In this document: positions 1 to 64,000 of the stretch, piece after piece
Layout: every line of letters begins with the position of its first letter
How positions within the stretch are numbered: position 1 is the first letter of the stretch
Source of the DNA: Egibacter rhizosphaerae
GTDB taxonomy: Bacteria; Actinomycetota; Nitriliruptoria; Euzebyales; Egibacteraceae
Reading direction: 5' to 3'
Assembly (NCBI RefSeq): GCF_004322855.1
Contig: NZ_CP036402.1
Location: 372,001-436,000, forward strand
Length of the DNA: 64,000 nt
Made by a program: the position numbers and the translations under genes
The notes under the pieces: generated by a model
The model's database searches: none
Told to the model about the DNA's origin: nothing
The model's input: only the letters and a program-made list of their open reading frames with translations

Positions 1-1
1 G

Positions 2-1000
2 ACGGCCGCAACCGCGACCTGGCTGTCGCGGCCTCCCGAACCACGGGCGATCCCCGCCCTCGTCCTCGCGGCCGGGGCCCTCGCACTCCTCCTCGTCGTC
101 GTCAGCCGCGGGGAGGACGCGGTCGAAGCCGACGCCCGACCGGGCTCGCTGCTCATGATGTCGGGGATCAACTCAGCGTCGGGAGACGGCGCCGCATTCG
201 AGACCGACCCCAGGGCGCTCGGGTTCACCTGCGAGCAGACCTACTACTACTCCTACGCCGGCACGGGCGAGGGACAGCCGCGTGGCGACGCGGTTTGTCC
301 CATCCGCACCGGGGCGCCCTACGAGCAGGGCCACACGCAGCGCGCCTTCAACGAGCAAGTACAGCTCCTGGCGGCTCAGGCCGCGGATCTCGACGAGCCC
401 TTGACGATCGCGGCGCACTCGCAAGCGGCGTGGGTGGCCTGGGCGGCTGCCGCCGAAGGCGCGCTCCCCCGCGACAGCCGTTTGCTCCTCGTCGGCCCCT
501 TCCCGGACAACCCCGTCGGCTGGCCGCAGCCGAGTGCGGACGGCAGCGGACGTGTCGGCGGCGACGGCTTCCGAATGCTGGCCCCGCTTGCCGAGGCGGT
601 GGACTTCCACTTCGACGTCGACGCCCCGCTCTCGCGCGAGCTGCTGGGAAGGCCGCGGTCGGCGGCGGGCATCCTCGCCGATCCGCTGCCCGAGGGGACA
701 CGGGCGCTCAGCCTGACGGCCACCAGCGACCTCGGCCTCATGCCCCAGGGCTGGCGGATAGAGGGCGCGGAGGACGCCTGCCCGCTTCGCGAGGCCCACC
801 CCTACCTGCCGTTGACGCCCGGGCTGCATCGCGCCGCCAACGCCTTCCTGGACGGGCGGTCACAGCCACCGTGCCCGTCGTGGCGGCGACAGCTGGTGCA
901 CCTCTCCCGCCCCTGGGGCGTACCGCCACACGATTCCGCGACCACTAGCGCACCGCCGCTCGCTCGGATACCTCGCGAGGAATTCTCAAGTCGTCTGTAA
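2..1000 (+). CDS. Membrane-anchored alpha/beta-hydrolase-like protein, 5' end outside window
   Basis: The frame is open from base 2 to the TAA at 998-1000, so the true start lies left of the window. A hydrophobic stretch near the visible N-terminus (bases about 38-108, rich in A, L and V) looks like a membrane anchor, followed by a G-I-N-S segment and, about 85 residues after the first internal Met, the motif AHSQAAW, which resembles a nucleophile elbow (G-x-S-x-G with alanine replacing both glycines). A late His-Pro-Tyr stretch could hold the catalytic His. I infer an extracytoplasmic serine-hydrolase-like fold; no substrate can be named. It may equally be an inactive relative. Confidence 0.55.
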   Translation, partial: TAATATWLSRPPEPRAIPALVLAAGALALLLVVVSRGEDAVEADARPGSLLMMSGINSASGDGAAFETDPRALGFTCEQTYYYSYAGTGEGQPRGDAVCPIRTGAPYEQGHTQRAFNEQVQLLAAQAADLDEPLTIAAHSQAAWVAWAAAAEGALPRDSRLLLVGPFPDNPVGWPQPSADGSGRVGGDGFRMLAPLAEAVDFHFDVDAPLSRELLGRPRSAAGILADPLPEGTRALSLTATSDLGLMPQGWRIEGAEDACPLREAHPYLPLTPGLHRAANAFLDGRSQPPCPSWRRQLVHLSRPWGVPPHDSATTSAPPLARIPREEFSSRL

Positions 1001-1124
1001 CGATCGGGCCTCGCCGAACATGTACGGGTGGTAGGTCGTCACACCGACCTTCCCGCCGGCGGGCCGGTGCGGGTCGAGTTCGTGGGGGGCTCGACCCGCA
1101 CCCTCCGCCGCGCCGCGGAACCCC

Positions 1125-1262
1125 GCCGCATCGTCCTACGAGGAGCAGATCGACGCGATCCTCGACGGGCGCATCAAGGGCCTCATGCTGATCTGCTCCA
1201 ACCCGATGGTGTCGCTACCGGACACGGACAAGACCCGCCGCGCGCTCGAGATGCTCGAGTAA
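1125..1262 (+). pseudogene. Remnant of a molybdopterin oxidoreductase (nitrate-reductase-like) C-terminal part
   Basis: In the frame that ends with TAA at 1260-1262 the translation reads about 45 residues ending in the block GLMLICSNPMVSLPDTDKTR followed by RALEML. The 'NP-x-V-S-LPD-x-D' block is characteristic of the catalytic subunit of Mo-bisMGD enzymes of the assimilatory nitrate reductase/formate dehydrogenase type, where it lies in the cofactor-binding core, not at the C-terminus. The remaining several hundred residues are absent and the frame upstream (about 1050-1125) shows no family similarity. I read this as a deletion remnant. Its stop overlaps the ATG of the next remnant (TAATG), as in a former operon. 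Confidence 0.7.
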
Positions 1263-1372
1263 TGCGCCGAGCCCGCCGGACGATCCCAGCGAACGTGGGC
1301 ATCTACGTCCTCGTCATCATCAGCCTGCAGATCTTCCTGCTCATGGTCGCGCTCGAGGCGCTGAACCCGCGA
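1262..1372 (+). pseudogene. N-terminal remnant of a small membrane protein, coupled to the molybdoenzyme remnant
   Basis: ATG at 1262 overlaps the stop of the preceding remnant (TAATG). The first 37 residues are a basic N-terminus (MRRARRT) followed by one hydrophobic segment (about residues 11-31) that reads as a transmembrane helix. After about base 1372 the frame runs into the antisense of the downstream regulator gene (coding end 1384 on the minus strand) and loses coding character, so the original 3' part is probably gone. It resembles small one- or two-helix proteins encoded next to respiratory molybdoenzymes; that association is an inference from position. Confidence 0.45.
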
Positions 1373-1383
1373 ACTCGCCGCGT

Positions 1384-2577
1384 TCAGGGCCGGGGGTGCA
1401 GGCTCCAGTGCACCTGGGTGGACGTGCTGCTCGGATTCGCCCAGCCGGTGACCGCCGCCTCGGCCGCCACCAGCGCGTCACCCTCGTGCAGCGTCTCGGT
1501 GCGCCCCTCGAGGTGGAGATCGAGCACGCCCCGGACGACGGTGACGACCTCGATGCTCTTGACCGCGAACGGCGACCGGCCGCCGGTCACACCGGGGGCG
1601 AGCTCCAACAGCCACAGCTCCCCCGCCGCGGGATCGTCGACGAGGCACTCGCCGGTGAGCCCGTCCTGCATGCCCACCCGCTCCCGGCCGCTGCGCCGGG
1701 CGACCCGGTAGCCGCGGTCCTGGGGTTGTGTGGTGGGGCCGAACGGCACCCCGAGCACCTCCCAGAGGCCCATGAGCGTGTCACCCGATGGCCCTCGGAC
1801 CCCACGCTCGATCTGGGAGAGCGCCGAGGGCGTGATGCCGACGCGCCGGGCGAGTTCGGCCTGGGGCATGCCCAGTGCGAGCCGTTGGTCACGGATCACC
1901 GTGCCCAACCGTTCCCGGGTGCTGGTCGGCGCCTCCGTCGCCTGCAGGTCCCGGTCGGCCACACGGGCGCGCACGCTGCGCCCCACGATGCTGGCTTTTC
2001 GCCCGTCCGCCTTGCGGACCGTGACCTGCAGATCCCCGTCGGTGGCCGCGAGCTCGAGGACCACCTGGGTGATCTCGCCGAGCCGTCGCAGGAACGCGGG
2101 CCGGTGCCGATCCCAGTCCACCGGCCACACCGCGAGGCTGCGCTGACGGTAGAGCCGGGGGCAGGCCGACAGGAAGAGCTCCAGGGCCGCGTCACTACCC
2201 CACGCGTCCTGCACGGCGGACAACCGGTCGAACACGAAGGCCGCGCCGCTGCCCACGTCGGCCTCGACCGCACGCAGGGACGCGAGCGCGTCCTCGAACG
2301 TCGCATCCTCGTCGAGGGCGCGCGCGAGCGGTGAGGGCGTCCCGTCGTGCACGGGCGACCAGTCGAGCACGGTGACGCCTTCGGGCACCTCGTCCTTCCA
2401 CGGCTCCGCAGCGTTGACGATCACGAGCGGGAGTTGCCCCCGGGCGGCGCTCACGAACCGGTCCACCAGCAACGCGAGCGGCGTGCCCGCCTCCCCCTGG
2501 AAGACCAGGTTGTCACCGATGCGCACACCATCGATCAGCTCGTCGACGAGCGCGGTTCCACTGGTCGGCTGCTCCAC
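1384..2577 (-). CDS. Three-domain regulator: RecA/KaiC-like domain, XRE helix-turn-helix, cupin
   Basis: This 397-residue protein has an unusual domain order. Residues about 1-205 look like a RecA/KaiC-like ATPase fold with a degenerate Walker A (QGEAGTPLALLVDRF lacks the GKT/S signature) and a FVFD strand at the Walker B position. Residues about 222-277 are a clear XRE helix-turn-helix (MPQAELARRVGITPSALSQIE). Residues about 300-395 form a cupin sensor domain. XRE-cupin proteins usually bind DNA and sense a small ligand in the cupin. It lies 89 nt downstream of, and codirectional with, the Glu/Leu/Phe/Val dehydrogenase, so an amino-acid-related ligand is plausible but unproven. Confidence 0.85.
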   Translation of the reverse strand: MEQPTSGTALVDELIDGVRIGDNLVFQGEAGTPLALLVDRFVSAARGQLPLVIVNAAEPWKDEVPEGVTVLDWSPVHDGTPSPLARALDEDATFEDALASLRAVEADVGSGAAFVFDRLSAVQDAWGSDAALELFLSACPRLYRQRSLAVWPVDWDRHRPAFLRRLGEITQVVLELAATDGDLQVTVRKADGRKASIVGRSVRARVADRDLQATEAPTSTRERLGTVIRDQRLALGMPQAELARRVGITPSALSQIERGVRGPSGDTLMGLWEVLGVPFGPTTQPQDRGYRVARRSGRERVGMQDGLTGECLVDDPAAGELWLLELAPGVTGGRSPFAVKSIEVVTVVRGVLDLHLEGRTETLHEGDALVAAEAAVTGWANPSSTSTQVHWSLHPRP

Positions 2578-2666
2578 ACGCGGACCCTTCGTCGCGACGG
2601 CCGCTCACGGCCACGCTCATGGTACGTGAGATGCCGCGCGGCGGGTCAGGACACGAGTGCGGCGGA

Positions 2667-3923
2667 TCAGGACACGAGTGCGGCAGGGCGCTGCCCCGCA
2701 CGTTCGATCACGGCGTCGGCGATGCGTCCGAGGCCCAGGACCGTGGCGGCGGTCCGCAGCGGTAGGCCCCGCTCGTCCGCGACCGCCCAAAGGGCCTCCG
2801 CGGCCTCGGCCATGCGCTGTTCGAGCCGTGTGGCGACGGTGTCGGCGCTCCAGCGCTCCCCGTAGAGGTTCTGTTGCCACTCGAAGCAGGAGACCGTGAC
2901 GCCCCCGGCGCTCGCGAGGACGTCGGGCACCACGACGACGCCCCGATCGGCGAGCACCTCGTCGGCGGACACGGTGCAGGGACCGTTGGCGGCTTCGACG
3001 ATCAGCCGGGCACGGATCTCCTCCGCGATCGTCTCGTCGATCGCCGCCTCCAACGCCGCCGGGACAACGATCTCGCAGTCCAGTCCGAGCAGATCCCGGT
3101 CGGAGACCCGCTCCGCGGGATAGGCGGTGACCGACCCGTGCTCATCCTTCGCCGCGCAGACCGCCGCCACGTCGAGCCCGTTCGGATCGTGCAGACCGCC
3201 ACGGCTGTCCGACAGCCCCACCACGCGGAGGCCGTCCGCCGCGAGCATGCGGGCGAGGTGCGACCCGGCGTTGCCGAAGCCCTGGATCACCACGCGCGCA
3301 TCGGCGGGAAGCCCCAGCCGCGCGGCGCTGCTCAACAGCACGGTGCGGCAGCCGGCCGCGGTCGCCGAGTCCCGCCCCAACGAGCCGCCGGCAGCGATCG
3401 ACTTGCCCGTCACCACCGCCGGGTTGGGACGGCCGGTTACCGCCGCGTACTCCTCGGCGATCCAGTCCATGTGCCGCTCACCGGTCCCGACGTCCGGGGC
3501 GGGCACGTCGAGGTCGGCACCGATGTTCGCCGCGATCCCCCGCGTGTAGCTGCGGGTGAGCGACTCGAGCTCGGTCTCGCTGAGCTGCTTCGGATCGACC
3601 GTGACGCCCCCCTTCCCGCCGCCGAGCGGTAGATCGAGCACCGCGGTCTTGATGCTCATCAACGTGGCCAGCCCGGCGACCTCTTCGGGCGTCACGTCGG
3701 GATGGAAGCGCGTCCCGCCCTTCGCCGGACCACGGGCCGTCGAATGAGCCACGCGGTACCCCGGGACGAGGCGGATCTCGCCGTCGTCCCCGCGGTAGGG
3801 CACCTGGACGGCGATCGACCGCTCCGGTTGGTGCAGGACCTCTCGGATCCAATCGTCGAGGCCGAGCTCGGCCACGGCCACGTCGATGCTGGCCAGCGCG
3901 AACTGGTGTAGATCGGTGGTCAC
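2667..3923 (-). CDS. Glu/Leu/Phe/Val dehydrogenase (glutamate dehydrogenase family)
   Basis: The 418-residue length is typical of hexameric NAD(P)-dependent glutamate dehydrogenases, which interconvert glutamate and 2-oxoglutarate plus ammonia in the cytoplasm. The substrate-binding segments are present: GPAKGGTRFHPDV and the PLGGGKGGVT block with its catalytic-site lysines, then DVPAPDVGTGERHMDW. The Rossmann dinucleotide motif GFGNAGSHLA is at about residue 215, and the ANGPCT segment of the C-terminal lobe is intact. The ATG at 3923 gives a full-length N-terminus. Specificity among glutamate, leucine and valine cannot be fixed from sequence. It may be cotranscribed with the XRE-cupin regulator downstream. 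Confidence 0.95.
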   Translation of the reverse strand: MTTDLHQFALASIDVAVAELGLDDWIREVLHQPERSIAVQVPYRGDDGEIRLVPGYRVAHSTARGPAKGGTRFHPDVTPEEVAGLATLMSIKTAVLDLPLGGGKGGVTVDPKQLSETELESLTRSYTRGIAANIGADLDVPAPDVGTGERHMDWIAEEYAAVTGRPNPAVVTGKSIAAGGSLGRDSATAAGCRTVLLSSAARLGLPADARVVIQGFGNAGSHLARMLAADGLRVVGLSDSRGGLHDPNGLDVAAVCAAKDEHGSVTAYPAERVSDRDLLGLDCEIVVPAALEAAIDETIAEEIRARLIVEAANGPCTVSADEVLADRGVVVVPDVLASAGGVTVSCFEWQQNLYGERWSADTVATRLEQRMAEAAEALWAVADERGLPLRTAATVLGLGRIADAVIERAGQRPAALVS

Positions 3924-4124
3924 GCCCGGGCCTCCCTCTCGAAGGATCTCGATGACCGAGCCCGGCGACCGGACGACAGCAAGAACGGCGCGGAGCCCCC
4001 GCGTCCCGCAGGCTCGGTGACGCGCCGTTGCGTCATGGCAAGCCTAGCAATAAAGCCTTGCTTCATGCACGCGCCGACTTCCCCAAAGGGGGAACCGCAA
4101 GCCGCGGGGCGCGCCTCGAAGCGC

Positions 4125-4952
4125 TCAGGTCAGCCCCGGAAGGGGCGCCAAGAGCAGCCACACTGCCCACACGCTCAACCCTGCGCCCAGGACGAACTGG
4201 ACGAGTTGGACCATCCGTGCGGGAAGCCGCAGGTGGCCGGCGACCGCGCGCGCGTCATCGCCTCGTTGGAGGGGGTGACCGAGCGCCCGCCAGTTGTCGT
4301 GCGTGGTCCGGACCGCGATCGCCGCGAGCACCGCGACGACGATCCCGGCCGCCCATGCCTCGGCGGCCTCGGTCATCGCGGCGACCGCCAGGCCACCGGT
4401 GCCGACGGCGACCAACAGTGACCACGGGCTCCGCGCCAGCAGGGTGACGACGAGCCCGGCGATCGCGAACAGCCACAGCACGGCGTCCGGTCCGACCAGG
4501 TCGAACAGGCGCGCACCGATGGCACTGACGGTCGCTGCTGCGGGGAGCCCGGCGAACGCCACCGCGGCCAGTGCGAGGCGCCGCATCAGTCCCGCGCGCC
4601 CCACCCACCGCGCCCTCGCGTGCCCCGAGGCGTCGTGTCGCAGCACGATGCCGGCCGGGCGTGCGCCGAGAGCGGCGGCGACGAGGGTGTGGCCGAGCTC
4701 GTGCAGCAACGTGACGAGCTGGCGCACGGCCCGGCCGACGGGATGGGCGAACGCGGCCGCCAATCCGAGGGCGAGCCCGCCGACCCTCATCGGCCACGGC
4801 AACTCCCCACCGTCGTGCGGCATCACGGGGCCGGTTCCGAACAACCCGACGGCGCGATCCACCAACGCGAGGAGCCGATCACCCTCCCCGGCCAGCACCA
4901 GGGCGCCGGCGATCACCACGGCGAGCGCGACCACTCGAACCACGAGCCACAT
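4125..4952 (-). CDS. M50B-like integral membrane metalloprotease
   Basis: From ATG at 4952 the product is 275 residues with several hydrophobic segments. The zinc-binding motif HELGH occurs in LVTLLHELGHTLVAAALGA, inside a membrane helix as in M50 site-2-protease-like enzymes; this shorter form without a PDZ domain matches the 'peptidase M50B-like' family. The frame is open up to 5087, but the extra 45 residues are Arg/Pro-rich and derive from a GC-rich repetitive stretch (about 4960-5135), so I prefer the MWLVVRVV start directly before the first membrane helix. The substrate is unknown; such proteins cleave within the membrane or act as chaperone-like factors. Confidence 0.8.
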   Translation of the reverse strand: MWLVVRVVALAVVIAGALVLAGEGDRLLALVDRAVGLFGTGPVMPHDGGELPWPMRVGGLALGLAAAFAHPVGRAVRQLVTLLHELGHTLVAAALGARPAGIVLRHDASGHARARWVGRAGLMRRLALAAVAFAGLPAAATVSAIGARLFDLVGPDAVLWLFAIAGLVVTLLARSPWSLLVAVGTGGLAVAAMTEAAEAWAAGIVVAVLAAIAVRTTHDNWRALGHPLQRGDDARAVAGHLRLPARMVQLVQFVLGAGLSVWAVWLLLAPLPGLT

Positions 4953-5154
4953 GCCGCCAGTATCGAGCCTGTCCCACTCGCGGGCCCGGGTCCGAGCGGT
5001 CCGGTCCCACCCGCGAAGCCGGGACCGAGCGGCCGATGGCTGCCCGAGGGGTACGGGTCGGGGGCACCGGGTACGACGCGGGAGCAACGGATACGACCCG
5101 GGGTGACAACGCGCACGACCCGGGGGACATTGACCGGCTGCATAGGCTGTCCCA

Positions 5155-5568
5155 GTGGACGAACGCGACGCGCGCGCCCGTTTCGCCGACAGCCGGATCG
5201 CGCGCTTGGCGACCGTGCGCCCCGACGGCGCGCCACACGTGGTCCCGGTGGTGTTCGCGGTCGATGGCGATGCGGTCTACACGGCAGTGGACCGCAAGCC
5301 CAAGCGGCACCAGCGGCTGCAGCGACTGGCGAACCTCTGGCACGAGCCACGGTGCTCGCTGCTCGTCGACCATTACGGCGAGGACTGGAGCGATCTGTGG
5401 TGGGTCCGGGCCGACGGGCACGCCGCGATCGTCGACGAACCCCAGCCGGAGCACGACGGACTGCAGCACCTGGTCGGCAAGTACCCCCACTACCGGGACG
5501 CGCCCCCGAACGGCCCACTCATCGTGGTCGACATCACACGATGGGCGTCCTGGGCCGCAGGGGGCTGA
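5155..5568 (+). CDS. PPOX-class F420-dependent oxidoreductase
   Basis: The 137-residue protein has the split beta-barrel pattern of the pyridoxamine-phosphate-oxidase-like family: an early RIARLATVRPDGAPHVVPVVF strand pair, then TAVDRKPK and a C-terminal DITRW segment. This matches the subfamily that binds deazaflavin F420 in actinobacteria. Start is GTG at 5155; no ATG lies upstream in frame. It is followed after 66 nt by an LLM-class oxidoreductase, which often uses the same cofactor. The physiological substrate cannot be predicted. Confidence 0.85.
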   Translation: MDERDARARFADSRIARLATVRPDGAPHVVPVVFAVDGDAVYTAVDRKPKRHQRLQRLANLWHEPRCSLLVDHYGEDWSDLWWVRADGHAAIVDEPQPEHDGLQHLVGKYPHYRDAPPNGPLIVVDITRWASWAAGG

Positions 5569-5634
5569 CGAGGCTGAACAGGGCTGGTCGGGCGAGTGAC
5601 GGAAGTCCGGCGGCCATCGATGAAGGAGAGTGTC

Positions 5635-6498
5635 ATGGACGTCGGGATCGGGATCCCCAACAGCATTCCCGGGACGCCGGGCGGTCGGATGCTGGAGTGG
5701 GCACGGCGTGCGGAGGCCGCGGGCTTCTCGACGCTGGCCACGATCGGCGCGGTGGAATTCCCCACCTACGAGGAGCTCACCGCCCTGGCCGCGGCAGGCG
5801 CGGTCACCGAGCGAATCGGGCTGCTCACCAACGTGCTGATCGCGCCGCCGCGCAGCTCCGCCGAGCTCGCCAAGCAGGCCGCGACCGTCGACCAGCTGAG
5901 CGGTGGGCGCCTGACGCTCGGCCTCGGCGTGGGATGGCGCGCGACGGACTACCAGCTCACCGGCCGCGACTTCGAAACGCGCGGACAGCGCTTCGACGCG
6001 CAGCTCCACGAGCTGCTGGCCGCCTGGCGCGGAGAGCCGCTCGTCGAGGGCAGCCGACCCATCACGCCGCAGCCCACGCGCCCCGAGGGGGTCCCGCTGC
6101 TCATCGGGGGCAACACCGACGCGGCGATCCGCCGGGCAGCGGAGGTCGGCATCGGCTGGACCGCGGGTGGGCTCCCCCCGGACACGGCCAAGGAGTGGGC
6201 CGACCGGGTCCGCACCGCCTGGCACGAGGCTGGCCGAAGCGGCGAGCCGCGTCTCGTCGCCCTGGTGTACTTCGGCCTCGGTGATGTGGGCCAGCGGGCC
6301 CGCGACTACGCGCTCGACTACTACGGGCCCATGGGCACCGAGGTGGCGAACATGATCGCCGACAGCATCCTGCGCGACCCCGAGAGCGTCGCCCAGACGG
6401 TGGGTGCGTTCGCCGACGCGGGTTTCGACGAGCTCATCCTCGACCCGACCGTCGCCGACGTCGATCAGGTCGATCTCCTGGCCGACGCGACGCGTTGA
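5635..6498 (+). CDS. LLM-class flavin/F420-dependent oxidoreductase
   Basis: The 287-residue protein is a bacterial-luciferase-like TIM barrel: N-terminal MDVGIGIPNS, then EWARRAEAAGFSTLATIG, a central LSGGRLTLGLGVGWRATDY loop, and PLLIGGNTDAAIRRAAEVG, all typical of the F420- or FMN-using LLM superfamily. The open frame extends to a GTG at 5596, but ATG 5635 is preceded at 7-nt spacing by the ribosome site AAGGAG (5621-5626), which fixes the start. The neighbouring PPOX protein and the MFS gene are codirectional. Substrate unknown. Confidence 0.9.
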   Translation: MDVGIGIPNSIPGTPGGRMLEWARRAEAAGFSTLATIGAVEFPTYEELTALAAAGAVTERIGLLTNVLIAPPRSSAELAKQAATVDQLSGGRLTLGLGVGWRATDYQLTGRDFETRGQRFDAQLHELLAAWRGEPLVEGSRPITPQPTRPEGVPLLIGGNTDAAIRRAAEVGIGWTAGGLPPDTAKEWADRVRTAWHEAGRSGEPRLVALVYFGLGDVGQRARDYALDYYGPMGTEVANMIADSILRDPESVAQTVGAFADAGFDELILDPTVADVDQVDLLADATR

Positions 6499-6577
6499 TC
6501 AACCGCCGGTGAGCTCGCGGGGTGCTGTCGACCGGGCGCGGCGGGCGTTCAGCGGGCGGGAGGGTCAGCACGTCTCT

Positions 6578-6606
6578 TTGACAGCGACTCGCACCAGGGG
6601 TACGAA
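6578..6606 (+). promoter_or_regulatory. Sigma-70-type promoter upstream of the MFS gene
   Basis: A consensus -35 hexamer TTGACA (6578-6583) is followed after exactly 17 nt by TACGAA (6601-6606). Transcription would start near 6613, about 26 nt before the ATG at 6639. No strong ribosome site precedes that ATG. The call rests on spacing and hexamer quality only. Confidence 0.5.
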
Positions 6607-6638
6607 GCCGAGATGCGCTGCCACCCCGCGTCGCGCTG

Positions 6639-7820
6639 ATGCGCGGCATCCGTACCCAGTACGTCCTCGCGTACGCCGTGATCGGGTCGATCGGCCCGTT
6701 CCTGCCGATCTACCTCAGCCGCGAGCAGGGCCTCTCCGACCCGCAGATCGGGTTCGTCGTGGGGTTGAGCGGCTTCGCGATCATCGTGGCGCCGATCTTC
6801 CTGACCCGTTTCGCGGACCTGGGGGTGCCCACCCGCCGGCTGCTCGCCGGGAGCTTCGCGATCGGGGGCGCGGCCCTGTGGGGGATGTCGCACTCGACCG
6901 GCTTCGCGCTCGTCGCCCTGCTGTTCGGGCTCCACAGCCTCGCCTACCAACCGATCATGTCGGTCCAGGACGGCCTCTTCTTCCAAGGCCGCGCCGCCGG
7001 CTTGAGTGGTGACACCCCGTTCCACCGGGTGCGGGTGTGGGGCACGGTCGGGTTCATCATTCCGAGCCTCGCGCTGTACTTCCTGGTGGAGCGCGCCGGC
7101 TCGACGCAGGCGATCATCGTCGCCGCCGTGCTGGCCTGCGCACTCGGGGTCGCGAACACGTGGCGGCTGCCGCCGATCACGGGAGTCGCTGCGACGAGCC
7201 CGGTCGGGCGGCCGGTCGCGACACGGGCGGCGATCCGCGCGCTCATGGCCAAACGGATCCGTTGGTTCGTGCTCGCGATGCTGCTCGCGAACATCTCGAA
7301 CGGGCTGTGGTTCACGTTCTACCCGCTGTGGCTGACCGACTCGGTCGGCATCGGCGAGGAGTGGGCCGGCATCGTGTTCAACGTCGGCGTCGTGGTCGAG
7401 ATCGGCTGGATGCTCGCGTTCGGCGCGCTGCTCGGGCTCGTCGGGTTCCGCCGCCTCGTGGTCCTGGGCATGGCGGCGCAGGTCGTGCGACTGCTGCTGC
7501 TCGCGTTCGTGCCGACCGTGGGGATCGCGCTCGGCACGCAGCTCGTGCACGGCCTCGTCATCGTCACCGTCGCGGTCGCACCGCAGATCTACCTCGACCG
7601 CCGCGCCAGCGACGAGTTCCGCGCGAGCATGCAGGGCGTGTACGCCACCGCCGTGCTCGGCGGCGGGCGGATGACCGGCAGCCTGCTCGCGGGGCAGCTC
7701 GCGGGGTACGGCGACATCGCGTTGTTCGGCACCGGGGCGCTCCTGGCGCTCCTGAGCGCGATCCTGCTGCTCACGACCGAGTCGGCGATGCCCGCCGAGC
7801 GACCGGAGTCCCGGGAATAG
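6639..7820 (+). CDS. MFS transporter (MFS_1-like/LacY-type)
   Basis: The 393-residue product has about 11-12 hydrophobic helices and begins in the first helix region (YVLAYAVIGSIGPFLPIYL). The pattern PFLPIYLSREQGLSDPQIGFVVG, the aromatic-rich second half and an RVWGTVGFIIPS segment fit the MFS_1-like family that includes nucleoside and sugar proton symporters. It would act in the cytoplasmic membrane. ATG 6639 is the only sensible start because upstream codons lack hydrophobic continuity. The cargo cannot be inferred from the neighbours. Confidence 0.85.
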   Translation: MRGIRTQYVLAYAVIGSIGPFLPIYLSREQGLSDPQIGFVVGLSGFAIIVAPIFLTRFADLGVPTRRLLAGSFAIGGAALWGMSHSTGFALVALLFGLHSLAYQPIMSVQDGLFFQGRAAGLSGDTPFHRVRVWGTVGFIIPSLALYFLVERAGSTQAIIVAAVLACALGVANTWRLPPITGVAATSPVGRPVATRAAIRALMAKRIRWFVLAMLLANISNGLWFTFYPLWLTDSVGIGEEWAGIVFNVGVVVEIGWMLAFGALLGLVGFRRLVVLGMAAQVVRLLLLAFVPTVGIALGTQLVHGLVIVTVAVAPQIYLDRRASDEFRASMQGVYATAVLGGGRMTGSLLAGQLAGYGDIALFGTGALLALLSAILLLTTESAMPAERPESRE

Positions 7821-7889
7821 GCAACGGTGTCCATGCCCGGCGATCACCGCAGCACCTCGCCCGCGCGGCCGGTAGGACGGGCTGCTCCA

Positions 7890-8795
7890 TCACCGAGCGG
7901 TGCCCGGTGACCACGACCGCCCCGGGGCAGCGATCCTCGGGACGCGTTCAGGGTCCGAGATCGCGACGATCTCGACGATCCTGCCCCCGGCGACGGTGAA
8001 GCCCATCACCGCAACGGGCCGCTCCCCGACGGTGATGACAGCTCCCGCGGCGCCGTTTACCAAGGCCGGTCGCACCACCGCGGCGGGGGTGGCACCCCGC
8101 AGCGCCTGGCGCGCGACCGCCGCCGCGCCGCGGAACACCCCCGACGCCTGGGGCGCCCCGACACCGGCGTCAGCGCGCAGCACGACCTCGGGGTCGAGCA
8201 CCGCGACGAGCGCGTCGACGTCGCCACCGCGGGCGGCCCGGAAGAACGCGTCGACGACCTCCCGTTGCCGTCCGAGATCGGGGTCGGGGGTCGCTGGCCC
8301 GGCGTCCCGAACCCGTCTGCGGGCCCTGCTGGCCAACTGTCTCGCGGCCGCGGGAGACCGACCGACCAGCGGAGCGATGTCCTGGTAGGGCAACTTGAAC
8401 ATGTCATGGAGCACGAAGGCGACCCGCTCCGCCGGGGAGAGGGCATCGAGCACGACGAGCAACGCGAGACCCACCGAGTCCGCCAAGAGCGCCTCCTCGT
8501 CGGGCGGCGGCTCGTCCCCGGGCCCGACGACGGGGTCGGGGACGTCCGCGTCGAGGGAGGCCTCCCGTCGCGCGTTGCGGGACCGCAACACGTTCAGGCA
8601 CACGCGCGCGACGATCGTGGTCAACCACCCGCCGAGGTTGTCGATGTCGTTCGCGCCGGCCCGGCTGGCGCGCAGCCACGTGTCCTGCACGGCGTCGTCG
8701 GCCTCGGCCAACGACCCGAGCATCCGGTAGGCCACCGCCCGCAGATGGGGCCGCTGCTTCTCGAACCGGTCGGCGAGCCAGTCGTGGTCGCTCAT
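7890..8795 (-). CDS. ECF41-type RNA polymerase sigma factor with C-terminal SnoaL-like domain
   Basis: The 301-residue protein has sigma region 2 (HLRAVAYRMLGSLAEADDAVQDTW, about residues 16-39) and region 4 (LSPAERVAFVLHDMFKLPYQDIA, about 118-140), then a 120-residue NTF2/SnoaL-like extension beginning at REVVDAFF. This arrangement, including a GGRIVEI motif near the end, defines the ECF41 group, where the C-terminal domain replaces an anti-sigma factor and tunes activity. ECF41 genes commonly sit beside a single redox or SDR target gene; here a divergent NAD(P)-binding protein is in that place. Matching promoter-like sites face both genes. Confidence 0.93.
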   Translation of the reverse strand: MSDHDWLADRFEKQRPHLRAVAYRMLGSLAEADDAVQDTWLRASRAGANDIDNLGGWLTTIVARVCLNVLRSRNARREASLDADVPDPVVGPGDEPPPDEEALLADSVGLALLVVLDALSPAERVAFVLHDMFKLPYQDIAPLVGRSPAAARQLASRARRRVRDAGPATPDPDLGRQREVVDAFFRAARGGDVDALVAVLDPEVVLRADAGVGAPQASGVFRGAAAVARQALRGATPAAVVRPALVNGAAGAVITVGERPVAVMGFTVAGGRIVEIVAISDPERVPRIAAPGRSWSPGTAR

Positions 8796-8796
8796 C

Positions 8797-8823
8797 AGTC
8801 ACATCCTCGCGCTGCCAGGGGTC
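8797..8823 (+). promoter_or_regulatory. ECF41-type promoter facing the SDR gene
   Basis: AGTCACA (8797-8803), a 16-nt spacer and GGTC (8820-8823). The published ECF41 consensus is TGTCACA-N16-CGTC, so each element differs at one base. It reads toward the gene starting at 8872, with an expected start point near 8830. Confidence 0.6.
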
Positions 8824-8832
8824 ATAGTAAGT

Positions 8833-8859
8833 GACCCGCCCAACACCCCCGATGTGACA
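8833..8859 (-). promoter_or_regulatory. ECF41-type promoter facing the sigma gene (autoregulation)
   Basis: On the minus strand TGTCACA (8859-8853), a 16-nt spacer and GGTC (8836-8833) mirror the site that faces the SDR gene. The -35 element matches the ECF41 consensus exactly. It would drive the sigma gene starting at 8795. Confidence 0.6.
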
Positions 8860-8865
8860 TTGGAG

Positions 8866-8916
8866 GAACCGATGCACGATAAGGAACCGATGCACGATAA
8901 GGAACCGATGCACGAT
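8866..8916 (+). repeat. 18-bp tandem repeat spanning the SDR start codon
   Basis: The unit GAACCGATGCACGATAAG occurs at 8866-8883 and 8884-8901, with 15 of 18 bases again at 8902-8916. Each copy holds an in-frame ATG (8872, 8890, 8908) and encodes MHDKEP. Only the first ATG follows a ribosome site (GGAGG at 8862-8866). Confidence 0.9.
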
Positions 8917-9765
8917 GGCCCGAGCGACCGGGTGCGTCCCGTTCTGGTCACTGGCGGTACGGGGACCCTGGGCCGTCACGTCGTCGCGCGGTTGCGCGCC
9001 CGGGGCCACGAAGTACGCGTGCTTAGCCGTCAAGGCCGCACCGGCCGTACCGACCTCGACCGAGGCGGAGCGGGCCTCGAGGTTGTCAGGGGCGACCTGG
9101 CCACCGGCGAGGGCATCGATGCCGCGGTGGCCGGCACCGGGGTCATCGTGCACTGCGCGGGCAGCGCCAAGGGCGACGAGGAGAAGGCGCGGCATCTGGT
9201 GCGGGCCGCGGTAGGGGCAGGCGCTCAGCACCTGGTGTTCATCTCGGTCGTCGGGGCGGACCGTATCCCCGCCACCGCCGGCCTCGACCGGGCGATGTTC
9301 GGGTACTACGCATCGCAGCTCGCCGCCGAGCGGGTGGTGGCCGACTCGGGACTGCCCTGGACGACGCTGCGCGCCAGCCAGTTCCACGACCTGATCCTCG
9401 CGACCGTCCGCCAGATGAGCCGGCTACCGGCCATCCCGGTGCCGTCCGGGTTCCGGTTCCAACCGGTCGAGGCCGGCGAGGTGGCCGGTCGGCTCACCGA
9501 CCTGGCGCTCGCGCCCCCGGCCGGACACGTGCCCGACATGGCCGGTCCACAGATCCACGAGCTGGGAGATCTGGCCCGCGGCTACCTACGGGCTCACCGT
9601 ACACGGCGCCCGATCGTGCCGGTGCGCATTCCGGGACGGGCCGCCCGCGCCTTTCGAGACGGGGCCAACCTCGCCCCGGACCGGGCGGTCGGCGAGCTGA
9701 CCTGGGAGGCCTTCCTGGCCGCACGGCACCGCGAGTCCAGCGACCCCGCCCTGCGCACCCCGTAG
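8872..9765 (+). CDS. NmrA/SDR-like NAD(P)-binding protein, probable ECF41 target
   Basis: The 297-residue atypical short-chain dehydrogenase carries the Rossmann motif TGGTGTLGRHV at about residue 27 and a long NmrA-like C-terminal half without an obvious Tyr-x3-Lys pair, so it may be a sensor or epimerase-like enzyme and not a classical reductase. It is divergent from the ECF41 sigma gene, the usual genomic position of the regulon's one target. The first of three repeated ATGs (8872) has the best ribosome site (GGAGG, 8862-8866). The six-residue N-terminal repeat (MHDKEP) is not part of the fold. Confidence 0.85.
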   Translation: MHDKEPMHDKEPMHDGPSDRVRPVLVTGGTGTLGRHVVARLRARGHEVRVLSRQGRTGRTDLDRGGAGLEVVRGDLATGEGIDAAVAGTGVIVHCAGSAKGDEEKARHLVRAAVGAGAQHLVFISVVGADRIPATAGLDRAMFGYYASQLAAERVVADSGLPWTTLRASQFHDLILATVRQMSRLPAIPVPSGFRFQPVEAGEVAGRLTDLALAPPAGHVPDMAGPQIHELGDLARGYLRAHRTRRPIVPVRIPGRAARAFRDGANLAPDRAVGELTWEAFLAARHRESSDPALRTP

Positions 9766-9834
9766 CGGCGCGGGGGCCCGGGCGAGGACTGGGCAAACGC
9801 CACGGCGACATGGCAGGCTCGCGCTCGGACCCGC

Positions 9835-10087
<253 letters not shown>

Positions 10088-10204
10088 GTGCAGACCGGCG
10101 ACGCCGAGATCGTCCAGGAGCCGGTCGATCAGCCGTGGGGCGCGCGCGACTGAGCCCTCCGGGATCCCGCGGGCAACATGATCCGCATCCGGCAGCGACG
10201 CTGA
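10088..10204 (+). pseudogene. C-terminal remnant of a VOC/glyoxalase-family protein
   Basis: In frame from 10088 the translation gives VQTGDAEIVQEPVDQPWG, then ARD, an in-frame TGA at 10151-10153, and ALRDPAGNMIRIRQ before the stop at 10202-10204. The 'D-P-x-G-N-x-I-R' ending is the signature last strand of vicinal-oxygen-chelate domains; the TGA stands where related proteins have a Cys codon. AraC regulators and VOC proteins are often adjacent in actinobacteria, so these two remnants likely come from one two-gene locus. Confidence 0.75.
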
Positions 10205-10385
10205 GCCGCCGAATGGGACCCACCCGCTCGAGGCGCTTGCTGACTCCTCCTCGCCCCCAGGACGAGCTGCTTGCGGCGCAGGCGCGGACGGCGACCGTTC
10301 GTCGCGACGGAGAGACGTCCGCCCAACGGGGGTATTGCTGAGCGTGGACAGCCCCGTACGGATGGTCATGTTGGAATGAGTGTTC

Positions 10386-10455
10386 GATGTGGTCACAGTG
10401 ATGTGGTCACAGTGATGTGGTCACAGTGATGTGGTCACAGTGATGTGGTCACAGT
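10386..10455 (+). repeat. Five perfect 14-bp tandem repeats upstream of the LysM/M23 gene
   Basis: The unit GATGTGGTCACAGT is repeated five times without error and ends 36 nt before the chosen ATG. Every junction forms the dyad TCAC-A-GTGA, and each unit contains GTGA-N5-TCAC, close to but one base shorter than the CRP/GlxR half-site spacing. No gene occupies 10205-10491 otherwise; the repeats could be a multi-site operator or a replication-slippage array. Confidence 0.85.
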
Positions 10456-10491
10456 AAAGACATGTCGTGCATGTCGGCACGGAGGATAGTG

Positions 10492-11481
10492 ATGTCCGAT
10501 TATCCGCGAGAGACAGGCTCAAGGACCGGCCGGTCGGCGTGGCGGGGACGTCGTTGGACGGCAGGAATGCTCGTCGTGACCGGCGCGCTGCTCACAGCTG
10601 GGGCCGCGCCCGAGAACCACACGGTCGAGCCCGGGGAGACCCTCGAGGACATCGCCCAGCGCCACGAGACCACGGTTTCGGCGCTCCGACGGGCGAACGA
10701 CCTCGCCGACCCGAACCGCATCGTCGCCGGCTCCACCCTGAGCATCCCGGGAGCCACCGGTGGCGGGGCCGGATCCGGCGGCCACCATGTGGTCCGCCCC
10801 GGCGAGAGCCTCGCGATGATCGGCAGCCGCTACGGCGTCACCGCACGGCAGCTCGCGGACTGGAACGGCTTGGCGAGTCGGCACCACGTCAAGGCGGGTC
10901 AGCGCCTGAACGTGGGCGGCCCTGCCGCCCGCAACGTCGCCTCACGCGGGGGTGGCGAACACCGGGTCGCGCCAGGCCAGACCCTGTCGGGCATCGCCCA
11001 GCGTTTCGGGGTCGGCGTCGACCGGCTCGCGGAAGCCAACGGCATCGCCGACCCCGATCGGATCCTGCCGGGGAGCACCCTCGCCATCCCCGGCGGCTGG
11101 CACTGCCCCGTCCGGGGATCGGCGCGGTGGGTCAACGACTTCGGGATCGCCAAACCCGGCGGTCGCTTCCATAACGGGGTGGATCTGTACGCGGCCAGGG
11201 GCACTCGGGTGGTCGCCCCCGTCCCGGGCCGTGTCGAGCACGTGCGCGGGGAACGCGCCGGGCTGCAGTTCCGCCTGCACGGGGTCGACGGTCACGTCTA
11301 CATCGGCACCCATCTCGACAGCCTCGCGGTCTCGGGGCGGGTGGAGACCGGCCAGACCCTCGGCACGGTCGGCACGACCGGCAACGCGCGAGGGACCTCA
11401 CCGCACTTGCACTTCGAGATCCACGCGGACGGCGATCAGATCATCAATCCGTACCCGAGCCTGCGGGACGCGTGCGGTTGA
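10492..11481 (+). CDS. Secreted LysM-repeat M23 metallopeptidase (cell-wall hydrolase)
   Basis: The 329-residue protein starts at ATG 10492, preceded by GGAGG (10481-10485); two earlier in-frame ATGs (10462, 10471) lack such a site. A basic N-terminus and hydrophobic segment (about residues 20-38, ending near AGAAPE) form a signal peptide. Three LysM peptidoglycan-binding motifs follow (HTVEPGETLEDIAQRH, HVVRPGESLAMIGSRYG, HRVAPGQTLSGIAQRFG). The C-terminal M23 domain has the zinc ligands in HNGVDL and HLHFEIH. It should cleave peptide cross-bridges outside the membrane. Transcription may depend on the 14-bp repeat array just upstream. Confidence 0.93.
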   Translation: MSDYPRETGSRTGRSAWRGRRWTAGMLVVTGALLTAGAAPENHTVEPGETLEDIAQRHETTVSALRRANDLADPNRIVAGSTLSIPGATGGGAGSGGHHVVRPGESLAMIGSRYGVTARQLADWNGLASRHHVKAGQRLNVGGPAARNVASRGGGEHRVAPGQTLSGIAQRFGVGVDRLAEANGIADPDRILPGSTLAIPGGWHCPVRGSARWVNDFGIAKPGGRFHNGVDLYAARGTRVVAPVPGRVEHVRGERAGLQFRLHGVDGHVYIGTHLDSLAVSGRVETGQTLGTVGTTGNARGTSPHLHFEIHADGDQIINPYPSLRDACG

Positions 11482-12034
11482 GCGGAAGCTGCCGGCCTCG
11501 GTCAGGATGACGGCCGGTTGTCGTCGTCGGGCTGTGAACTGATTTCGTCGCGTTCGCGTTCGAGTACGGCGCGCTCGCGCGCGGACCAAAGCGCGAGCCG
11601 GCGATGGGGTCCCCGCAACGCTGTGTACCCGGCGGCTTCGCGGTTCGAGTGAACCCTGACGCCCGGCGTTCGACTTGGCTGCCCTGAACCTGCTCACGAG
11701 GCGCCGCCACCGTGTCGGTTGCCTGCGACTCCCCCGTGCCGGTCGTCCCGATCTTGCCGCTCATGTGCTCCTCCTGAGGTCGTGTGGTAACCGCCGGCCA
11801 TCCTCGTCGTCGACCGCGACCGGGTCCGTACCCGAAAGCGACAAGCTGCGCCGACTTCCCGCCAAGGCGATGCGGGTGTGAGCGACACGGAATTCTCCCC
11901 AGGGTCGGTCGCGAGAGTTCCCCGTTGTCAGCAATGGGCGCACCCGCGCTGTGGGAGGCCGATGAGTCACCCAAGGCTCGTGCGTCTACCCCTGCGAGGG
12001 GCACCGCCACCACACGCCGCACGGAGGTTCGACC
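11482..12034. other. 553-bp stretch without a confident gene
   Basis: On the minus strand an excellent ribosome site (AGGAGG, about 11769-11774) precedes ATG 11764 (MSGKIGTTGTG...). That frame looks poorly coding after about 35 residues, whereas another minus frame ending with the stop at 11502-11504 reads coding-like (REAAGYTALRGPHRRLALWS, ARERAVLERERDE). A small hypothetical protein of about 87 residues with one frameshift would explain both observations, but I recognise no family. The part from 11765 to 12034 shows nothing I can name. Confidence 0.3.
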
Positions 12035-12411
12035 ATGACGTCCCCCGTCGACGACTACCTCGCGAAGCTGCCCGAGTCGAAGCGCGAGGCATCGAGCGCA
12101 TGCGTCGGGCCGTCACCGAGGTGAGTCCTCAGGTCGAGGAGGTCATGCGCCGCGGCGTCCCCGCCTTCCGCTATCTCGGTCAGCCGTTGGTCAGCATCGG
12201 CGCAGCCCAGCGACACGTGGCTCTTTACGTGATGTACGGGCGCGTGCTGCAGGACCTCGCGGAGGATCTGGAGCCCTACGACGCCTCGCGCACCGTCGTT
12301 CGGTTCCCACCCGACGAGGCCTTACCGGATGATCTCATCTTCAGGATCCTGGTAGCCCGCAAGGCGGAGATCGATGGCGCGAGCTCCTCGCCCGAGCCCG
12401 CAACCAAATGA
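12035..12411 (+). pseudogene. DUF1801 (YdhG-like) protein with a one-base frameshift
   Basis: ATG 12035 follows a good ribosome site (GGAGG) and opens with MTSPVDDYLAKLPESKREA; the similarity then continues in the -1 frame as ERMRRAVTEVSPQVEEVMRR, VPAFRYLGQPLVSIG and HVALYVMYG to the stop at 12409-12411. The junction (about 12090-12095) lacks one base in what should be a Leu codon. DUF1801 proteins are small beta-barrel-like proteins of unknown role. A sequencing error is possible here because only one base is missing. Confidence 0.75.
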
Positions 12412-12429
12412 CCCCTGGTCGGGAAGCGC

Positions 12430-12930
12430 TCACCAGCCCCTGGCCCGGCTGCTCGCGCGCACGGCCCAGGCGAGCGCGCCGATCACGACGGCCAGGGCAA
12501 TGACCTTGATCTCGAGGCCGAGCAACGGTAGGGACGTCGCCGCGACCGTCACCCCGAACAGACCGGTCACCGGCAGGATGCAGCCCGGGCACGTGAACGT
12601 GCCGAACGCGATCGCCACGGGCGCGACCGCGCTCGTCGAGCAGGCGGTGGCGCGCCGAGCGGCCCTCGCCCACGTGAACGCGAGCACCATCAGCGTCGCC
12701 GTGCCCACCGCGATCAGCAGGTTCAGCGCGAAGCCTCCGTAGACCCACAACGCGCCGAACTCCTCGAGCGTCCACACGGGATCAGCCATGTTCGCGAACG
12801 AGAAGTTGCGCTCCATCCCGTTGCTGCGCAGATCGAACGCGAAGAAGATCCCGAGCAACACCACCGAGCCGCCCAGAATCGGCCAGCGAGTGCGTGGCTC
12901 GGCGAACAGGTCCCGGATGACCGTGGGCAC
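12430..12930 (-). CDS. Four-helix membrane protein with a CPGC motif
   Basis: GTG 12930 is preceded by GAGGAGG and gives 166 residues; the longer open frame to 12993 lacks such a site. About four hydrophobic helices are visible. The third helix is followed by FGTFTCPGCILPVTGLFG, in which the CPGC pair sits at a membrane boundary, a layout seen in metal- or thiol-handling membrane proteins. I do not recognise the family, and the neighbours (DUF1801 pseudogene and methyltransferase pseudogene) give no functional clue. Confidence 0.6.
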   Translation of the reverse strand: MPTVIRDLFAEPRTRWPILGGSVVLLGIFFAFDLRSNGMERNFSFANMADPVWTLEEFGALWVYGGFALNLLIAVGTATLMVLAFTWARAARRATACSTSAVAPVAIAFGTFTCPGCILPVTGLFGVTVAATSLPLLGLEIKVIALAVVIGALAWAVRASSRARGW

Positions 12931-13064
12931 GGTGCCTCCTCGAGGATGCGTAGATTGGGTCGAACCCGTATGGAGCATGACAAACGGGCACATTATCGTC
13001 CCGTGGCTTCGCTGCGGCCGCGAGCGGGGGTGAAACGGTCAGAACCGATGCCATCGTCCCTGAT

Positions 13065-13105
13065 GGGGTCAGGGGCGCAGGGGTCAGGGGCGCAGGGGTC
13101 AGGGC
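13065..13105 (+). repeat. 15-bp tandem repeat
   Basis: GGGGTCAGGGGCGCA occurs at 13065-13079 and 13080-13094, followed by a third copy lacking one G. It lies just beyond the decayed 3' end of the methyltransferase pseudogene. Confidence 0.8.
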
Positions 13106-13183
13106 GCCCTGCCGAGGGACGGCCCCTTGACGCCCCGCTCGGCATCCGTGTGACGCTCGAGTTCGACGACGAGATCGAGGGCG

Positions 13184-13607
13184 GGACGAGCATCCGCCCA
13201 CCGGGGGCGACGGCGGCGGCGGCGCGCCGCACCGCGGCGGTGCGCTGAGCCTGCGACGCGTGGAAGTAGACGAGGAGCACGAGGTCGTAGGTCGCTGGGT
13301 CGTCGTCGGTAAGGACATCGTCGACGATCCAGCGGATCCGCATCGCGACGCCCTCCCCGCGGCTGGTGGCCAGCTCGCGGGCCTTGTCCAGCGCGACGGC
13401 CGAGAAGTCGACCGCCGTGACCTGTCATCCACGCTCGGCCAGCCACACCGCGTTGCGCGCCTCGCCGCACGCGAGGTCCAGGGCGGTGCCCGGCGCGAGG
13501 CCCTGGGAGTGGGTGCGCACCCACCGGTTCGGCTCGGCGCGCCACACGAGCTCGCTGGTGCGGTAGCGCTCGTCCCAGTCCTCGACGGTCCTCAAGGGGT
13601 CGCGCAT
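13184..13607 (-). pseudogene. Class I SAM-dependent methyltransferase with an in-frame stop
   Basis: From ATG 13607 the frame reads MRDPLRTVEDWDERYRTSEL, then WVRTHSQGLAPGTALDLACG (motif I), EARNAVWLAERG, TGA (13422-13424), and resumes QVTAVDFSAVALDKAR, a DLVLLVYFH strand and APGGRMLV. The TGA replaces the Trp codon usual in this motif II region (W-x-V-x-A-V-D). Beyond about 13184 the frame loses similarity and runs into GC-rich repeats, so the last third is also lost. Relatives are small-molecule methyltransferases of the TehB-like or UbiE-like type. Confidence 0.8.
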
Positions 13608-13684
13608 GGGCTCCCCCCGGACGCCGATCAGCAGGATTACTCCCCCAGGGGTCGCCGACGATCGGCACCTCACCACGCCCGACA

Positions 13685-15334
13685 TCAGGGCTCGGCAGCG
13701 TCGGTGGGCTGGCCCCGGGCGACGCTGGCGATGGCCTCGCCACGGGTACGCACGCCGAGCTTCTCAAGGACGCGGGCGACGTGGTGCTCCACGGTGCGGC
13801 GGCTGATGTACAGCCGCTCGGCGATCTCGGGGTTCGACAATCCCTCGGCGACCAGGGCGAGGACCTCACGCTCTCGGGCGCTCAACGAAGCCCGGCCGCG
13901 CGGCGCCGAGCGGGCAACCTTGACCCCCAGGTCGCGAAGCAGCGCCGCGGCGGCATCGGCGTCGCGCGCGGCGCCGAGTCCCTCGAAGGCCTCGAGAGCG
14001 TGGCGTAGCTCGGCGGCCGCAGACTCCGGGGCATCGTGGACGAGGCAGCGAGCGAGCTCCATCCGCGTCCGCGCAGCCTCCAGCGGGATCCGCAGCCGAG
14101 CGAAGGCCGCCATCGCATGCTCGAGCCCGGACCGGACCGCCTCGTCGTCACCGGCCTGGGCGCGGGCCATCAACCGCGCGCCACGGGCAAACGTGAGCTC
14201 GCAGGATGATCGCTCGCCGGCCTCGGCGAGCACCCGGCCGCGCTCGCCGGCCCGGTCGGCTCGCCCCTGCGCGATCTCGACCTCCCCCAAGAGCTCGTGG
14301 GCTGCCAGCTCCTCAAGGGTGGCCTTCGCGGGCCCAGTGAGCCAGGGACGCAGGAGGGCCTCCGCCCCGGCGGGGTCACCGCGCTGGAGGCGGATCCTGG
14401 CCAGGACCGCAGCGGCTAGCGGGTGCTCGCCGAGGCCGTTGACGAGGCGTGCGGCTTCCTCCTCCCTGCCCTGTTCCAGGCGCAGGCCGGCCAGCCCTGC
14501 GAGGGCCTCCGCGTGCACCGGCGGCAGTGCCTCGCGCGTGAGGCGCACGGCGGCCACGAGCTCCTCCTCGGCCTGGACCCAATCACCGACCGCGACGAGG
14601 GCCGCCCCGTAGATCGTGCGGCACCGGCTGAACAAGAAGGGGCAACCGAACCTCCGGACGAAGCGATCCGCAGCGCGCGCCCACTGCACGACCCGCTCGA
14701 AATCGGCACAGGCCGTGCATGAATGCAGGGTGTTGCAGCTCGCGTAGACGACGGTGAACGGCGCGTCGCCCTCGCCGGCGAGCGACCCGGCCATCGCCTC
14801 GTCGAGGTGGACCTTGCCTTCGCCGATCCGGCCACCGGAGATGAGCTGGGCTCCGAGCTCGCTGGTGGCGCACAGTTCGAGCGCGAGGTCCCCGTGTTCC
14901 CGGGCCAGCTCGCGGGCCCGATGCGCGGCGGCCTGGCCTGGCCCCGGACCGGCGGTCTCGGCCTCGTACAACAACACCCACCCACGAAGGTCCTCGAAGT
15001 CGTGGTGGTCGACGAGGGTCCTGGCACGTGCGAGCCAGCCGGCGGCCGCGGCGGAGTTGCCGAGGTTGGCGTCGTGGCGCAGCGCGAGCCACAGGGCCGC
15101 CCGGGCGGCGGCCCTGGGCTCGCCCCGGCGGCGGAAGGCCGCGTAGGCACGCTCGGTGCGCTCGATCGCCGCCGGGATCTCTCCGAGCCACCACAGGGCC
15201 TCGCCGAGCCCGGCGAGGGCCTCGGGAGTCTCAACGGTCTCGAGCGCGGCGTTGTACGCATCCCTGGCTGCGGGCCAATCACCCTCAGCCAGGGCACGCT
15301 CGGCAGCCTCGAGGTGGGCCAGGCGGGTCCCCAT
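13685..15334 (-). CDS. LuxR-family transcriptional regulator with TPR-like N-terminal region
   Basis: The 549-residue protein is mostly helical with repeated Ala/Leu/Arg helices from residue 1 to about 470 that fit tetratricopeptide-like repeats, and ends with a LuxR/GerE helix-turn-helix ([40 protein letters not shown]) at about residues 478-540. There is no P-loop, so it is a shortened relative of the large ATP-dependent LuxR (LAL) regulators. It is divergent from the methyltransferase at 15504, its most likely target. Confidence 0.88.
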
Positions 15335-15503
15335 GCCGGTGATCGTAGGGAACGGAACGCCTTCACGCGCCGGGCCGTGCCGGCCACTCCGAAGTTGCGC
15401 TCGGATTGGGTGAGGTCACGGATGCGCCGCACCCCCGGGAGGTGCCATCGTCAGGGCACATCCAAGCACCGAGCGAACTCGACCGCCACCGACAGGAGCC
15501 GTG

Positions 15504-16538
15504 ATGACCGCCACCGCGAGCGCCGCACTCACCGTCGCCGAGCAGGCCAAGCCCCTGCTCGCCCACGCCGCAGGCTACGCCAGCCACCGCACGATCAGCC
15601 TCGGCCTGCGCACCGGCCTCGTGGAGGCGTTGGCCCACGAACCTGACGGGCTCTCGCCCGAAGGACTCGCCCGCCGCCTCGGCCTGGACGGCTTCTACGT
15701 CGCCGTGTGGTGCCGCTCGGCGCTGGCTGCCGGCGTGTGCGAGCGGGACGGGGAGCGCTACCGTCTCGCCCCGCACGTAGCCACGCTCCTGCTCGACATG
15801 GACTCGCCCGCCTACATCGGCGGGGTCTTCCTGGTCTTCGAACAGCACGAGATGTTCGACCGCTTCGAGGCGGCCCTCCCGTCCGGGGAGCGGCTCTGGT
15901 GGGACGACTGCGGCCCGGAGTGGATCGCCGGGGTGGCCGGCACCGGCACTCCGTTCTACACGCGCCTCGTGGGCTCCGGGCTCGGGCAGGTCTCGGGCCT
16001 CGACGAGCGTCTGGCCGATGGCGGGCGCATCGTGGACACCGCGTGCGGGTCCGGTGAGGGTCTACTGCGCTTGGCCGAGGCCTACCCCACCTGTGAGATC
16101 GTCGGCGTCGACGGTGACGCGTACTCGGTGAGCCTGGCCCGCGACCGCGTGGCTGAGGCCGGCCTGTCCGAGCGCGTCTCGGTGCACGTCAGTCCGCTGG
16201 AGGACCTCGTCCTCGACGACCCCGCCGCGCTCGTGGTCAACAACATCTCGATGCACGAGTGCCGGGACCTCGACCGCACCACCGAGCGGGTGCTCGGGAC
16301 CCTCGAGCCCGGTGGATGGTTCGTCATCAGCGACTTCCCCTTCCCCGAGACCGACGAGGGGTTGGCCAGCGTTCCCGGCCGGATCATGGGCGGCATCCAG
16401 TTCTTCGAGGCGCAGATCGACGATCAGCTGCTGCCGCGCAGCGCCTATGACGAGCTACTGTCGCGTCACGGATTCGTCGACCTCGGCTCGACCGAACTCA
16501 CCCCCGTGCACGCTCTGACGTGGGGGCGCCGCGCGTGA
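15504..16538 (+). CDS. Class I SAM-dependent methyltransferase with N-terminal winged-helix region
   Basis: ATG 15504 follows AGGAG (15494-15498) and gives 344 residues. Residues about 25-85 (RTISLGLRTGLVEALAHEPD, then SPEGLARRLGLDGFYVAVWC) form the dimerisation/winged-helix part typical of plant-type O-methyltransferases. The SAM site is VDTACGSGEGLLRLAEAYP (about residue 177), followed by EIVGVDGDAYSV. The enzyme probably methylates a small organic molecule in the cytoplasm. It faces away from the LuxR regulator across about 170 bp. Confidence 0.87.
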   Translation: MTATASAALTVAEQAKPLLAHAAGYASHRTISLGLRTGLVEALAHEPDGLSPEGLARRLGLDGFYVAVWCRSALAAGVCERDGERYRLAPHVATLLLDMDSPAYIGGVFLVFEQHEMFDRFEAALPSGERLWWDDCGPEWIAGVAGTGTPFYTRLVGSGLGQVSGLDERLADGGRIVDTACGSGEGLLRLAEAYPTCEIVGVDGDAYSVSLARDRVAEAGLSERVSVHVSPLEDLVLDDPAALVVNNISMHECRDLDRTTERVLGTLEPGGWFVISDFPFPETDEGLASVPGRIMGGIQFFEAQIDDQLLPRSAYDELLSRHGFVDLGSTELTPVHALTWGRRA

Positions 16539-16548
16539 GCGCAAGCCG

Positions 16549-17427
16549 TCACCGGATCGCGGCGACCCTCGGGACGACGAGCTCGCCCATCTGCTCGGCG
16601 AACTGGACCGGTGGCCGGTCCGGCACGGTCAGGACCTCGGTTACCCCCAGCTCGGCGTAACGCTCCAGCGTCGCCACGAACGCGTCCGGATCGTCGAGCG
16701 GGGAACCGAGCTCGAGCACGGTCTTGTCGATCTCCTCGTAGCGACGGCCCTCGGCCTCGCAGTGGGCCCGCAACACGCCGAGCTTGCGCGCGAGCTCCTC
16801 GGGCTCCGCGCCGAACAGGTTGCACGCGTCGGCGTAGCGGGCGACGAGCCGCAGGGTTCGGCGCTCCCCACCACCCCCGACCATGATCGGTGGATGCGGC
16901 CGGCTCACCGGCTGGGGCACGCACATCGTCTCGGCGAGCTGGTAGTGGCGACCCTCGTAGGGCCCGTCGTCGTCGCTCCACATCTGCAGGCAGATCTGCA
17001 GCGTCTCCTCCAGCCGCTCGAACCGTTCACGCATCGGCACGACCGGCACACCGAGACCACGCTTCTCGCGCTCGTACCAGGATGCGCCGATGGCGAACCG
17101 GCAGCGACCCTCGGACAGCACGTCCAGCGTGGTCGCGATCTTCGCGAGCAGGCCCGGATAGCGGTACATGACCCCGGTCACGAGCGTCCCGAGCGTCAGG
17201 CGCTCGGTCACCGCCCCCAGGTAACCGAGGGTCGTGTAGGCCTCGAGCATGGGCTCCTCGGCGGTGAGCCAATCCTCGATGTCCATCTGGAAGTAGTGAT
17301 CCATCACCGTGAACGCCGAGAAGCCGGCGTCTTCGGCCGTGCGTGCGGTCTCGGCGAGCGTCGGCGCGATCTTCGGGGGATCGGGCGGACCGGAGAACGA
17401 CACGTAGTGTAAGCCGAGTCTCATCAC
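16549..17427 (-). CDS. LLM-class F420-dependent oxidoreductase
   Basis: The 292-residue luciferase-like TIM barrel has DAGFSAFTVMDHYFQM near the N-terminus, a central LSEGRCRFAIGASWYEREKRGLG loop and PIMVGGGGERRTLRLVARYADACN, features of the F420-dependent subfamily with an N-terminal MRLGLHYVSF strand. ATG codons at 17427 and 17424 are both possible. It lies 76 nt downstream of the TetR gene on the same strand and may be controlled by it together with the divergent PPOX protein. Confidence 0.92.
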   Translation of the reverse strand: MMRLGLHYVSFSGPPDPPKIAPTLAETARTAEDAGFSAFTVMDHYFQMDIEDWLTAEEPMLEAYTTLGYLGAVTERLTLGTLVTGVMYRYPGLLAKIATTLDVLSEGRCRFAIGASWYEREKRGLGVPVVPMRERFERLEETLQICLQMWSDDDGPYEGRHYQLAETMCVPQPVSRPHPPIMVGGGGERRTLRLVARYADACNLFGAEPEELARKLGVLRAHCEAEGRRYEEIDKTVLELGSPLDDPDAFVATLERYAELGVTEVLTVPDRPPVQFAEQMGELVVPRVAAIR

Positions 17428-17503
17428 ACTCTCCCGGTAGGTCCGATGACATAAAGTTTACGACTGCGGTTTCGAACGCCCTGTTGCTCAGGTAGCGCTC
17501 ACG

Positions 17504-18139
17504 TCACGTCGGCGACTGCGGCGAGGTCAGCTCGAACCCCGTTGTGTCCGCGTCGACGAACGTGGCGCGCAGCAACCCGGCGAGGTGCTCGGAGAGCTCC
17601 GAGGACGACCACCCCCGGAAGAGCAAGCGCTCGAACATATCGGTCGAGATGAGCGCGAACAGGAAGTCGGTGGCCGTGCGCCGCGTCCAGCCCGCAGCGA
17701 GGCATCCCTCGTCGGCCAACTGCGCCACGATCCTTCCGCAGCCCTCGAGCTGAGCCGCCGACACGCGCTCGCGGTGGGCGGCCGCGTCCGGATCCCGTGC
17801 CTCGACCTGCTGGATCGCGCGGTCGACTGCCATGATCCGCGGATGATAGTCGGCCAGGTGGTGCGCCCACCGCTCAAGCGCCGTCGGCCCGTCGGGCGCC
17901 TGCCAGACCCGCTCGAGGGAGTCCGCGAGTCCCTCGGCCTGCGCCACGTACCCGAACAGGTTGGCGAGCAGCTCCGCCCGCGACGAGAAGTGCAGGTACA
18001 CCGCGCGTCGGGTCACGCCCGCTCGTCGGGCGACGGCGGCCATCGTCAACGCGTCGAATCCCTCGTTCTCGAGGATGGCACGGGCCGCGCCCAACAGGGC
18101 ACCGCGAGTGCGGCGACTGCGCGCGTTGCTGGGTTCCAC
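17504..18139 (-). CDS. TetR-family transcriptional regulator
   Basis: The helix-turn-helix (LGAARAILENEGFDALTMAA, VARRAGVTRRAVYLHFSSRA) occupies about residues 13-55; the rest is a helical ligand-binding domain. The open frame begins at ATG 18175, but that ATG lies inside one of two operator palindromes, so I prefer GTG 18139 (AAGGGG upstream), giving 211 residues. The operators lie between this gene and the divergent PPOX gene, so it most likely represses both directions and probably the LLM oxidoreductase downstream of itself. Ligand unknown. Confidence 0.88.
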   Translation of the reverse strand: MEPSNARSRRTRGALLGAARAILENEGFDALTMAAVARRAGVTRRAVYLHFSSRAELLANLFGYVAQAEGLADSLERVWQAPDGPTALERWAHHLADYHPRIMAVDRAIQQVEARDPDAAAHRERVSAAQLEGCGRIVAQLADEGCLAAGWTRRTATDFLFALISTDMFERLLFRGWSSSELSEHLAGLLRATFVDADTTGFELTSPQSPT

Positions 18140-18157
18140 AGCACCACCCCTTGAACA

Positions 18158-18176
18158 ACTACACAGACTGTGCATA
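18158..18176 (-). promoter_or_regulatory. TetR operator copy 1 (imperfect)
   Basis: ACTACAC-N5-GTGCATA repeats the layout of the perfect copy 26 bp away, with two or three mismatches in the right arm. The internal CACAG-A-CTGTG dyad is perfect. Confidence 0.55.
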
Positions 18177-18183
18177 CTTAGGA

Positions 18184-18202
18184 ACTACACAGGGAGTGTA
18201 GT
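18184..18202 (+). promoter_or_regulatory. TetR operator copy 2 (perfect palindrome)
   Basis: ACTACAC-AGGGA-GTGTAGT is a perfect 7-bp inverted repeat with a 5-bp spacer, lying between the TetR gene and the divergent PPOX gene. Confidence 0.7.
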
Positions 18203-18264
18203 CCCTCGGCACAGAGGGCCGCGGCATGGGCCGCGCCCAGCGGCCCGGTGGAAGGAGTGCACCC

Positions 18265-18648
18265 GTGAGCGAGGTCTTCACCGACGCCGAACTCGAGTAC
18301 CTGCACGGCGATCGTCGTCTCGGCCGCATCGCCACGGTCGGCCCCGACGGCACCCCGCACGTCGTCCCCACCGGCTGGACGCACAACAGCGACTTGGACA
18401 CGCTGGACTTCGAGGGCATGGACCTGCCGTCGACGAAGAAGTTCCGGGACGTCGCGCGCACCGGTCGCGCGGCGGTCGTCATCGACGACGTCCTGCCGCC
18501 GTGGCAACCGCGGGGCGTCGAGGTGCGCGGCCGCGCCGAGGCGCTGACCGAACCGAGCGCCCTGATCCGCCTGTACCCCGAGCGTGTCGTCTCCTGGGGC
18601 ATCGAGGACTCGCGCATGGGCGTACGTCACGCCCGCACAGTGCCTTGA
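18265..18648 (+). CDS. PPOX-class F420-dependent oxidoreductase
   Basis: The 127-residue split-barrel protein has LGRIATVGPDGTPHVVPTGW, then KKFRDVARTGRAAVVIDDV and a VRGRAEALTE strand, the pattern of the F420-binding pyridoxamine-oxidase-like family. GTG 18265 follows GGAAGGAG at good spacing, which decides against the longer frame to 18226. A divergent TetR regulator and two operators suggest inducible expression. Transcription likely ends at the perfect hairpin at 18683-18722. Confidence 0.88.
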   Translation: MSEVFTDAELEYLHGDRRLGRIATVGPDGTPHVVPTGWTHNSDLDTLDFEGMDLPSTKKFRDVARTGRAAVVIDDVLPPWQPRGVEVRGRAEALTEPSALIRLYPERVVSWGIEDSRMGVRHARTVP

Positions 18649-18682
18649 TCGGGCGCGCAAACAGCCCGCGTGTGGACATCAT

Positions 18683-18722
18683 CGGTCGCTGCCGTGGGCG
18701 ATGACGCCCACGGCAGCGACCG
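18683..18722. terminator. Bidirectional hairpin between convergent genes
   Basis: A perfect 17-bp stem (18683-18699 pairing with 18706-18722) closes a 6-nt loop, GATGAC. It lies between the convergent PPOX gene and the aldehyde dehydrogenase gene. No T-run follows on either side, as is common for actinobacterial terminators. Confidence 0.8.
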
Positions 18723-18731
18723 GTCTTCGCC

Positions 18732-20336
18732 CTAACGCTCGACCGGCGCCGTGGTCCACGCGCCGTCGAGCAGCCGAGGCAGGTCGAGCGGGTTCTCGTC
18801 GCGCAGGGCGGGGGGCAGCAGGGCCTGCGGGGCCGTCTGATAGGCGACGGGACGCAGGAACCGGCGGATGGCTGTGGAGCCGACCGAGGTGTGCAGCGGG
18901 TTGGTGGTGGCCGGATAGGGGCCGCCGTGGTGCATCGCGTGGGTGACGGCCACGCCGGTGGGATACCCGTTGCACACCACGCGGCCGGCCATGCGGGTCA
19001 GCTCCTCGACCAGCTCGGTGATCTTGTCCGCTTCGTCCTCTTCGGTGTGCACGGTGGCGGTGAGCTGGCCCTCCAGCGAGGCTGCGACGGTGATCTGCTC
19101 ACTGGGTGAGGCAGTGACCAGCACGGCCATCGGTCCGAAGTGCTCGGCGGCGAGATCCGGTTCGGCCAGGAAGCGCTCGGCAGGGACGCGCAGAACGGTC
19201 GGGCGGGCGGCGAACCCATCGCGCTCGGTGACCTCACCGGCTGCCAGTACCTCGACGCCGTCGATCGCTCGGGTTCGCGCCAGCTGCTCGGCCAGCGCGG
19301 ACGCGATGCGCCCGTTGAGCAGTGGGCCACCCGCATGCGCCCCGGCCTGCTCGGCAACACGCTCGGCGAACGAGGCGCCCTCGGCGCTGTCGGGCAGCAC
19401 CAGCACCCCGGGCTTGGTGCAGAACTGCCCGGTGCCCATGGTCATCGACTGCAGGAAGCCGTCAGCGATCTCCTCGCCTCGGGCCGCCAGCGCACCGTCG
19501 GTCACGAACACGGGGTTCAGCGAACTCATCTCGGCGTAGACCGGGATCGGCACATCACGCTGTGCCGCGAGATCGTGCAGCGCCCGACCCCCCGCCCGCG
19601 AGCCGGTGAATCCCACCGCGGCGATGCCCGGCGCCTCGACCAGCGCCGACCCGACCTCGACCCCTTGACCGTGGACCATCGACAGCGAGCCGGGCGGGGC
19701 GCCGGCGTCCGTCAGCGCCGCCCGCAGCGCCCGGGCGGTCCGCTCGCATGTCGCCGGGTGGGACGGGTGTGCCTTGGCCACCACGGGGCAGCCCGCCGCC
19801 AGCGCCGAGGCGGTGTCACCACCGGGCACGCTGAAGGCCAACGGGAAGTTGCTCGCACCGAAGACCGCGACCGGACCCAGGGGCACGAGCTGACGGCGCA
19901 GATCCGGTCTCGGGGGCACCACATCGGGGTTGGGCGCGTCGATCGTCGCCTCCAGGTAGCGACCCTCCGCGACCACGTCGGCGAACAGGCGTAGCTGGTT
20001 GCTGGTCCGCGCCAACTCCGTGGACAGCCGAGCCCGCCCCAAGGCGGTCTCGATATCGGCGACGGCGATGATCGCCTCGCCGTCGGCGTCCAGCGCGTCG
20101 GCTAGCCCTCGCAAGACCTCAGCGCGCCGCTGCGGCGTCCAGGCAGCCAGCACCGGCGCGGCCTCCACGGCCGCAGCGACCGCGTCGGCGACCTCGCCGC
20201 TGGTGGCCTCGGCCACCGCCAGCGGACCCTCCCCGCCGGTGCGCGGGTCCGGCCCGCGGAAGCGCGCTCCTTCGGCGCGCTCACGGTCAGCGACCAGGTT
20301 CGCCCCGGTCAGCGCTTCGATCCCCTCGGTACTCAT
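18732..20336 (-). CDS. Alpha-ketoglutarate semialdehyde (2,5-dioxovalerate) dehydrogenase
   Basis: The 534-residue aldehyde dehydrogenase has the features of the NADP-dependent KGSA/DopDH branch: an early EATSGEVADAVAAAVEAAPV helix, FGASNFPLAFSVPGGDTASA, AKAHPSHPATCERTA, the glutamate in YAEMSSLNPV and the catalytic cysteine in GTGQFCTKPG. It oxidises alpha-ketoglutarate semialdehyde to 2-oxoglutarate, the last step of non-phosphorylative sugar-acid and hydroxyproline pathways. It is the last gene of the TRAP/catabolic operon, 167 nt after DctM, with a tandem repeat in the gap. Its presence suggests the pathway drains into the TCA cycle. Confidence 0.9.
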   Translation of the reverse strand: MSTEGIEALTGANLVADRERAEGARFRGPDPRTGGEGPLAVAEATSGEVADAVAAAVEAAPVLAAWTPQRRAEVLRGLADALDADGEAIIAVADIETALGRARLSTELARTSNQLRLFADVVAEGRYLEATIDAPNPDVVPPRPDLRRQLVPLGPVAVFGASNFPLAFSVPGGDTASALAAGCPVVAKAHPSHPATCERTARALRAALTDAGAPPGSLSMVHGQGVEVGSALVEAPGIAAVGFTGSRAGGRALHDLAAQRDVPIPVYAEMSSLNPVFVTDGALAARGEEIADGFLQSMTMGTGQFCTKPGVLVLPDSAEGASFAERVAEQAGAHAGGPLLNGRIASALAEQLARTRAIDGVEVLAAGEVTERDGFAARPTVLRVPAERFLAEPDLAAEHFGPMAVLVTASPSEQITVAASLEGQLTATVHTEEDEADKITELVEELTRMAGRVVCNGYPTGVAVTHAMHHGGPYPATTNPLHTSVGSTAIRRFLRPVAYQTAPQALLPPALRDENPLDLPRLLDGAWTTAPVER

Positions 20337-20386
20337 GTGCGTACTCCTTCTGCGTGTCGACGTCGCGTCAACATTCCACCCTGGCC

Positions 20387-20453
20387 GGAGCCGTCACCCC
20401 GGGCGGGAGCCGTCACCCCGGGCGGGAGCCGTCGCTCTGGACCGGAGCCGTCG
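20387..20453 (+). repeat. 19-bp tandem repeat between DctM and the aldehyde dehydrogenase
   Basis: GGAGCCGTC recurs at 20387, 20406, 20425 and 20444, an exact 19-bp period; the first full units share GGAGCCGTCACCCCGGGCG. It fills most of the one large gap in an otherwise tightly packed operon. Confidence 0.8.
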
Positions 20454-20503
20454 ATGACCGGTTCCCGGAGCCGCTTCCGCGGACCACGAACGACCCGTCA
20501 GGA

Positions 20504-21787
20504 TCAGCGGAAGATGGCCTCGGGTAGCCACATCACAATCTCGGGGACCAGGACGATGATCACCAACCCACCGAGCAACGCGACCACGAACGGCAGGACT
20601 TGACGCGTCAGCCCGACGAACGAGACCTGGCTCACCTTACTCACCACGTACAACAACGCCCCGACCGGCGGCGTCAGCAGGCCGATCATGAGGTTGACCA
20701 CGATCACCACCCCGAAGTGGATGGGGTCCACACCCACGTCGAGCGCGGCCGGCAGCAGGATCGGTGCGAAGATCAGGATGGCGGGTACCGCGTCGATGAC
20801 CAGTCCCACGACGAGGAAGAAGACCATCGCGAGCAGCAGAAACTGCACCGGCCCGACATCGAGGCCGTCCACCAGCGTCGCAAGGTCGTCCCCGACCCGC
20901 TCGGCGGCGACGATGTAGCTGAAGATCCCCACCACCGCGAACAGGACCATCACCGTCGAGGCGAAGACCGCATTGTCGCGGAAGATCCCCCACAGGTCCC
21001 GCAGCGAGATCGTCCGGTAGATGAGGATGCCCACCAGCAACACGTAGCCGCTGGCCACGAACGCGAGCTCGGTCACCGTCGCAACGCCCGTGAGCACGCC
21101 ACCGACGATGATGACCGGGGCGACCAGGGCCATCAGCGCCTCGCTGAGCAGACGCCGCAGGCTGCCGAACGACCGCTCGGTGGGTTTGGCCACCGGCATG
21201 GGCTGGTGGCGGCCACGGAGGAACAGCACCACGAACAGGATCGCGGTGAGCAGCAGCGCGGGACCGACGCCCCCGAGGAACAGTTGCCCGACCGAGAGGT
21301 TGGTGACCAGGGCCACGAAGATCATCGGGATGCTCGGCGGCATGATCGGCCCGATGATCGCCGACGCCGCGTTCACCGACGCCGCGAACGTCGGCCGGTA
21401 GCCCTCCTCGCGCATGGCGGGCATGAGCACGGCGCTCACCGCCGAGGCGTCGGCCGGGGCGCTGCCCGAGATTCCCGACGCGAACAAGCTCACACTGACC
21501 GACACGTACGCCAAAGCGCCCCGGACCTTGCCGATGAAGAACAGCACGAGGTCGATCAGGCGTTTGGTCATCCCGCTGCGGTTCATCAGGTCCCCGGTGA
21601 GGATGAAGAACGGCACCGCCAGCAACTCGAAGCCGGACACGCCGTCCACCATCGCCGTGGGGAGCCGGGTCGCCTCGCCGAGATCGGCGATCAACACGTA
21701 GGCGACGCCCGACGTGGCCATGGCGACCCACACCGGCGCCCCCAGTGCCATGAGGGCGAACAGCAGGACGAAGAGGAGCGCGATCAC
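20504..21787 (-). CDS. dctM: TRAP transporter large membrane subunit (DctM)
   Basis: The start is GTG 21787, overlapping the stop of the creatininase-like gene (GTGA). The 427-residue product has about 12 hydrophobic helices and DctM signatures: GVSGFELLAVPFFILTGDLM, SLFASGISGSAPADASAVSA, IIGPIMPPSIPMIF and MIGLLTPPVGALLYV. DctM forms the sodium-coupled channel that accepts the ligand from the periplasmic binding protein. The longer open frame to 22078 is only the antisense-like shadow of the neighbouring gene. Confidence 0.95.
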   Translation of the reverse strand: MIALLFVLLFALMALGAPVWVAMATSGVAYVLIADLGEATRLPTAMVDGVSGFELLAVPFFILTGDLMNRSGMTKRLIDLVLFFIGKVRGALAYVSVSVSLFASGISGSAPADASAVSAVLMPAMREEGYRPTFAASVNAASAIIGPIMPPSIPMIFVALVTNLSVGQLFLGGVGPALLLTAILFVVLFLRGRHQPMPVAKPTERSFGSLRRLLSEALMALVAPVIIVGGVLTGVATVTELAFVASGYVLLVGILIYRTISLRDLWGIFRDNAVFASTVMVLFAVVGIFSYIVAAERVGDDLATLVDGLDVGPVQFLLLAMVFFLVVGLVIDAVPAILIFAPILLPAALDVGVDPIHFGVVIVVNLMIGLLTPPVGALLYVVSKVSQVSFVGLTRQVLPFVVALLGGLVIIVLVPEIVMWLPEAIFR

Positions 21788-22554
21788 GCGTTGGGGTCCG
21801 TCGTGACGAAGTGACGAGCGAAGGCCGCGATCCGGTCCACGGCCGTCTCCACGATCTCCTCCCCCGCCCCGCGGTTCGCACGGCGGGCGTCCCCGAACGC
21901 CCCGTTGCGGGTGCGGGCCGCGAACGACTTGGGCACCTGGAGCGCGTGCGGCTGGTAATTGTCCTCGTAGGGCCCGTACTCCTCGATCAGGTCGCCGGCC
22001 TCGAGCGCGTCGGTGTGGACGAGCTCCGGCGCCAGCACCATCGCCACACTGGTCTCGATCTCGCAGGCGTGGCCCCATCGATCGGTGACCGCGTGCTCCT
22101 GGATCACGTCGCGTGCCTGGGCGAGATAGAAGGCCGACGCCGCCCGCAGCCCGTCCTCGAACTCGAGCCGCGTGGTGAGCACCGACAGCACGGCCTGGTT
22201 GCCCATGTGCCCGTTCACGAACAGGAAGTGGCGCGGGCCGTGGCGCGCCAGGCTGCGCACGACGTCGGTCATCACGGCCTGGAAGGCGTCCGATCCGATA
22301 GAGATCGTGCCGGGAAACGCCATGTGATGGGCCGAGAGCCCGAACGGCAACGGCGGCGCGACGAGTGCGAGGCCGTACAGCCGCTCGGCGATCCGATGGG
22401 CCAAGCCATCGGCGATGCGGTAGTCGATCCCGAGACCGAGGTTGGGTCCGTGCTGCTCGGTGGCGCCGACGGGCAGGAGGATTACCTGCCCCTCGCCGAG
22501 CGTGGGGGCGAGCTCGGCCGAGCTCGCGGCGGACAGATCGAACGGGGCGCTCAC
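21784..22554 (-). CDS. Creatininase-family amidohydrolase inserted between TRAP DctQ and DctM
   Basis: The 256-residue protein starts at GTG 22554, overlapping the DctQ stop, and ends overlapping the DctM start, so all three are translationally coupled. Creatininase-fold metal ligands are visible in LPVGATEQHGPNLGLGIDYR (Glu, His, Asp), the FVNGHMGNQ segment and GHACEIETS. Family members open cyclic amides or hydrolyse formamides and lactam-like bonds using two metals. Its position inside a carrier operon suggests that it acts on the imported compound or an early intermediate; the substrate is unknown. Confidence 0.85.
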   Translation of the reverse strand: MSAPFDLSAASSAELAPTLGEGQVILLPVGATEQHGPNLGLGIDYRIADGLAHRIAERLYGLALVAPPLPFGLSAHHMAFPGTISIGSDAFQAVMTDVVRSLARHGPRHFLFVNGHMGNQAVLSVLTTRLEFEDGLRAASAFYLAQARDVIQEHAVTDRWGHACEIETSVAMVLAPELVHTDALEAGDLIEEYGPYEDNYQPHALQVPKSFAARTRNGAFGDARRANRGAGEEIVETAVDRIAAFARHFVTTDPNA

Positions 22555-23078
22555 TCCTGGTCTCCTTCCGGTGGCTCGACGTCGTCGCGCGCCGCTTCCC
22601 GCTCGAAGCGCAACGGCAGGACCAGCGCGGCGAGCAACAGGAGGGTCCCGGCGGTGGGGACCGCGGCGAAGGCCCAGCTGGTGGGCAGACCCAACTGGAT
22701 GTACGCGATGCCGGTGCGCACGAGGGTCACTTGGATGCCCGCGTACACGAGCGAGGCGAACAGCACCAACTCGATGGCGCGTACGGCCGTGGCGAGGGCG
22801 AGCTCCGAGCGTCCCTGGAACCGCGCGACGACGAAGTCGACGACGATGTGGCCCCGCTGGTGATAAGCCACGACGACCCCGAGCATGACCATCCAGACGA
22901 ACAGCAACTGGCTGAGATCGGTGACCCACAGGAAGCCACCGCCGAAGAAGGTCCGCATCGCGATCTGGACCGCGTTGATGAGAAAGATCGCGAAGAAACA
23001 CAGCCCGGCGAGGCCGGCGCACGCGCGGGCGAGGTGGTGCACACCGGCGCGCAAGGGTTCGACGGGGAGCGTCGTCAC
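22551..23078 (-). CDS. dctQ: TRAP transporter small membrane subunit (DctQ)
   Basis: The 175-residue protein has the four-helix DctQ pattern: ACAGLAGLCFFAIFLINAVQ, then FLWVTDLSQLLFVWMVMLGVV, with AYHQRGHIVVDFVVARF in the conserved loop between helices 2 and 3. GTG 23078 follows GAGGAGG. It pairs with DctM in a sodium-dependent TRAP carrier. A GC-rich hairpin separates it from DctP, and its stop overlaps the start of the creatininase-like gene. Confidence 0.93.
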   Translation of the reverse strand: MTTLPVEPLRAGVHHLARACAGLAGLCFFAIFLINAVQIAMRTFFGGGFLWVTDLSQLLFVWMVMLGVVVAYHQRGHIVVDFVVARFQGRSELALATAVRAIELVLFASLVYAGIQVTLVRTGIAYIQLGLPTSWAFAAVPTAGTLLLLAALVLPLRFEREAARDDVEPPEGDQE

Positions 23079-23163
23079 GTCACCTCCTCATCGCCAACGG
23101 CCGGCCGGGGCCGCCGCTGGGGCCACAGGACCCCCGTCAGGCCACGGGGCGGCCGGGGTCGGG

Positions 23164-23199
23164 ACTCGGCCCCGGCCCCGGCCCCGGCCCCGGCCGAGT
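23164..23199 (-). terminator. GC-rich hairpin between DctP and DctQ
   Basis: ACTCGGCC (23164-23171) pairs with GGCCGAGT (23192-23199) around a tract of five CCCCGG-like hexamers. It lies 3' of DctP and 5' of DctQ on the transcript, so it could attenuate read-through or stabilise the binding-protein mRNA. Confidence 0.5.
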
Positions 23200-23202
23200 G
23201 GG

Positions 23203-24384
23203 CTAACCGGCCTCCTCGGCCAGCTCGCGGGTTTCCTCCAGCAGGCCCTGCTCCCAGAGGTCACCGTCGAACTGCTCGAACTCGCCCTCGAGCGCCTCCT
23301 CGAACGACTCGATGTCGGGCTCGACGATCTCGAGGTTCTCCTCGAGGGTGCCCATGGCCTCGTCCATCTGCTCGCCGACCTGCTCGGTCACGACCTCGCC
23401 GGCCTCCTCGGCCGCCTCCTCGATGACCTCCTGGAGCTCAGGTTCCAGGTCCGCGTGGATCTCGTCGCTCATGTAGAAGGTCTCGACGTCGCGGATGTAG
23501 TCGATCGGCATGAAGTAGTCCTGCACCTCGTAGAAGCTCTGGGTCACCATCGAGATCGCGCCGTTCTCCTGCGCGTCGACGACACCCTGCTGCAACGAGA
23601 GGTACAGATCGCTGAAGGGCACAACCTCGGGCTGGGCGCCGAGGGCGGTCGCGAACTGCTGTGGCATCTCGGCCTCGGCGATCCGCAGCGAGAGGCCCTC
23701 CATGTCGTCGGCGGTCTCGACCGGGCGGTCGGCGCTCAGCGCGCGGGGCTCCTTGTCGCCCGCGGTGGCGATGACGCGCACCCCGGTCTCCTCCGCCGCC
23801 TCGTCGAACAGCTCCTGGAAGCGGTCGGTCTCCATGACCTCCCGGAACTGCTCGTAGCTCTCCCACATGAACGGCACGCTCGTGACGAGGAAGTTGTCCC
23901 CGCCGTCGAGCGTCGGGTAGATCGAGATCCCCTCGTAGAACATGTCGAGCTCGCCGGCCTGCATGTCGGCGAACAGATCAGGGAAGTCGCCGAGCTGGCT
24001 GTCGGGGAAGATGTCCACCTCGACCGCCCCGTCGGTGCGCTCGGAGAGGATCTCGCCGAACCGCTCGGCCCCGGCGTGCGCGGGGTCGTCCGTGGTCCGG
24101 ATCGTGGCCAGCCGAATCGTGCGCTCCTCGACATCGATGGTCTCGTCGGCGGCCTCGTCGGGCTCTTCCTCGGCCTCCTCCTCGTCGGGCTCGTCGTCCG
24201 GCTCGTCGTCCGGCTCGTCGTCGGGCTCGTCGTCGGGCTCGTCGTCAGGCTCGGGTTCCTCGGTGCCGTCGGCGTCGGGCTCGTCGTCGGCCACGTCGTC
24301 CTCGTCCTCGGCGCAGGCCGCAAGGACCAGGGCGGCGGTCATCAGCGCGGCGAGCAGCCAGAATCTGCGGAGTTGCGCTCGCAT
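23203..24384 (-). CDS. dctP: TRAP transporter substrate-binding lipoprotein (DctP)
   Basis: ATG 24384 follows AAGGAGG and gives 393 residues. The signal peptide ends in a lipobox (LVLAACAED), so the mature protein is lipid-anchored outside the membrane. Residues about 25-80 are an extremely acidic linker built of DDEP repeats. The DctP domain follows: IRLATIRTTDDPAHAGAERF, ISIYPTLDGGDNFLVTSVPF and SLQQGVVDAQENGAISMVTQ. TRAP receptors bind carboxylates through a conserved Arg. The acidic linker agrees with a saline habitat. It delivers the ligand to DctQM, encoded downstream. Confidence 0.93.
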   Translation of the reverse strand: MRAQLRRFWLLAALMTAALVLAACAEDEDDVADDEPDADGTEEPEPDDEPDDEPDDEPDDEPDDEPDEEEAEEEPDEAADETIDVEERTIRLATIRTTDDPAHAGAERFGEILSERTDGAVEVDIFPDSQLGDFPDLFADMQAGELDMFYEGISIYPTLDGGDNFLVTSVPFMWESYEQFREVMETDRFQELFDEAAEETGVRVIATAGDKEPRALSADRPVETADDMEGLSLRIAEAEMPQQFATALGAQPEVVPFSDLYLSLQQGVVDAQENGAISMVTQSFYEVQDYFMPIDYIRDVETFYMSDEIHADLEPELQEVIEEAAEEAGEVVTEQVGEQMDEAMGTLEENLEIVEPDIESFEEALEGEFEQFDGDLWEQGLLEETRELAEEAG

Positions 24385-24421
24385 CTCGGTGCCTCCTTTT
24401 GTTCGATGGCCATTCCCGTCC

Positions 24422-24892
24422 CTATTGGACGTTGTCGTGGCTGAAGATGAACTCGAGCTCGACCGGGGCGTCGCGCGGGAGCTCGGCCACGCCGACCGCC
24501 GAGCGGGCGTGGCGACCCGCGTCCCCGAACACCTCGGCCAGCAGGTCGCTGGCGGCATCCACGACCTTCGGCTGCCCGTGGAAGCCCTCGGCGCTCGCGA
24601 CGAAGCCGGTGACGCGCACGACGCGCCGGATGCGATCGAGACCGCCCAGCGCGTCCGCGGTGACCGCGAGCCCCTGCAGCACACAGATCCGGGCGGCCGT
24701 CCTGGCCTCCTCGAGGTCCGCGTCCTCGCCGACGCGCCCGGTGATGCGTACCTCGCCCTCCTCCTTGGGCAGTTGGCCGCTCACGAAGGCGAGGTCGCCG
24801 TGCACCGCGACGGGGACGTAGTTGAAGGACGGCTTGGCGGGCTCGGGCAGCTGTAGGCCGAGTTCGGCCAGGCGCTCAGTCGGCGTGGGCAT
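24422..24892 (-). CDS. RidA-family (YjgF/YER057c/UK114) protein
   Basis: The 156-residue protein has the RidA pattern NYVPVAVHGDLAFVSGQLP, then EARTAARICVLQGLAVTADA and a C-terminal VGVAELPRDAPVELEF segment. It belongs to the divergent branch with an N-terminal RLAELGLQLP extension; members hydrolyse reactive enamines/imines or act as atypical deaminases. ATG 24892 overlaps the end of the SDR gene by 17 nt, placing it in the operon. With the creatininase-like enzyme it hints at a nitrogen-containing intermediate. Confidence 0.85.
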   Translation of the reverse strand: MPTPTERLAELGLQLPEPAKPSFNYVPVAVHGDLAFVSGQLPKEEGEVRITGRVGEDADLEEARTAARICVLQGLAVTADALGGLDRIRRVVRVTGFVASAEGFHGQPKVVDAASDLLAEVFGDAGRHARSAVGVAELPRDAPVELEFIFSHDNVQ

Positions 24893-25832
24893 CGGTGACC
24901 TCCGTTCGGGCGACGTAGTCGGCGGCAGCGCTGGCGAGCCCGAGCGGCGGCTCGAGCCCGAGGTCGGTGACGGCCGCGGAGCCGTCGACGAGCGGGAAAT
25001 CCGGTCCCTGCCGCGCGACGAGGTCGACCGCGGCCGGCGCCCTGGCGTGGGCGGCCACGGCGCGGGCGAGCTCGGCCAGCGACGCTTGGTGGGCGGCGAG
25101 GTTGTAGACGTGGCCCGGGGAGTCGGCGTGGAGCGCGGCCAGCAGGGCGTGTGCGGCGTCGTCGACGTACATCCAGTCGGCGAGGGTGTCGGTCGCCTGG
25201 ATGCGGGTCGGTCGCCCGGCGGCGACATCGGCGACGAAGGCGACCAGCGCGTCCTGCGAGCCCCCGTACCAGCGTCCCGGTCCGAACACGAGCGGCAACC
25301 GCAACCCGACCGGCCGGACGCCGGTACGTCCCTCGAGTGGCGCCGCCATCAGCTCCGCGGCGGCTTTGGTCGCCCCGTAGATGGTCTGTGGGGCGGGGGG
25401 CACGCGCTCGTCCACGAGTGACCGTGGATCGGGCGTGCCGAATGCGTAGACGGTCGTGGAGCTCGACCACACGATCCGGTCCAGCCCGACCTCGCCGGCC
25501 GCCTCGACCACGTTCACGAGTCCCCGCACATTCACGTCCACCGCGGCCACGGGGTTCTCACTCGCGCCCGCGAGCAGTCCCGCCGGCCCCGAGCCGTAGG
25601 CGGCGAGGTGGACCATTGCGCCCGGGCGCGTGGTCGCCAGCGCCTCGCGCACACTCTCCGGGCTGGCCACGTCGCAGTAAACGACCGGCACGTCGGAGGC
25701 CACGACCGCGGCCCCGGCCGGGTCGTCGGGTGCCAGGAGCACCGGCTCGTAGCCCCGAGCGCGCCCGGCCGCGGCGACGGCACGGCCGATGAACCCCGTG
25801 CCGCCGAACACGGCCAGTGTCACGCGGCTCAC
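24876..25832 (-). CDS. Extended short-chain dehydrogenase/NAD-dependent epimerase
   Basis: The 318-residue protein has the Rossmann motif GGTGFIGRAVAAAGRARGYE at residue 9, the SST strand SSSTTVYAFG, and the catalytic YGATK. Residues about 195-240 include the WMYVDDAAHALLAAL segment of the epimerase/dehydratase C-terminal half. In sugar-acid operons such enzymes oxidise or epimerise the carbohydrate. Its start (GTG 25832) overlaps the stop of the enolase-superfamily gene and its end overlaps RidA. Confidence 0.88.
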   Translation of the reverse strand: MSRVTLAVFGGTGFIGRAVAAAGRARGYEPVLLAPDDPAGAAVVASDVPVVYCDVASPESVREALATTRPGAMVHLAAYGSGPAGLLAGASENPVAAVDVNVRGLVNVVEAAGEVGLDRIVWSSSTTVYAFGTPDPRSLVDERVPPAPQTIYGATKAAAELMAAPLEGRTGVRPVGLRLPLVFGPGRWYGGSQDALVAFVADVAAGRPTRIQATDTLADWMYVDDAAHALLAALHADSPGHVYNLAAHQASLAELARAVAAHARAPAAVDLVARQGPDFPLVDGSAAVTDLGLEPPLGLASAAADYVARTEVTDAHAD

Positions 25833-26983
25833 GATGTCCTCACGCGCAGCTCGGTGACGGCGTCCTCGTCGATCTCCACGCCGAGTCCCGGGCCGTCAGG
25901 GACCGGGACGACCCCGTCGACGGGCCGGATCGGGGTGACGAGCAGGTCGTCACGCAGGCGGTTCGCCCCACGGTCGAACTCCAGCCACAACGGCTGCGGG
26001 GCGACGGCGGTGTGCGGGGTCGCGGGGACGGCGGCGAGGAGCTGCAGGGAGGCGGCTTGAGCCACCGCCCCACCCCAGACGTGGGGGGAGACCCGAAGGT
26101 TCCAGGTGTGAGCGAGGTCGATGATGACGCGCGCCTCGGCGATGCCCCCGCACTTCGCGACGTCCGGCTGCACGACGTCGGCGAGCTGGGAGGCGATCAC
26201 CGGCCGGAAGCCGTACCGGGTGTAGAGGGCCTCGCCGGTGGCGATCGGCACGCCTGCGGCGCGAACGCGTGCGAGGCCGTCGAGGTCCTCGGGAGGAACG
26301 GGCTCCTCGACCCACGCGATGCGCAGGTCGCGGATCGCCATCAACGTCTCGATCGCGAGATCAGCGGTGTAGTTGCCGTTGAAGTCCACCATCAGCACGC
26401 GGTCGTCACCCAGCTTCTCCCGGGCGAGCTCCGCGCGTCGCCGGTCGCGCTCGGCGCCCAGCCCGAGCTTGACCTTGGCCGCGGGGAATCCGTCGCTCGC
26501 GACGGTCTCGAGCTGGGCCGCGTAAGCGGCCTCCCCGTCCTCGTGGTCGAGGACGTAGCCGGTGGAGGCGTATGGCACCAGCTCCTCGCGGGCGCGCCCG
26601 CCCAGCAGCGATGTCACCGGCACGCCGAGCGTGCGGCCCCACGCGTCCCACAGCGCGATCTCGACGCCGCTGAGAGCGGCGAGATGCGCGCCGCCGAGAC
26701 CGCGGTGATAGCCCGTCTGCAGGATGTGACGAACCAGGGGCACGATGCGGTCGACGGGCTGGCCGACCACCTCGTCGCGAAGTTCGGCGACACCTGCGAC
26801 CACCGGACCGGGGGGGCCGAAGCCCTCACCCCAACCCACGACCCCCTCGCTGGTCTCGAGCCGCACGAGCGTCGCGGCGCGGGCCGGGATCTGCCCGCGG
26901 GCACTGCCGTAGCGGTGTCCGCTCGGCAGCTGGTGGGCGACCGGGATCGGCTCGATCTTGACGACCTGCGGCCGGCGGCTCAT
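25829..26983 (-). CDS. Enolase-superfamily (mandelate racemase/sugar-acid dehydratase-like) enzyme
   Basis: The 384-residue protein has the capping domain (RLETSEGVVGWGEGFGPP) and the barrel with all expected catalytic groups: KVKLG (K-x-K base), VDFNGN (metal Asp), WVEEP and IATGEALYTR (metal Glu pair), DVVQPDVAKCGGI, and RVSPHVWGGA with the His expected in the mandelate-racemase subgroup. Such enzymes abstract an alpha proton of a carboxylate, typically to dehydrate an aldonic or related acid. It overlaps the preceding and following genes by 4 nt, tying it to the ThDP enzyme and SDR. Confidence 0.92.
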   Translation of the reverse strand: MSRRPQVVKIEPIPVAHQLPSGHRYGSARGQIPARAATLVRLETSEGVVGWGEGFGPPGPVVAGVAELRDEVVGQPVDRIVPLVRHILQTGYHRGLGGAHLAALSGVEIALWDAWGRTLGVPVTSLLGGRAREELVPYASTGYVLDHEDGEAAYAAQLETVASDGFPAAKVKLGLGAERDRRRAELAREKLGDDRVLMVDFNGNYTADLAIETLMAIRDLRIAWVEEPVPPEDLDGLARVRAAGVPIATGEALYTRYGFRPVIASQLADVVQPDVAKCGGIAEARVIIDLAHTWNLRVSPHVWGGAVAQAASLQLLAAVPATPHTAVAPQPLWLEFDRGANRLRDDLLVTPIRPVDGVVPVPDGPGLGVEIDEDAVTELRVRTS

Positions 26984-28629
26984 CGCGAGCCTCCTTCCGC
27001 GACGAGGTCGCTGAGTCGAGCTGCCGGGGTCAGAACGTCGGGATCGACGAGCACGTCGACGACCGCTGGACCGGCGTGGTCGCGCGCGGCCGCGAGCGCC
27101 GGCTCGAGCTCGTCGGATCGGGAGACCCGCCAGGCAGCCGCCCCGTAGGCGTGCGCGAGGCCGGCCACGTCCACCTCGCCGATGTCGACGCCGGACGTAC
27201 GGCCGTGCTGGCGACCCTGGTGCAGCGCGATCGTGCCGTACAGGCCGTTGCGGAAGACCACCACCGTGAGGCGGGCGCCGTATCGAACCGCGGTCTCCAG
27301 CTCCTGCCCGGTCATGAGCAGGCCCCCGTCGCCGACGAGCACCACGACCTCCCGCTCGGGTTCCGCCAGCGCCGCCGCGACCCCCGCCGGCACCCCGTAG
27401 CCCATCGCACCGCTCGTCGGCCCCAGCTGGGTCCTGGGATGTCGGAACGACCAGAAACGGTGCCCGAAGACCGAGAAGTTGCCGGCGTCGTTGGCGATCA
27501 GCGTGTCGTCGGGATGCGTGGCGGCCAGTGCGGCCATCACCGCTTCCGGGTGTATGGGATCCCCGACGTGGGCGGTCGGCCGGCTCGCCTCCTCGAAGGC
27601 GGTGTGGGCCTCGCGCCAGTCACGGGTCGGTGCGGGCTGCTGGGCGGCCGTGGCAGCCAATTGGCCCAGCACCTCCCGTGCGCCACCGACCACGCCGAGG
27701 TCGACCGGGACGACCGCACCGACCATCTCGGGGTCGGCGTCGATCTGGGCGATCCACGCATCCGGCCGCGGCAGCGTGTACGCCTGCGTGGTGATCTCGC
27801 TCATTCGGGCGCCGGCGATGAGCACCGCGTCCGCCTCCCGCAGCGCTTCCAGGATCGTCGGCGGCGTCCCCAGCGTGAGGTGCCCCAGGTAGAGGGGGTG
27901 GTCGTTCGGGAAGACGTCCTGCCGGCGGAAGCTCGCGTAGACCCCTGCGCCCAGGGCCTCGGCAGCCGCGACCAGCTGTTCGCGCGCTCCTTGCGCCCCG
28001 CCACCGGCGATGATCACCGGGGCCGCAGCCTCGCTCAGGCGCGCCGCCAACTCCTCGGCCTCGGGGCCCGCGAGCGCCGCCGTCGCGTGCCGCGCGACAC
28101 TCGGCCGCCACCCGTCGTCCTCCGGCGCGTCCCCCTCCAGCACATCCGCCGGCAGTGCGAGCATCGCCGGCCCGGGTCGCCCGGAGGTCGCCGCGTGCCA
28201 GGCGCGGTCCACGAGCTCGGGCAACCGCTCGGCGCTCGTGGCCGTGGCCGCCCACTTGGTGATCTCCGCGTAGTACGCGGGCAGGTCCACCTCCTGGAAG
28301 GCCTCGCGTGTCAGGTGGGCCGTCTCAACCTGGCCGAGCAACACGATCATCGGGGTGGAGTCCTGCCGAGCGGTGTGGACCCCGATCGACAGGTTCGATG
28401 CCCCCACACCGCGCGTCGCCATGGCCACGGCGGGGACACCGGTGAGCTTGGCGTCGGCCTCCGCCATGAACGCCGCCCCGGACTCATGCCGCGTCGAGAC
28501 GAGCATCGTCGAGGGATGGCGGTCGAACGCATCGAGCAGCGGTAGGAAGCTCTCCCCCGGCACCGTGTAGGCACGCCGCACCCCCACCCCGACGAGTTGC
28601 TCGACGATCGCCTCCGCGACCCCGCTCAT
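26980..28629 (-). CDS. Thiamine-diphosphate-dependent enzyme of the acetolactate synthase/benzoylformate decarboxylase type
   Basis: The 549-residue protein has three domains. The N-terminal PYR domain includes YTVPGESFLPLLDAFDRHPS, with the glutamate that activates ThDP, and the HESGAAFMAEADAKLTGVPA segment. The central domain has APVIIAGGGAQGA. The C-terminal PP domain has GDGGLLMTGQELETAVRYG, the Mg/ThDP motif. This could be a 2-keto-acid decarboxylase, lyase or acyl-transferring enzyme. Located between GntR and the enolase-superfamily gene, it probably cleaves or decarboxylates a 2-keto acid produced in the pathway; its reaction is not identifiable here. Confidence 0.9.
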   Translation of the reverse strand: MSGVAEAIVEQLVGVGVRRAYTVPGESFLPLLDAFDRHPSTMLVSTRHESGAAFMAEADAKLTGVPAVAMATRGVGASNLSIGVHTARQDSTPMIVLLGQVETAHLTREAFQEVDLPAYYAEITKWAATATSAERLPELVDRAWHAATSGRPGPAMLALPADVLEGDAPEDDGWRPSVARHATAALAGPEAEELAARLSEAAAPVIIAGGGAQGAREQLVAAAEALGAGVYASFRRQDVFPNDHPLYLGHLTLGTPPTILEALREADAVLIAGARMSEITTQAYTLPRPDAWIAQIDADPEMVGAVVPVDLGVVGGAREVLGQLAATAAQQPAPTRDWREAHTAFEEASRPTAHVGDPIHPEAVMAALAATHPDDTLIANDAGNFSVFGHRFWSFRHPRTQLGPTSGAMGYGVPAGVAAALAEPEREVVVLVGDGGLLMTGQELETAVRYGARLTVVVFRNGLYGTIALHQGRQHGRTSGVDIGEVDVAGLAHAYGAAAWRVSRSDELEPALAAARDHAGPAVVDVLVDPDVLTPAARLSDLVAEGGSR

Positions 28630-29306
28630 GTCACGGCCTCGCCTTCGTGTCCCAACCGATCGGCCACACCCTGGATGTGGGCGGTGAGCTCGGCGCGTGC
28701 CTTGGTGAGATCGCCCTCGGTGAGGGCCGCCACGATCCGGCGGTGCTCGTCGTTGGCTTGCCTCGCATCGACGCGTCCGCGACCGATGAACAGCCGGGCG
28801 ATCTGCACGTGCGCGTTGAGCTTGCGGTACGTCCGCTCGAGCATCGGGTTCCCCGCGGAGGCGACCAGCGTGGTGTGGAACCGCGCGTCGGCCCCGTTGA
28901 ACCCCCGCAGGTCCAGCTCATCGGCCTCGATCAGGCCGTCCATGAGCTCCACCTCCTTGCGGAGGTCGGTCACCGTCCCACTGGCGGCCCCACCGGGGCG
29001 TTCCACCGAGTGCGCTTCGATGAGGGCCCGGACCTCGGCGAGTTCGTGGATCTCGTCGATGTCGAGCAGCGGCGCCACGTAGAAGCCCTTGAACGGCTGG
29101 ACCCCGACCAGGTCCTCGTCCGCGAGGCGCCGCAGCGCATCCCGCAACGGCGTGGGGCTGACCCCCAGCTCTCGCGACAGCCGATCGATGTTGAGCCGCT
29201 GACCGGGCTCGAGTTCGAGGTTGATGATCCGCTCGTGCAGCGCCTCGTACGCACGATCGCTCAGCATGCTCCGACTGAGGTGCGAAGTCTCGTCCGGCTC
29301 ATCCAT
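28626..29306 (-). CDS. GntR-family (FadR/FCD type) regulator of the TRAP/catabolic operon
   Basis: From ATG 29306 the protein has 226 residues: an N-terminal winged helix (RIINLELEPGQRLNIDRLSR, ELGVSPTPLRDALRRLADED) and an FCD ligand domain with metal ligands in DARFHTTLV and in NDEHRRIVAAL. It is the first gene of the operon and its stop overlaps the start of the ThDP enzyme (ATGA), so it is autoregulated with the pathway. FCD regulators usually bind a carboxylate metabolite. The dyad CGAA-G-TTCG (29324-29332), just upstream, is a candidate operator. Confidence 0.9.
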   Translation of the reverse strand: MDEPDETSHLSRSMLSDRAYEALHERIINLELEPGQRLNIDRLSRELGVSPTPLRDALRRLADEDLVGVQPFKGFYVAPLLDIDEIHELAEVRALIEAHSVERPGGAASGTVTDLRKEVELMDGLIEADELDLRGFNGADARFHTTLVASAGNPMLERTYRKLNAHVQIARLFIGRGRVDARQANDEHRRIVAALTEGDLTKARAELTAHIQGVADRLGHEGEAVT

Positions 29307-29323
29307 ATCTCGAAGATCATATA

Positions 29324-29332
29324 CGAAGTTCG
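29324..29332. promoter_or_regulatory. Candidate GntR operator
   Basis: CGAAGTTCG is a short dyad lying 18 nt upstream of the GntR start within an AT-rich stretch (29303-29335) that stands out from its GC-rich surroundings. Confidence 0.35.
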
Positions 29333-29388
29333 ATGTGTCAAGTCCGCCTGCAACGGGCGTTGACGGACCCCGGCCGGAGTGGCTATCT

Positions 29389-29421
29389 TGCAGATGAGTC
29401 TGCAGTGCAGAAGGGTCTGCA
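29389..29421 (+). promoter_or_regulatory. Twin TGCAGA-N4-TCTGCA operator
   Basis: Two perfect palindromes, TGCAGA-TGAG-TCTGCA (29389-29404) and TGCAGA-AGGG-TCTGCA (29406-29421), lie 17 bp apart centre to centre and end 2 nt before the ATG at 29424. They are the likely site of the winged-helix regulator encoded as the second gene of this transcript. Confidence 0.7.
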
Positions 29422-29423
29422 TC

Positions 29424-30047
29424 ATGAATCTGATCGATCGCCGAGCCGTCGAGCGGCGGACACAGCTCGCGACGGTGCCGGGCCTGCGGATCGTGCCGCT
29501 CGGCGCGCTCCTCCTGCTGTTCGGCGTCGGGGAACTGGGCTGGGACCTGGGAGGCTGGTTCCTGCCGGCGCTCGGGATAGGGGTGCTCGCCGCGGCCGGG
29601 GCCACGGTCCTTGCCCATCGGTGGCACCGCGCCCGGTTCGGGAGAGTGGCGCTCCGCTGGGAATGGCGCAGCGTCGCGATCGTGGTGGTGGCCGCGACGG
29701 CGCTCCTGGTCACCATGGCCCTCGACCACCCCACGCTCGACTCGCCCGTCTTTGGAACGGGAGTGCTGCTGGGGCTGCTGATCGCCGCGCTCGCCTGGCA
29801 GGCCCCGTGGGCCTACGCCCAGCACCTCGTGATCGGGGCGGTGATCGCGGTCGCCAGCCTGCTCTCCCTCGGGGCCTTGATCGACGTCCCGCTCCCGCCG
29901 GCCACGCCGGCCCTGGCCGAGCCGATCCACCCCCTCGCGGGCTACCAACCCCTGCTCGTACCTGTCTGGCTGGTACTCGCCGGGACCGTCGAGTACGTGC
30001 GCCTGCTCACGCGAGGGCCTCGGGGTGCCGTGGGGGGCGAGGTGTGA
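29424..30047 (+). CDS. Hypothetical integral membrane protein, paired with a winged-helix regulator
   Basis: The 207-residue protein has about six hydrophobic helices separated by short basic loops (HRWHRARFGRVALRWEWR) and no recognisable enzymatic motif. ATG 29424 follows AAGGG and lies directly after the twin palindromic operator. Its stop overlaps the GTG start of the HTH regulator (GTGA). Membrane protein plus small winged-helix regulator pairs occur widely in actinobacteria; function unknown. Confidence 0.7.
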   Translation: MNLIDRRAVERRTQLATVPGLRIVPLGALLLLFGVGELGWDLGGWFLPALGIGVLAAAGATVLAHRWHRARFGRVALRWEWRSVAIVVVAATALLVTMALDHPTLDSPVFGTGVLLGLLIAALAWQAPWAYAQHLVIGAVIAVASLLSLGALIDVPLPPATPALAEPIHPLAGYQPLLVPVWLVLAGTVEYVRLLTRGPRGAVGGEV

Positions 30048-30394
30048 CCGACTCGGACGACCGGCAGGATCCACCCTTCGCCGAGCTCACACGGCTCGAC
30101 AAGCTGATCCACGAGCCGGCGAGGCTCGCGATCGCGACGGCGCTGTCGGCGTGCCGGGAGGCGGACTTCACGTTCCTGCAGCGATTGACCGGGCTGTCCA
30201 CGGGCAATCTCGGCAGTCACCTCGCCAGGCTCGAGGATGCGGGCATCGTCGAGATCGAGAAGGCGTTCGTGGGTCGTCAGCCACGCACCACGGTACGCCT
30301 CACTCCCGAAGGGCTCGAAGCGGTGGGACGGCACTGGCAGCGCCTCGATGACCTGCGACTACAGGCAGAGGCGTGGCATCCCGAGCAGGAGTGA
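30044..30394 (+). CDS. Winged-helix transcriptional regulator (MarR-like/HTH_34)
   Basis: The 116-residue protein starts at GTG 30044, overlapping the membrane-protein stop. LDKLIHEPARLAIATALSAC, then FLQRLTGLSTGNLGSHLARL and TVRLTPEGLEAVGRHWQRL give the compact winged helix used by dimeric regulators of the 'winged helix DNA-binding domain' family. The twin TGCAGA-N4-TCTGCA sites upstream of the two-gene unit are the obvious autoregulatory target. Confidence 0.85.
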   Translation: MTDSDDRQDPPFAELTRLDKLIHEPARLAIATALSACREADFTFLQRLTGLSTGNLGSHLARLEDAGIVEIEKAFVGRQPRTTVRLTPEGLEAVGRHWQRLDDLRLQAEAWHPEQE

Positions 30395-30522
30395 CCGGCC
30401 AACTTCAGCCGCCGATCGGAGCCTCCCCTCGGACGCTTCCGCCGCGGAACCTCGCGAGGTCGGGCAACGTCGGAACAGGGCACGATTGGCCGAGCCCGTC
30501 GGCAAGCCGGAGGGGACGCAAG

Positions 30523-31834
30523 ATGGGCCGAACCAGTGGGGCGACGCGAGCAGCGGCGCTGTTCTCCGCCGCTGCGTTGTTGGCATCCGCGTGCGGGAGC
30601 GGCACCGGCGCACCGGCGGAGGCCGGACCCGTGGGCGACGTGGAGGACATCGACCGGAGCCGCCTCGCCGACGTCGACGCCGAACGGACCTCCCGTCTCG
30701 CCGAGGGCATCGATGCGTTCGGGTTCGCGCTGCTCGACGAGCTCCGCGACGACGGAGCCGGCGGCGAAGACGACGATGCCGGAACCGTGCTCTCGCCCGT
30801 GTCCGCGGCCGCCCTGCTTGTGCTGCTGCTGCCGGGCGCCGAGGGCGAGACCGCCGAGGAGATCGCCGCCGCGCTGCACACCGACGTCGACGCGGTGACC
30901 GACGGGCAGGTGGGTGGCCTCCTCCTCGACCTCGCGACCGCGCCCGACGTCGACCTCACCCTCGCCAACGCCGCGTGGTTCACCCCCGACTACCCCGTCG
31001 AGGGCGACTACCGCGAGGAGATCCGCGCGACGCTCGGCGCCAGCATCGACGAGCTCGATCTCGGCGACGCCGACGACGTCGAAGAGATCGATGCGTGGGC
31101 CGAGGAGCGCACCGATGGCCTGGTCGACGAGATCAGTGACGCGCTCGGGCTGCCGCGGGCGAACGCGGTCGCCGTACTGGCCAACGCCACCCATTTCGCC
31201 GGCGACTGGACCGACCAGTTCGACCCCGACGACACCGCCGCGGGACCGTTCACCCGCGACGACGGCGCCGAGGTGACCACCGACCTCATGCACCACGACG
31301 AGGCCGACGTGTTCGTCGCCGCGGACCACGAGCGCGACCTCGTACCTGGCCCGTCTCCCCTACGGCGAGCACGAGGAGGCGACCGACGCGCGATTCGGGT
31401 TCGAGGTGCTGCTACCCACCGACGAGGCCTCCATCGCGGCCGTGCTCGACGAGCTCAGCGCCGACGAGTGGCGGGAGCTGTCCGAGCGAGCGTCCCGCAA
31501 GGAGCTGCCGGTCGTCCTGCCGACGTTCGACCTCGAGGCCGAGCACGACCTCACCGCGCCCCTCAAGGCCCTCGGGATCGAGCGCGCCTGGGGCGACGGC
31601 CACGACTTCACCGGCATGTCGCCGAACAACCCGTGGCTCGAGACGGTGGCGCAGAAGGCCGTCATCGAGGTCGACGAGGAAGGCACCGAGGCGGCCGCGG
31701 TCACCGGTGGTGTGATGGCGGAGTCCGCGCCGGCGCTCACCGAAGTCGTCGTCGACCGCTCCTTCGCGTTCGCGGTCCGCGACACCGAGAACGGCGTCCC
31801 GCTCTTCCTCGGGTTCGTCGACGACCCGGGGTAG
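30523..31834 (+). pseudogene. Bacterial serpin lipoprotein, frameshifted
   Basis: ATG 30523 (GGAGGG upstream) begins a signal peptide with lipobox (LLASACGSG). Serpin features follow: AFGFALLDEL, VLSPVSAAALLVLLLPGAEG, NAAWFTPDY and LANATHFAGDWTDQF. Near 31336-31343 the frame shifts; the rest continues as YLARLPYGEHEEATDARFGF and ends with the reactive-loop-like EEGTEAAAVTGGVM and the closing strand FLGFVDDPG at 31834. Both halves align to one full-length serpin of about 430 residues, a protease inhibitor on the cell surface. The shift is either a genuine inactivation or a base-calling error. Confidence 0.85.
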
Positions 31835-31950
31835 CCCCGTCCGGTCGGACGTGAAAGTCGTGTTTCTTTCGTCTCAGCGAGGTAATCGCTGGCCACCCAC
31901 CGTGCTCACCTTCACTGTCCACCGATACGCGGGGACCAGGGGTGGTAGCC

Positions 31951-32454
31951 ATGAGCGAAGGTGCCCACTCGCAACGCCCGAGTGGCGAGGAGGCGGAGAC
32001 CGCCTACCTCACCACGAAGCTCGAGACGCGAACCCGCTTCGAGATCCGCCCGCAGGTGTTCATCCCCGCGGTGATCATCATCGTCGCGTTCCTCGCGCTC
32101 GGGTCGCTCGCTCCGGACAGGGCGACGGAGGCGTTCGCCGCCGTGCAGGACGCGATCGCGGCGAATCTCGCGTGGCTCTATCTCGGCGCGGTGACCGTGT
32201 TCCTGGTGTTCGTGGTCTGGCTCGCCGTGAGCCGTCACGGCGAGAAGCGGCTCGGCCCCGACGATGCACGTCCGCATTACAGCTACCCCGCGTGGTTCGC
32301 GATGCTGTTCAGCGCGGGCATGGGCATCGGCCTGCTGTTCTTCAGCGTCGCGGAGCCGATCAGCCACTTCGGGCTCCAGGTCCCACCCTGGTCCGACGCG
32401 GAACCCGGGTCACCCGAGGCCGCGACGGACGCGATGACCACCACGTTCTTCCAC
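31951..32454 (+). CDS. BCCT-family transporter, exon 1 (before group II intron)
   Basis: These 168 codons encode the N-terminal part of a betaine/choline/carnitine-type carrier: a cytoplasmic tail, then FEIRPQVFIPAVIIIVAF (helix 1), a second helix and YSYPAWFAMLFSAGMGIGLL with the family's glycine-rich segment. Coding stops exactly after TTFFH at 32454, where the intron begins with GTGCGC. Joined to 34620 the reading is TTFFH-WGVHAWAIY, the conserved BCCT sequence, so the split is precise to the base. ATG 31951 follows AGGGGTGG. Confidence 0.9.
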
Positions 32455-33058
32455 GTGCGCCACGAGGCGCTGATTGACCGGGAGGGGTGTAAGGACCCTC
32501 CTCTGTCCTGTCGCAGCAGGGCGGTGAAGCTGGAGGCAGCCTGATCCTGGGTGTGCAGGGGAGGGTGGAGAGCAGCCTCGACAACGGCGGAGCGGGCTGG
32601 CACTACCAGACGGCTCGGGTTCGTCTAGCGAGACGGAAGGGTGTAACGCGAGTGAACCGGTGGTTGAAGCCCCTTAAGTGTGGATCCGGCTCGAACCTGG
32701 TGGATGTGGGCCGGTCAGTCGTGCGCGCGGACCTTGTGTTGGGGAATGCGACTCCTGCAGCGGTTCCAGTTACCGGCTGGGGAGGCCATGGGGAAAGCCT
32801 GCGGCGTAGCCATGGCGAGGCGGCAGGGGTAAAGCCGGACGCCGGATCCGTCGACCGGAGATCAGTGAACGTGGGAACCGCCCTTGGGCTGCCCTTCCCG
32901 TCGGCCAGCCAGGCCGGTGACGGGCAGGTCCACAGCCGACTGTTGGCCCGGGGGTGGGACGGAGCCTGTGTAGTAGTCCGAGGGCGGGAGAGCCGTCCAC
33001 ATGGCGAAGGCAGGCAGCAAGATCGCAACGGTCGGACTGGAATGCCAGGAGGTCGCCG

Positions 33059-34513
33059 GTGAACACTGGCGCGCCATGGCCCGACGCCGCGCAGGCGCGG
33101 GTCAGGGTACTGGAGATCCAGACGAAGTTGCACCGATGGGCTCGCGGTGATGCGGACCGTCGGTTCGATGACCTGTTCAACCTTGTCGCTGACCCGGCGT
33201 TCCTCGTGGTGGCGTGGACTCGGGTCCGAAACAACAGGGGATCGCGCTCTGCCGGTGTCGACGGGCGCACCGCCCGCGAGATCGAGCAGGGCGGGGTCGA
33301 GGCGTTTCTGGATGGTCTGCGCGCCCAGCTCAGGGCGCGCGCGTTCACGCCTCAGTCGGTCCGCGAACGCACGATCCCCAAGCCGGCGACGACCAAGAAG
33401 CGACGGTTGGGGATCCCCACCGTGGCTGATCGGGTGGTCCAGGCCAGCCTGAAGCTGGTGCTGGAGCCGATCTTCGAGGCGGATTTCCAGCCGTGCTCGT
33501 ACGGCTTCCGGCCTCGACGCCGCGCCCAAGACGCCATCGAGGAGGTCCGCTTCTACGCCGCTCGCTCCTACGAGTGGGTGCTGGAAGCCGACATCCAGGC
33601 GTGCTTCGACGAGATCGACCACACGGCCCTGATGGACCGGGTGCGCCGACGGGTCGGGGACAAGCGGGTGCTGGCCTTGGTCAAGGCGTTCCTCAAGGCC
33701 GGGATCCTCTCGGAGGATCAGGTCAGCAGGGACACGCACACCGGCACTCCGCAAGGAGGCATTCTCTCCCCGTTGCTGGCCAATATCGCCCTGTCGGTGC
33801 TCGACGACCACGTCGTTGAGCAGTGGCAGAACGCGGGAGACGCCACACAACGCTATCGGCACCGCCTGCGGGGCGGGGCGACCTGGCGGCTGATCCGCTA
33901 CTCGGACGACTTCGTCGTCCTGGTCTCCGGCTCCCGCGAGCACGCCGACGCGCTGCGCGGCGACATCGCCAGTCTCCTCGCGCCGATGGGCCTGCGCCTG
34001 TCAGAGGCCAAGACCGGCGTGACCCACATCGACAAGGGGTTCGACTTCCTCGGGTTCCGGATCAAACGGGACCGCCAACAGGGGTCGGACCGCCACTTCA
34101 TCTACACCTACCCCGCCAAGAAGGCGCTCGCGTCGATCAAGCGGAAGGTGAAGTCGGCCACGACACAGGGATATAACCGATCCCTCGCCAGCCTGCTGCA
34201 GCACCTCAGCTCGGTGCTGCGGGGCTGGACCCAGTACTTCCGACACTCCTCGGCGTCGGCGACCTATGGCTACCTCCGCCACTACACCTGGTGGCGAGTA
34301 GTTCACTGGCTCCGCCACAAACACCCGAAGGCCAACTGGAAGACGCTCCGCCGTCGCTACCTGCGCCCCGCAGGCAGAACATGGGCAGCGGACGAAGGCG
34401 TGGAACTGTTCGACCCCACGACCGTCGCCATCACCAGGCACCGGTACCGAGGCGCACAGATCCCCACCCCCTGGACCGAGGAACCCCGCACAGCAGCCAG
34501 CTTCCCGGCATGA
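33059..34513 (+). CDS. ltrA: Group II intron-encoded reverse transcriptase/maturase
   Basis: GTG 33059 follows GGAGG and yields 484 residues. RT blocks are present: RTIPKPATTKKRRLGIPTVA, DRVVQASLKLVLEPIFEADF, SYGFRPRRRAQDAI, the second catalytic region YEWVLEADIQACFDEIDHTA, TGTPQGGILSPLLANI and the active site RYSDDFVVLV (YSDD in place of YADD). Domain X (maturase) follows with LASLLQHLSSVLRGWTQYFR. I see no HNH endonuclease Cys cluster at the C-terminus, so it likely belongs to an endonuclease-lacking class. The protein should aid splicing and reverse-splicing of its own intron. Confidence 0.95.
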   Translation: MNTGAPWPDAAQARVRVLEIQTKLHRWARGDADRRFDDLFNLVADPAFLVVAWTRVRNNRGSRSAGVDGRTAREIEQGGVEAFLDGLRAQLRARAFTPQSVRERTIPKPATTKKRRLGIPTVADRVVQASLKLVLEPIFEADFQPCSYGFRPRRRAQDAIEEVRFYAARSYEWVLEADIQACFDEIDHTALMDRVRRRVGDKRVLALVKAFLKAGILSEDQVSRDTHTGTPQGGILSPLLANIALSVLDDHVVEQWQNAGDATQRYRHRLRGGATWRLIRYSDDFVVLVSGSREHADALRGDIASLLAPMGLRLSEAKTGVTHIDKGFDFLGFRIKRDRQQGSDRHFIYTYPAKKALASIKRKVKSATTQGYNRSLASLLQHLSSVLRGWTQYFRHSSASATYGYLRHYTWWRVVHWLRHKHPKANWKTLRRRYLRPAGRTWAADEGVELFDPTTVAITRHRYRGAQIPTPWTEEPRTAASFPA

Positions 34514-34522
34514 CCTTGTGGA

Positions 34523-34556
34523 GAGCCGGATGCGGTGAGAGCCGCACGTCCGGTTC
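34523..34556 (+). ncRNA. Group II intron domain V
   Basis: A 34-nt hairpin starting GAGCCGGATGCGGTGAGAG and ending CCGGTTC has the size, the GNRA-type tetraloop (GAGA) and the AGC catalytic triad near its 5' side expected of domain V. It lies 63 nt before the 3' splice site and 9 nt after the maturase stop. Confidence 0.85.
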
Positions 34557-34619
34557 GGCGGGCGGGGCGGGGAAACGGACCCGGCGCAAGCCAGGCACCG
34601 CGCCCCGCTCCGACCCAAC

Positions 34620-35765
34620 TGGGGCGTGCACGCCTGGGCGATCTACATCGTGGTGGGGCTGGCCCTCTGCTACTTCGCCTATCGGCGTGGGCTGCCCCTC
34701 GCGATGCGCTCGGCCTTTCACCCGCTGTTGGGTGACCGCATCTTCGGGTGGCCGGGCGACGTCATCGACGTGCTCGCCATCGTCGGGACACTGTTCGGCG
34801 TGGCAACGTCGCTGGGGATCGGTGCCACGCAGATCAACGCCGGCCTCGAGCACGTGTTCGGCATCCCGTCCGGCATCGGACCCCAGGTGGCGATCATCGC
34901 GGTCATCACGGTCATCGCGACCGGTTCTGTCGTTCTCGGATTGCACCGTGGCATTCGGCGCCTGAGCCTGGCCAACGTCGGGATCGGCGGCGTGCTCATG
35001 GTGTTCGTGTTGCTCGCCGGCCCGACCGTCTTCCTGCTGAACGCGCTGTTCGACAACCTCGGCGCCTACGTGTCGTCGCTGCCGCGCCTCTCACTCGGTG
35101 CGCAGGAACTCGTCGGCGATGACTGGGAGGCGGACTGGACGCTGTTCTACTGGGGCTGGTGGATCTCCTGGTCGCCGTTCGTGGGGATGTTCATCGCGCG
35201 CATCTCCCGCGGCCGCACAATCCGCGAGTTCATCGCCGGCGTGCTGCTCGTACCCACCGTGGTGACCGCGCTCGTGCTCACCGTGTTCGGCGAGACCGCG
35301 CTGTTCGCCGAGTTGACCGGCGAGCCCGGCGTGGTGGACGCGGCCGAGGAGAACCTGGACGTGGCGCTGTTCGAGACGCTCGAGCTGTTGCCGTTCGGCG
35401 TGCTCACGTCGCTCGTGGCCGTGGCGGCGATCGCGCTGTTCTTCATCACCTCGTCGGACTCGGGCTCCCTGGTCGACGACATCCACGCGTCGGGCGGCAG
35501 CATCTACCCGCACACCGGCACGCGAGTGTTCTGGGCGGCCCTCGAGGGACTGGTCGCCGCGATTCTCCTCTCGCTCGGTGGGGAGACCGGGCTCGAGGCC
35601 CTGCAGCAGGCCTCGATCGCGACCGGCGTGCCCTTGGCGATCCTCCTGCTCGCCGCCTGCTGGGCGTTGGTGCGCGCGTTCCGCCACGAGGAGGACCACC
35701 CCGAGCTGGTCGTGGAGTCCAGCGAGCGGGCCGAGCGCGCCGCCGAGCGGGAGGAGACCGCGTAG
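34620..35765 (+). CDS. BCCT-family transporter, exon 2 (after group II intron)
   Basis: These 381 codons complete the carrier (549 residues in total): WGVHAWAIYIVVGLALCYFA, a GIGATQINAGLEHVFGIPSG segment, and the substrate-site helix around TLFYWGWWISWSPFVGMFIA, with the aromatic box that binds trimethylammonium groups, then FFITSSDSGSLV. A sodium- or proton-coupled uptake of a betaine-like osmolyte is expected. There is no start codon at the junction, so synthesis of a full carrier requires intron splicing. The C-terminus is rich in Glu and Arg, as in osmosensing BCCT members. Confidence 0.92.
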   Translation, partial: WGVHAWAIYIVVGLALCYFAYRRGLPLAMRSAFHPLLGDRIFGWPGDVIDVLAIVGTLFGVATSLGIGATQINAGLEHVFGIPSGIGPQVAIIAVITVIATGSVVLGLHRGIRRLSLANVGIGGVLMVFVLLAGPTVFLLNALFDNLGAYVSSLPRLSLGAQELVGDDWEADWTLFYWGWWISWSPFVGMFIARISRGRTIREFIAGVLLVPTVVTALVLTVFGETALFAELTGEPGVVDAAEENLDVALFETLELLPFGVLTSLVAVAAIALFFITSSDSGSLVDDIHASGGSIYPHTGTRVFWAALEGLVAAILLSLGGETGLEALQQASIATGVPLAILLLAACWALVRAFRHEEDHPELVVESSERAERAAEREETA

Positions 35766-36012
35766 GCCGACACCCTGGCAGGCCGCCGATCGTGTCGTGG
35801 TTTGACTTTCGAGCCCTCTGGAAGGTGCACGGTGTCGCCACCGAACGAGCGCAGACGATCACGAGGGGGCGATTGTGACCGGTCGGCGGTCCGCACGGAT
35901 CGGTGTGGGCCACGCGCGGCTGCTTCTCGCCCGGGCACGCGGCCAGCGATGAGTTCGTGGAGGCAGCCGGGTCTCTACCTACCAGAGACCGCCGGCGACG
36001 AAGGACGACACC

Positions 36013-36753
36013 ATGACAGCTTCGGCAGCTCCCGTGACTACGCCGACTCCGGCCACCTTCGTGCTCGTGCCCGGTGCCGGCGGGCTGGCTTCGTACTGGC
36101 ACCGGCTGGTCCCGGAGCTCGAGGCCCGTGGCCACACGGCCCTTGCGGTGGACCTACCGGCCGACGAGGACAGCGCGGGTCTGCACGAGTACGCCGACGC
36201 CGTGGCCTCCGCGGCCCGCGGTTCCGACCCGCTCGTGGTGGTGGCCCAGTCGATGGGCGGCCTCTCCGCGCCGCTGGTCTGCGAACGCCTTAAGGTCTCC
36301 CTGCTCGTGATGGTCAACGCGATGATCCCGCTGCCCGGCGAGACCGGCGGCTCGTGGTGGGCGGCGACCGGCCAGGCCAAGGCGCGCGCCGAGCACGCAG
36401 CCCGCGAGAATCGCCCCGTCACGGACGAGGTCGATGTGCTCGAGGAGTTCTTCCACGACCTTCCCGCGGCCGTCGTGGCCGAGGTCCTCCGACAGGAGGC
36501 TCGGGTCCAGTCCGAGACGCCCTTCGCGCAGCCGTTCCCACTGGACCGGTGGCCCGACGTGCCGACCCGGGTGCTCGCCGGCCGGGACGATCGCTTCTTC
36601 CCCGCCGACTTCCAGCGCCACGTCGCCGAGGAACGTCTCGGCATCACCTCCGACGAGATGCCGGGCGGCCACCTCGTCGCCTTGGGTCAACCGAAGCAAC
36701 TCGCCGACCGCCTCCAGGCCTACTGGAACGACCTCGCCCGCGGGGCCTCGTGA
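36013..36753 (+). CDS. Alpha/beta-fold hydrolase (esterase-like)
   Basis: The 246-residue protein opens with FVLVPGAGGLASYWHRLVPE (oxyanion region), has the nucleophile elbow VVVAQSMGGLSAPLV (A-Q-S-M-G), a GRDDRFFPADF segment supplying the acid, and MPGGHLVALG with the catalytic His. ATG 36013 follows GAAGGA. It is a cytoplasmic serine hydrolase of the family that includes carboxylesterases; substrate unknown. Two strong palindromes lie just downstream. Confidence 0.88.
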   Translation: MTASAAPVTTPTPATFVLVPGAGGLASYWHRLVPELEARGHTALAVDLPADEDSAGLHEYADAVASAARGSDPLVVVAQSMGGLSAPLVCERLKVSLLVMVNAMIPLPGETGGSWWAATGQAKARAEHAARENRPVTDEVDVLEEFFHDLPAAVVAEVLRQEARVQSETPFAQPFPLDRWPDVPTRVLAGRDDRFFPADFQRHVAEERLGITSDEMPGGHLVALGQPKQLADRLQAYWNDLARGAS

Positions 36754-36810
36754 CCGGAGCCCGCCACCCGAGCCACCGGGAGCCGTGACACTCAGCGGCA
36801 CCGGACCCCC

Positions 36811-36846
36811 TGTACGCGTACCCGCGCCCACGCGGGTACGCGTACA
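36811..36846. terminator. Perfect 16-bp stem hairpin
   Basis: TGTACGCGTACCCGCG (36811-36826) pairs perfectly with 36831-36846 around a CCCA loop. It lies 58 nt after the hydrolase stop, in the gap before the convergent cupin gene. Confidence 0.75.
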
Positions 36847-36872
36847 GCGCCGCGGCTCGATTCAGAAGCGTC

Positions 36873-36906
36873 GTACGGTGACCCGCGGATCCGCGGGTCA
36901 CCGTAC
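36873..36906. repeat. Perfect 34-bp palindrome
   Basis: Bases 36873-36889 are followed without a spacer by their exact reverse complement (36890-36906), centred on GGATCC. It is the second of two unrelated palindromes between convergent genes. It may act as the terminator of the cupin gene or as a binding site. Confidence 0.8.
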
Positions 36907-36954
36907 CGACGACCCCGCCAGTGGGGGGTGACCCCCCGCGCCGGCCTCACGGTC

Positions 36955-37314
36955 CTAGGGCGACGGACGTGCGGAATGCACGGTCAACAGGACCACGCCG
37001 TCCTCGAGGCACCGCAGCCCGTGGCGCATGGCGGGGATCAGCGCCCACTGTCCCGCGGTCAACTCGACTGCCTCGTCCCCGGCGAGGAGCTCGACACGAC
37101 CCTCGAGGACGTGCAGCGTGGCAATCCCCGGGTTCTCGTGGTCGGCGAGCTCGCGGTCGGCGGTGAGGCCGAGCATGGTCTGGGTGAGCGCGGAGCCGGC
37201 ACCCGGCAGGAGCGACCGCGCGGCTCGACCCGCCGGTGCCGCCCGCGCGGCGGCCAGAACCTCGGCCGCCAACGCCCCGAGATCCACGATCCGGGTGTCG
37301 TCGACGCCAGCCAC
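36955..37314 (-). CDS. Single-domain cupin protein
   Basis: The 119-residue protein has the cupin pattern: NPGIATLHVLEGRVELLAGD and ELTAGQWALIPAMRHGLRCL, giving the two beta-hairpin motifs with one retained His in each half. Small cupins of this kind bind metals or act as sensors and can be dioxygenase-like; no partner is evident. Its N-terminus carries an Ala-rich helix. It converges with the hydrolase gene. Confidence 0.75.
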   Translation of the reverse strand: MAGVDDTRIVDLGALAAEVLAAARAAPAGRAARSLLPGAGSALTQTMLGLTADRELADHENPGIATLHVLEGRVELLAGDEAVELTAGQWALIPAMRHGLRCLEDGVVLLTVHSARPSP

Positions 37315-37423
37315 CAGCCGCGTCCTTTCCCTCGACGGTTCGGGCCCCTCGGCGCGGACGTCCGCGACACGGGAGCCTATCCCCTCCGCCCCCAGGGAGC
37401 CCCCTCCCGGGAGGCCGGACGGC

Positions 37424-38245
37424 TCAGCCCGCCGAGGGAATGCTCCACGGCCACTCCCCCGCTTCGCGCATGCAGCGCTCCACGGTGTCGACGTGGCGTC
37501 GGTACCCGCTCCACTGCAGGATCGCCTGACGCCACCGGTTCACGCTCGTCCCATCGGCCGCGGCCGCAGCCGCAGAGCGTGCGAGAACGAGCGCCCGCGG
37601 ATCGCACGACGCACGCCACTCCGGATCCCGCGACGGGTCGTGGGCCACGGGATCCTTGTGCGCGATGCGCTCAGGTAGCCACCACTCGTCGGGACCCGGA
37701 CCGGGCCGGACCTCCAGGGCATCGAGCCGCTCGAGACCCTCGGCGACCTCCTGGCGAGCCCAGTCGGGAAGCTGGACCAGCAATCGCTCGGTGGCCAAGG
37801 CCTCCTGATCGAGATGGTGTGCCAGGAGCGCCTCGGTCGCGCGCATCAAGCCCGCCAGGCCGGGGATCGTGGTTTGGTCGAGGTGAACGACCGCACAGGC
37901 GTCCAGGCGGGCCGCGGCTTCGCGTAGCGTGTCGTGCTCGGCGAGGAGAGCGGCCCGCAAGCGCTCGCCTTCGGGACCGAGACGCTCGAGCGGGGGGAAG
38001 ATCACCCGCTCCTCCTCGTGCGCGTGGTGGAGGACGTCGTCGTGCAGGAAGCCGAGCATGCCGGCCAGCTGCCCGCGGATCTCGGGGGTGATGAGCCACT
38101 CGAGGTACGGTGTGAGCTCGGAGATCTCGGCCAGCCGCTGCGTCAGCGCGGTGTGGTGCCGAGGCCCTGCGGTGCCGCGGGAGAGCGCCGGCGGCCCGTC
38201 GTCCGTGAGGACACGGGCGTCACGCGGTTCGGTGGGCGCTGGCAT
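37424..38245 (-). CDS. Hemerythrin-domain protein
   Basis: ATG 38245 follows GGAGG and gives 273 residues. A four-helix hemerythrin-like fold is indicated by HHTALTQRLAEISELTPYLE, DVLHHAHEEERVIFPPLERL, LAEHDTLREAAARLDAC and LMRATEALLAHHLDQEALAT, which supply the His and Glu/Asp ligands of a di-iron site. The C-terminal third is unrelated. Such proteins sense or buffer oxygen, nitric oxide or iron. Confidence 0.85.
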   Translation of the reverse strand: MPAPTEPRDARVLTDDGPPALSRGTAGPRHHTALTQRLAEISELTPYLEWLITPEIRGQLAGMLGFLHDDVLHHAHEEERVIFPPLERLGPEGERLRAALLAEHDTLREAAARLDACAVVHLDQTTIPGLAGLMRATEALLAHHLDQEALATERLLVQLPDWARQEVAEGLERLDALEVRPGPGPDEWWLPERIAHKDPVAHDPSRDPEWRASCDPRALVLARSAAAAAADGTSVNRWRQAILQWSGYRRHVDTVERCMREAGEWPWSIPSAG

Positions 38246-38389
38246 CACTACCTCCGGAATTCGCCGCCAGGGATTTCGCAACACACTCGTTCACAAAATG
38301 CGGGCGTTCAGGGTCGATCGTCCCTGGCCCAGCAGGACGAAGGTCCCGGGTTCACTGGTCACCACCCCGGTGTCGGTGGGTCATGGGAC

Positions 38390-39082
38390 TCAGTCGAGGT
38401 GTCCGCTCATCGGAGGTCGGTCCACGTCCGCGTCATGGGCCGTTCTCCCTGACGTCCACAGCGACCACGCGGTCCATAGGCAGCCCGCGGCGACCAGGAC
38501 GCCGTGGGCGATCCGCCCCGCGGGGGGCGCGAAGAACTGCGGCAGAAACAGCACGAAGCCGGCCGCGAGCAGCAGCCCAGCGCCGGGGGAGAGAATGCCC
38601 GAGCGGCGGACCGCGATGGCGAGGGCGACGATCCCAGCCGCCAACGCCGTCAGGCCAAGGCCGAAGCTGGTGACCGCGACGGGGTCGTAGCGGAACCCGT
38701 CGGCGATCGCCACCACGTCCAAGGCCTCGCCGGCGTCGACTGCGGCGGCGACCGCATGGAGCCCGAAGGTCTCCGCACCGTAGTACGGCAGCGTGAGGCC
38801 GATACCGACCCAGGTCAGCAACACCGCGAGGAGCGCGACGGGCTCCCCCGCAGTGCGGTGGACGGCACCCCACGCGGCGAGGACGCCGAGGCCGAGCAGC
38901 ACGAACCCGATCATCGCGAATCCGTGGGAGGCCACCCAGGCGCTCGAACTCATCGCCGCGGTCGCACCGACGACGGTGGTCTCGTCCTCCCACGGACGCA
39001 GGAGCGGGTACAGCAGGAACGACACACCGGCCGTGGCCAGCGCGACCGCGCCGATTCGGATCCGAACGGGCGAGGCTCTCAT
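38390..39082 (-). CDS. Hypothetical integral membrane protein (DUF998-like length)
   Basis: From ATG 39082 (GGGAGT upstream) the product has 230 residues and about six hydrophobic helices. The second helix block (WVASHGFAMIGFVLLGLGVL) and the later LDVVAIADGFRYDPVAV loop have no motif I can assign. The frame is open further upstream to 39235 but that part is not membrane-like and lacks a ribosome site. Function unknown. Confidence 0.6.
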   Translation of the reverse strand: MRASPVRIRIGAVALATAGVSFLLYPLLRPWEDETTVVGATAAMSSSAWVASHGFAMIGFVLLGLGVLAAWGAVHRTAGEPVALLAVLLTWVGIGLTLPYYGAETFGLHAVAAAVDAGEALDVVAIADGFRYDPVAVTSFGLGLTALAAGIVALAIAVRRSGILSPGAGLLLAAGFVLFLPQFFAPPAGRIAHGVLVAAGCLWTAWSLWTSGRTAHDADVDRPPMSGHLD

Positions 39083-39266
39083 CGGCGGACTCCCGGGGCG
39101 GGCGGCCTCGCGCCGCCAGGACTGCCCGGCAAGCGGCGTCGATGTCGCGTCCATTGGGTATTGCGCACGGCGCCAGGCAAAGCGGCGCACTCGTGGTACT
39201 GCCCTGCAACATCCCCCACTGCGGGGTTTCGACACCTCGGAGTTCGACGAGTGCCGGGGAGACGGC

Positions 39267-39764
39267 TCAGCTCGGCGTGACCTCGCGCAGTTTCCCGGTC
39301 GCGACCTCGTAGACCGTGCCCCGCACCCGGTCGGTGTCGGGAAGGAACGGGCTCGCGCGGATTCGCGCGATCGACTGCCGAAGGTTCTCCTCCGGGCTGT
39401 CGAACGCCTCGAACGCGAACGGCGGCCGAAACCCGACCTCGTCGGCGATCGCGTCCTTCACGTCGTCGTCGCGGAAGGTGAGCATGCCGCAGTCGGTGTG
39501 GCTCACCAGCAGCACCTCTCGGGTGCCGAGCAGGCGCTGCGAGATCGTGAGGGAGCGGATCGCGTCCTCGGTGATCACCCCGCCGGCGTTTCGGATCACG
39601 TGCGCATCGCCGAGCCCGAGCCCGAGTGCCCGGTAGACGTCGATGCGGGCATCCATGCAGGCGACCACGGCCAACGCCTGCGACGGGGGCACCGGCAGGT
39701 CGGCCGACCCGAACGCGGCCGCGTACTGCTCGTTGTTAGCCAGGCACTGGTCGATCGCGCTCAT
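39267..39764 (-). CDS. Beta-carbonic anhydrase
   Basis: The 165-residue protein has the zinc site of the beta class: ALAVVACMDARIDVYRALGL (Cys, Asp/Arg dyad) and LLVSHTDCGMLTF (His, Cys), with HVIRNAGG between. It interconverts carbon dioxide and bicarbonate in the cytoplasm; the short form without extra N-terminal helices is common in actinobacteria. ATG 39764 follows GGGAGGAG. The sulfurtransferase gene ends 40 nt upstream on the same strand, so the two form an operon. Confidence 0.92.
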   Translation of the reverse strand: MSAIDQCLANNEQYAAAFGSADLPVPPSQALAVVACMDARIDVYRALGLGLGDAHVIRNAGGVITEDAIRSLTISQRLLGTREVLLVSHTDCGMLTFRDDDVKDAIADEVGFRPPFAFEAFDSPEENLRQSIARIRASPFLPDTDRVRGTVYEVATGKLREVTPS

Positions 39765-39804
39765 GGTCGACTCCTCCCGTTGGGGCGGTCGGTGGTCGCG
39801 GGAC

Positions 39805-40647
39805 TCACGCGTCCCGCTCGACAGGGACGCCGACGAGCGAGCCGTACTCGGTCCACGAGCCGTCGTAATTGCGGACATTGTCAAGGCCGAGCAACTCGCT
39901 CAGCACGAACCAGGTGTGCGACGAGCGCTCTCCGATCCGGCAGTACGCGATCACCTCGCCATCCCCGTCGACACCGGCCCCCTCGTAGAGCTCGCGCAGC
40001 TCCTCGATCGGCTTGAACGTGCCGTCCTCGCGCGCGGCTTTCGACCACGGCACGTTCGCGGCGCCCGGGATGTGGCCGGCGACGTAGGGCTGCTCCTGCG
40101 GCAGGTGGTCGGGCGCGAGCTTCTGTCCCGAGAACTCCTCGGGCGAGCGCACGTCGACGAACTCGGCTCGGTCGACCGCCCCGATCACGTCGTCGCGCAG
40201 CGCGCGCAGCTCCGGTCGCTCCGGCTCGCGGATGCGGAAGTCGGTCTCGGGGAGCGAGGGCACGTCGGTCGTGAGGTCCCGACCTTCGAGCTCCCACTTC
40301 TTGCGGCCCCCGTCGAGGAGCGTCACCTGGTCGAATCCCCGGTACTTGAGCAGCCAGTATGCGTACGCGGCGAACCAGTTGTTGTTGCCCCCGTACAGCA
40401 CAACGGTGGTGTCGTCGTCGACCCCCGCACGGGCCAGCAACGCGGACAGGCCCGGCTGGTCGATATAGTCGCGCTGGACCGGATGGTGCAGGTCCCGCTC
40501 CCAGTGCCACGCGATCGCGTTGGGGATGTGGCCGCGCTCGTAGGCGGTCGTGTCCTCGTCGACCTCAACGAGGCGGACCTTCGGATCGTCAAGGTGCTCG
40601 GCGAGCCACTCGGTCGTTGCCAGCGCATGCGGATTCGCAAAGCCCAT
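39805..40647 (-). CDS. Thiosulfate sulfurtransferase (two rhodanese domains)
   Basis: The 280-residue tandem rhodanese has an inactive N-terminal domain (LVEVDEDTTAYERGHIPNAI) and a C-terminal domain with EFVDVRSPEEF and the active-site loop AYCRIGERSSHTWFVL. The CRIGERS loop matches the TST/CysA actinobacterial group that transfers sulfane sulfur from thiosulfate to cyanide or thiol acceptors. ATG 40647 follows AAGGAG. It is upstream of, and probably cotranscribed with, the carbonic anhydrase. Confidence 0.93.
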   Translation of the reverse strand: MGFANPHALATTEWLAEHLDDPKVRLVEVDEDTTAYERGHIPNAIAWHWERDLHHPVQRDYIDQPGLSALLARAGVDDDTTVVLYGGNNNWFAAYAYWLLKYRGFDQVTLLDGGRKKWELEGRDLTTDVPSLPETDFRIREPERPELRALRDDVIGAVDRAEFVDVRSPEEFSGQKLAPDHLPQEQPYVAGHIPGAANVPWSKAAREDGTFKPIEELRELYEGAGVDGDGEVIAYCRIGERSSHTWFVLSELLGLDNVRNYDGSWTEYGSLVGVPVERDA

Positions 40648-40923
40648 GTCGTGCTCCTTACGTCTCGTCGTGACCGTCGAGGCGCCCACGGCGCCGTGCA
40701 CCCTGACCCCACACCCGATCGCGGGCGTGGCGGGCGGCGTCGCGGCCGCTACCGGACACCAGCATCGGTCACACGACCCCCCTTCGGCCACACCCGTCAC
40801 GATGGAAACGGTGCAACGCCACCGCGCTCGTGCGCCCATCGCAGCGCAGGCCGACTTCGACGACGACGCTGGCCCCGGATGCCCCACGTGCTCGAACGGG
40901 CCCTCCCGCGGTGACGGCAGGGC

Positions 40924-41799
40924 GTGCTCTACGCTCCCCTCGCCCTGTCCCACCGACCCTGGCGAGCGCCCGTGCGATCCTGGCGACCCGATCCGACCGG
41001 CGGCCCCGACCGCCGCTCGACCGACCGCGCTTCCCGCGAGGTTCCCGCCGTGCCGGGCACCATCGTCGAGGATCGCGCGTCCGGCTTCAGCGGCGAGATC
41101 GTCCGCCTCGAACGAGGGTCGGTGGTGCTGCGCGACTGGCGCGACCGCGAGCGCGCCTTCCCCCTGCGGGGGGGCCGCTTCCTCGTCGAGGACCAGCCAG
41201 CCACGCTCGTGCGCAGACCCGATCCCGCCGAGCGCCCTGCCGACCAGCGCCACGAGACCGCTTCGGGCGCGCTCGTCGGGCGCTCACAGCAGGCGCGCGT
41301 GGCCAGCCCGCACCGCATCTACGTCGAAGGGCTCCACGACGCCGAGCTGCTCGAGAAGGTCTGGGGAGAGGAGTTGCGCGAGGCCGCGGTGGTCGTCGAG
41401 CCGATCGGCGGGGCCGACGAGGCGCCCGAGGCCGTCCGCCGTTTCGGTCCCGCTCACGACCGACGGCTCGGCGTGCTGCTCGACCACTTGGTCGCCGGCT
41501 CGAAGGAGACCCGCATCGCCGAGCGCATCACGGGCGCGCACGTGCTGGTGACCGGCCATCCCTACGTCGACGTGTGGCAGGGAGTGCGCCCGCGTGCCGT
41601 CGGCCTGCGTGCCTGGCCGGAGGTCCCGAAGGGGCAGGATTGGAAGACCGGCATCTGCCGCGCGCTCGGCGAGGAGGAGCCGGCGGCACTGTGGCGCAGG
41701 CTGCTGCGCGCCGTCGACTCGATCGCCGACCTCGAGCCGAGCCTCGTCGGCGCGGTCGAACGGCTGCTGGACTTCCTCATCGAGCCGCTCGAACACTAA
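40924..41799 (+). CDS. DUF3097-family protein
   Basis: The 291-residue protein shows the conserved actinobacterial DUF3097 pattern: SREVPAVPGTIVEDRASGFS, RGSVVLRDWRDRERAFPLRG, HRIYVEGLHDAELLEKVWGE (a Toprim-like segment with acidic residues), then VTGHPYVDVWQGVRP and GQDWKTGICRALGEEE. GTG 40924 is the first workable start. The Toprim-like signature suggests a nucleic-acid function, but the role is unknown. Confidence 0.88.
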   Translation: MLYAPLALSHRPWRAPVRSWRPDPTGGPDRRSTDRASREVPAVPGTIVEDRASGFSGEIVRLERGSVVLRDWRDRERAFPLRGGRFLVEDQPATLVRRPDPAERPADQRHETASGALVGRSQQARVASPHRIYVEGLHDAELLEKVWGEELREAAVVVEPIGGADEAPEAVRRFGPAHDRRLGVLLDHLVAGSKETRIAERITGAHVLVTGHPYVDVWQGVRPRAVGLRAWPEVPKGQDWKTGICRALGEEEPAALWRRLLRAVDSIADLEPSLVGAVERLLDFLIEPLEH

Positions 41800-41882
41800 C
41801 GCGACGCGCGTCCTCGCACGCCCTGCGGGTCGCTGACGTTGCGTAAACGTCGAGGCGCGTCGAAGCGTCCACGCGGACCCCG

Positions 41883-41922
41883 CTCGCAGCTCACGGGACG
41901 GTCTCGCAGCTCACGGGACGGT
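41883..41922 (+). repeat. Perfect 20-bp direct repeat
   Basis: CTCGCAGCTCACGGGACGGT is present twice head to tail (41883-41902, 41903-41922), at the left edge of the IS-rich patch. The rest of 41800-42056 shows only a C/T-rich tract (about 41970-41990). Confidence 0.8.
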
Positions 41923-42056
41923 CCCGGCCGGCTTCCCCACCACCCGCACGACCTGCAATCTCGTCAGTAGACCCCCCTTTTAACCTCCTCCGGATCACGG
42001 TCGAGGACGGTCTTGCTCCCCACAGGCAAACTCCACCATGTCAGCCCAACAAACCG

Positions 42057-42500
42057 CTATCCCGGCAACCCCTCCTGCGCGTCGCTTCCAACTCGGCGTA
42101 CCAGCGCCATCCCAGCCGCGACCAACCACGCGATCGAGACCGCGGCCGCGAACCCGTTGGTGTTGCCCGCCCCGGTAATGAGAAGGAAGTTGTCAGGGAG
42201 CCAGTCCAGCGGTCCGGAGAAGAACCACTGCAGCCATAGCGATGGCGGCATCAGACCGAAGGTTGCGGAGACGAACATCTCAACCAGCAGGATGATTCGG
42301 GACTGTCTCCCATTGCGTCCAACCAAGGCGATCACCAGGAACACGACCACGAGCGCGGCCGACACCAACCATGGCCACACCAGATCCGAATGGGAGATCA
42401 TTCTCCAAGGCTGAATCGCCAGATGCTGCACATATCCAATCGCGGCAAGCAGCAATAGCAGCACAGCGACTCTGCCGAGCTGCCAGACTACCTTCTTCAT
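42057..42500 (-). CDS. Hypothetical membrane protein of atypical composition
   Basis: The 147-residue protein has four hydrophobic helices (VAVLLLLLAAIGYVQHLAI, WPWLVSAALVVVFLVIALVG and two more). Its codons use A/T at third positions far more than the surroundings (several TCA, CAA, ATA and AAT), suggesting horizontal acquisition with the adjacent IS elements. ATG 42500 is preferred over the frame's first ATG (42539), which lacks membrane continuity. No family recognised. Confidence 0.55.
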   Translation of the reverse strand: MKKVVWQLGRVAVLLLLLAAIGYVQHLAIQPWRMISHSDLVWPWLVSAALVVVFLVIALVGRNGRQSRIILLVEMFVSATFGLMPPSLWLQWFFSGPLDWLPDNFLLITGAGNTNGFAAAVSIAWLVAAGMALVRRVGSDAQEGLPG

Positions 42501-42589
42501 TGCAACGGTCCTCGGACCCACTATGCGGGAGACCTTCAAGCCCTGTCAGGCCGATGCCGGCACCCTGCCGGACGCACGCGAGAGCACCG

Positions 42590-43653
42590 CGACGCAGGGT
42601 CAGGGTATGGAAGCGGCTGCTGGGTGTCGACGACCGGACGGTCATCGAGGATGTCGAGTGGGACGACGACGCCGAGACGGTGCCGTGGGCGCGTCACGGC
42701 GCGGGGTTCACCCGTGCGTTCGAGGAGCAGGCCGCGTGGCTGGCGACGCACACGTCGAAGAAGGCGGTCACCTGCCTGTTGCGGGTGGCGTGGCGCACCG
42801 TCGGCGCGACGATCACCCGCGTGTCCGACGAGCGCGGCGCCAAGATCGACCCGCTCGAGGGGCTGCGCCGCATCGGCATCGACGAGATCTCCCATCGCAA
42901 GGGGCAGCGGTATCTCACCGTCGTGGTCGATCACGACTCCGGCCGGCTGATCTGGGCGCGGGCGGGCCGGGATGAGGCCACCGTGGAGGCGTTCTCCGGG
43001 CGACCTCGGCGAGCAGCGCGCCGCCCGGCTCCGGCTGATCTCAGCGGGGATGCGGGCAACTGGATCACCAACGTCGTCGACCGGCGCGCGCCAGGCGCGG
43101 TCCGCTGCATGGATCCGTTCCACGTGGTGGCCTGGGCCACCGACGCGCTCGACGAGGCGCGCCGCCAGACCTGCAACGACGCGCGCCGCGCCGGGCAGAC
43201 CACCCACGCACGAGAGCTCAAGGGCGCCCGCTACGCGCTGTGGAAGAGCCCCGGCGACCTCGCCGAGCGCCAGGGCGCCAAGCTCGCCGACATCGCGGCG
43301 ACCAACCAACGGCTGTGTCGCGCCTACCTGCTCAAAGAGCAGCTACGCCTGGTGTTCCACCAACACACCCCCGAGGCCGCCATCGCGCTGCTCGAGCGCT
43401 GGCTCGCCTGGGCAGCCCGCTCGAAGATCCCAGCTTCGTCAAGCTCGCCCGCATCGTCCGCGCGCACAAGACCCGCATCTACGCCGCCGTGGCCCACGGT
43501 CTCTCGAACGCGCGGATCGAGAGCGCCAACACCCGCATCCGGCTGCTGACCCGCGTCGCGTTCGGGTTCCACTCGCCCCCACCGCTGATCGCGCTGGCCA
43601 TGCTCACCCTCGGCGGACTCTGCCCACCCCTGCCCGGCCGAGCCCCCACATGA
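42590..43653 (+). pseudogene. Degraded ISL3-family transposase
   Basis: Similarity to DDE transposases of ISL3 runs through three frames: VEWDDDAETVPWARHG, FEEQAAWLATHTSKKAVTCL, RVAWRTVGATI, IDEISHRKGQRYLTVVVDHD, then GDLGEQRAARLRLIS in another frame, CMDPFHVVAWATDALDEARR and ARELKGARYALWKSPGDLAE in the first frame again, and finally FVKLARIVRAHKTRIYAAVA, NARIESANTRIRLLTRVAFG in a third frame to the TGA at 43651. The N-terminal zinc-finger half is missing. At least three breaks make it inactive. It lies between the AT-richer membrane gene and an IS630 element. Confidence 0.85.
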
Positions 43654-43996
43654 CCCACGAACACGTCAGGAGACCCCTATTTACTCGCTTGTCCTGCCCG
43701 TGCTGTCAATGTCGGCACAAGCCATGCCGACTTGACCCCTTGCCGCACGACCTCGACCCGCAGGCTCGCTCAGCTCGACATCGCTGAGCGCCACCGCGAG
43801 CGGGACTAAGCGAAGCATCGCTTGAGCCTGCCGTCGCTCGGCGTGCCCTCGCTGATCACCCGGAGGCCCTGGCGTCGGGCTCCCAGCCCGAGAATCGGGA
43901 GCGACTCGATCGTCCTGCGTCGATCGCACCAGCACAAGAGACGCCATGGGAACGGATCGACGCCCATCTCCCGGCCCATCGGGGCGCCAGGGTGGG
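43654..43996. other. 343-bp interval between two IS elements
   Basis: A minus-strand frame from about 43983 to the stop at 43806 reads MGREMGVDPFPWRLLCWCDR and ends LRVISEGTPSDGRLKRCFA. It is 58 residues or the C-terminal end of a gene cut by the IS630 insertion at 43998. I recognise no family. The remainder (43654-43805) shows nothing further. Confidence 0.3.
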
Positions 43997-45079
43997 CTAG
44001 TGCTCTGTAACGGAGTCGGCTTTCCGGTTGGCTGTGGCGAGGATGTCGTCGGCGGTTTTGGTCCAGGTGAAGGGCTGGCAGCGGTCGTTCCAGCCGTCGA
44101 TGAAGGTGGCGATGGCGTCGGTGACCTGCCGCACGGAGGTGAACGAGCCGCGGCGGATGGCCTGGCGGGTGATGATCGAGAAGAACGATTCGACCAGGTT
44201 CATCCATGAGGAGTGCGTCGGGGTGAAGTGCAGCTGGATCCGCGGGTTCTTGGCCAGCCATGTCTTGACGTCGGCGTGCTTGTGCGCCGAGTAGTTGTCG
44301 ACGATCACGTGCAGCGGCACCCGCGGGTAGGTCTTGGCGACCTGCTTGAGGAACTGGAGGAACGCTTCGTGGCGGTGGCGGGGGTAGCAGGCGCCGGCCA
44401 CTTTGCCGGTGGCCACCTCCAGGGCGGCGAACAGGGTGGTGGTGCCGTGCCGGCGGTAGTCGTGGGATTGCCGTTCGGCCTGGCCGGGCTTGAGCGGCAG
44501 GATCGGCTGGGTGCGCTCCAACGCCTGGATCTGGGACTTTTCGTCGACGCACAGCACGACCGCGTTCTCCGGCGGGTGCAGGTACAGCCCGACGATGTCG
44601 TGCACCTTGGCGACCAGCTCGGGGTCGGTGGGGAACTTAAACGTCTCGGCGCGCCACGGCTGCAGCTGCCATGACTTCCACAGCCGCGTGATCGTGGTGT
44701 GCGACACATCGCCCAGGTGGCGGGCCAGCAGCCGCGACGACCAGTGCGTCACCCCCAGATGCGCCGGTGGCGGCGCGAGCGTGGCCGCCAGGATCTCGTC
44801 GGTGCGCTGGCGGGTCAGCCTGGGCGGCGCGCCTGAGCGCGGCGCATCGTCCAGCCCAGCCAGCCCGTCCTTGGCGTAGCGGTTGCGCCACAGGGTCACC
44901 GTGGGTCGGGAGCACCCCACGCGGGCGGCGAGCTCGCCTGCCGGCAGTCCCTCAGCGGCCAGCAGCACGATCTGGGCCCGCTCCCGATCCCGCACCGACA
45001 CCGTCCGCGCTGCCACGCGGGACTGCAGGACCCGCCGGTCCTCCTCCGAGACGTCCAGAACCTTCGCATGGTTGGCCAT
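43997..45079 (-). CDS. IS630-family transposase
   Basis: The 360-residue protein has an N-terminal helix-turn-helix (ELAARVGCSRPTVTLWRNRY, then a winged segment through LARHLGDVSHTTITRLWKSW) and the DDE domain: VVLCVDEKSQIQALERTQP, LHVIVDNYSAHKHADVKTWL and THSSWMNLVESFFSIITRQA (Asp, Asp, Glu). Start ATG 45079 lies 58 nt inside the right end. The stop codon (TAG, 43999-43997) is made of the terminal TA target base pair plus flanking DNA, so translation ends exactly at the element edge. It appears functional. Confidence 0.95.
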   Translation of the reverse strand: MANHAKVLDVSEEDRRVLQSRVAARTVSVRDRERAQIVLLAAEGLPAGELAARVGCSRPTVTLWRNRYAKDGLAGLDDAPRSGAPPRLTRQRTDEILAATLAPPPAHLGVTHWSSRLLARHLGDVSHTTITRLWKSWQLQPWRAETFKFPTDPELVAKVHDIVGLYLHPPENAVVLCVDEKSQIQALERTQPILPLKPGQAERQSHDYRRHGTTTLFAALEVATGKVAGACYPRHRHEAFLQFLKQVAKTYPRVPLHVIVDNYSAHKHADVKTWLAKNPRIQLHFTPTHSSWMNLVESFFSIITRQAIRRGSFTSVRQVTDAIATFIDGWNDRCQPFTWTKTADDILATANRKADSVTEH

Positions 45080-45138
45080 GCCGGCCAGTATCCACCCCCG
45101 ACCCCCAACAGGAAAGGAACCTACGCAACGAACCACTA
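43998..45138 (-). mobile_element. IS630-family insertion sequence
   Basis: The element is bounded by TA dinucleotides (43998-43999, 45137-45138), as expected for IS630 target duplication, and imperfect inverted ends begin TAGTG on each side (13 of 21 positions match in the outer 21 bp). One intact transposase fills almost the whole length. Confidence 0.8.
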
Positions 45139-45307
45139 GATCACGCCGGCCTGAAGCTACGAGCCCAGCGCGAAACCCGGAAGCCCGGCGCCGTTGCGGT
45201 CTCGACATGAGCGACTTCGGTCGAGCCGCCGCCCCATCTCGAGGACCTCCGCCCCCGCACCACCTCGCCGGCGGGGAGGGCGAAGCCGAGGTCGCTGTCG
45301 ATACGGT

Positions 45308-45688
45308 TCAGCCCGCGGCGGGGTCCGCGCGCGCCCCGCCCTCCCGGATCGTGGTGGCACGACGGCTGCGAACGACCTCTGTGGCCAGGGCATCGAACGG
45401 CTGAGTGAACGGTCCCGGCTGCTCGGCCAACCCGGCGAGCCACGTGGCCGCTTCGCGAAGCCCGTCGCGGTCGAGGTCGTACAAGCGCCGGGTGCCGTAC
45501 GCGCGGACGGTCACGAGTCCGGCGTCTCGCAGCACCCGCAGGTGCTGCGACACCGCCGGTTGACTGATGGGGTGCTCGGCGGCCAGGGTCACGACCAGCG
45601 TGCCGACGGGCTGCTCCCCCTCGGCGAGGAGCTCGAGGATCCGCCTTCGGACCGGGTCGCCCAGCGCAGCGAACGACGCGTCGGTCAC
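45308..45688 (-). CDS. ArsR-family winged-helix regulator
   Basis: The 126-residue regulator starts with GTG 45688, overlapping the SRPBCC stop (GTGA). MTDASFAALGDPVRRRILEL, then PISQPAVSQHLRVLRDAGLV and TRRLYDLDRDGLREAATWL give the ArsR winged helix; no metal-binding Cys pair is visible in the recognition helix. ArsR proteins of this type are commonly paired with SRPBCC/AHSA1 proteins and autoregulate. The C-terminal tail is basic and rich in Gly and Ala. Confidence 0.88.
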   Translation of the reverse strand: MTDASFAALGDPVRRRILELLAEGEQPVGTLVVTLAAEHPISQPAVSQHLRVLRDAGLVTVRAYGTRRLYDLDRDGLREAATWLAGLAEQPGPFTQPFDALATEVVRSRRATTIREGGARADPAAG

Positions 45689-46320
45689 TGCGGCGGGACG
45701 GTGTAGAAGGCCACGGTGCGCTCGGCTGCCTCCTGCGCGGCCCGCGGGTCGTCGCCGTCGGCGATCGCACAGTCGGCCCAGTCGGCAGCGGCCTGTCGAA
45801 CGAACGCCACGCCCGGCTCGCTCACCACCCAGTCGTCGGCGTCGGCCGGGTCGACCCCAGCCGCCGAGTCGAGGTGCAAGCCGAGGCCCATGAGCCCGAG
45901 GTCCCACCCGATACCGGCGGCGCCGGGCCCGTACTGCGCCCAGAAGTCCGGGTCTACCGGCGCTTCGTGCGCCAGCTCGAGCGTGGCGCCGTCGGCCGAC
46001 GGCGCCAGCTCGACCTTTAGCCACGACACTTGCCCGGCGAACTCCCAGGTCACCTCGAAGGACCGCGGCGGATCGCACCGCTCAACGGTGCCCTCCGCGT
46101 TGCCCTCGAGTTGGTAGCGTCCACCCGGCTGCAGATCGCCGCTGACCGGCAAGAACCAGCGCGGAATGCGCTCGGGATTGGTCACCGCGTCCCAGAGGTC
46201 GTCCTGGGTGGTCGCATACGAGCGACGCGCCACCACCACCCGCGTGGCCCGCCCGTCACGGGCGTCGGTGCGGACCTCACGGGTCACCAGTCTCGCCGTA
46301 CCTTCGGGGTCGATCGCCAT
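45685..46320 (-). CDS. SRPBCC (AHSA1/activator of Hsp90-like) protein
   Basis: The 211-residue protein matches the START/Bet-v-1 helix-grip fold: RSYATTQDDLWDAVTNPERI, PRWFLPVSGDLQPGGRYQLE, FEVTWEFAGQVSWLKVEL. A C-terminal extension (DLGLMGLGLHLDSAAGVDPA) is typical of SRPBCC proteins cotranscribed with ArsR regulators. Binding a hydrophobic ligand is expected. ATG 46320 lies downstream of an AT-rich stretch (46357-46390) that may hold the promoter. Confidence 0.85.
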   Translation of the reverse strand: MAIDPEGTARLVTREVRTDARDGRATRVVVARRSYATTQDDLWDAVTNPERIPRWFLPVSGDLQPGGRYQLEGNAEGTVERCDPPRSFEVTWEFAGQVSWLKVELAPSADGATLELAHEAPVDPDFWAQYGPGAAGIGWDLGLMGLGLHLDSAAGVDPADADDWVVSEPGVAFVRQAAADWADCAIADGDDPRAAQEAAERTVAFYTVPPQ

Positions 46321-46524
46321 CCCGGGCCTCCCTCGTCGCCATCCGGTCGAACTCCATAAGGAGATGGCTATATTAATAGTGGCTTATGCTTGGACCGAAG
46401 GCAAGCGCCGAGCCCTTCGTTGACACGAATTCGCCGCCGACCATCACGGGTTCGTGCCAGTTCGCCACCGTCGACTCGCCGGCCTGACCCGCTACGCTCC
46501 CTGCCCGGCTACCAGGGAGGCGGG

Positions 46525-47244
46525 ATGTCGACGTCCAAGTCGTCTGCGACGGCGATCGTCGAGGAGCTCGAGGCCCTGCGAGCCGAGGACGAGCTCGCGA
46601 AGGTCCGCAAGCGGCTGGCACCCGACGAGCCGGCGTTCGGGGTGCGCATGCGCGACCTGTTCGACGTCGCCAAGGCCCACACCGACCTGCCGCTGGTCGA
46701 GGTCGACCAGCTGCTGGATCATCCCGCCTACGAGCCCCGGATGACGGCGATGAGCATCCTGGACTTCCGGGCCCGCCGCCGACTCGACGACGACCAGCGC
46801 CGCGAGCTCTACGAGCGCTACCTCGCCCGCCACGACCGGATCACCACCTGGGACATGGTCGATCGTGCCGCGCCCCGCGTCGTCGGCGGCTACCTCGCCG
46901 GTCGCTCCCCCACTCCGCTGCACGACCTCGCAGCCTCCCCCGCATCACTCGAGCGACGGACCGCGATCACCGCGCCCCTGCACTTCGTCCGCGCGGGCAG
47001 CGACGACGACCTCGCCGCGGGCCTTGCCATCGCCGCGCAACTGGCCGGCGACGAGGATCCGACCGTGCACAAGCCGGTCGGCATCTTCCTCAAACACGCC
47101 GGGTCCAGGGATCCCGCCGCCCTCCACCGCTTCCTCACCGAGCACGCGGTAACGATGCCCCGCCCCGCACTCCGCCTCGCCGTCGAGAAGCTCGATCCAA
47201 CCGACCGCGAGCGATACCTCACGGATGCATCATCGCATCAGTAG
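46525..47244 (+). CDS. DNA alkylation repair protein (AlkD-like HEAT repeats)
   Basis: ATG 46525 follows GGAGG and gives 239 residues. The helical repeats GVRMRDLFDVAKAHTDLPLV, AMSILDFRARRRL, WDMVDRAAPRVVGGYLAG and HKPVGIFLKHAGSRDPAALH match the AlkD/DNA alkylation repair family, which excises bulky alkylated bases without base flipping. The conserved catalytic Asp/Trp region (TTWDMVD) is present. A VapBC module follows in the same direction after 22 nt. Confidence 0.82.
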   Translation: MSTSKSSATAIVEELEALRAEDELAKVRKRLAPDEPAFGVRMRDLFDVAKAHTDLPLVEVDQLLDHPAYEPRMTAMSILDFRARRRLDDDQRRELYERYLARHDRITTWDMVDRAAPRVVGGYLAGRSPTPLHDLAASPASLERRTAITAPLHFVRAGSDDDLAAGLAIAAQLAGDEDPTVHKPVGIFLKHAGSRDPAALHRFLTEHAVTMPRPALRLAVEKLDPTDRERYLTDASSHQ

Positions 47245-47253
47245 TCCTGATGC
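47235..47253 (+). promoter_or_regulatory. Candidate VapB operator
   Basis: GCATCA-N7-TGATGC is an inverted repeat ending 13 nt before the antitoxin ATG, where autoregulatory antitoxins normally bind. It overlaps the last codons of the upstream repair gene. Confidence 0.45.
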
Positions 47254-47266
47254 TATGATGAGCCCG

Positions 47267-47515
47267 ATGCGGACGACCGTGACCCTGGACCCCGACACCG
47301 CGCAGATCGTGCGGCGTCGGATGCGCGAGCGCGGGATGACGTTCAAGGAAGCGCTCAACGACGTCATCCGCAGCGGCGCGGGGGATACTGCCGAGGAGTT
47401 CCAGACACCGACCGCCTCGCTCGGACGCCCGTCGGTGAACCTCGACCGCGCGCTGCAGGTCGCCGGTGACCTCGAGGACGAGGACCTTGTTCGCAAGGAG
47501 CGGGCCGGCTCGTGA
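47267..47515 (+). CDS. VapB-like ribbon-helix-helix antitoxin
   Basis: From ATG 47267 the protein has 82 residues: MRTTVTLDPDTAQIVRRRMR followed by GMTFKEALNDVIRSG, the ribbon-helix-helix DNA-binding fold, and a C-terminal tail that should wrap the toxin. Two earlier ATGs (47255, 47258) are possible. Its stop overlaps the GTG of the PIN toxin. It would neutralise the toxin and repress the promoter carrying the adjacent inverted repeat. Confidence 0.82.
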   Translation: MRTTVTLDPDTAQIVRRRMRERGMTFKEALNDVIRSGAGDTAEEFQTPTASLGRPSVNLDRALQVAGDLEDEDLVRKERAGS

Positions 47516-47940
47516 AGCTCGTCGACGCGAACGTCCTGCTGTACGCGGTCAACGTGGACGCCGAGCGCCACAAGCCGTCACGACGATGGCTCGACCGAGC
47601 CTTGTCCGGGCAGGACACGGTCGCGTTCGCGTGGGTCGTCCTGCTCGCGTTCGTGCGCCTTGCCACCCGCGACGGGCTGTTCCCCTCGCCGTTGACGATC
47701 GACGACGCGATGGACCGTGTCGACGGGTGGCTGGCCGCCCCACCGGCCGTCGTGGTGCACCCCACCCTCGAGCACGCGCGACTCGTGCGGGACCTCCTTC
47801 GCGGGCTGGGAGCAGGCGGCAACCTCGTCAACGACGCGCACCTCGCGGCGCTGGCGATCGAGCACCGCGGCACGATCGTGTCCTTCGACCACGACTTCGA
47901 CCGCTTCGAGGGCGTGCGCCGAGAGGCACCCCGGATCTGA
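47512..47940 (+). CDS. VapC-like PIN-domain toxin
   Basis: The 142-residue protein begins with MKLVDANVLLYAVN (first catalytic Asp), continues with WVVLLAFVRLATRDGLFPS, and ends with LVNDAHLAALAIEHRGTIVS and FDHDFDRF, which carry the other acidic residues of the magnesium-dependent ribonuclease centre. It fits the TA PIN family that cleaves RNA. GTG 47512 overlaps the antitoxin stop. Confidence 0.88.
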   Translation: MKLVDANVLLYAVNVDAERHKPSRRWLDRALSGQDTVAFAWVVLLAFVRLATRDGLFPSPLTIDDAMDRVDGWLAAPPAVVVHPTLEHARLVRDLLRGLGAGGNLVNDAHLAALAIEHRGTIVSFDHDFDRFEGVRREAPRI

Positions 47941-48024
47941 GACCAGCGCGCAACCCCAAGCCCCCACGGGTTGTTGCGGCCAACGAGTGCCACGAGGTCA
48001 CCGAAGCGCGGAGCAGAGTTGGGC

Positions 48025-49077
48025 CTACGGGCAGGCCGGCCCCTGAAGACGCTCCAGAACGTCCTCGAGGATTATCTCGGCGCCGATCGGTCCGATGCCA
48101 ATCATCCAGTCGTCGTCGGCGACATCGAACTGGCATCCCGCGCCCACCGCCGGCAGCTGCTCCCACAGGGAGGTGACCTCACCCCGCGTACTCTCCGCGG
48201 GATCACCGTACGCCGTCGCGAAGATGACCTCGGCGGTGTCGATCCGGCCGATCTGCTCGGGGCTGATCAGCGCCATCGAGTACTCGTCGTACTCGAGCTC
48301 GGGCAGCTCGAACCCCACCTCCCGCAGCACTCTCCCCGAGAACGTCTCGGGTCCGTAGACACGCGTCTCGTCGGGTAGGAACCGCACAACGGCAGCTTCG
48401 GCCCCTTCCGCGCCGACTGTCTCGCCGACCGAGGCCGCGTGTGCTTCGTAATCGTCGAGGATCTCCTCGCCGGCCTCAGCCCGACCGAGCGTGTCGGCGA
48501 CGAGCTGGAAGTCGTCCTGCCATGTGGTGCCCGACGACTGGGTGAACACGGTCGGCGCGATGGCTTCGAGTTCGTCCCGTAGGCCCTCGTGGCGCACGGT
48601 GGCGGTGAGGATGAGGTCCGGCTCGAGTTCCACGATGGCCTCGAGGTCGGGCTCTTCGATCGTGCCGACGGGAACGACCGACTCGGCCTGGTCGTCGAGG
48701 TAGGCGGGCAACCCCTCCCCCGCGAACACTTCGACCGCGCCCACGGGGTCCACCCCCAGGGAGAGGGCGGCGTCGAGGTGCGGGGAGTCCAGTGCCACGA
48801 CGCGCTCCGGCTCGGCGGGCACCTCGGCCTCGCCGAGGTCGTGAGCCACGGTGCGGGTGTCGCCGTCCCCGCCGTCCTCCGGCTCCGACGTCGCCTCCCC
48901 GCTCTCGTCGGGAGGCTCCTCCTGCTGCCCGTCCTCCGCGGACTCCTCCGCGTCGTCGCCGTCGGGGGCGGCCTCCGGGTCAGGTTCCGCATCTCCGCCC
49001 TCGGTGCTGCCGCACGCCACGAGCAACGCGGCCACTACGGCCACCAACCCGATCAATCGCAAGGTCGCGTGTGTCAC
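48025..49077 (-). CDS. Iron-siderophore ABC transporter substrate-binding lipoprotein
   Basis: GTG 49077 follows GGAGG and gives 350 residues. A lipoprotein signal ends at LLVACGSTE; a 55-residue acidic linker (Glu/Asp/Gly-rich) precedes the binding domain. The domain has RVVALDSPHLDAALSLGVDP, IVELEPDLILTATVRHE and IIFATAY-like strands typical of FecB/FepB receptors for Fe(III)-siderophores. It is the last gene of the iron operon, but has its own iron box upstream, so it can be expressed separately and strongly. Confidence 0.92.
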   Translation of the reverse strand: MTHATLRLIGLVAVVAALLVACGSTEGGDAEPDPEAAPDGDDAEESAEDGQQEEPPDESGEATSEPEDGGDGDTRTVAHDLGEAEVPAEPERVVALDSPHLDAALSLGVDPVGAVEVFAGEGLPAYLDDQAESVVPVGTIEEPDLEAIVELEPDLILTATVRHEGLRDELEAIAPTVFTQSSGTTWQDDFQLVADTLGRAEAGEEILDDYEAHAASVGETVGAEGAEAAVVRFLPDETRVYGPETFSGRVLREVGFELPELEYDEYSMALISPEQIGRIDTAEVIFATAYGDPAESTRGEVTSLWEQLPAVGAGCQFDVADDDWMIGIGPIGAEIILEDVLERLQGPACP

Positions 49078-49101
49078 GCATCCTCCAGTCCTCGGCTGAT
49101 A

Positions 49102-49120
49102 TTAGGTAAAGCTAACCTTA
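49102..49120. promoter_or_regulatory. DtxR/IdeR iron box
   Basis: TTAGGTAAAGCTAACCTTA matches the 19-bp actinobacterial consensus TTAGGTTAGGCTAACCTAA at 16 positions. It lies between the ATPase stop and the GTG of the receptor gene, 25 nt upstream of that start. Confidence 0.85.
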
Positions 49121-50056
49121 TCAATTTCCGGTCTCGAGGCGGACCGCACCCGCGCCGCGGTCAGCATCGGACCGTCCCCGTCGTCCGGCCGATCGGGCCT
49201 CGCTGTACGGCACACACAGCGGTGTGCCGGTGACCGGGTCCTCGATGACGCGGGCGGACACCCCGAACACCTCGCCGATCGTCTCGGGGGTGAGGATCTC
49301 GGCCGGGGCGCCGCTGGTGTGGACGCGCCCGCCGCGCATCGCGACGAGGTGGTGCGCGTAGCGGGAGGCCTCGTTGAGGTCGTGCAGCACCATGACGACC
49401 GTGCGTCCCTGCCGCTCGTTCAGCTCGGCGAGCAGGTCCAGCACCTCGACCTGGTGTGCGAGGTCGAGGAAGGTGGTCGGCTCGTCGAGCAGGAGGATGG
49501 GCGTCTCCTGCGCGAGCGCCATCGCGATCCACGCGCGCTGACGCTGGCCACCGGAGAGCTCGTCGACGGGCCGGTCGCGCAGGTCGTCGACCCCGCTCAG
49601 CGCCAACGCAGCGTCCACCGCCCGCTCGTCCTCGTAGGACCACTGCTGGAACCAGCGCTGGTGAGGGAACCGGCCACGGGCGACCAGGTCCTCCACGGTC
49701 AGCCCTTCGGGGGCCTGGGGCGCCTGGGGCAGCAGGCCGACACGCATGGCGACGACCCTCGTCGGCAGTCGCGCGATCGACTGGCCGTCGAGGTGTACCG
49801 CCCCATGGCGCGGACGCAGCAGGCGCGCGAGACCGCGCAGCAGGGTGGACTTGCCGCAGGCGTTCGGACCGCAGATGACCGTGATGCGCCCCTCGGGGAC
49901 CTCGAGCGACAGGTCGCGCACGACGGTCTCGGTGTCGTACGCCAGCTCGAGGTGCTCCGCCCACAACCCACTCGAGCCGTGGCTCGGACGGTCCGCGACC
50001 CAGTCCTCGCTACGCGGGGAGAGCGTGGTCGCGGGCGTCTCGGTGCGTCGGCGCAT
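49121..50056 (-). CDS. Iron-siderophore ABC transporter ATP-binding protein
   Basis: The 311-residue ATPase has Walker A ([18 protein letters not shown]), the signature [18 protein letters not shown], Walker B ([20 protein letters not shown]) and the H-loop [15 protein letters not shown], matching FecE/FepC. ATG 50056 follows GGAGG; the alternative ATG 50071 overlaps the permease stop but lacks a ribosome site. It energises import through the two FecCD permeases. Confidence 0.94.
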
Positions 50057-50070
50057 CGGCTGGACCTCCA

Positions 50071-51159
50071 TCACAGAGCAGCACGGTTCGTGCGATACAG
50101 CAACAACAGGAAGTAGGGAGCCCCGGCCGCAGCGGTCACCACACCCACCGGCAGGCTCGTCGGGAGCGCGTGCTGGGCGGCGAGGTCGGAGAGTCCGACC
50201 AACCCGCCGCCGAGCAGGGCGGACAGGACCAGCACGCCCCGCGTCAGAGGCCCGGCGAGCCAACGAGCGAGGTGTGGCGTGGCCAGGGCGACGAAGCCGA
50301 TCGGGCCACTCGCGGCCACGGCGACGGCAGCGAGTCCCGCGCCGACGCCCAGGAGGCCCGCACGGGCGGGCTCGACCCGGGCGCCGAGCGCGCGGGCTGC
50401 GTCGTCGCCGAGCTCGAGCGCCCCGAGCTGGCGCGTGAGCCATACCCCCAAGGGCAGCAGCACCGCGACACCGACCCCCACGAGCGCGACCTCGTCCCAG
50501 CCGGTGCCGTGCAGCGTGCCGGTCTGCCATCGCACCGCGGACGAGACCCGCTCGACCGGGAACCGGACGATCAGGAGCGTCGTGAGTGCGGTCAGGGCGG
50601 CGTTCACGCCGATGCCGACGAGCACGAGCCGATGGCCGCTGATCCCCCGGCGCCACGTGAGACCGTAGATCGCGAACGCTGTACCCACCGCCCCCGCCAG
50701 CGCCGCCACCGGCAGCCACACCACCGCTTGGGCGGTCACGATCGTGAGGACCGCGAGCACTCCCGCGCCGGCGTTGACCCCGATGACGTCGGGCGCGACG
50801 AGAGGATTGCGGACGAGTCCCTGGAAGATCGCGCCGCTCGCTGCGAGGGCCCCGCCGACCAGGACCGCGGCAAGGGCACGGGGCAACCGCAGGGCGCGCA
50901 CGACGAACGCCTCCGCCTCCGGGGTCTCCTCGGCGCCGGCCAGCGCGCTGAGCGCCCCGCCGGGGCCGAGCTCGACCTCGCCGAGCAGCAGCGCCGCGAC
51001 CGTCGTAGCCATGACCAGGGCGAATGCGACGATGCCCGCACCGACCGTGCGTGGACTGATCCGGGTCGACAGCGCCACGGCCGGCAACCGCACCGTGACC
51101 CGTTGCGACCGGGACCCGGTCGCCCCGCGAGTGTGGGGGCGGGGCAGCAGTTCGGGCAT
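50071..51159 (-). CDS. FecCD-family siderophore permease, second subunit
   Basis: The 362-residue protein has about ten helices and family blocks: [60 protein letters not shown] (coupling region) and [15 protein letters not shown]. It pairs with the adjacent homologous permease to form the heterodimeric channel. ATG 51159 lies 12 nt after the other permease's stop. Confidence 0.92.
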
Positions 51160-51170
51160 CGCGTCGCGCC

Positions 51171-52235
51171 TCAAACGCTCGGGAGCGATCGACGGCGGGC
51201 GAGCGCGACGAGGAACGGCGCCCCCAACAGGGCGGTGACGATGCCGACCTGCAGCTCGCTCGGGCGGGCCACCACCCGACCAAGGACGTCCGCAGCGAGG
51301 AGGAGCGTCGGGCCGAGGACGACCGCGTACGCCTGCACCCAGCGGTAGTCGGGTCCGGTGAGCACGCGGGCGATGTGCGGAACCGCGAGGCCGACGAAGG
51401 CGATCGGACCGGCTACCGCGACCGCCGACCCGGCGAGGAGGACGACCACGCCGAGACACGCGACCCGGACACTGCCGGTCCGTTGTCCGAGCGCGCGAGC
51501 CACGTCGTCACCAAGGGCGAGCGCGTTCAACTGCCGGGCGAGCAGCAGGGCGAGCACGATCCCGGCCAGCATGAGCGGCGCAACCTGCCACAGGAGCTCC
51601 GGCTCGCCGCCGGCGAGCGAGCCAGCGAGCCAGAACCGCACCTGGTCGAGGGTGCGACGGTCGAGGACCAGGGCGGCCGAGGTCCACGACTCGAGCAGCG
51701 CGGTCGTCACCAGACCGGCGAGCGCGAGCTTGATCGGCGTCGCGCCCGACCTCCCGGCCGCACCGATCACGTACACGAGCAGGGCCGCCGTCAAGGCGCC
51801 GGCGAGCGCCACCCACACCGAGCTCCTCGGGGTCACGGCCCCGGCGACGTGGACCGTGGTGACGACGGCGACCGCGGCGCCGGCGTTCACACCGAGGATG
51901 CCGGGACCGGCGAGCGGGTTGCGGGTCGCCGCCTGCATGATCGCACCAGCCACGGCGAGGCTCGCGCCCGCCCCGAGACCGATCATCGTGCGGGGTAGCC
52001 GCATGCGCCGGACGATGAGGTGCTCACTCGAGCCGTCGAAGTCGAGCAAAGCGCCCAGCGCGGCCTCAGTCGACAGGGCGACCGACCCGAACCGCAGGCT
52101 CGCCAGCACCGCGACGGCGAGCCCCACCGCCAGGACGAGCAAGCCCACGGCACGCCAACCGTGACCCCCCGCCCCGCGCAGCCTGGCCCCCCGGTGCGCC
52201 ACGTCGGGTTGCCGAGGCGGCACCGGGGGCGTCAC
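51171..52235 (-). CDS. FecCD-family siderophore permease, first subunit
   Basis: The 354-residue protein shows [57 protein letters not shown] and [19 protein letters not shown] 52235 overlaps the stop of the sucraseferredoxin gene, so iron import and ferredoxin-like protein are translationally linked. Confidence 0.92.
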
Positions 52236-53221
52236 GCGACATCAGCCGCGGCGGCCGCCTCGACGTGGCGCACCAATCGCGCCACCCACCGGCCCGTCGA
52301 AGCGGTCGCCCCGCTCCCGCAGCTGCCGACACCCGGCACCCCCTCGTCGACCAGCGCCAGCGCGACCTCGAATCGTCCCACCGAGCTGGCCAGTTGCACG
52401 ACCGACTGCCCGTCGCTCTCGGCGACGTCCTCGACGCTCACGTCGGTGAGTCCCGTGAGGCCGGTCGCCCGCCGGATCTGGTATTCGGCGACCTGGGCGG
52501 CGGGCGACAGGCTCGTGCGGCCCCGCAGGTTCGGCAGGTGCACCTCCCCGGCGTCGGCGCAGCGGGCCAGCGCCAGCGCGTCGGTTGGTCCGACGCGCCC
52601 GTAGCAGAGCCCGTAGGGGAAAACGAGTGCGTTCGCCGCGAAGCGGTCGCCACCGAGGTGCGTCGTCTCCCACACGCGCCCCGCGAGCGCAACCGAGAGC
52701 GCCCGCAAGGCGGGTCGGCCGAACTCGGCGCAGCAGGGGTCCTTCTTCCCGTGGGTGCACACCGTGAGGAACGGCTCGTACACGGGTTTCCCAAAGCCGA
52801 CGGGCGCCCCCCGAGCCAGGGCCTCGAGGTCGACGTCGAGCAGCTCCTGCTCGCTCCCCAGCCGACGCGCCTCGACCCAAGGATTCGTCCCCGAGGTCCA
52901 CGCCAGCAGGGCGAGGGGTCGCGTCACCCGGGGCCGCTCCGCGCTGCGGATGAGCTGGACACGCACGCCGGGAGCGCGCCGTCGCGCCTCGGCGAGAACA
53001 CCCGGGTCCACGACCCCGTCAGGCGCCGTCGCCGGCCAGGGGCCGTTGTGCTCGAGGAGGATCCACGCTTCGACCTGACCTCCCCGCCCGACCATCGACT
53101 CGCCAGCGTCAACCGAGGTGGTGGCGCACGAGTCGCGGCGACGACTCTCCCTCGCCGGGGTCGACTCCGGACTCGGTGTCGGGGCCGGAGTCGCCGTCGA
53201 GGGTTCGGCGTTCAGGGACAC
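52232..53221 (-). CDS. Sucraseferredoxin-family thioredoxin-like Fe-S protein in the iron-uptake operon
   Basis: The 329-residue protein shows the family pattern: an N-terminal Cys segment (DSCATTSVDAGESMVGRGGQ), WILLEHNGPWP, the cluster CTHGKKDPCCAEFGRPALRA and THLGGDRFAANALVFPYGLC. This resembles thioredoxin-like [2Fe-2S] ferredoxins. In a siderophore operon it may reduce or release iron from the imported chelate; that role is an inference from context. Start is uncertain: GTG 53221, 53227 or 53254; AGGAG precedes the first two. A DtxR-like dyad lies 52 nt upstream. Confidence 0.87.
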   Translation of the reverse strand: MSLNAEPSTATPAPTPSPESTPARESRRRDSCATTSVDAGESMVGRGGQVEAWILLEHNGPWPATAPDGVVDPGVLAEARRRAPGVRVQLIRSAERPRVTRPLALLAWTSGTNPWVEARRLGSEQELLDVDLEALARGAPVGFGKPVYEPFLTVCTHGKKDPCCAEFGRPALRALSVALAGRVWETTHLGGDRFAANALVFPYGLCYGRVGPTDALALARCADAGEVHLPNLRGRTSLSPAAQVAEYQIRRATGLTGLTDVSVEDVAESDGQSVVQLASSVGRFEVALALVDEGVPGVGSCGSGATASTGRWVARLVRHVEAAAAADVA

Positions 53222-53272
53222 ACACACTCCTGTCGCGGATCGGGAACGCCGCACCCCACGGCGCCGATCCGC

Positions 53273-53286
53273 TAAGGTATACCTTA
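53273..53286. promoter_or_regulatory. Candidate metal-responsive operator of the iron operon
   Basis: TAAGGTATACCTTA is a perfect 14-bp palindrome built of the same AGGT/ACCT half-sites as the iron box at 49102-49120 but with a shorter spacer. It lies upstream of the first gene of the operon, between it and the convergent-free flank of the HepT gene. Confidence 0.65.
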
Positions 53287-53337
53287 CCGAAGTAAATGCA
53301 AGCCGTGCCCTCCGGCCCAGTCAAGCGGCGTCGTCGT

Positions 53338-53751
53338 CTACAGGTAGCGCTCGGAGACGACTCGCACGAACTCCCGCAGCGCTGCGAGACGAGCGAGCTG
53401 CGCGACCACGTGCTCGTCCACCACCTCGGTGTAGCGGTGCACGAGCACGTTGCGGAACCCGACCGCGCGGGCCACCTCGTCGGCGAGCTCCCGCGGCAAC
53501 ACGCCATGCTCGGCGAGCTCGCGCACGGCGTCCGCGTTGGTCGCGGGGCTACGCAGGCCCTCGGTGGCGCAGATGTGATGGGCCGCGTCCACCACCGCCT
53601 CGATCGTGGTGATGAACCGATACTTCACGTGATCGAGCCGCACGTCGTCGGCGAGCACGTCCTCGGGCGCCGCCGAGGCATGCGGCTCCAAGCGGCCCAC
53701 GTCGTCGCTCACGCTGCGCAGCAGCCGGGCGAGCCGTTCGGGGTCAACCAC
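53338..53751 (-). CDS. hepT: HepT-family toxin (HEPN ribonuclease)
   Basis: The 137-residue helical protein has the HEPN signature RNVLVHRYTEV (R-x4-H-x-Y) and the HVKYRFITTIEAVVDAAHHI helix. GTG 53751 overlaps the antitoxin coding end by 8 nt. HepT is an RNase whose active-site tyrosine is adenylylated by its partner nucleotidyltransferase. The MntA gene lies upstream in the same transcript. Confidence 0.9.
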   Translation of the reverse strand: MVDPERLARLLRSVSDDVGRLEPHASAAPEDVLADDVRLDHVKYRFITTIEAVVDAAHHICATEGLRSPATNADAVRELAEHGVLPRELADEVARAVGFRNVLVHRYTEVVDEHVVAQLARLAALREFVRVVSERYL

Positions 53752-54136
53752 CGCGCCACGCCTCGGCAAAGTCCGCTCGCGCCTGCTCTACCCGGAAACG
53801 CTCATCGAGGTAGACCTTGCGGGTCATGGCCTGCCACTCGACCCGACGCGCCGCGTCGGCCTCGGCCAGCAGGCGGCCATGCAACGCCACCCGCCCGGCC
53901 AGCTCCAGCGGCGCCCGATCGAGCACCAGCAGATCGACCCCCGCCGGCAGACGCGATCGAAGTTCCGCCTCGTCGACCTCGCCATCGAAGAGCGCCGCGA
54001 CATCGACGTCCGAGTCCGCCCGCTCGGTCCCCTCGGCTCGGCTGCCGTGCAAGAACACGAACAGCGCTCCGGCCGCGCGCAACAACCTCACGGCCGCGTC
54101 GAGCGACGTGTCCTCGGAGCGAGCGGTGGGCGTCAT
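53744..54136 (-). CDS. mntA: MntA-family nucleotidyltransferase antitoxin
   Basis: The 130-residue protein has the minimal nucleotidyltransferase motif GSRAEGTERADSDVDVAALF (G-S-x10-D-x-D) and the third acidic residue in VDLLVLDRAPLELAGRV. Members of the HepT/MntA pair add AMP to the toxin to silence it. ATG 54136 is preferred to the frame's ATG 54175 because the domain begins directly after it. Confidence 0.9.
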   Translation of the reverse strand: MTPTARSEDTSLDAAVRLLRAAGALFVFLHGSRAEGTERADSDVDVAALFDGEVDEAELRSRLPAGVDLLVLDRAPLELAGRVALHGRLLAEADAARRVEWQAMTRKVYLDERFRVEQARADFAEAWRGG

Positions 54137-54293
54137 GGCCGCATCGTGCCACGCCGCACCCGGTGTCGACGGCACTGACGCCCACCGCCCTCGTCAGCGG
54201 CGTGCGCATCGGGTCTCGACCATCGGGGGCATGAGCGTCCGGGCCCCTGGCTCGGTCGCCAACCCGGACTCGAACCCGCGCTCAAGGCCGCGC

Positions 54294-55082
54294 TCAGCGG
54301 TCGGTGACCCGTTCGTAGCTGCGGCGCGCCCACAGGTAGCTGGCGAGCGCGATCCCGAGCGACCAGGCGATCGTCACCACGGCGCTGTTGCCGATCGGGG
54401 CGTCGGTGAGCAGCCCGCGGAACAGGTCGATCATGGGGGTGAAGGGCTGGTACTCGGCGAACCAGCGCATCCCGGTGGGCATCGACTCGACCGGTACGAA
54501 CCCGCTGCCGAGGAACGGGAGCAGCATCAGCGGCATCGGGAGGTTGCTGGCGCTCTCGACGCTCTTGGCGACCAGACCCAACGCGACCGATAGCCAGGTC
54601 ATGGCCAGCGCGATGAGGGCGCTCACGCCGGCGACGGCCAGCCACTCCAACGGCCCCGCGGTGGGGCGGAACCCGAGCAGGACCGCCAGTCCCGCCACGA
54701 CCGCGACGACCGCGACCGCCTGGAGGACGCCGACGACGACGTGTCCGGTGAGCACCGATCCACGGGCGATCGACATGGTGCGGAACCGGGAGATGATGCC
54801 CTCGGTCATGTCCATCGTCACGGCGATCGCGGTGTTCGTGGCACCACCGGCGATGGCGATCAACAGGATGCCCGGGGTGACGAAGGCGAGGTAGGCGGAA
54901 CGCCCGCCCTCGGGCACGCCGAGCCCATCACCCATCGTGCCGCCGAGGACGTACACGAAGAGCAGCAGGAGGACGACGGGGACGGCCAGCTGGTAGACGA
55001 TCAGCGACAGCCGGACCTGGCGGCGCAGGTTGCGCCGCGCCATCGTGGTCGAGTCGCGCAGGGTGCGGGCCATGGTGCTCAT
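54294..55082 (-). CDS. ABC-2 type permease, daunorubicin-resistance (DrrB) type
   Basis: The 262-residue protein has six helices and DrrB blocks: MARRNLRRQVRLSLIVYQLA, LAFVTPGILLIAIAGGATNT, DMTEGIISRFRTMSIARGSV and the late MRWFAEYQPFTPMIDLFRGL. ATG 55082 overlaps the ATPase stop (ATGA). It would form the membrane part of a lipophilic-compound or drug exporter. Confidence 0.92.
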   Translation of the reverse strand: MSTMARTLRDSTTMARRNLRRQVRLSLIVYQLAVPVVLLLLFVYVLGGTMGDGLGVPEGGRSAYLAFVTPGILLIAIAGGATNTAIAVTMDMTEGIISRFRTMSIARGSVLTGHVVVGVLQAVAVVAVVAGLAVLLGFRPTAGPLEWLAVAGVSALIALAMTWLSVALGLVAKSVESASNLPMPLMLLPFLGSGFVPVESMPTGMRWFAEYQPFTPMIDLFRGLLTDAPIGNSAVVTIAWSLGIALASYLWARRSYERVTDR

Positions 55083-56071
55083 GACTCGTTCTCCGTGGTC
55101 GGTGCGGCGGACGCGGGCTCGGAGCCGGCTGTCGCGGTCGGGTGCCCGGTCAGGGTGAGGAAGACGTCGTCGAGATCGGGGTGGTGCACCGACCACGAGG
55201 CGACGTCGACCGCGGCCGCGTCGAGCTCGTGGAGGAGCCCACGCAGCGTCTGCAGGCTGCCGTCGCCGGGCACGCGCAGCGCGAGCGCCGCCTCGTCGCG
55301 CACGGCTGCGTCAAGACGGGTCGCGGCCGCCTCGAGGTCGTCGACGTTGGCGAACTCGAGTTGGACGTGCCCGCCGGGCAGGCGACGCTTGAGCTCGTCG
55401 GGGCTGCCCTCGGCCACGACCGTCCCACGGTCGAGCACGACGATGCGGTCGGCGAGCTGGTCGGCCTCCTCCATGTACTGGGTGGTGAGAAAGACCGTGA
55501 CCCCGTCGGCGACGAGCTCGCGGACGATCTCCCACAGGCCACGGCGGCTGCGGGGATCGAGGCCGGTGGTCGGCTCGTCCAGGAAGATCAGCCGTGGCCG
55601 ACCGACCAACGTCATGGCGAGGTCGAGCCGTCGCCGCATCCCGCCGGAGTAGGTGTGCACCGGCGTGTCGGCGGCGTCCACGAGGTCGAAGCGCTCCAGC
55701 AGTCCGGCGACGCGTCGACGCCCCGCATCCCGTGGAAGGTGGTGCAGATCGGCCATGAGCCGCAGGTTCTCGCGGCCCGTGAACACCTCGTCGACGGCGG
55801 AGAACTGGCCGGTCAGACCGATCGCCGCGCGAACCTCGTCGGGCTCGGCGGTCAGGTCGTGACCGAAGACCTCGACGTGGCCCTGATCGGCGCCGACCAG
55901 CGTGGACAGAATGTTCACGATCGTGGTCTTGCCGGCCCCGTTCGGGCCGAGCAGCGCGGACACGGTCCCCTCGGCGACGTGCAGGTCGATGCCGTCGAGG
56001 ACGAGGTGGTCGCCGTAGGACTTGCACAGGCCGGTGGCGGCGATCGCTGGCGGGTTGGGTGCGATGGGCAT
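55079..56071 (-). CDS. ABC transporter ATPase, daunorubicin-resistance (DrrA) type
   Basis: The 330-residue ATPase has Walker A (LLGPNGAGKTTIVNILSTLV), the signature YSGGMRRRLDLAMTLVGRP, Walker B (LIFLDEPTTGLDPRSRRGLW), QYMEEADQLADRI and the DrrA C-terminal region ending in DLDDVFLTLTGHP. It belongs to a four-gene leftward operon: HicB-like protein, DUF4097 protein, DrrA, DrrB. The cargo is unknown. Confidence 0.94.
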   Translation of the reverse strand: MPIAPNPPAIAATGLCKSYGDHLVLDGIDLHVAEGTVSALLGPNGAGKTTIVNILSTLVGADQGHVEVFGHDLTAEPDEVRAAIGLTGQFSAVDEVFTGRENLRLMADLHHLPRDAGRRRVAGLLERFDLVDAADTPVHTYSGGMRRRLDLAMTLVGRPRLIFLDEPTTGLDPRSRRGLWEIVRELVADGVTVFLTTQYMEEADQLADRIVVLDRGTVVAEGSPDELKRRLPGGHVQLEFANVDDLEAAATRLDAAVRDEAALALRVPGDGSLQTLRGLLHELDAAAVDVASWSVHHPDLDDVFLTLTGHPTATAGSEPASAAPTTENES

Positions 56072-56104
56072 GGGGGTTCCTCCCTCGTGCGGATGCGCCC
56101 CTGC

Positions 56105-56956
56105 TCAGGCGCGGTGGATGGCGATGTCGCCGAAAGACGTGCGGGCGCGGATCTCGGCGGTCGCCCCGTCGTCCCCGGGCCCGTGCGCGTCGTCGAGGTC
56201 CCGGGTGATCCGCCCGAAGCGCGAGTGTGCGTCGACCCAGGCGGCGGTGCCCGCGTGAATTCCCACGTCGACCTGGCCGGAGCCCGTCGCGAGGTTGATC
56301 CTGCCGCCGGTCACCTCGCCCACGCTGATCGCGCCGTTCGCGGTCCTGGCTTCGATCGGCCCGTGGGTCCGGCCGATGGTGATGTCGCTGTTGGACGAGC
56401 GGACCCGCAGCTCGCCGGTGACCTCACCGATCCAGGTGCGGCCGTTGAGGTTCTTCACCTCGGCCTCGCCCTGGACCGCGGTGATGCGCACCTCGCCGGC
56501 AGCGACGACCGTCACCCGTCCGCCGGCACGACCGAGCGTCACGGCGCCGGCGCGTGTCTCGAGCCGGGCCGGGCCGGTGTCGTCGCACCGGATCTCGCCG
56601 TTCGTCTTGACGCGGACCTCGCCGAGACGACCGTCGGCACGAACGTCGCCGACCTGTGCGTCCACCTCGACGTCCGAGCCCGCAGGCAGCTCGATCACGA
56701 CCGACACCCATCCCGAACGGGAGCTCGGTCCGACGAGCTTGCCGAGACCACTGGGAGCGTGACCGCGGACCGCGAGCCCGTCGCTGTCGTGCTCGATGCG
56801 GGTCTTCTCGGCCGCCTCAACATCGGCTTCGCGCGTGCGGTCGCTCGGGTTCACGGTGACGACGGTGTCCGTCCGGTCGCTCGCGATCAGGTGGACCGCA
56901 CCGAGCGCGACGTCGATCACCGCGGTGATCGGCTCGGGCGTGTGGAACGTCTGCAT
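56105..56956 (-). CDS. DUF4097-family beta-strand repeat protein
   Basis: The 283-residue protein consists of short repeating beta strands typical of the 'putative adhesin'/DUF4097 fold: ITAVIDVALGAVHLIASDRT, then repeats such as RTWIGEVTGELRVRSSNSDI, EARTANGAISVGEVTGGRIN and RARTSFGDIAIHRA. It has no signal peptide. In actinobacteria such genes often precede DrrAB-type transporters. Function unknown. Confidence 0.85.
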   Translation of the reverse strand: MQTFHTPEPITAVIDVALGAVHLIASDRTDTVVTVNPSDRTREADVEAAEKTRIEHDSDGLAVRGHAPSGLGKLVGPSSRSGWVSVVIELPAGSDVEVDAQVGDVRADGRLGEVRVKTNGEIRCDDTGPARLETRAGAVTLGRAGGRVTVVAAGEVRITAVQGEAEVKNLNGRTWIGEVTGELRVRSSNSDITIGRTHGPIEARTANGAISVGEVTGGRINLATGSGQVDVGIHAGTAAWVDAHSRFGRITRDLDDAHGPGDDGATAEIRARTSFGDIAIHRA

Positions 56957-57032
56957 GGCGCTCCCTTCGGGCGTGCAGGGCGGGGGCGGTGTGTGGCGCC
57001 GGCTCGGTGGCGGGTGGAGTGGCGGAGGCCCG

Positions 57033-57587
57033 CTACCGAACCCAGCCGGTGAAGCGCTGGCCGCCGCTGGCGCCCCCGGGCCGGGCGTGCTGACTCCGCC
57101 GCTCCCCGGCGTCGAGCGCCGCAGCCGCCGCGCGGACCAGCCAGGCGTTGAGGGACAGCCCTTCGGCGCGGGCTGCTTCCTCCATGCGGGCCTTGAGCGT
57201 CTCGGGGAGGCGGAGGTTGAGCCGTGCCGTGCCCCCCTCGTCGGCGAAGGCGTCCCGTCCGGCCACGCCGAGCGCCAGCCCTCCCGGCTCGGAGCCCGCC
57301 CGGTCGGCGTCGTCGCTGGCGGAGACGTCGGCTCCCTCGGCGGACGGGGGCAGCGTCACCACGAAGTCGGGCTCGCGGCCGCGTAGGCGGACCTCCACCG
57401 AGCCCGGGGCGAGCTCGACGGTGATCTCCTCGGTGGCAGCGGTCAGCGCCTCGAGGAGCACGAGCTGCGCGGCCGACTCGAGTGGCGCGGAGAGCCGGTC
57501 CGCAAGCGCGCGGGCCTCGTCACCACCGGCTTCGGCGGCCACGGCCAGGTCACGGCGCAAACGGTCGATGTACGGAGTGAGATCCAT
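57033..57587 (-). CDS. HicB-like antitoxin-type protein
   Basis: The 184-residue protein has an Ala-rich helical N-terminal half (LTPYIDRLRRDLAVAAEAGG) and a C-terminal ribbon-helix-helix (ARLNLRLPETLKARMEEAAR, AEGLSLNAWLVRAAAAALD) at about residues 128-168. It is annotated in relatives as a HicB-type antitoxin, but no HicA toxin is adjacent; its place before the DUF4097 and DrrAB genes suggests a repressor of that operon. ATG 57587 is used because the preceding frame to 57629 lacks a ribosome site. Confidence 0.75.
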   Translation of the reverse strand: MDLTPYIDRLRRDLAVAAEAGGDEARALADRLSAPLESAAQLVLLEALTAATEEITVELAPGSVEVRLRGREPDFVVTLPPSAEGADVSASDDADRAGSEPGGLALGVAGRDAFADEGGTARLNLRLPETLKARMEEAARAEGLSLNAWLVRAAAAALDAGERRSQHARPGGASGGQRFTGWVR

Positions 57588-57683
57588 GGCGGCAGTATGG
57601 CACCGGTACGGCACCACGGCAAGTGCCATCTTGGCTCAAGTGACACAGACGCCACACCGGCGCAGGCCGCGCGCATAAATCCC

Positions 57684-57713
57684 TTGACATGCAAGTGACT
57701 GCTTGCGTAATCT
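57684..57713 (+). promoter_or_regulatory. Promoter with internal operator for the ArsR-VOC pair
   Basis: TTGACA (57684-57689), an 18-nt spacer and TAATCT (57708-57713). The spacer holds GCAAG-N6-CTTGC (57691-57706), a likely ArsR operator. The start point falls at about the GTG (57720), implying a leaderless mRNA. Confidence 0.65.
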
Positions 57714-57719
57714 TGCCGT

Positions 57720-58004
57720 GTGACCGACGTGTTCAAGGCCCTGGCCGACGAGACCCGCCGTCTGATCCTCGACGAACTGGCCACCCGCGACGGACAAACC
57801 TTGTTCGAGATCTGCTCCCTGCTCATCGCCCGGCACGGCATCAACTCCAGCCGGCAGGCGATCTCGCAGCACCTCACCGTGCTCGAGTCCGCTGGCCTGG
57901 TCACGGTGCAGTGGCGTGGGCGCTCGAAGCTCCACTACCTCAACCGCGAACCCCTCGCCGACCTCACCCAGCGGTGGCTGAACCCCGGAAAGGACGCCTC
58001 ATGA
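57720..58004 (+). CDS. ArsR-family winged-helix regulator
   Basis: The 94-residue protein begins at GTG 57720, at or next to the predicted transcription start. FKALADETRRLILDELATRD, then NSSRQAISQHLTVLESAGLV and VQWRGRSKLHYLNREPL give the winged helix, without metal-binding cysteines in the recognition helix. It overlaps the VOC gene start (ATGA) and probably autoregulates through the inverted repeat in the promoter spacer. Confidence 0.9.
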   Translation: MTDVFKALADETRRLILDELATRDGQTLFEICSLLIARHGINSSRQAISQHLTVLESAGLVTVQWRGRSKLHYLNREPLADLTQRWLNPGKDAS

Positions 58005-58390
58005 AGATCCACCTCACCAGCGTCTTCGTCGACGATCAGCGGGCAGCCCTCGACTTCTACACCGACGTCCTCGGCTTCCAAGCCCACCACGACATCCCCA
58101 TCGGCGACGACGCCTGGTGGCTGACGGTCGTGTCACCCGAACAGCCCGACGGTGCGCAGCTGCTCTTGGAGCCCGCGGGCCATCCCGCCGTCAAGCCGTA
58201 CCGAGACGCCCTCGTCGAGGACGGCATCCCACTGGCGCAGTTCGGCGTGGACGACGTCCAGTCCGAGTACGAACGGCTCACCGAGCGCGGCGTCGAGTTC
58301 ACCCAACCCCCGACCGATCTCGGCAACGTCACGATGGCCGTGTTCGACGACACCTGCGGCAACCTCATCCAGATCGTCGACCGTTGGTGA
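58001..58390 (+). CDS. VOC/glyoxalase-family protein
   Basis: The 129-residue protein has the two beta-alpha-beta-beta-beta modules of the vicinal-oxygen-chelate fold: MKIHLTSVFVDDQRAALDFY, TDVLGFQAHHDI and FDDTCGNLIQIVDRW. Metal ligands could be the His near residue 4 and Glu/His at equivalent strands. ArsR-VOC pairs are frequent in actinobacteria and may detoxify electrophiles. Substrate unknown. Confidence 0.88.
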   Translation: MKIHLTSVFVDDQRAALDFYTDVLGFQAHHDIPIGDDAWWLTVVSPEQPDGAQLLLEPAGHPAVKPYRDALVEDGIPLAQFGVDDVQSEYERLTERGVEFTQPPTDLGNVTMAVFDDTCGNLIQIVDRW

Positions 58391-58444
58391 CCCGCCCGTG
58401 CCCACCCGGGACTGCGCACTCCCGCCCGCGAGGCGCGCTTCGGG

Positions 58445-58654
58445 CTACGGCTCCTCGTGCTGACCGAAGAGTGCGTAGATCACCGCGCCGAACATGAGTC
58501 CGATGGCCGCGCCAATCGCGATAGCCGGCCCGATGTGGTCCGTCACGGTGATCCCCAGCATGCCGAGGAGCGCGCCGAAGGTGGGTCCCAGAGCTATCGC
58601 CATCACGGGACTGAAGCCGTTTCCGTCCCCCTCCTCGTCCCCATCCTCGCTCAT
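58445..58654 (-). CDS. Small hypothetical membrane protein
   Basis: The 69-residue protein has an acidic N-terminus (MSEDGDEEGDGN) and two hydrophobic helices (VMAIALGPTFGALLGMLGI, IGAAIGLMFGAVIYALFG) separated by TDHIGP, with a short acidic tail. Coding frame and GC pattern look genuine. The helix-turn-helix of Gly-rich segments recalls small two-helix membrane proteins; no family can be named. Confidence 0.6.
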   Translation of the reverse strand: MSEDGDEEGDGNGFSPVMAIALGPTFGALLGMLGITVTDHIGPAIAIGAAIGLMFGAVIYALFGQHEEP

Positions 58655-58770
58655 CGCAGATCAACGCTACCTCGTCTTGCTGCCGCGCTCACCAGGGACC
58701 GACAATCGCTCGCCAACAGACGTCTCGGGTGCTGGCCTCCGGCGAGGACACCCCAGGGCTGAGGGAGCGC

Positions 58771-59193
58771 ATGCACCTGCCGGCAGCCGCTCGCCACGTC
58801 CTCGCCTGGCTGCGCGCGTCGCTGCCTGCGACCCGCAGGCGGCTCGCCGCGCAGGACGTGATGCTGCTGGCGGCGGGCCTCAGCTTCTGGGCGGCCTGGC
58901 TCGGCGGCTGGGTCGTCCTCGCCGTGACCTACCGGGCGTTCACGCCCGTGCCCGTCGCGCTCGGCCCGCTGCTCGTCGCCTCGGGCGCGACCGGCAGCTT
59001 CCTCGCGGGCATGTCGCTGGGCTGGGTGCTGCTGCTCGAGATCGGCGTCGAGGTGGGCCGGGCCTACGGCGGCTCCGAGGAGCTCGGCGCGGCCGTGCTC
59101 TTCCTCCTCTACCTGTTCCTGGTCCAGCTCACCTGTCTCGTCGGCTACTCGTGGGCCCTCGACCTGCACCGACCCGTCCGGGGCGCGCAATGA
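58771..59193 (+). pseudogene. Shortened YihY/BrkB-family membrane protein
   Basis: The 140-residue product contains only the start (RRLAAQDVMLLAAGLSFWAA) and the end (GSFLAGMSLGWVLLLEIGVE, VGRAYGGSEELGAAVLFLLY) of a YihY-type protein, joined near residue 65. Complete members have about 280-300 residues and six helices, so about half, in the middle, is missing while the frame stays open. It may be a decayed gene or a stable two-piece derivative. ATG 58771 has the weak ribosome site GAGGGA; a GTG at 58729 is also open. Confidence 0.6.
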
Positions 59194-59225
59194 CCTAACC
59201 TGCGCCCACAGCCGCCGCACGAGAC

Positions 59226-59918
59226 CTGTTCACCTTCCATCACGTCAACGTCGAACGTGACGGCACCGCCGTGCTCACCGACGTGTGCGCACAGGTGCCG
59301 GCGTCCGGCATCACCGTGGTGATCGGCCCGTCCGGGGCGGGCAAGTCGACGCTGTTGCGCCTGTGCAACCGGCTGGACGTGCCCACCACCGGAACGGTGA
59401 CCTATCGCGGCGCCGACCTCGCAGGTCTCGACCCGCTTGAGCTCCGCCGCCGCGTCGGCATGGTCTTCCAGACGCCGACGCCGTTCGCCGGCACGGTCCG
59501 CGACAACCTCGTCGTCGCCGCGCCCGCCGGCGACGACGACCGGTTCGCCGCCGCGTTGACCGCCGCCGCACTCGACCCTGCGTTGCTCGACCGGGACGCC
59601 GACAGCCTCTCGGGCGGCGAAGCCCAACGCGCCTGCCTGGCACGCACGCTCGTGGCCGACTGCGAGGCGCTGTTGCTCGACGAGCCGACCTCCGCGCTGG
59701 ACGCCGCCCCCAAGCACGCGTTCGAGCGTCTCGCGGTCGACTTGGCGGCCCGGGGGACGCCGATGCTGTGGGTCACCCACGAGCTCGCGCAGTTGCAACG
59801 CATCGCCGACGGCGTGCTCGCCCTCGTCGACGGAGCGCTGGTCCACGCGGGCACCCCCGAAGGACTCCGCGACGTCGCCGAGCTCGACACCTTCCTCTCC
59901 GATGGAGGAGCATCATGA
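59226..59918 (+). CDS. ABC transporter ATPase, FetA-like, with no conventional start codon
   Basis: The ATPase has Walker A (VVIGPSGAGKSTLLRLCNRL), the signature LSGGEAQRACLARTLVA and Walker B (ALLLDEPTSALDAAPKHAFE), matching FetA of the FetAB iron-export type. Strand 1 (LFTFHHVNVERDGTAVLTDV) begins at CTG 59226, but no ATG, GTG or TTG precedes it after the stop at 59196; the first GTG (59271) would delete that strand. Either CTG is used or the start has been lost. The permease gene downstream is damaged too. Confidence 0.8.
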   Translation: MFTFHHVNVERDGTAVLTDVCAQVPASGITVVIGPSGAGKSTLLRLCNRLDVPTTGTVTYRGADLAGLDPLELRRRVGMVFQTPTPFAGTVRDNLVVAAPAGDDDRFAAALTAAALDPALLDRDADSLSGGEAQRACLARTLVADCEALLLDEPTSALDAAPKHAFERLAVDLAARGTPMLWVTHELAQLQRIADGVLALVDGALVHAGTPEGLRDVAELDTFLSDGGAS

Positions 59919-60323
59919 TGGGGCAGGGAGACGTCACTGCGCTCGGCCTGCTCGCCTCGCTGGCCCTCGTCGCCGTCGCCGTCGGCATCTCCGGCTGGCA
60001 GCGTCTCGGCCTCGAACGGCGCATCGCCTGGTCCGCGGCCCGCGCGATGGTTCAGCTGCTGCTGGTCGGCGGCACGCTGGCGGTGGTGCTCGACCCCGAC
60101 CGGTCGCTGGCGTGGTCGTGGCTGTGGGTCGCCGCGATGACGGCCTACGCCGGTCCTCGCCGGCGTCCATCCCGTCGACGCCGTCCTCGTCCAGGCCGTC
60201 GTCATGTTCCTCGTCCTCGGCGCTGTCGCCACCACCAGCGCGATCGTCGGACTCGGCCTCACCCGCCGCCTGTTCACCCCCGACCACCGCCTCCAACCCC
60301 TCCCCCGACCGTCGGAGACCTGA
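59915..60323 (+). pseudogene. FetB-like (UPF0014) permease with internal deletion
   Basis: ATG 59915 overlaps the ATPase stop. The first about 80 residues (RIAWSAARAMVQLLLVGGTL, then DRSLAWSWLWVAAMTAYAG) match the N-terminus of FetB. At about 60150 the frame shifts and the rest is the family's C-terminus: LAGVHPVDAVLVQAVVMFLV, LGAVATTSAIVGLGLTRRLF and a stop at 60321. The middle of about 140 residues is absent. With the ATPase's missing start this ABC pair looks inactive. Confidence 0.8.
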
Positions 60324-60575
60324 GCGCTCAATGGGGCTCGCACCCAGGCCAGAAGCCCGGTGAGCGCCCTCAGATCACCGCTGTGCCTGATGATCTCCAT
60401 CCGCCCGCGACACCGCGGTGGCACGCGGGCTGGACAACGTCACCTTGGCGGTGCTGGACGCCGCGCGACTCGCCGAGGTCGAGCAGCCGGGCGGAGCCGA
60501 CCTCTCGTACCTGAGGCAGCGCCTGCCAAGGGCGTCCCGAGGGCACGCGGCGCCGTGCTCTGCGACAATGGCGCC

Positions 60576-60785
60576 ATGGACGACCAGCGGGCGGAGCGGC
60601 TCCGCGCGGCCCTCGCGCTGCACGAGGACGGCGTCGCCATGATGCGCCAGAACCTCCGCCGCCGTTGTCCAGACGCGTCGGCAGAGGAGATCGACCGGCG
60701 CCTGGCGGCCTGGCTCCGGGAACGCCCGGGCGCCGAACACGGGGACGGCTCCGGCACACCGGTCACGCTGCGGATCAACGAGTGA
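60576..60785 (+). CDS. Small protein paired with an AbiEii-like nucleotidyltransferase
   Basis: The 69-residue charged protein (MDDQRAERLRAALALHEDGV, then MMRQNLRRRCPDASAEEIDR and RLAAWLRERPGAEHGDGSGT) is helical. Its stop overlaps the GTG of the nucleotidyltransferase (GTGA), the arrangement of a two-gene toxin-antitoxin or abortive-infection module. No DNA-binding motif is evident. It may be the antitoxin. Confidence 0.6.
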   Translation: MDDQRAERLRAALALHEDGVAMMRQNLRRRCPDASAEEIDRRLAAWLRERPGAEHGDGSGTPVTLRINE

Positions 60786-61399
60786 GTGACCTGCAGCGCA
60801 CCCTCCGCGACCTCGTTGACCGGCTCCGGGAGGCGGGCGTGCATCTCGCGCTCGTCGGGGGCCTCGCCGTGTCGGCCCACACCGAACCCCGCTTCACCCG
60901 TGACGTCGATCTGGCCGTCGCCGTCGCCGACGACACGGCCGCGGAAGAAGTCGTGCGCCGGCTGGTGCCGCCCTACGTGCTGCTGGCCTCCCTCGAGCAC
61001 GACTCGCTGGAGCGACTGGCCGCGGTCCGGCTCGGTTCGGAACCCGGCCACGAAACGGCGGTCGCGGACCTGCTGTTCGCCTCCTCCGGCATCGAGCAGG
61101 AACTGACCGACGATGCCGAAGCGCTCGAGGTCTTCCCCGGCCTGATCGTTCCGGTCGCCCGCATCGGCCACCTCCTGGCCCTGAAGCTGCTGTCGCGCGA
61201 GGCACAGCGCCCTCAGGACGACGTGGATCTCGTCGCGCTCCTCGGCGTCGCCGACGGGGAAGAGCGAGCCCGGGCAACGGACGCGCTTCACCGAATCGTC
61301 CAGCGTGGGACCCATCGGGGCCGTGACCTCCTGGCCGCGTGGGAGGAGCTGGTGAACGCACACCATCGGGGCGACACGGCAGCCGGCGCGGACGGATAG
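60782..61399 (+). CDS. Nucleotidyltransferase of the AbiEii/AbiGii toxin type
   Basis: The 205-residue protein has LREAGVHLALVGGLAVSAHT followed by EPRFTRDVDLAVAVADDTAA, the GG-x-A-V ... D-x-D layout of the AbiEii-like family, and a helical C-terminal domain (LLALKLLSREAQRPQDDVDL). It starts at GTG 60782, overlapping the small gene. Members include type IV toxins that modify tRNA. No phage-defence activity can be claimed from sequence alone. Confidence 0.78.
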   Translation: MSDLQRTLRDLVDRLREAGVHLALVGGLAVSAHTEPRFTRDVDLAVAVADDTAAEEVVRRLVPPYVLLASLEHDSLERLAAVRLGSEPGHETAVADLLFASSGIEQELTDDAEALEVFPGLIVPVARIGHLLALKLLSREAQRPQDDVDLVALLGVADGEERARATDALHRIVQRGTHRGRDLLAAWEELVNAHHRGDTAAGADG

Positions 61400-61601
61400 C
61401 CCCGTCGACCGGGCCGCGGCCATTCGCCTCACCGGCTACGAGTCGCGCCTTCCAGCCGGCGACCTCGTCCAGCTGCTGCGTCACGGGTGATGGGCACCTA
61501 CGAACCCGCCGGCCGGGTCGAGACGGACTCGGAGCGAGTGGGCCAAGCAACGAGCGTGCTCGCGCCGGCCCGCTTCGACATCGCCGAGCGGCGCGTCGTG
61601 G

Positions 61602-62842
61602 CTACTGCCGTGGTGGGAGCGCCACCGAGGGAGCTGGGCTGGTCACGGGCGCGTCCCAGTCGATGTGGTGGTCCCACTGCCACCGGAACGGGTCCCGGCC
61701 ACCTCGGAACATCGCGCGCATCGCCAGCGGCATGAACAGGTCGCGGGTGACGCGCCCGAACGCGCCGGCCGTCTTGCCCTGGCCGTTGCGGCGGCCCTGA
61801 GCGACGACGGACTCCACGCGGTCGCGGCGCAATTGCTCGTAGCGCTCGAACGCCCGGGGGATGGCCGGCACGTCACGCAGACACTGGGCGAGGACGACCG
61901 CGTCCTCGATGGCCATGGAGGCGCCCTGCCCGGCCGAGGGGGACACGGCATGGGCCGCGTCGCCGATGATGATCATCCGCTCGGGTGCCACGTCGGCACC
62001 GACGGCATGTCGTAGGTGACCCAGCCGGCGAAGATGCGGTCGGTGTGCTCGATCGCCCCGATCGCGGGCGTGCGGTCCTCGGCGAACAGCTCCATGAGGT
62101 GGCTGCGCCACTCGTCGGGTGAGATCGCCGCGAGCTCGCCGGGTGCAGGCTCGACCGCGCGCGGGGGGTTGGCGAACCACCAGATCGTCCCGTCCGGTGC
62201 CTTGACGTGGCCGAAGAAGCAGCGCTTACCGAAGACGAGGTGGGTCACGCCCGGCTCCGTGTCGAGGTCGAGCCCGCGGGCGTACCCCCCGGTGTTGAGG
62301 AATCCGACGTAGCTCGCCTCGGGGGCGGACGCGTCGATGGCCCGCCGGGTGGCGGACCCGATCCCGTCAGCGCCGACCAGCAGGTCCGCCTCGGCGGTGC
62401 TCCCATCGGCGAACACCGCCCGCACCCCCTCGGAGGTCGCACGGGCGTCGACCAGCCGTTGGCCGTGCTCGATGCGGATGCCGCGCTGCTCGCCCTGCTC
62501 ACGCAGCGCGGCGCACAAGTCGGGGCGGGCGATCGTGATCGCGCGCGTCCCGTCCGGCAGCGTCCCGCCGTTCGGGAAATCGGCCAGCACCCGGCCGTTG
62601 CCGTTGGCGATCACCATCCGTGGCGTGGCGAACCCCCGGTCGAGCACCGGCGCGTCCATGTCGACCGCGCGGAGCGCGTCGATGCCGTTGAGCCCGAGAC
62701 CGAGGAACGCGCCCACGTCCTCGGCACTGTCGGCGTACGCCTCGTACACCACCGCCTCGATGCCGGCTCGGCGCAGCGCCTCGGCTGCGACGGGTCCGGC
62801 GACCCCTCCCCCGATCACCAGCGCGGTGCGGTCCTGTCCCAT
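61602..62842 (-). pseudogene. FAD-dependent monooxygenase with a one-base frameshift
   Basis: ATG 62842 follows GGGAGGG. The N-terminal part has the dinucleotide fold (ALVIGGGVAGPVAAEALRRA), FAD residues RPDLCAALREQ and the DG-like ADLLVGADGIGSATRRAID motif. Near 61985 the frame is lost after VPTWHP; the next frame gives PERMIIIGDAAHAVSPSAGQ (the GD motif) and the end at 61602. Restoring one base rebuilds a protein of about 410 residues of the p-hydroxybenzoate hydroxylase type. The loss is in a short C-run, so an error cannot be excluded. Confidence 0.85.
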
Positions 62843-62999
62843 GTCGCCCTCCCTTGCGTTCGGTGTCGACACCGATAGTCCGCAAGAAGTCGGGCGCCGT
62901 CGTCCGCCGAGCGTCGCGATCCGGCTCCGTCAATGGGCGTACCGCCGCGTCGAGGAGGTGCCGCTGGCGGGGTACGCGACCACGCAGCCGGCGTCCCGC

Positions 63000-63060
63000 C
63001 GGCTCGACCCCCACCCGGCTCGACCCCACCCGGCTCGACCCCACCCGGCTCGACCCCACC
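63000..63060 (-). repeat. 15-bp tandem repeat next to the response regulator
   Basis: CGGCTCGACCCCACC occurs four times (63000-63060; the first copy has one extra C). It lies between the monooxygenase start and the response regulator stop, without a gene in 62843-63068. Confidence 0.85.
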
Positions 63061-63068
63061 CGGGGGAG

Positions 63069-63746
63069 CTAGCCTCGCCCGACCAGGCCGGTCTCGAAGG
63101 CGATCACGACGAGCTGTGCACGGTCACGGGCATCGAGCTTGCTCATGGCTCGACTGACGTGCGTCTTCGCCGTGGCCGGACTCATGAACAGTCGCTGGCC
63201 GACCTCGTCGTTGGTCAACCCTTCCGCGACCAGAGCGAGCACGTCGCGCTCCCGCGCGGTGAGCCGGTCGAGCCGCTCGGGCTCGGTGGGGCGCTGGTCA
63301 GCGGCGCGAGCGAACTGCGCGATCACCCGTCGGGTCACGCTCGGCGACAACAGCGCCTGCCCCGACCTGACCACGTGAACGGCCTGGCGCAGCTCCGCGG
63401 GGTCGGTCTCCTTGAGCAAGAAGCCGCTCGCCCCGGCGCGCAACGCGTCGAACACGTAGTCGTCCACCTCGAACGTGGTCAGCACCACGACCTTGCTCGC
63501 CTCGGTGCGCGGGTCCGCGAGGATGCGACGCGTGGCCTCGAGCCCGTCCATGAGCGGCATGCGCACGTCCATCAGCACGACGTCGGGCATCAGCCGTCGC
63601 GCCAGGTCGACGGCCTCCTGCCCATCGCCGGCCTCCCCGACCACCTCGATGCCCTCGTCGCGTTCGAGGATCAGCCGAAACCCGGCGCGCACGAGCGTCT
63701 GGTCATCGGCCAGCAGGACCCGCACCGGTTCGCTCGAGGCGGTCAC
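63069..63746 (-). CDS. NarL/LuxR-family response regulator
   Basis: From GTG 63746 the protein has 225 residues: receiver domain with RVLLADDQTLVRAGFRLIL (acidic pair), VVLMDVRMPLMDGLEATRRI (phosphorylatable Asp) and VVVLTTFEVDDY plus GFLLKETDPAEL (Lys), then a LuxR helix-turn-helix ([40 protein letters not shown]). Its start overlaps the stop of the sensor kinase (GTGA), so the two form a two-component system. Confidence 0.95.
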   Translation of the reverse strand: MTASSEPVRVLLADDQTLVRAGFRLILERDEGIEVVGEAGDGQEAVDLARRLMPDVVLMDVRMPLMDGLEATRRILADPRTEASKVVVLTTFEVDDYVFDALRAGASGFLLKETDPAELRQAVHVVRSGQALLSPSVTRRVIAQFARAADQRPTEPERLDRLTARERDVLALVAEGLTNDEVGQRLFMSPATAKTHVSRAMSKLDARDRAQLVVIAFETGLVGRG

Positions 63747-64000
63747 CGCGTCAGCTCCCCGACCGGCAGGTCCGCCCCGACGCGAAACCCTCCCTGGGCC
63801 CGCGGACCCGCGCGCAACCAGCCACCGACCGCCTCTGCGCGTTCGCGCATTCCCTGCAACCCGAAGCCCGGCTGGCTGACCGCGGCAGTGCCGCACCCGT
63901 CATCGTCGATCGTCACCACGAGGGTGTCGCCCTCACGCGCAACGACGACAGTCGCGGTGGCCGCACCGGCATGGCGCACCACGTTGGTCAGCGCCTCCTG
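63743..64000 (-). CDS. Sensor histidine kinase (NarX/DesK type), C-terminal end only
   Basis: Only the last 85 codons are in the window; the rest lies to the right. They encode the ATP-binding HATPase_c domain: QEALTNVVRHAGAATATVVV (N box), TIDDDGCG (G1 box) and GFGLQGMRERAEAVGGWLRA (G2 box). It is the partner of the response regulator downstream. The signal sensed is not visible. Confidence 0.93.
   Translation of the reverse strand, partial: QEALTNVVRHAGAATATVVVAREGDTLVVTIDDDGCGTAAVSQPGFGLQGMRERAEAVGGWLRAGPRAQGGFRVGADLPVGELTR

Follow-up and report, generated by a model that had tools for sequence, protein, structure and literature searches.

An oxidative hexuronate pathway running through Udh, Gli, Gci, KdgD and KGSADH has been described in Agrobacterium (PMC6353982). 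A 64,000-nucleotide stretch of the Egibacter rhizosphaerae genome (the window; contig NZ_CP036402.1, positions 372,001–436,000) carries a ten-gene cluster on its minus strand that shares with this pathway an extended-SDR dehydrogenase, a Gci-like enolase-superfamily enzyme and an aldehyde dehydrogenase (ALDH) of the α-ketoglutarate semialdehyde (KGSA) dehydrogenase type. Unlike the Agrobacterium pathway, the Egibacter operon has no KdgD and possesses a ThDP enzyme, a RidA protein and a creatininase-type hydrolase; its SDR and ALDH are not orthologous to those of Agrobacterium at the equivalog level. Because the defining gene, KdgD, is lacking, the operon does not belong to the known oxidative uronate pathway, although it probably functions as a variant of that pathway. 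A TRAP importer, which is also found in the Egibacter operon, is presumably present in the Agrobacterium hexuronate cluster. The best overall explanation, to which we assign a probability of about 0.4, is a catabolic operon under GntR control that degrades a sugar acid, feeding 2-oxoglutarate via ThDP and KGSA steps. The substrate would most likely be a hexuronic (or closely related aldaric or aldonic) acid, and we give the conversion of a uronate to 2-oxoglutarate an even chance of being correct. The cluster extends over positions 18732–29306 of the window, its outer limits being exactly the stop of the ALDH gene (18732) and the start of the GntR gene (29306), and comprises the following genes:

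28626–29306, minus strand: GntR/FadR-type regulator with GntR and FCD domains, first gene (PF00392, 60 bits; PF07729, 80 bits)
26980–28629, minus strand: ThDP-dependent enzyme of the acetolactate-synthase/2-keto-acid-decarboxylase superfamily, NCBIfam PRK08199 (three Pfam TPP domains; NF006052)
25829–26983, minus strand: enolase-superfamily acid-sugar dehydratase/cycloisomerase (MR_MLE_N/C; best PDB matches 4ggb/4hpn, 3.3e-74)
24876–25832, minus strand: extended SDR of the NAD-dependent epimerase/dehydratase family, proposed uronate/aldose dehydrogenase (PF01370, 137 bits)
24422–24892, minus strand: RidA/YjgF-family protein, PA0814-like (PF14588, 80 bits; 9bk9 (PA0814), 2.7e-41)
23203–24384, minus strand: DctP, TRAP solute-binding protein with a signal/lipobox-like start and an acidic linker (PF03480, 189 bits)
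22551–23078, minus strand: DctQ, small TRAP permease (PF04290, 82 bits)
21784–22554, minus strand: creatininase-family metal-dependent hydrolase, between DctQ and DctM (PF02633, 211.7 bits)
20504–21787, minus strand: DctM, large TRAP permease (TIGR00786, 347 bits, cut-off 268)
18732–20336, minus strand: ALDH of the NADP-dependent Vibrio harveyi/KGSADH type, with its own RBS past a 167-nt gap (1eyy, 7.9e-124)

Each gene has a high third-position GC content and a clear family match, and the ten leftward genes listed in a first-pass annotation of this DNA are present as stated, with the families that it named. Its description of most neighbours as overlapping by 4 nt is true of five of the nine junctions (GntR/ThDP, ThDP/enolase, enolase/SDR, DctQ/creatininase and creatininase/DctM); the others are a 17-nt overlap (SDR/RidA) and three gaps (37 nt between RidA and DctP, 124 nt between DctP and DctQ, and 167 nt between DctM and the ALDH gene). 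Neither a promoter/terminator scan nor folding the RNA of the 124- and 167-nt gaps yielded anything informative for the operon. The DctP-DctQ gap (window 23079–23205) contains GGGGCC-type short repeats and folds strongly, at a level not clearly above that of shuffled sequence (z -1.6).

The first-pass annotation had proposed a search for the co-occurrence of these families in other genomes, and the families do recur together. Nine genes (GntR-ThDP-enolase-SDR-RidA-DctP-DctQ-creatininase-DctM) are colinear in a Euzebyales MAG (56–76% identity) and occur in the same order in Tamaricihabitans halophyticus (Pseudonocardiaceae; 44–65% identity), where a GTDB scan with the enolase alignment located them; the GntR orthologues are 70 and 45% identical, respectively. 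An ALDH of the same type lies near the block in both relatives, upstream of GntR and outside the tight operon (divergent in Tamaricihabitans). The ALDH gene is, thus, linked to the operon without being a constant part of it, and its position in the relatives does not support co-transcription with it. The combination is rare and patchy: the ThDP protein was found at E<=1e-80 in 6 of 66 genomes of the class, one of them the MAG; of 396 genomes sampled across the phylum, 2 had close enolases, and Tamaricihabitans itself was the only one of 297 genomes of its family in which the ThDP context was found. A tblastn search of plasmids with the ThDP, creatininase and SDR proteins revealed no syntenic cluster (four neighbourhoods inspected). 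Haloarchaeal creatininase matches include a mycofactocin locus and loosely similar sugar clusters, and were not taken as evidence. The clustering is far beyond chance association, and the conservation of the nine-gene order at about 50% identity, together with its rare and patchy distribution, suggests one functional unit that may have moved between genomes as a block. That the set forms one conserved pathway unit is, in our judgement, very likely.

The closest PDB sequences of the enolase-superfamily enzyme are 4ggb/4hpn, which we take to be the galactarolactone cycloisomerase (Gci) of Agrobacterium, and the 'galactonate dehydratase' 5olc is also among them. Residues K170-x-K172, D200, E226, E251 and D274/H301 align with 4ggb/4hpn and are invariant in three copies; they presumably represent the two lysines, the metal ligands and the Asp-His dyad that characterize acid-sugar dehydratases. 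Haloarchaeal relatives, 40–46% identical, lie in pectin/glucuronate clusters, where their annotated neighbours are pectinesterase, rhamnogalacturonan acetylesterase, GH115, UxaC or mannonate dehydratase, together with KdgD-like DHDPS proteins, Udh-like SDR/oxidoreductases and ALDHs. These uronate/pectin clusters (L033, L034, L082 and L085–L087) share an orthologous-looking enolase, a Udh-like SDR and an ALDH with the Egibacter operon, but have a KdgD-like DHDPS or no linked dehydratase, and the 8 kb scanned contain no match to the ThDP enzyme, creatininase or RidA. Clusters in Micromonospora and Pseudonocardiaceae (L030, L078 and L079) have sister enolases and the same type of ALDH (48–50%), whereas an FAH-family enzyme and MFS carriers replace the ThDP block and the TRAP transporter. 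One Pseudonocardiaceae cluster (L078, 12408–16356) also encodes an RraA-like protein, a SnoaL-like protein and a second enolase-superfamily protein, and a similar SnoaL-like gene precedes the enolase gene in Micromonospora (L030). By sequence, the enolase relatives and their neighbourhoods point to uronic or aldaric acids.

The ALDH is 47–48% identical to plasmid genes annotated as 2,5-dioxovalerate dehydrogenase, and another of its top plasmid matches, in Azospirillum brasilense, adjoins DHDPS-family and SMP-30 family genes. It falls far below the NCBIfam KGSADH equivalog cut-offs, these models describing another subfamily, and its putative assignment is based on membership of the Vibrio/KGSADH-type group. 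Family matches support the pairing of a sugar-acid-type dehydratase with a KGSA-dehydrogenase-type ALDH proposed in the first-pass annotation. The SDR has YGATK as its YxxxK motif and weak PDB matches to the NAD-dependent epimerase/dehydratase 3ay3 (1.4e-5), which we take to be a uronate dehydrogenase, and to the mutated uronate dehydrogenase 6mfh (1.6e-5). Its sequence is not close to those of known uronate dehydrogenases, which counts against the uronate reading.

A related gene set occurs in Halorubrum sp. CBA1125 (L068), in which the enolase gene is divergent from SDR-ALDH-creatininase-ThDP. The grouping of these five families is shared with Egibacter, but the ThDP enzyme is distant (31%), there is no RidA or TRAP match, and the ALDH is of another subfamily, with 2,5-dioxovalerate dehydrogenase (588.7 of 750) and KGSADH (532.5 of 770) as its top two NCBIfam models. 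In the tree, the ThDP-linked enolases are split between an actinobacterial position (88/80 support) and the base of the haloarchaeal group. Given the different ALDH subfamily and the distant ThDP enzyme of Halorubrum, the gene set was probably assembled twice, in actinobacteria and in haloarchaea. KGSA is likely to be the last intermediate, as two different KGSADH-type ALDH subfamilies are found in these two apparently independent clusters.

The ThDP enzyme scores 592.6 bits with NF006052 (PRK08199), above the cut-off of 539, and 325.6 bits with the biosynthetic acetolactate synthase model TIGR00118, below the cut-off of 538.35. Its cofactor motifs, H-E and GDG...N, are conserved. The nearest ThDP enzyme in the PDB is BbmA, for which no relevant paper was found in the open literature. 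The first-pass annotation had remarked that the usual dehydratase/aldolase of KGSA routes is missing, and no linked DHDPS- or FAH-family dehydratase was found: there is no KdgD (DHDPS family) within 8 kb of the Egibacter enolase locus, and none above the curated cut-off in the Egibacter genome or the Euzebyales MAG. A KdgD-like gene does exist at another site in the Tamaricihabitans genome (292 bits, below the cut-off of 374), and the haloarchaeal KdgD-like genes also fall short of this cut-off. Among 18 enolase-clade loci scanned within 8 kb, a ThDP gene is present in five, a DHDPS-type gene in six and an FAH-family match in four (two full and two partial), and ThDP never occurs alongside a DHDPS- or FAH-type enzyme. 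With 9 of the 18 loci having a DHDPS/FAH neighbour, the chance of finding none at the five ThDP loci is about 0.015, a descriptive figure only, the loci being related. The suggestion in the first-pass annotation that the ThDP enzyme supplies an unrecognised route is partly supported: the comparison of loci favours a substitute step, whereas no support was found for an amide- or lactam-containing substrate. We tentatively place the ThDP enzyme in the position of KdgD, an assignment that we consider possible rather than probable. ALS-type ThDP enzymes often carboligate, which counts against it.

A competing explanation is that an unlinked DHDPS- or FAH-family enzyme forms KGSA and that the ThDP enzyme acts elsewhere, for example by carboligating a short keto acid or a short aldehyde. 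The Egibacter genome does encode a second protein of the DHDPS family and seven of the FAH family, all unlinked to the operon, the KdgD-like gene of Tamaricihabitans also lies elsewhere, and the ThDP enzyme is ALS-like by sequence. However, KdgD is absent above the cut-off from Egibacter, the second DHDPS protein has its better matches among DapA/KDG-aldolase models, not KdgD, and ThDP and DHDPS/FAH genes are mutually exclusive near the enolase gene. This explanation is unlikely.

In the order of reactions that we infer for the uronate reading, the TRAP transporter would import the sugar acid, the SDR would oxidize it to an aldarolactone and the creatininase-type hydrolase would open this lactone. 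The enolase-superfamily enzyme would dehydrate the resulting aldarate (or cycloisomerize the lactone) to 2-keto-3-deoxyhexarate, and might also dehydrate the other end, to give 2,5-diketoadipate. A singly dehydrated aldarate would be a 2-keto-3-deoxy acid, and enzymes of this ThDP superfamily naturally act on substrates of that type, whereas an aldarate dehydrated from both ends would be 2,5-diketoadipate, the decarboxylation of which would yield KGSA. Decarboxylation of the 2-keto acid by the ThDP enzyme, combined with dehydration, would thus generate KGSA, the same overall conversion as that by KdgD but achieved without Schiff-base catalysis; the ALDH would convert KGSA to 2-oxoglutarate, and RidA would accelerate an enol- or imine-to-keto conversion. 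Taken as a whole, a ThDP-dependent formation of KGSA, in which an enolase-type dehydratase and a PRK08199 decarboxylase act on an aldarate via 2-keto-3-deoxyhexarate or 2,5-diketoadipate in place of the Schiff-base enzyme KdgD, preceded by a lactonase of the creatininase family and with independent assembly in actinobacteria and haloarchaea, is a still more tentative proposal. No pathway with this chemistry or gene combination was found in the open papers searched. The first-pass annotation had stated that the combination fits no pathway that it could name, and that homologous operons with a defined pathway would refute its reading; such operons exist, but neither annotation nor the searchable papers were found to link any of them to a pathway.

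A second block, SDR-ThDP-enolase-RidA-creatininase, is present elsewhere in the Egibacter genome beside an Opp-type ABC importer (locus L021). Its recurrence with another importer favours the reading above, and its lack of an adjacent ALDH gene counts against it. At L021 (6641–7531 and 124–849), this block has its own GntR gene, in addition to the importer and an amidohydrolase-2-like protein. The amidohydrolase was considered as a Gli-like lactone isomerase and rejected, its PDB matches being only weak and to 5-carboxyvanillate-type decarboxylases; it matched no NCBIfam model at E 1e-10. Two other loci have fewer genes of the set: the ThDP gene alone at L022, and ThDP, creatininase and GntR at L024. 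The 69%-identical ThDP gene at L022 (7186–10285) adjoins a gene for an apparent FMN-dependent α-hydroxy-acid dehydrogenase, which would likewise yield 2-keto acids.

The creatininase-family protein scores below each curated cut-off (TIGR04448 creatininase, 108.7/235; TIGR03964 MftE, 126.1/172; NF041098 IolN, 68.9/245). Its metal ligands (ExH...D...H...E) are invariant in five copies, and its predicted model aligns with creatininase structures over 223–237 residues (Z 23–24, rmsd 2.6–3.6). With a putatively lactone-forming SDR encoded alongside, a lactonase role is the simplest guess for this hydrolase. RidA is 65–75% identical to the copies in three other loci. It belongs to a different Rid subfamily (PF14588) from the archetype TIGR00004, with which it scores 32.6 bits against a cut-off of 106.25, and its arginine motif (ARSxVGVAELP), presumably that of imine hydrolases, is intact, leaving room for a nitrogen-containing substrate. 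RidA would have no clear job if the substrate were nitrogen-free, a further point against the uronate reading. The TRAP transporter is complete, with DctP, DctQ and DctM all in one cluster. DctP conserves, by motif, an Arg/Arg/Asn ligand signature (EPRALS...LRIAEA...QEN); its AlphaFold model is poor (pLDDT 43). Two arginines and one asparagine have been reported at the ligand site of glucuronate-binding proteins, and the signature is also common to sialic-acid binders, the best named PDB matches of DctP.

These features bear on a second alternative, in which the sugar acid contains nitrogen, an amino-uronate being one example: the creatininase-type hydrolase would cut an amide or lactam, the enolase-superfamily enzyme would dehydrate, RidA would hydrolyse an imine and the ThDP enzyme would decarboxylate the keto acid. 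The conservation of RidA and creatininase with the block, their intact motif and metal ligands, the N-acetylneuraminate-binding matches of DctP and an aspartate-dehydrogenase-like gene adjoining the Halorubrum cluster are consistent with such a substrate. However, the genes conserved with the block do not include any aminotransferase, deacetylase, amidase or PLP enzyme, the enolase relatives lie in uronate/pectin clusters and RidA is absent from the Halorubrum locus, making this alternative doubtful. The first-pass idea of an amide- or lactam-containing acid is not supported: the nearest enolase relatives and their neighbourhoods indicate uronic or aldaric acids, and a lactone would be a more natural target for the creatininase.

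A pentonate or tetronate pathway without KGSA, in which the enolase-superfamily enzyme would form a 2-keto-3-deoxy acid, the ThDP enzyme a hydroxyaldehyde (e.g. 3,4-dihydroxybutanal) and the ALDH a hydroxy acid, would need fewer steps. In Micromonospora and Pseudonocardiaceae, the related enolase and ALDH genes are accompanied by FAH genes, a pairing also seen in some pentonate routes, and the matches of the SDR include aldonate-type enzymes, among them erythronate dehydrogenase. This pathway nevertheless seems improbable, given that both of the distinct ALDH subfamilies recruited are of KGSADH type and that the haloarchaeal neighbours are hexuronate/pectin genes. Inositol pathways include the creatininase-family protein IolN and the ThDP enzyme IolD, but a cyclitol-like ring opening by IolD-like and IolN-like enzymes is very improbable here, because the match to IolN (69 bits) does not reach the cut-off of 245, TRAP carriers and enolase-superfamily dehydratases generally require a carboxylate, and no other iol gene is linked.

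If the uronate reading with ThDP in the place of KdgD is correct, the ThDP subfamily PRK08199, so far without an assignment, would acquire a function, a lactonase-like role would be added to the creatininase family, and a cofactor-based replacement for KdgD would exist in a central sugar-acid route, providing a new set of enzymes for the conversion of pectin acids to 2-oxoglutarate or C5 semialdehydes. For the acid that the first-pass annotation left unnamed, there is now a limited set of substrates and intermediates that can be tested.

Two further features lie on the plus strand of the window, beyond the operon. A BCCT-type transporter gene (31942–35765) is interrupted by a group II intron with a reverse transcriptase ORF (32954–34513) and a domain V (RF00029; 34521–34585), the 3' part of the transporter gene continuing from about 34626. 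At about 30520–31834, a secreted serpin-like protein is apparently split over two frames (30373.. and 31406–31834), as if frameshifted.
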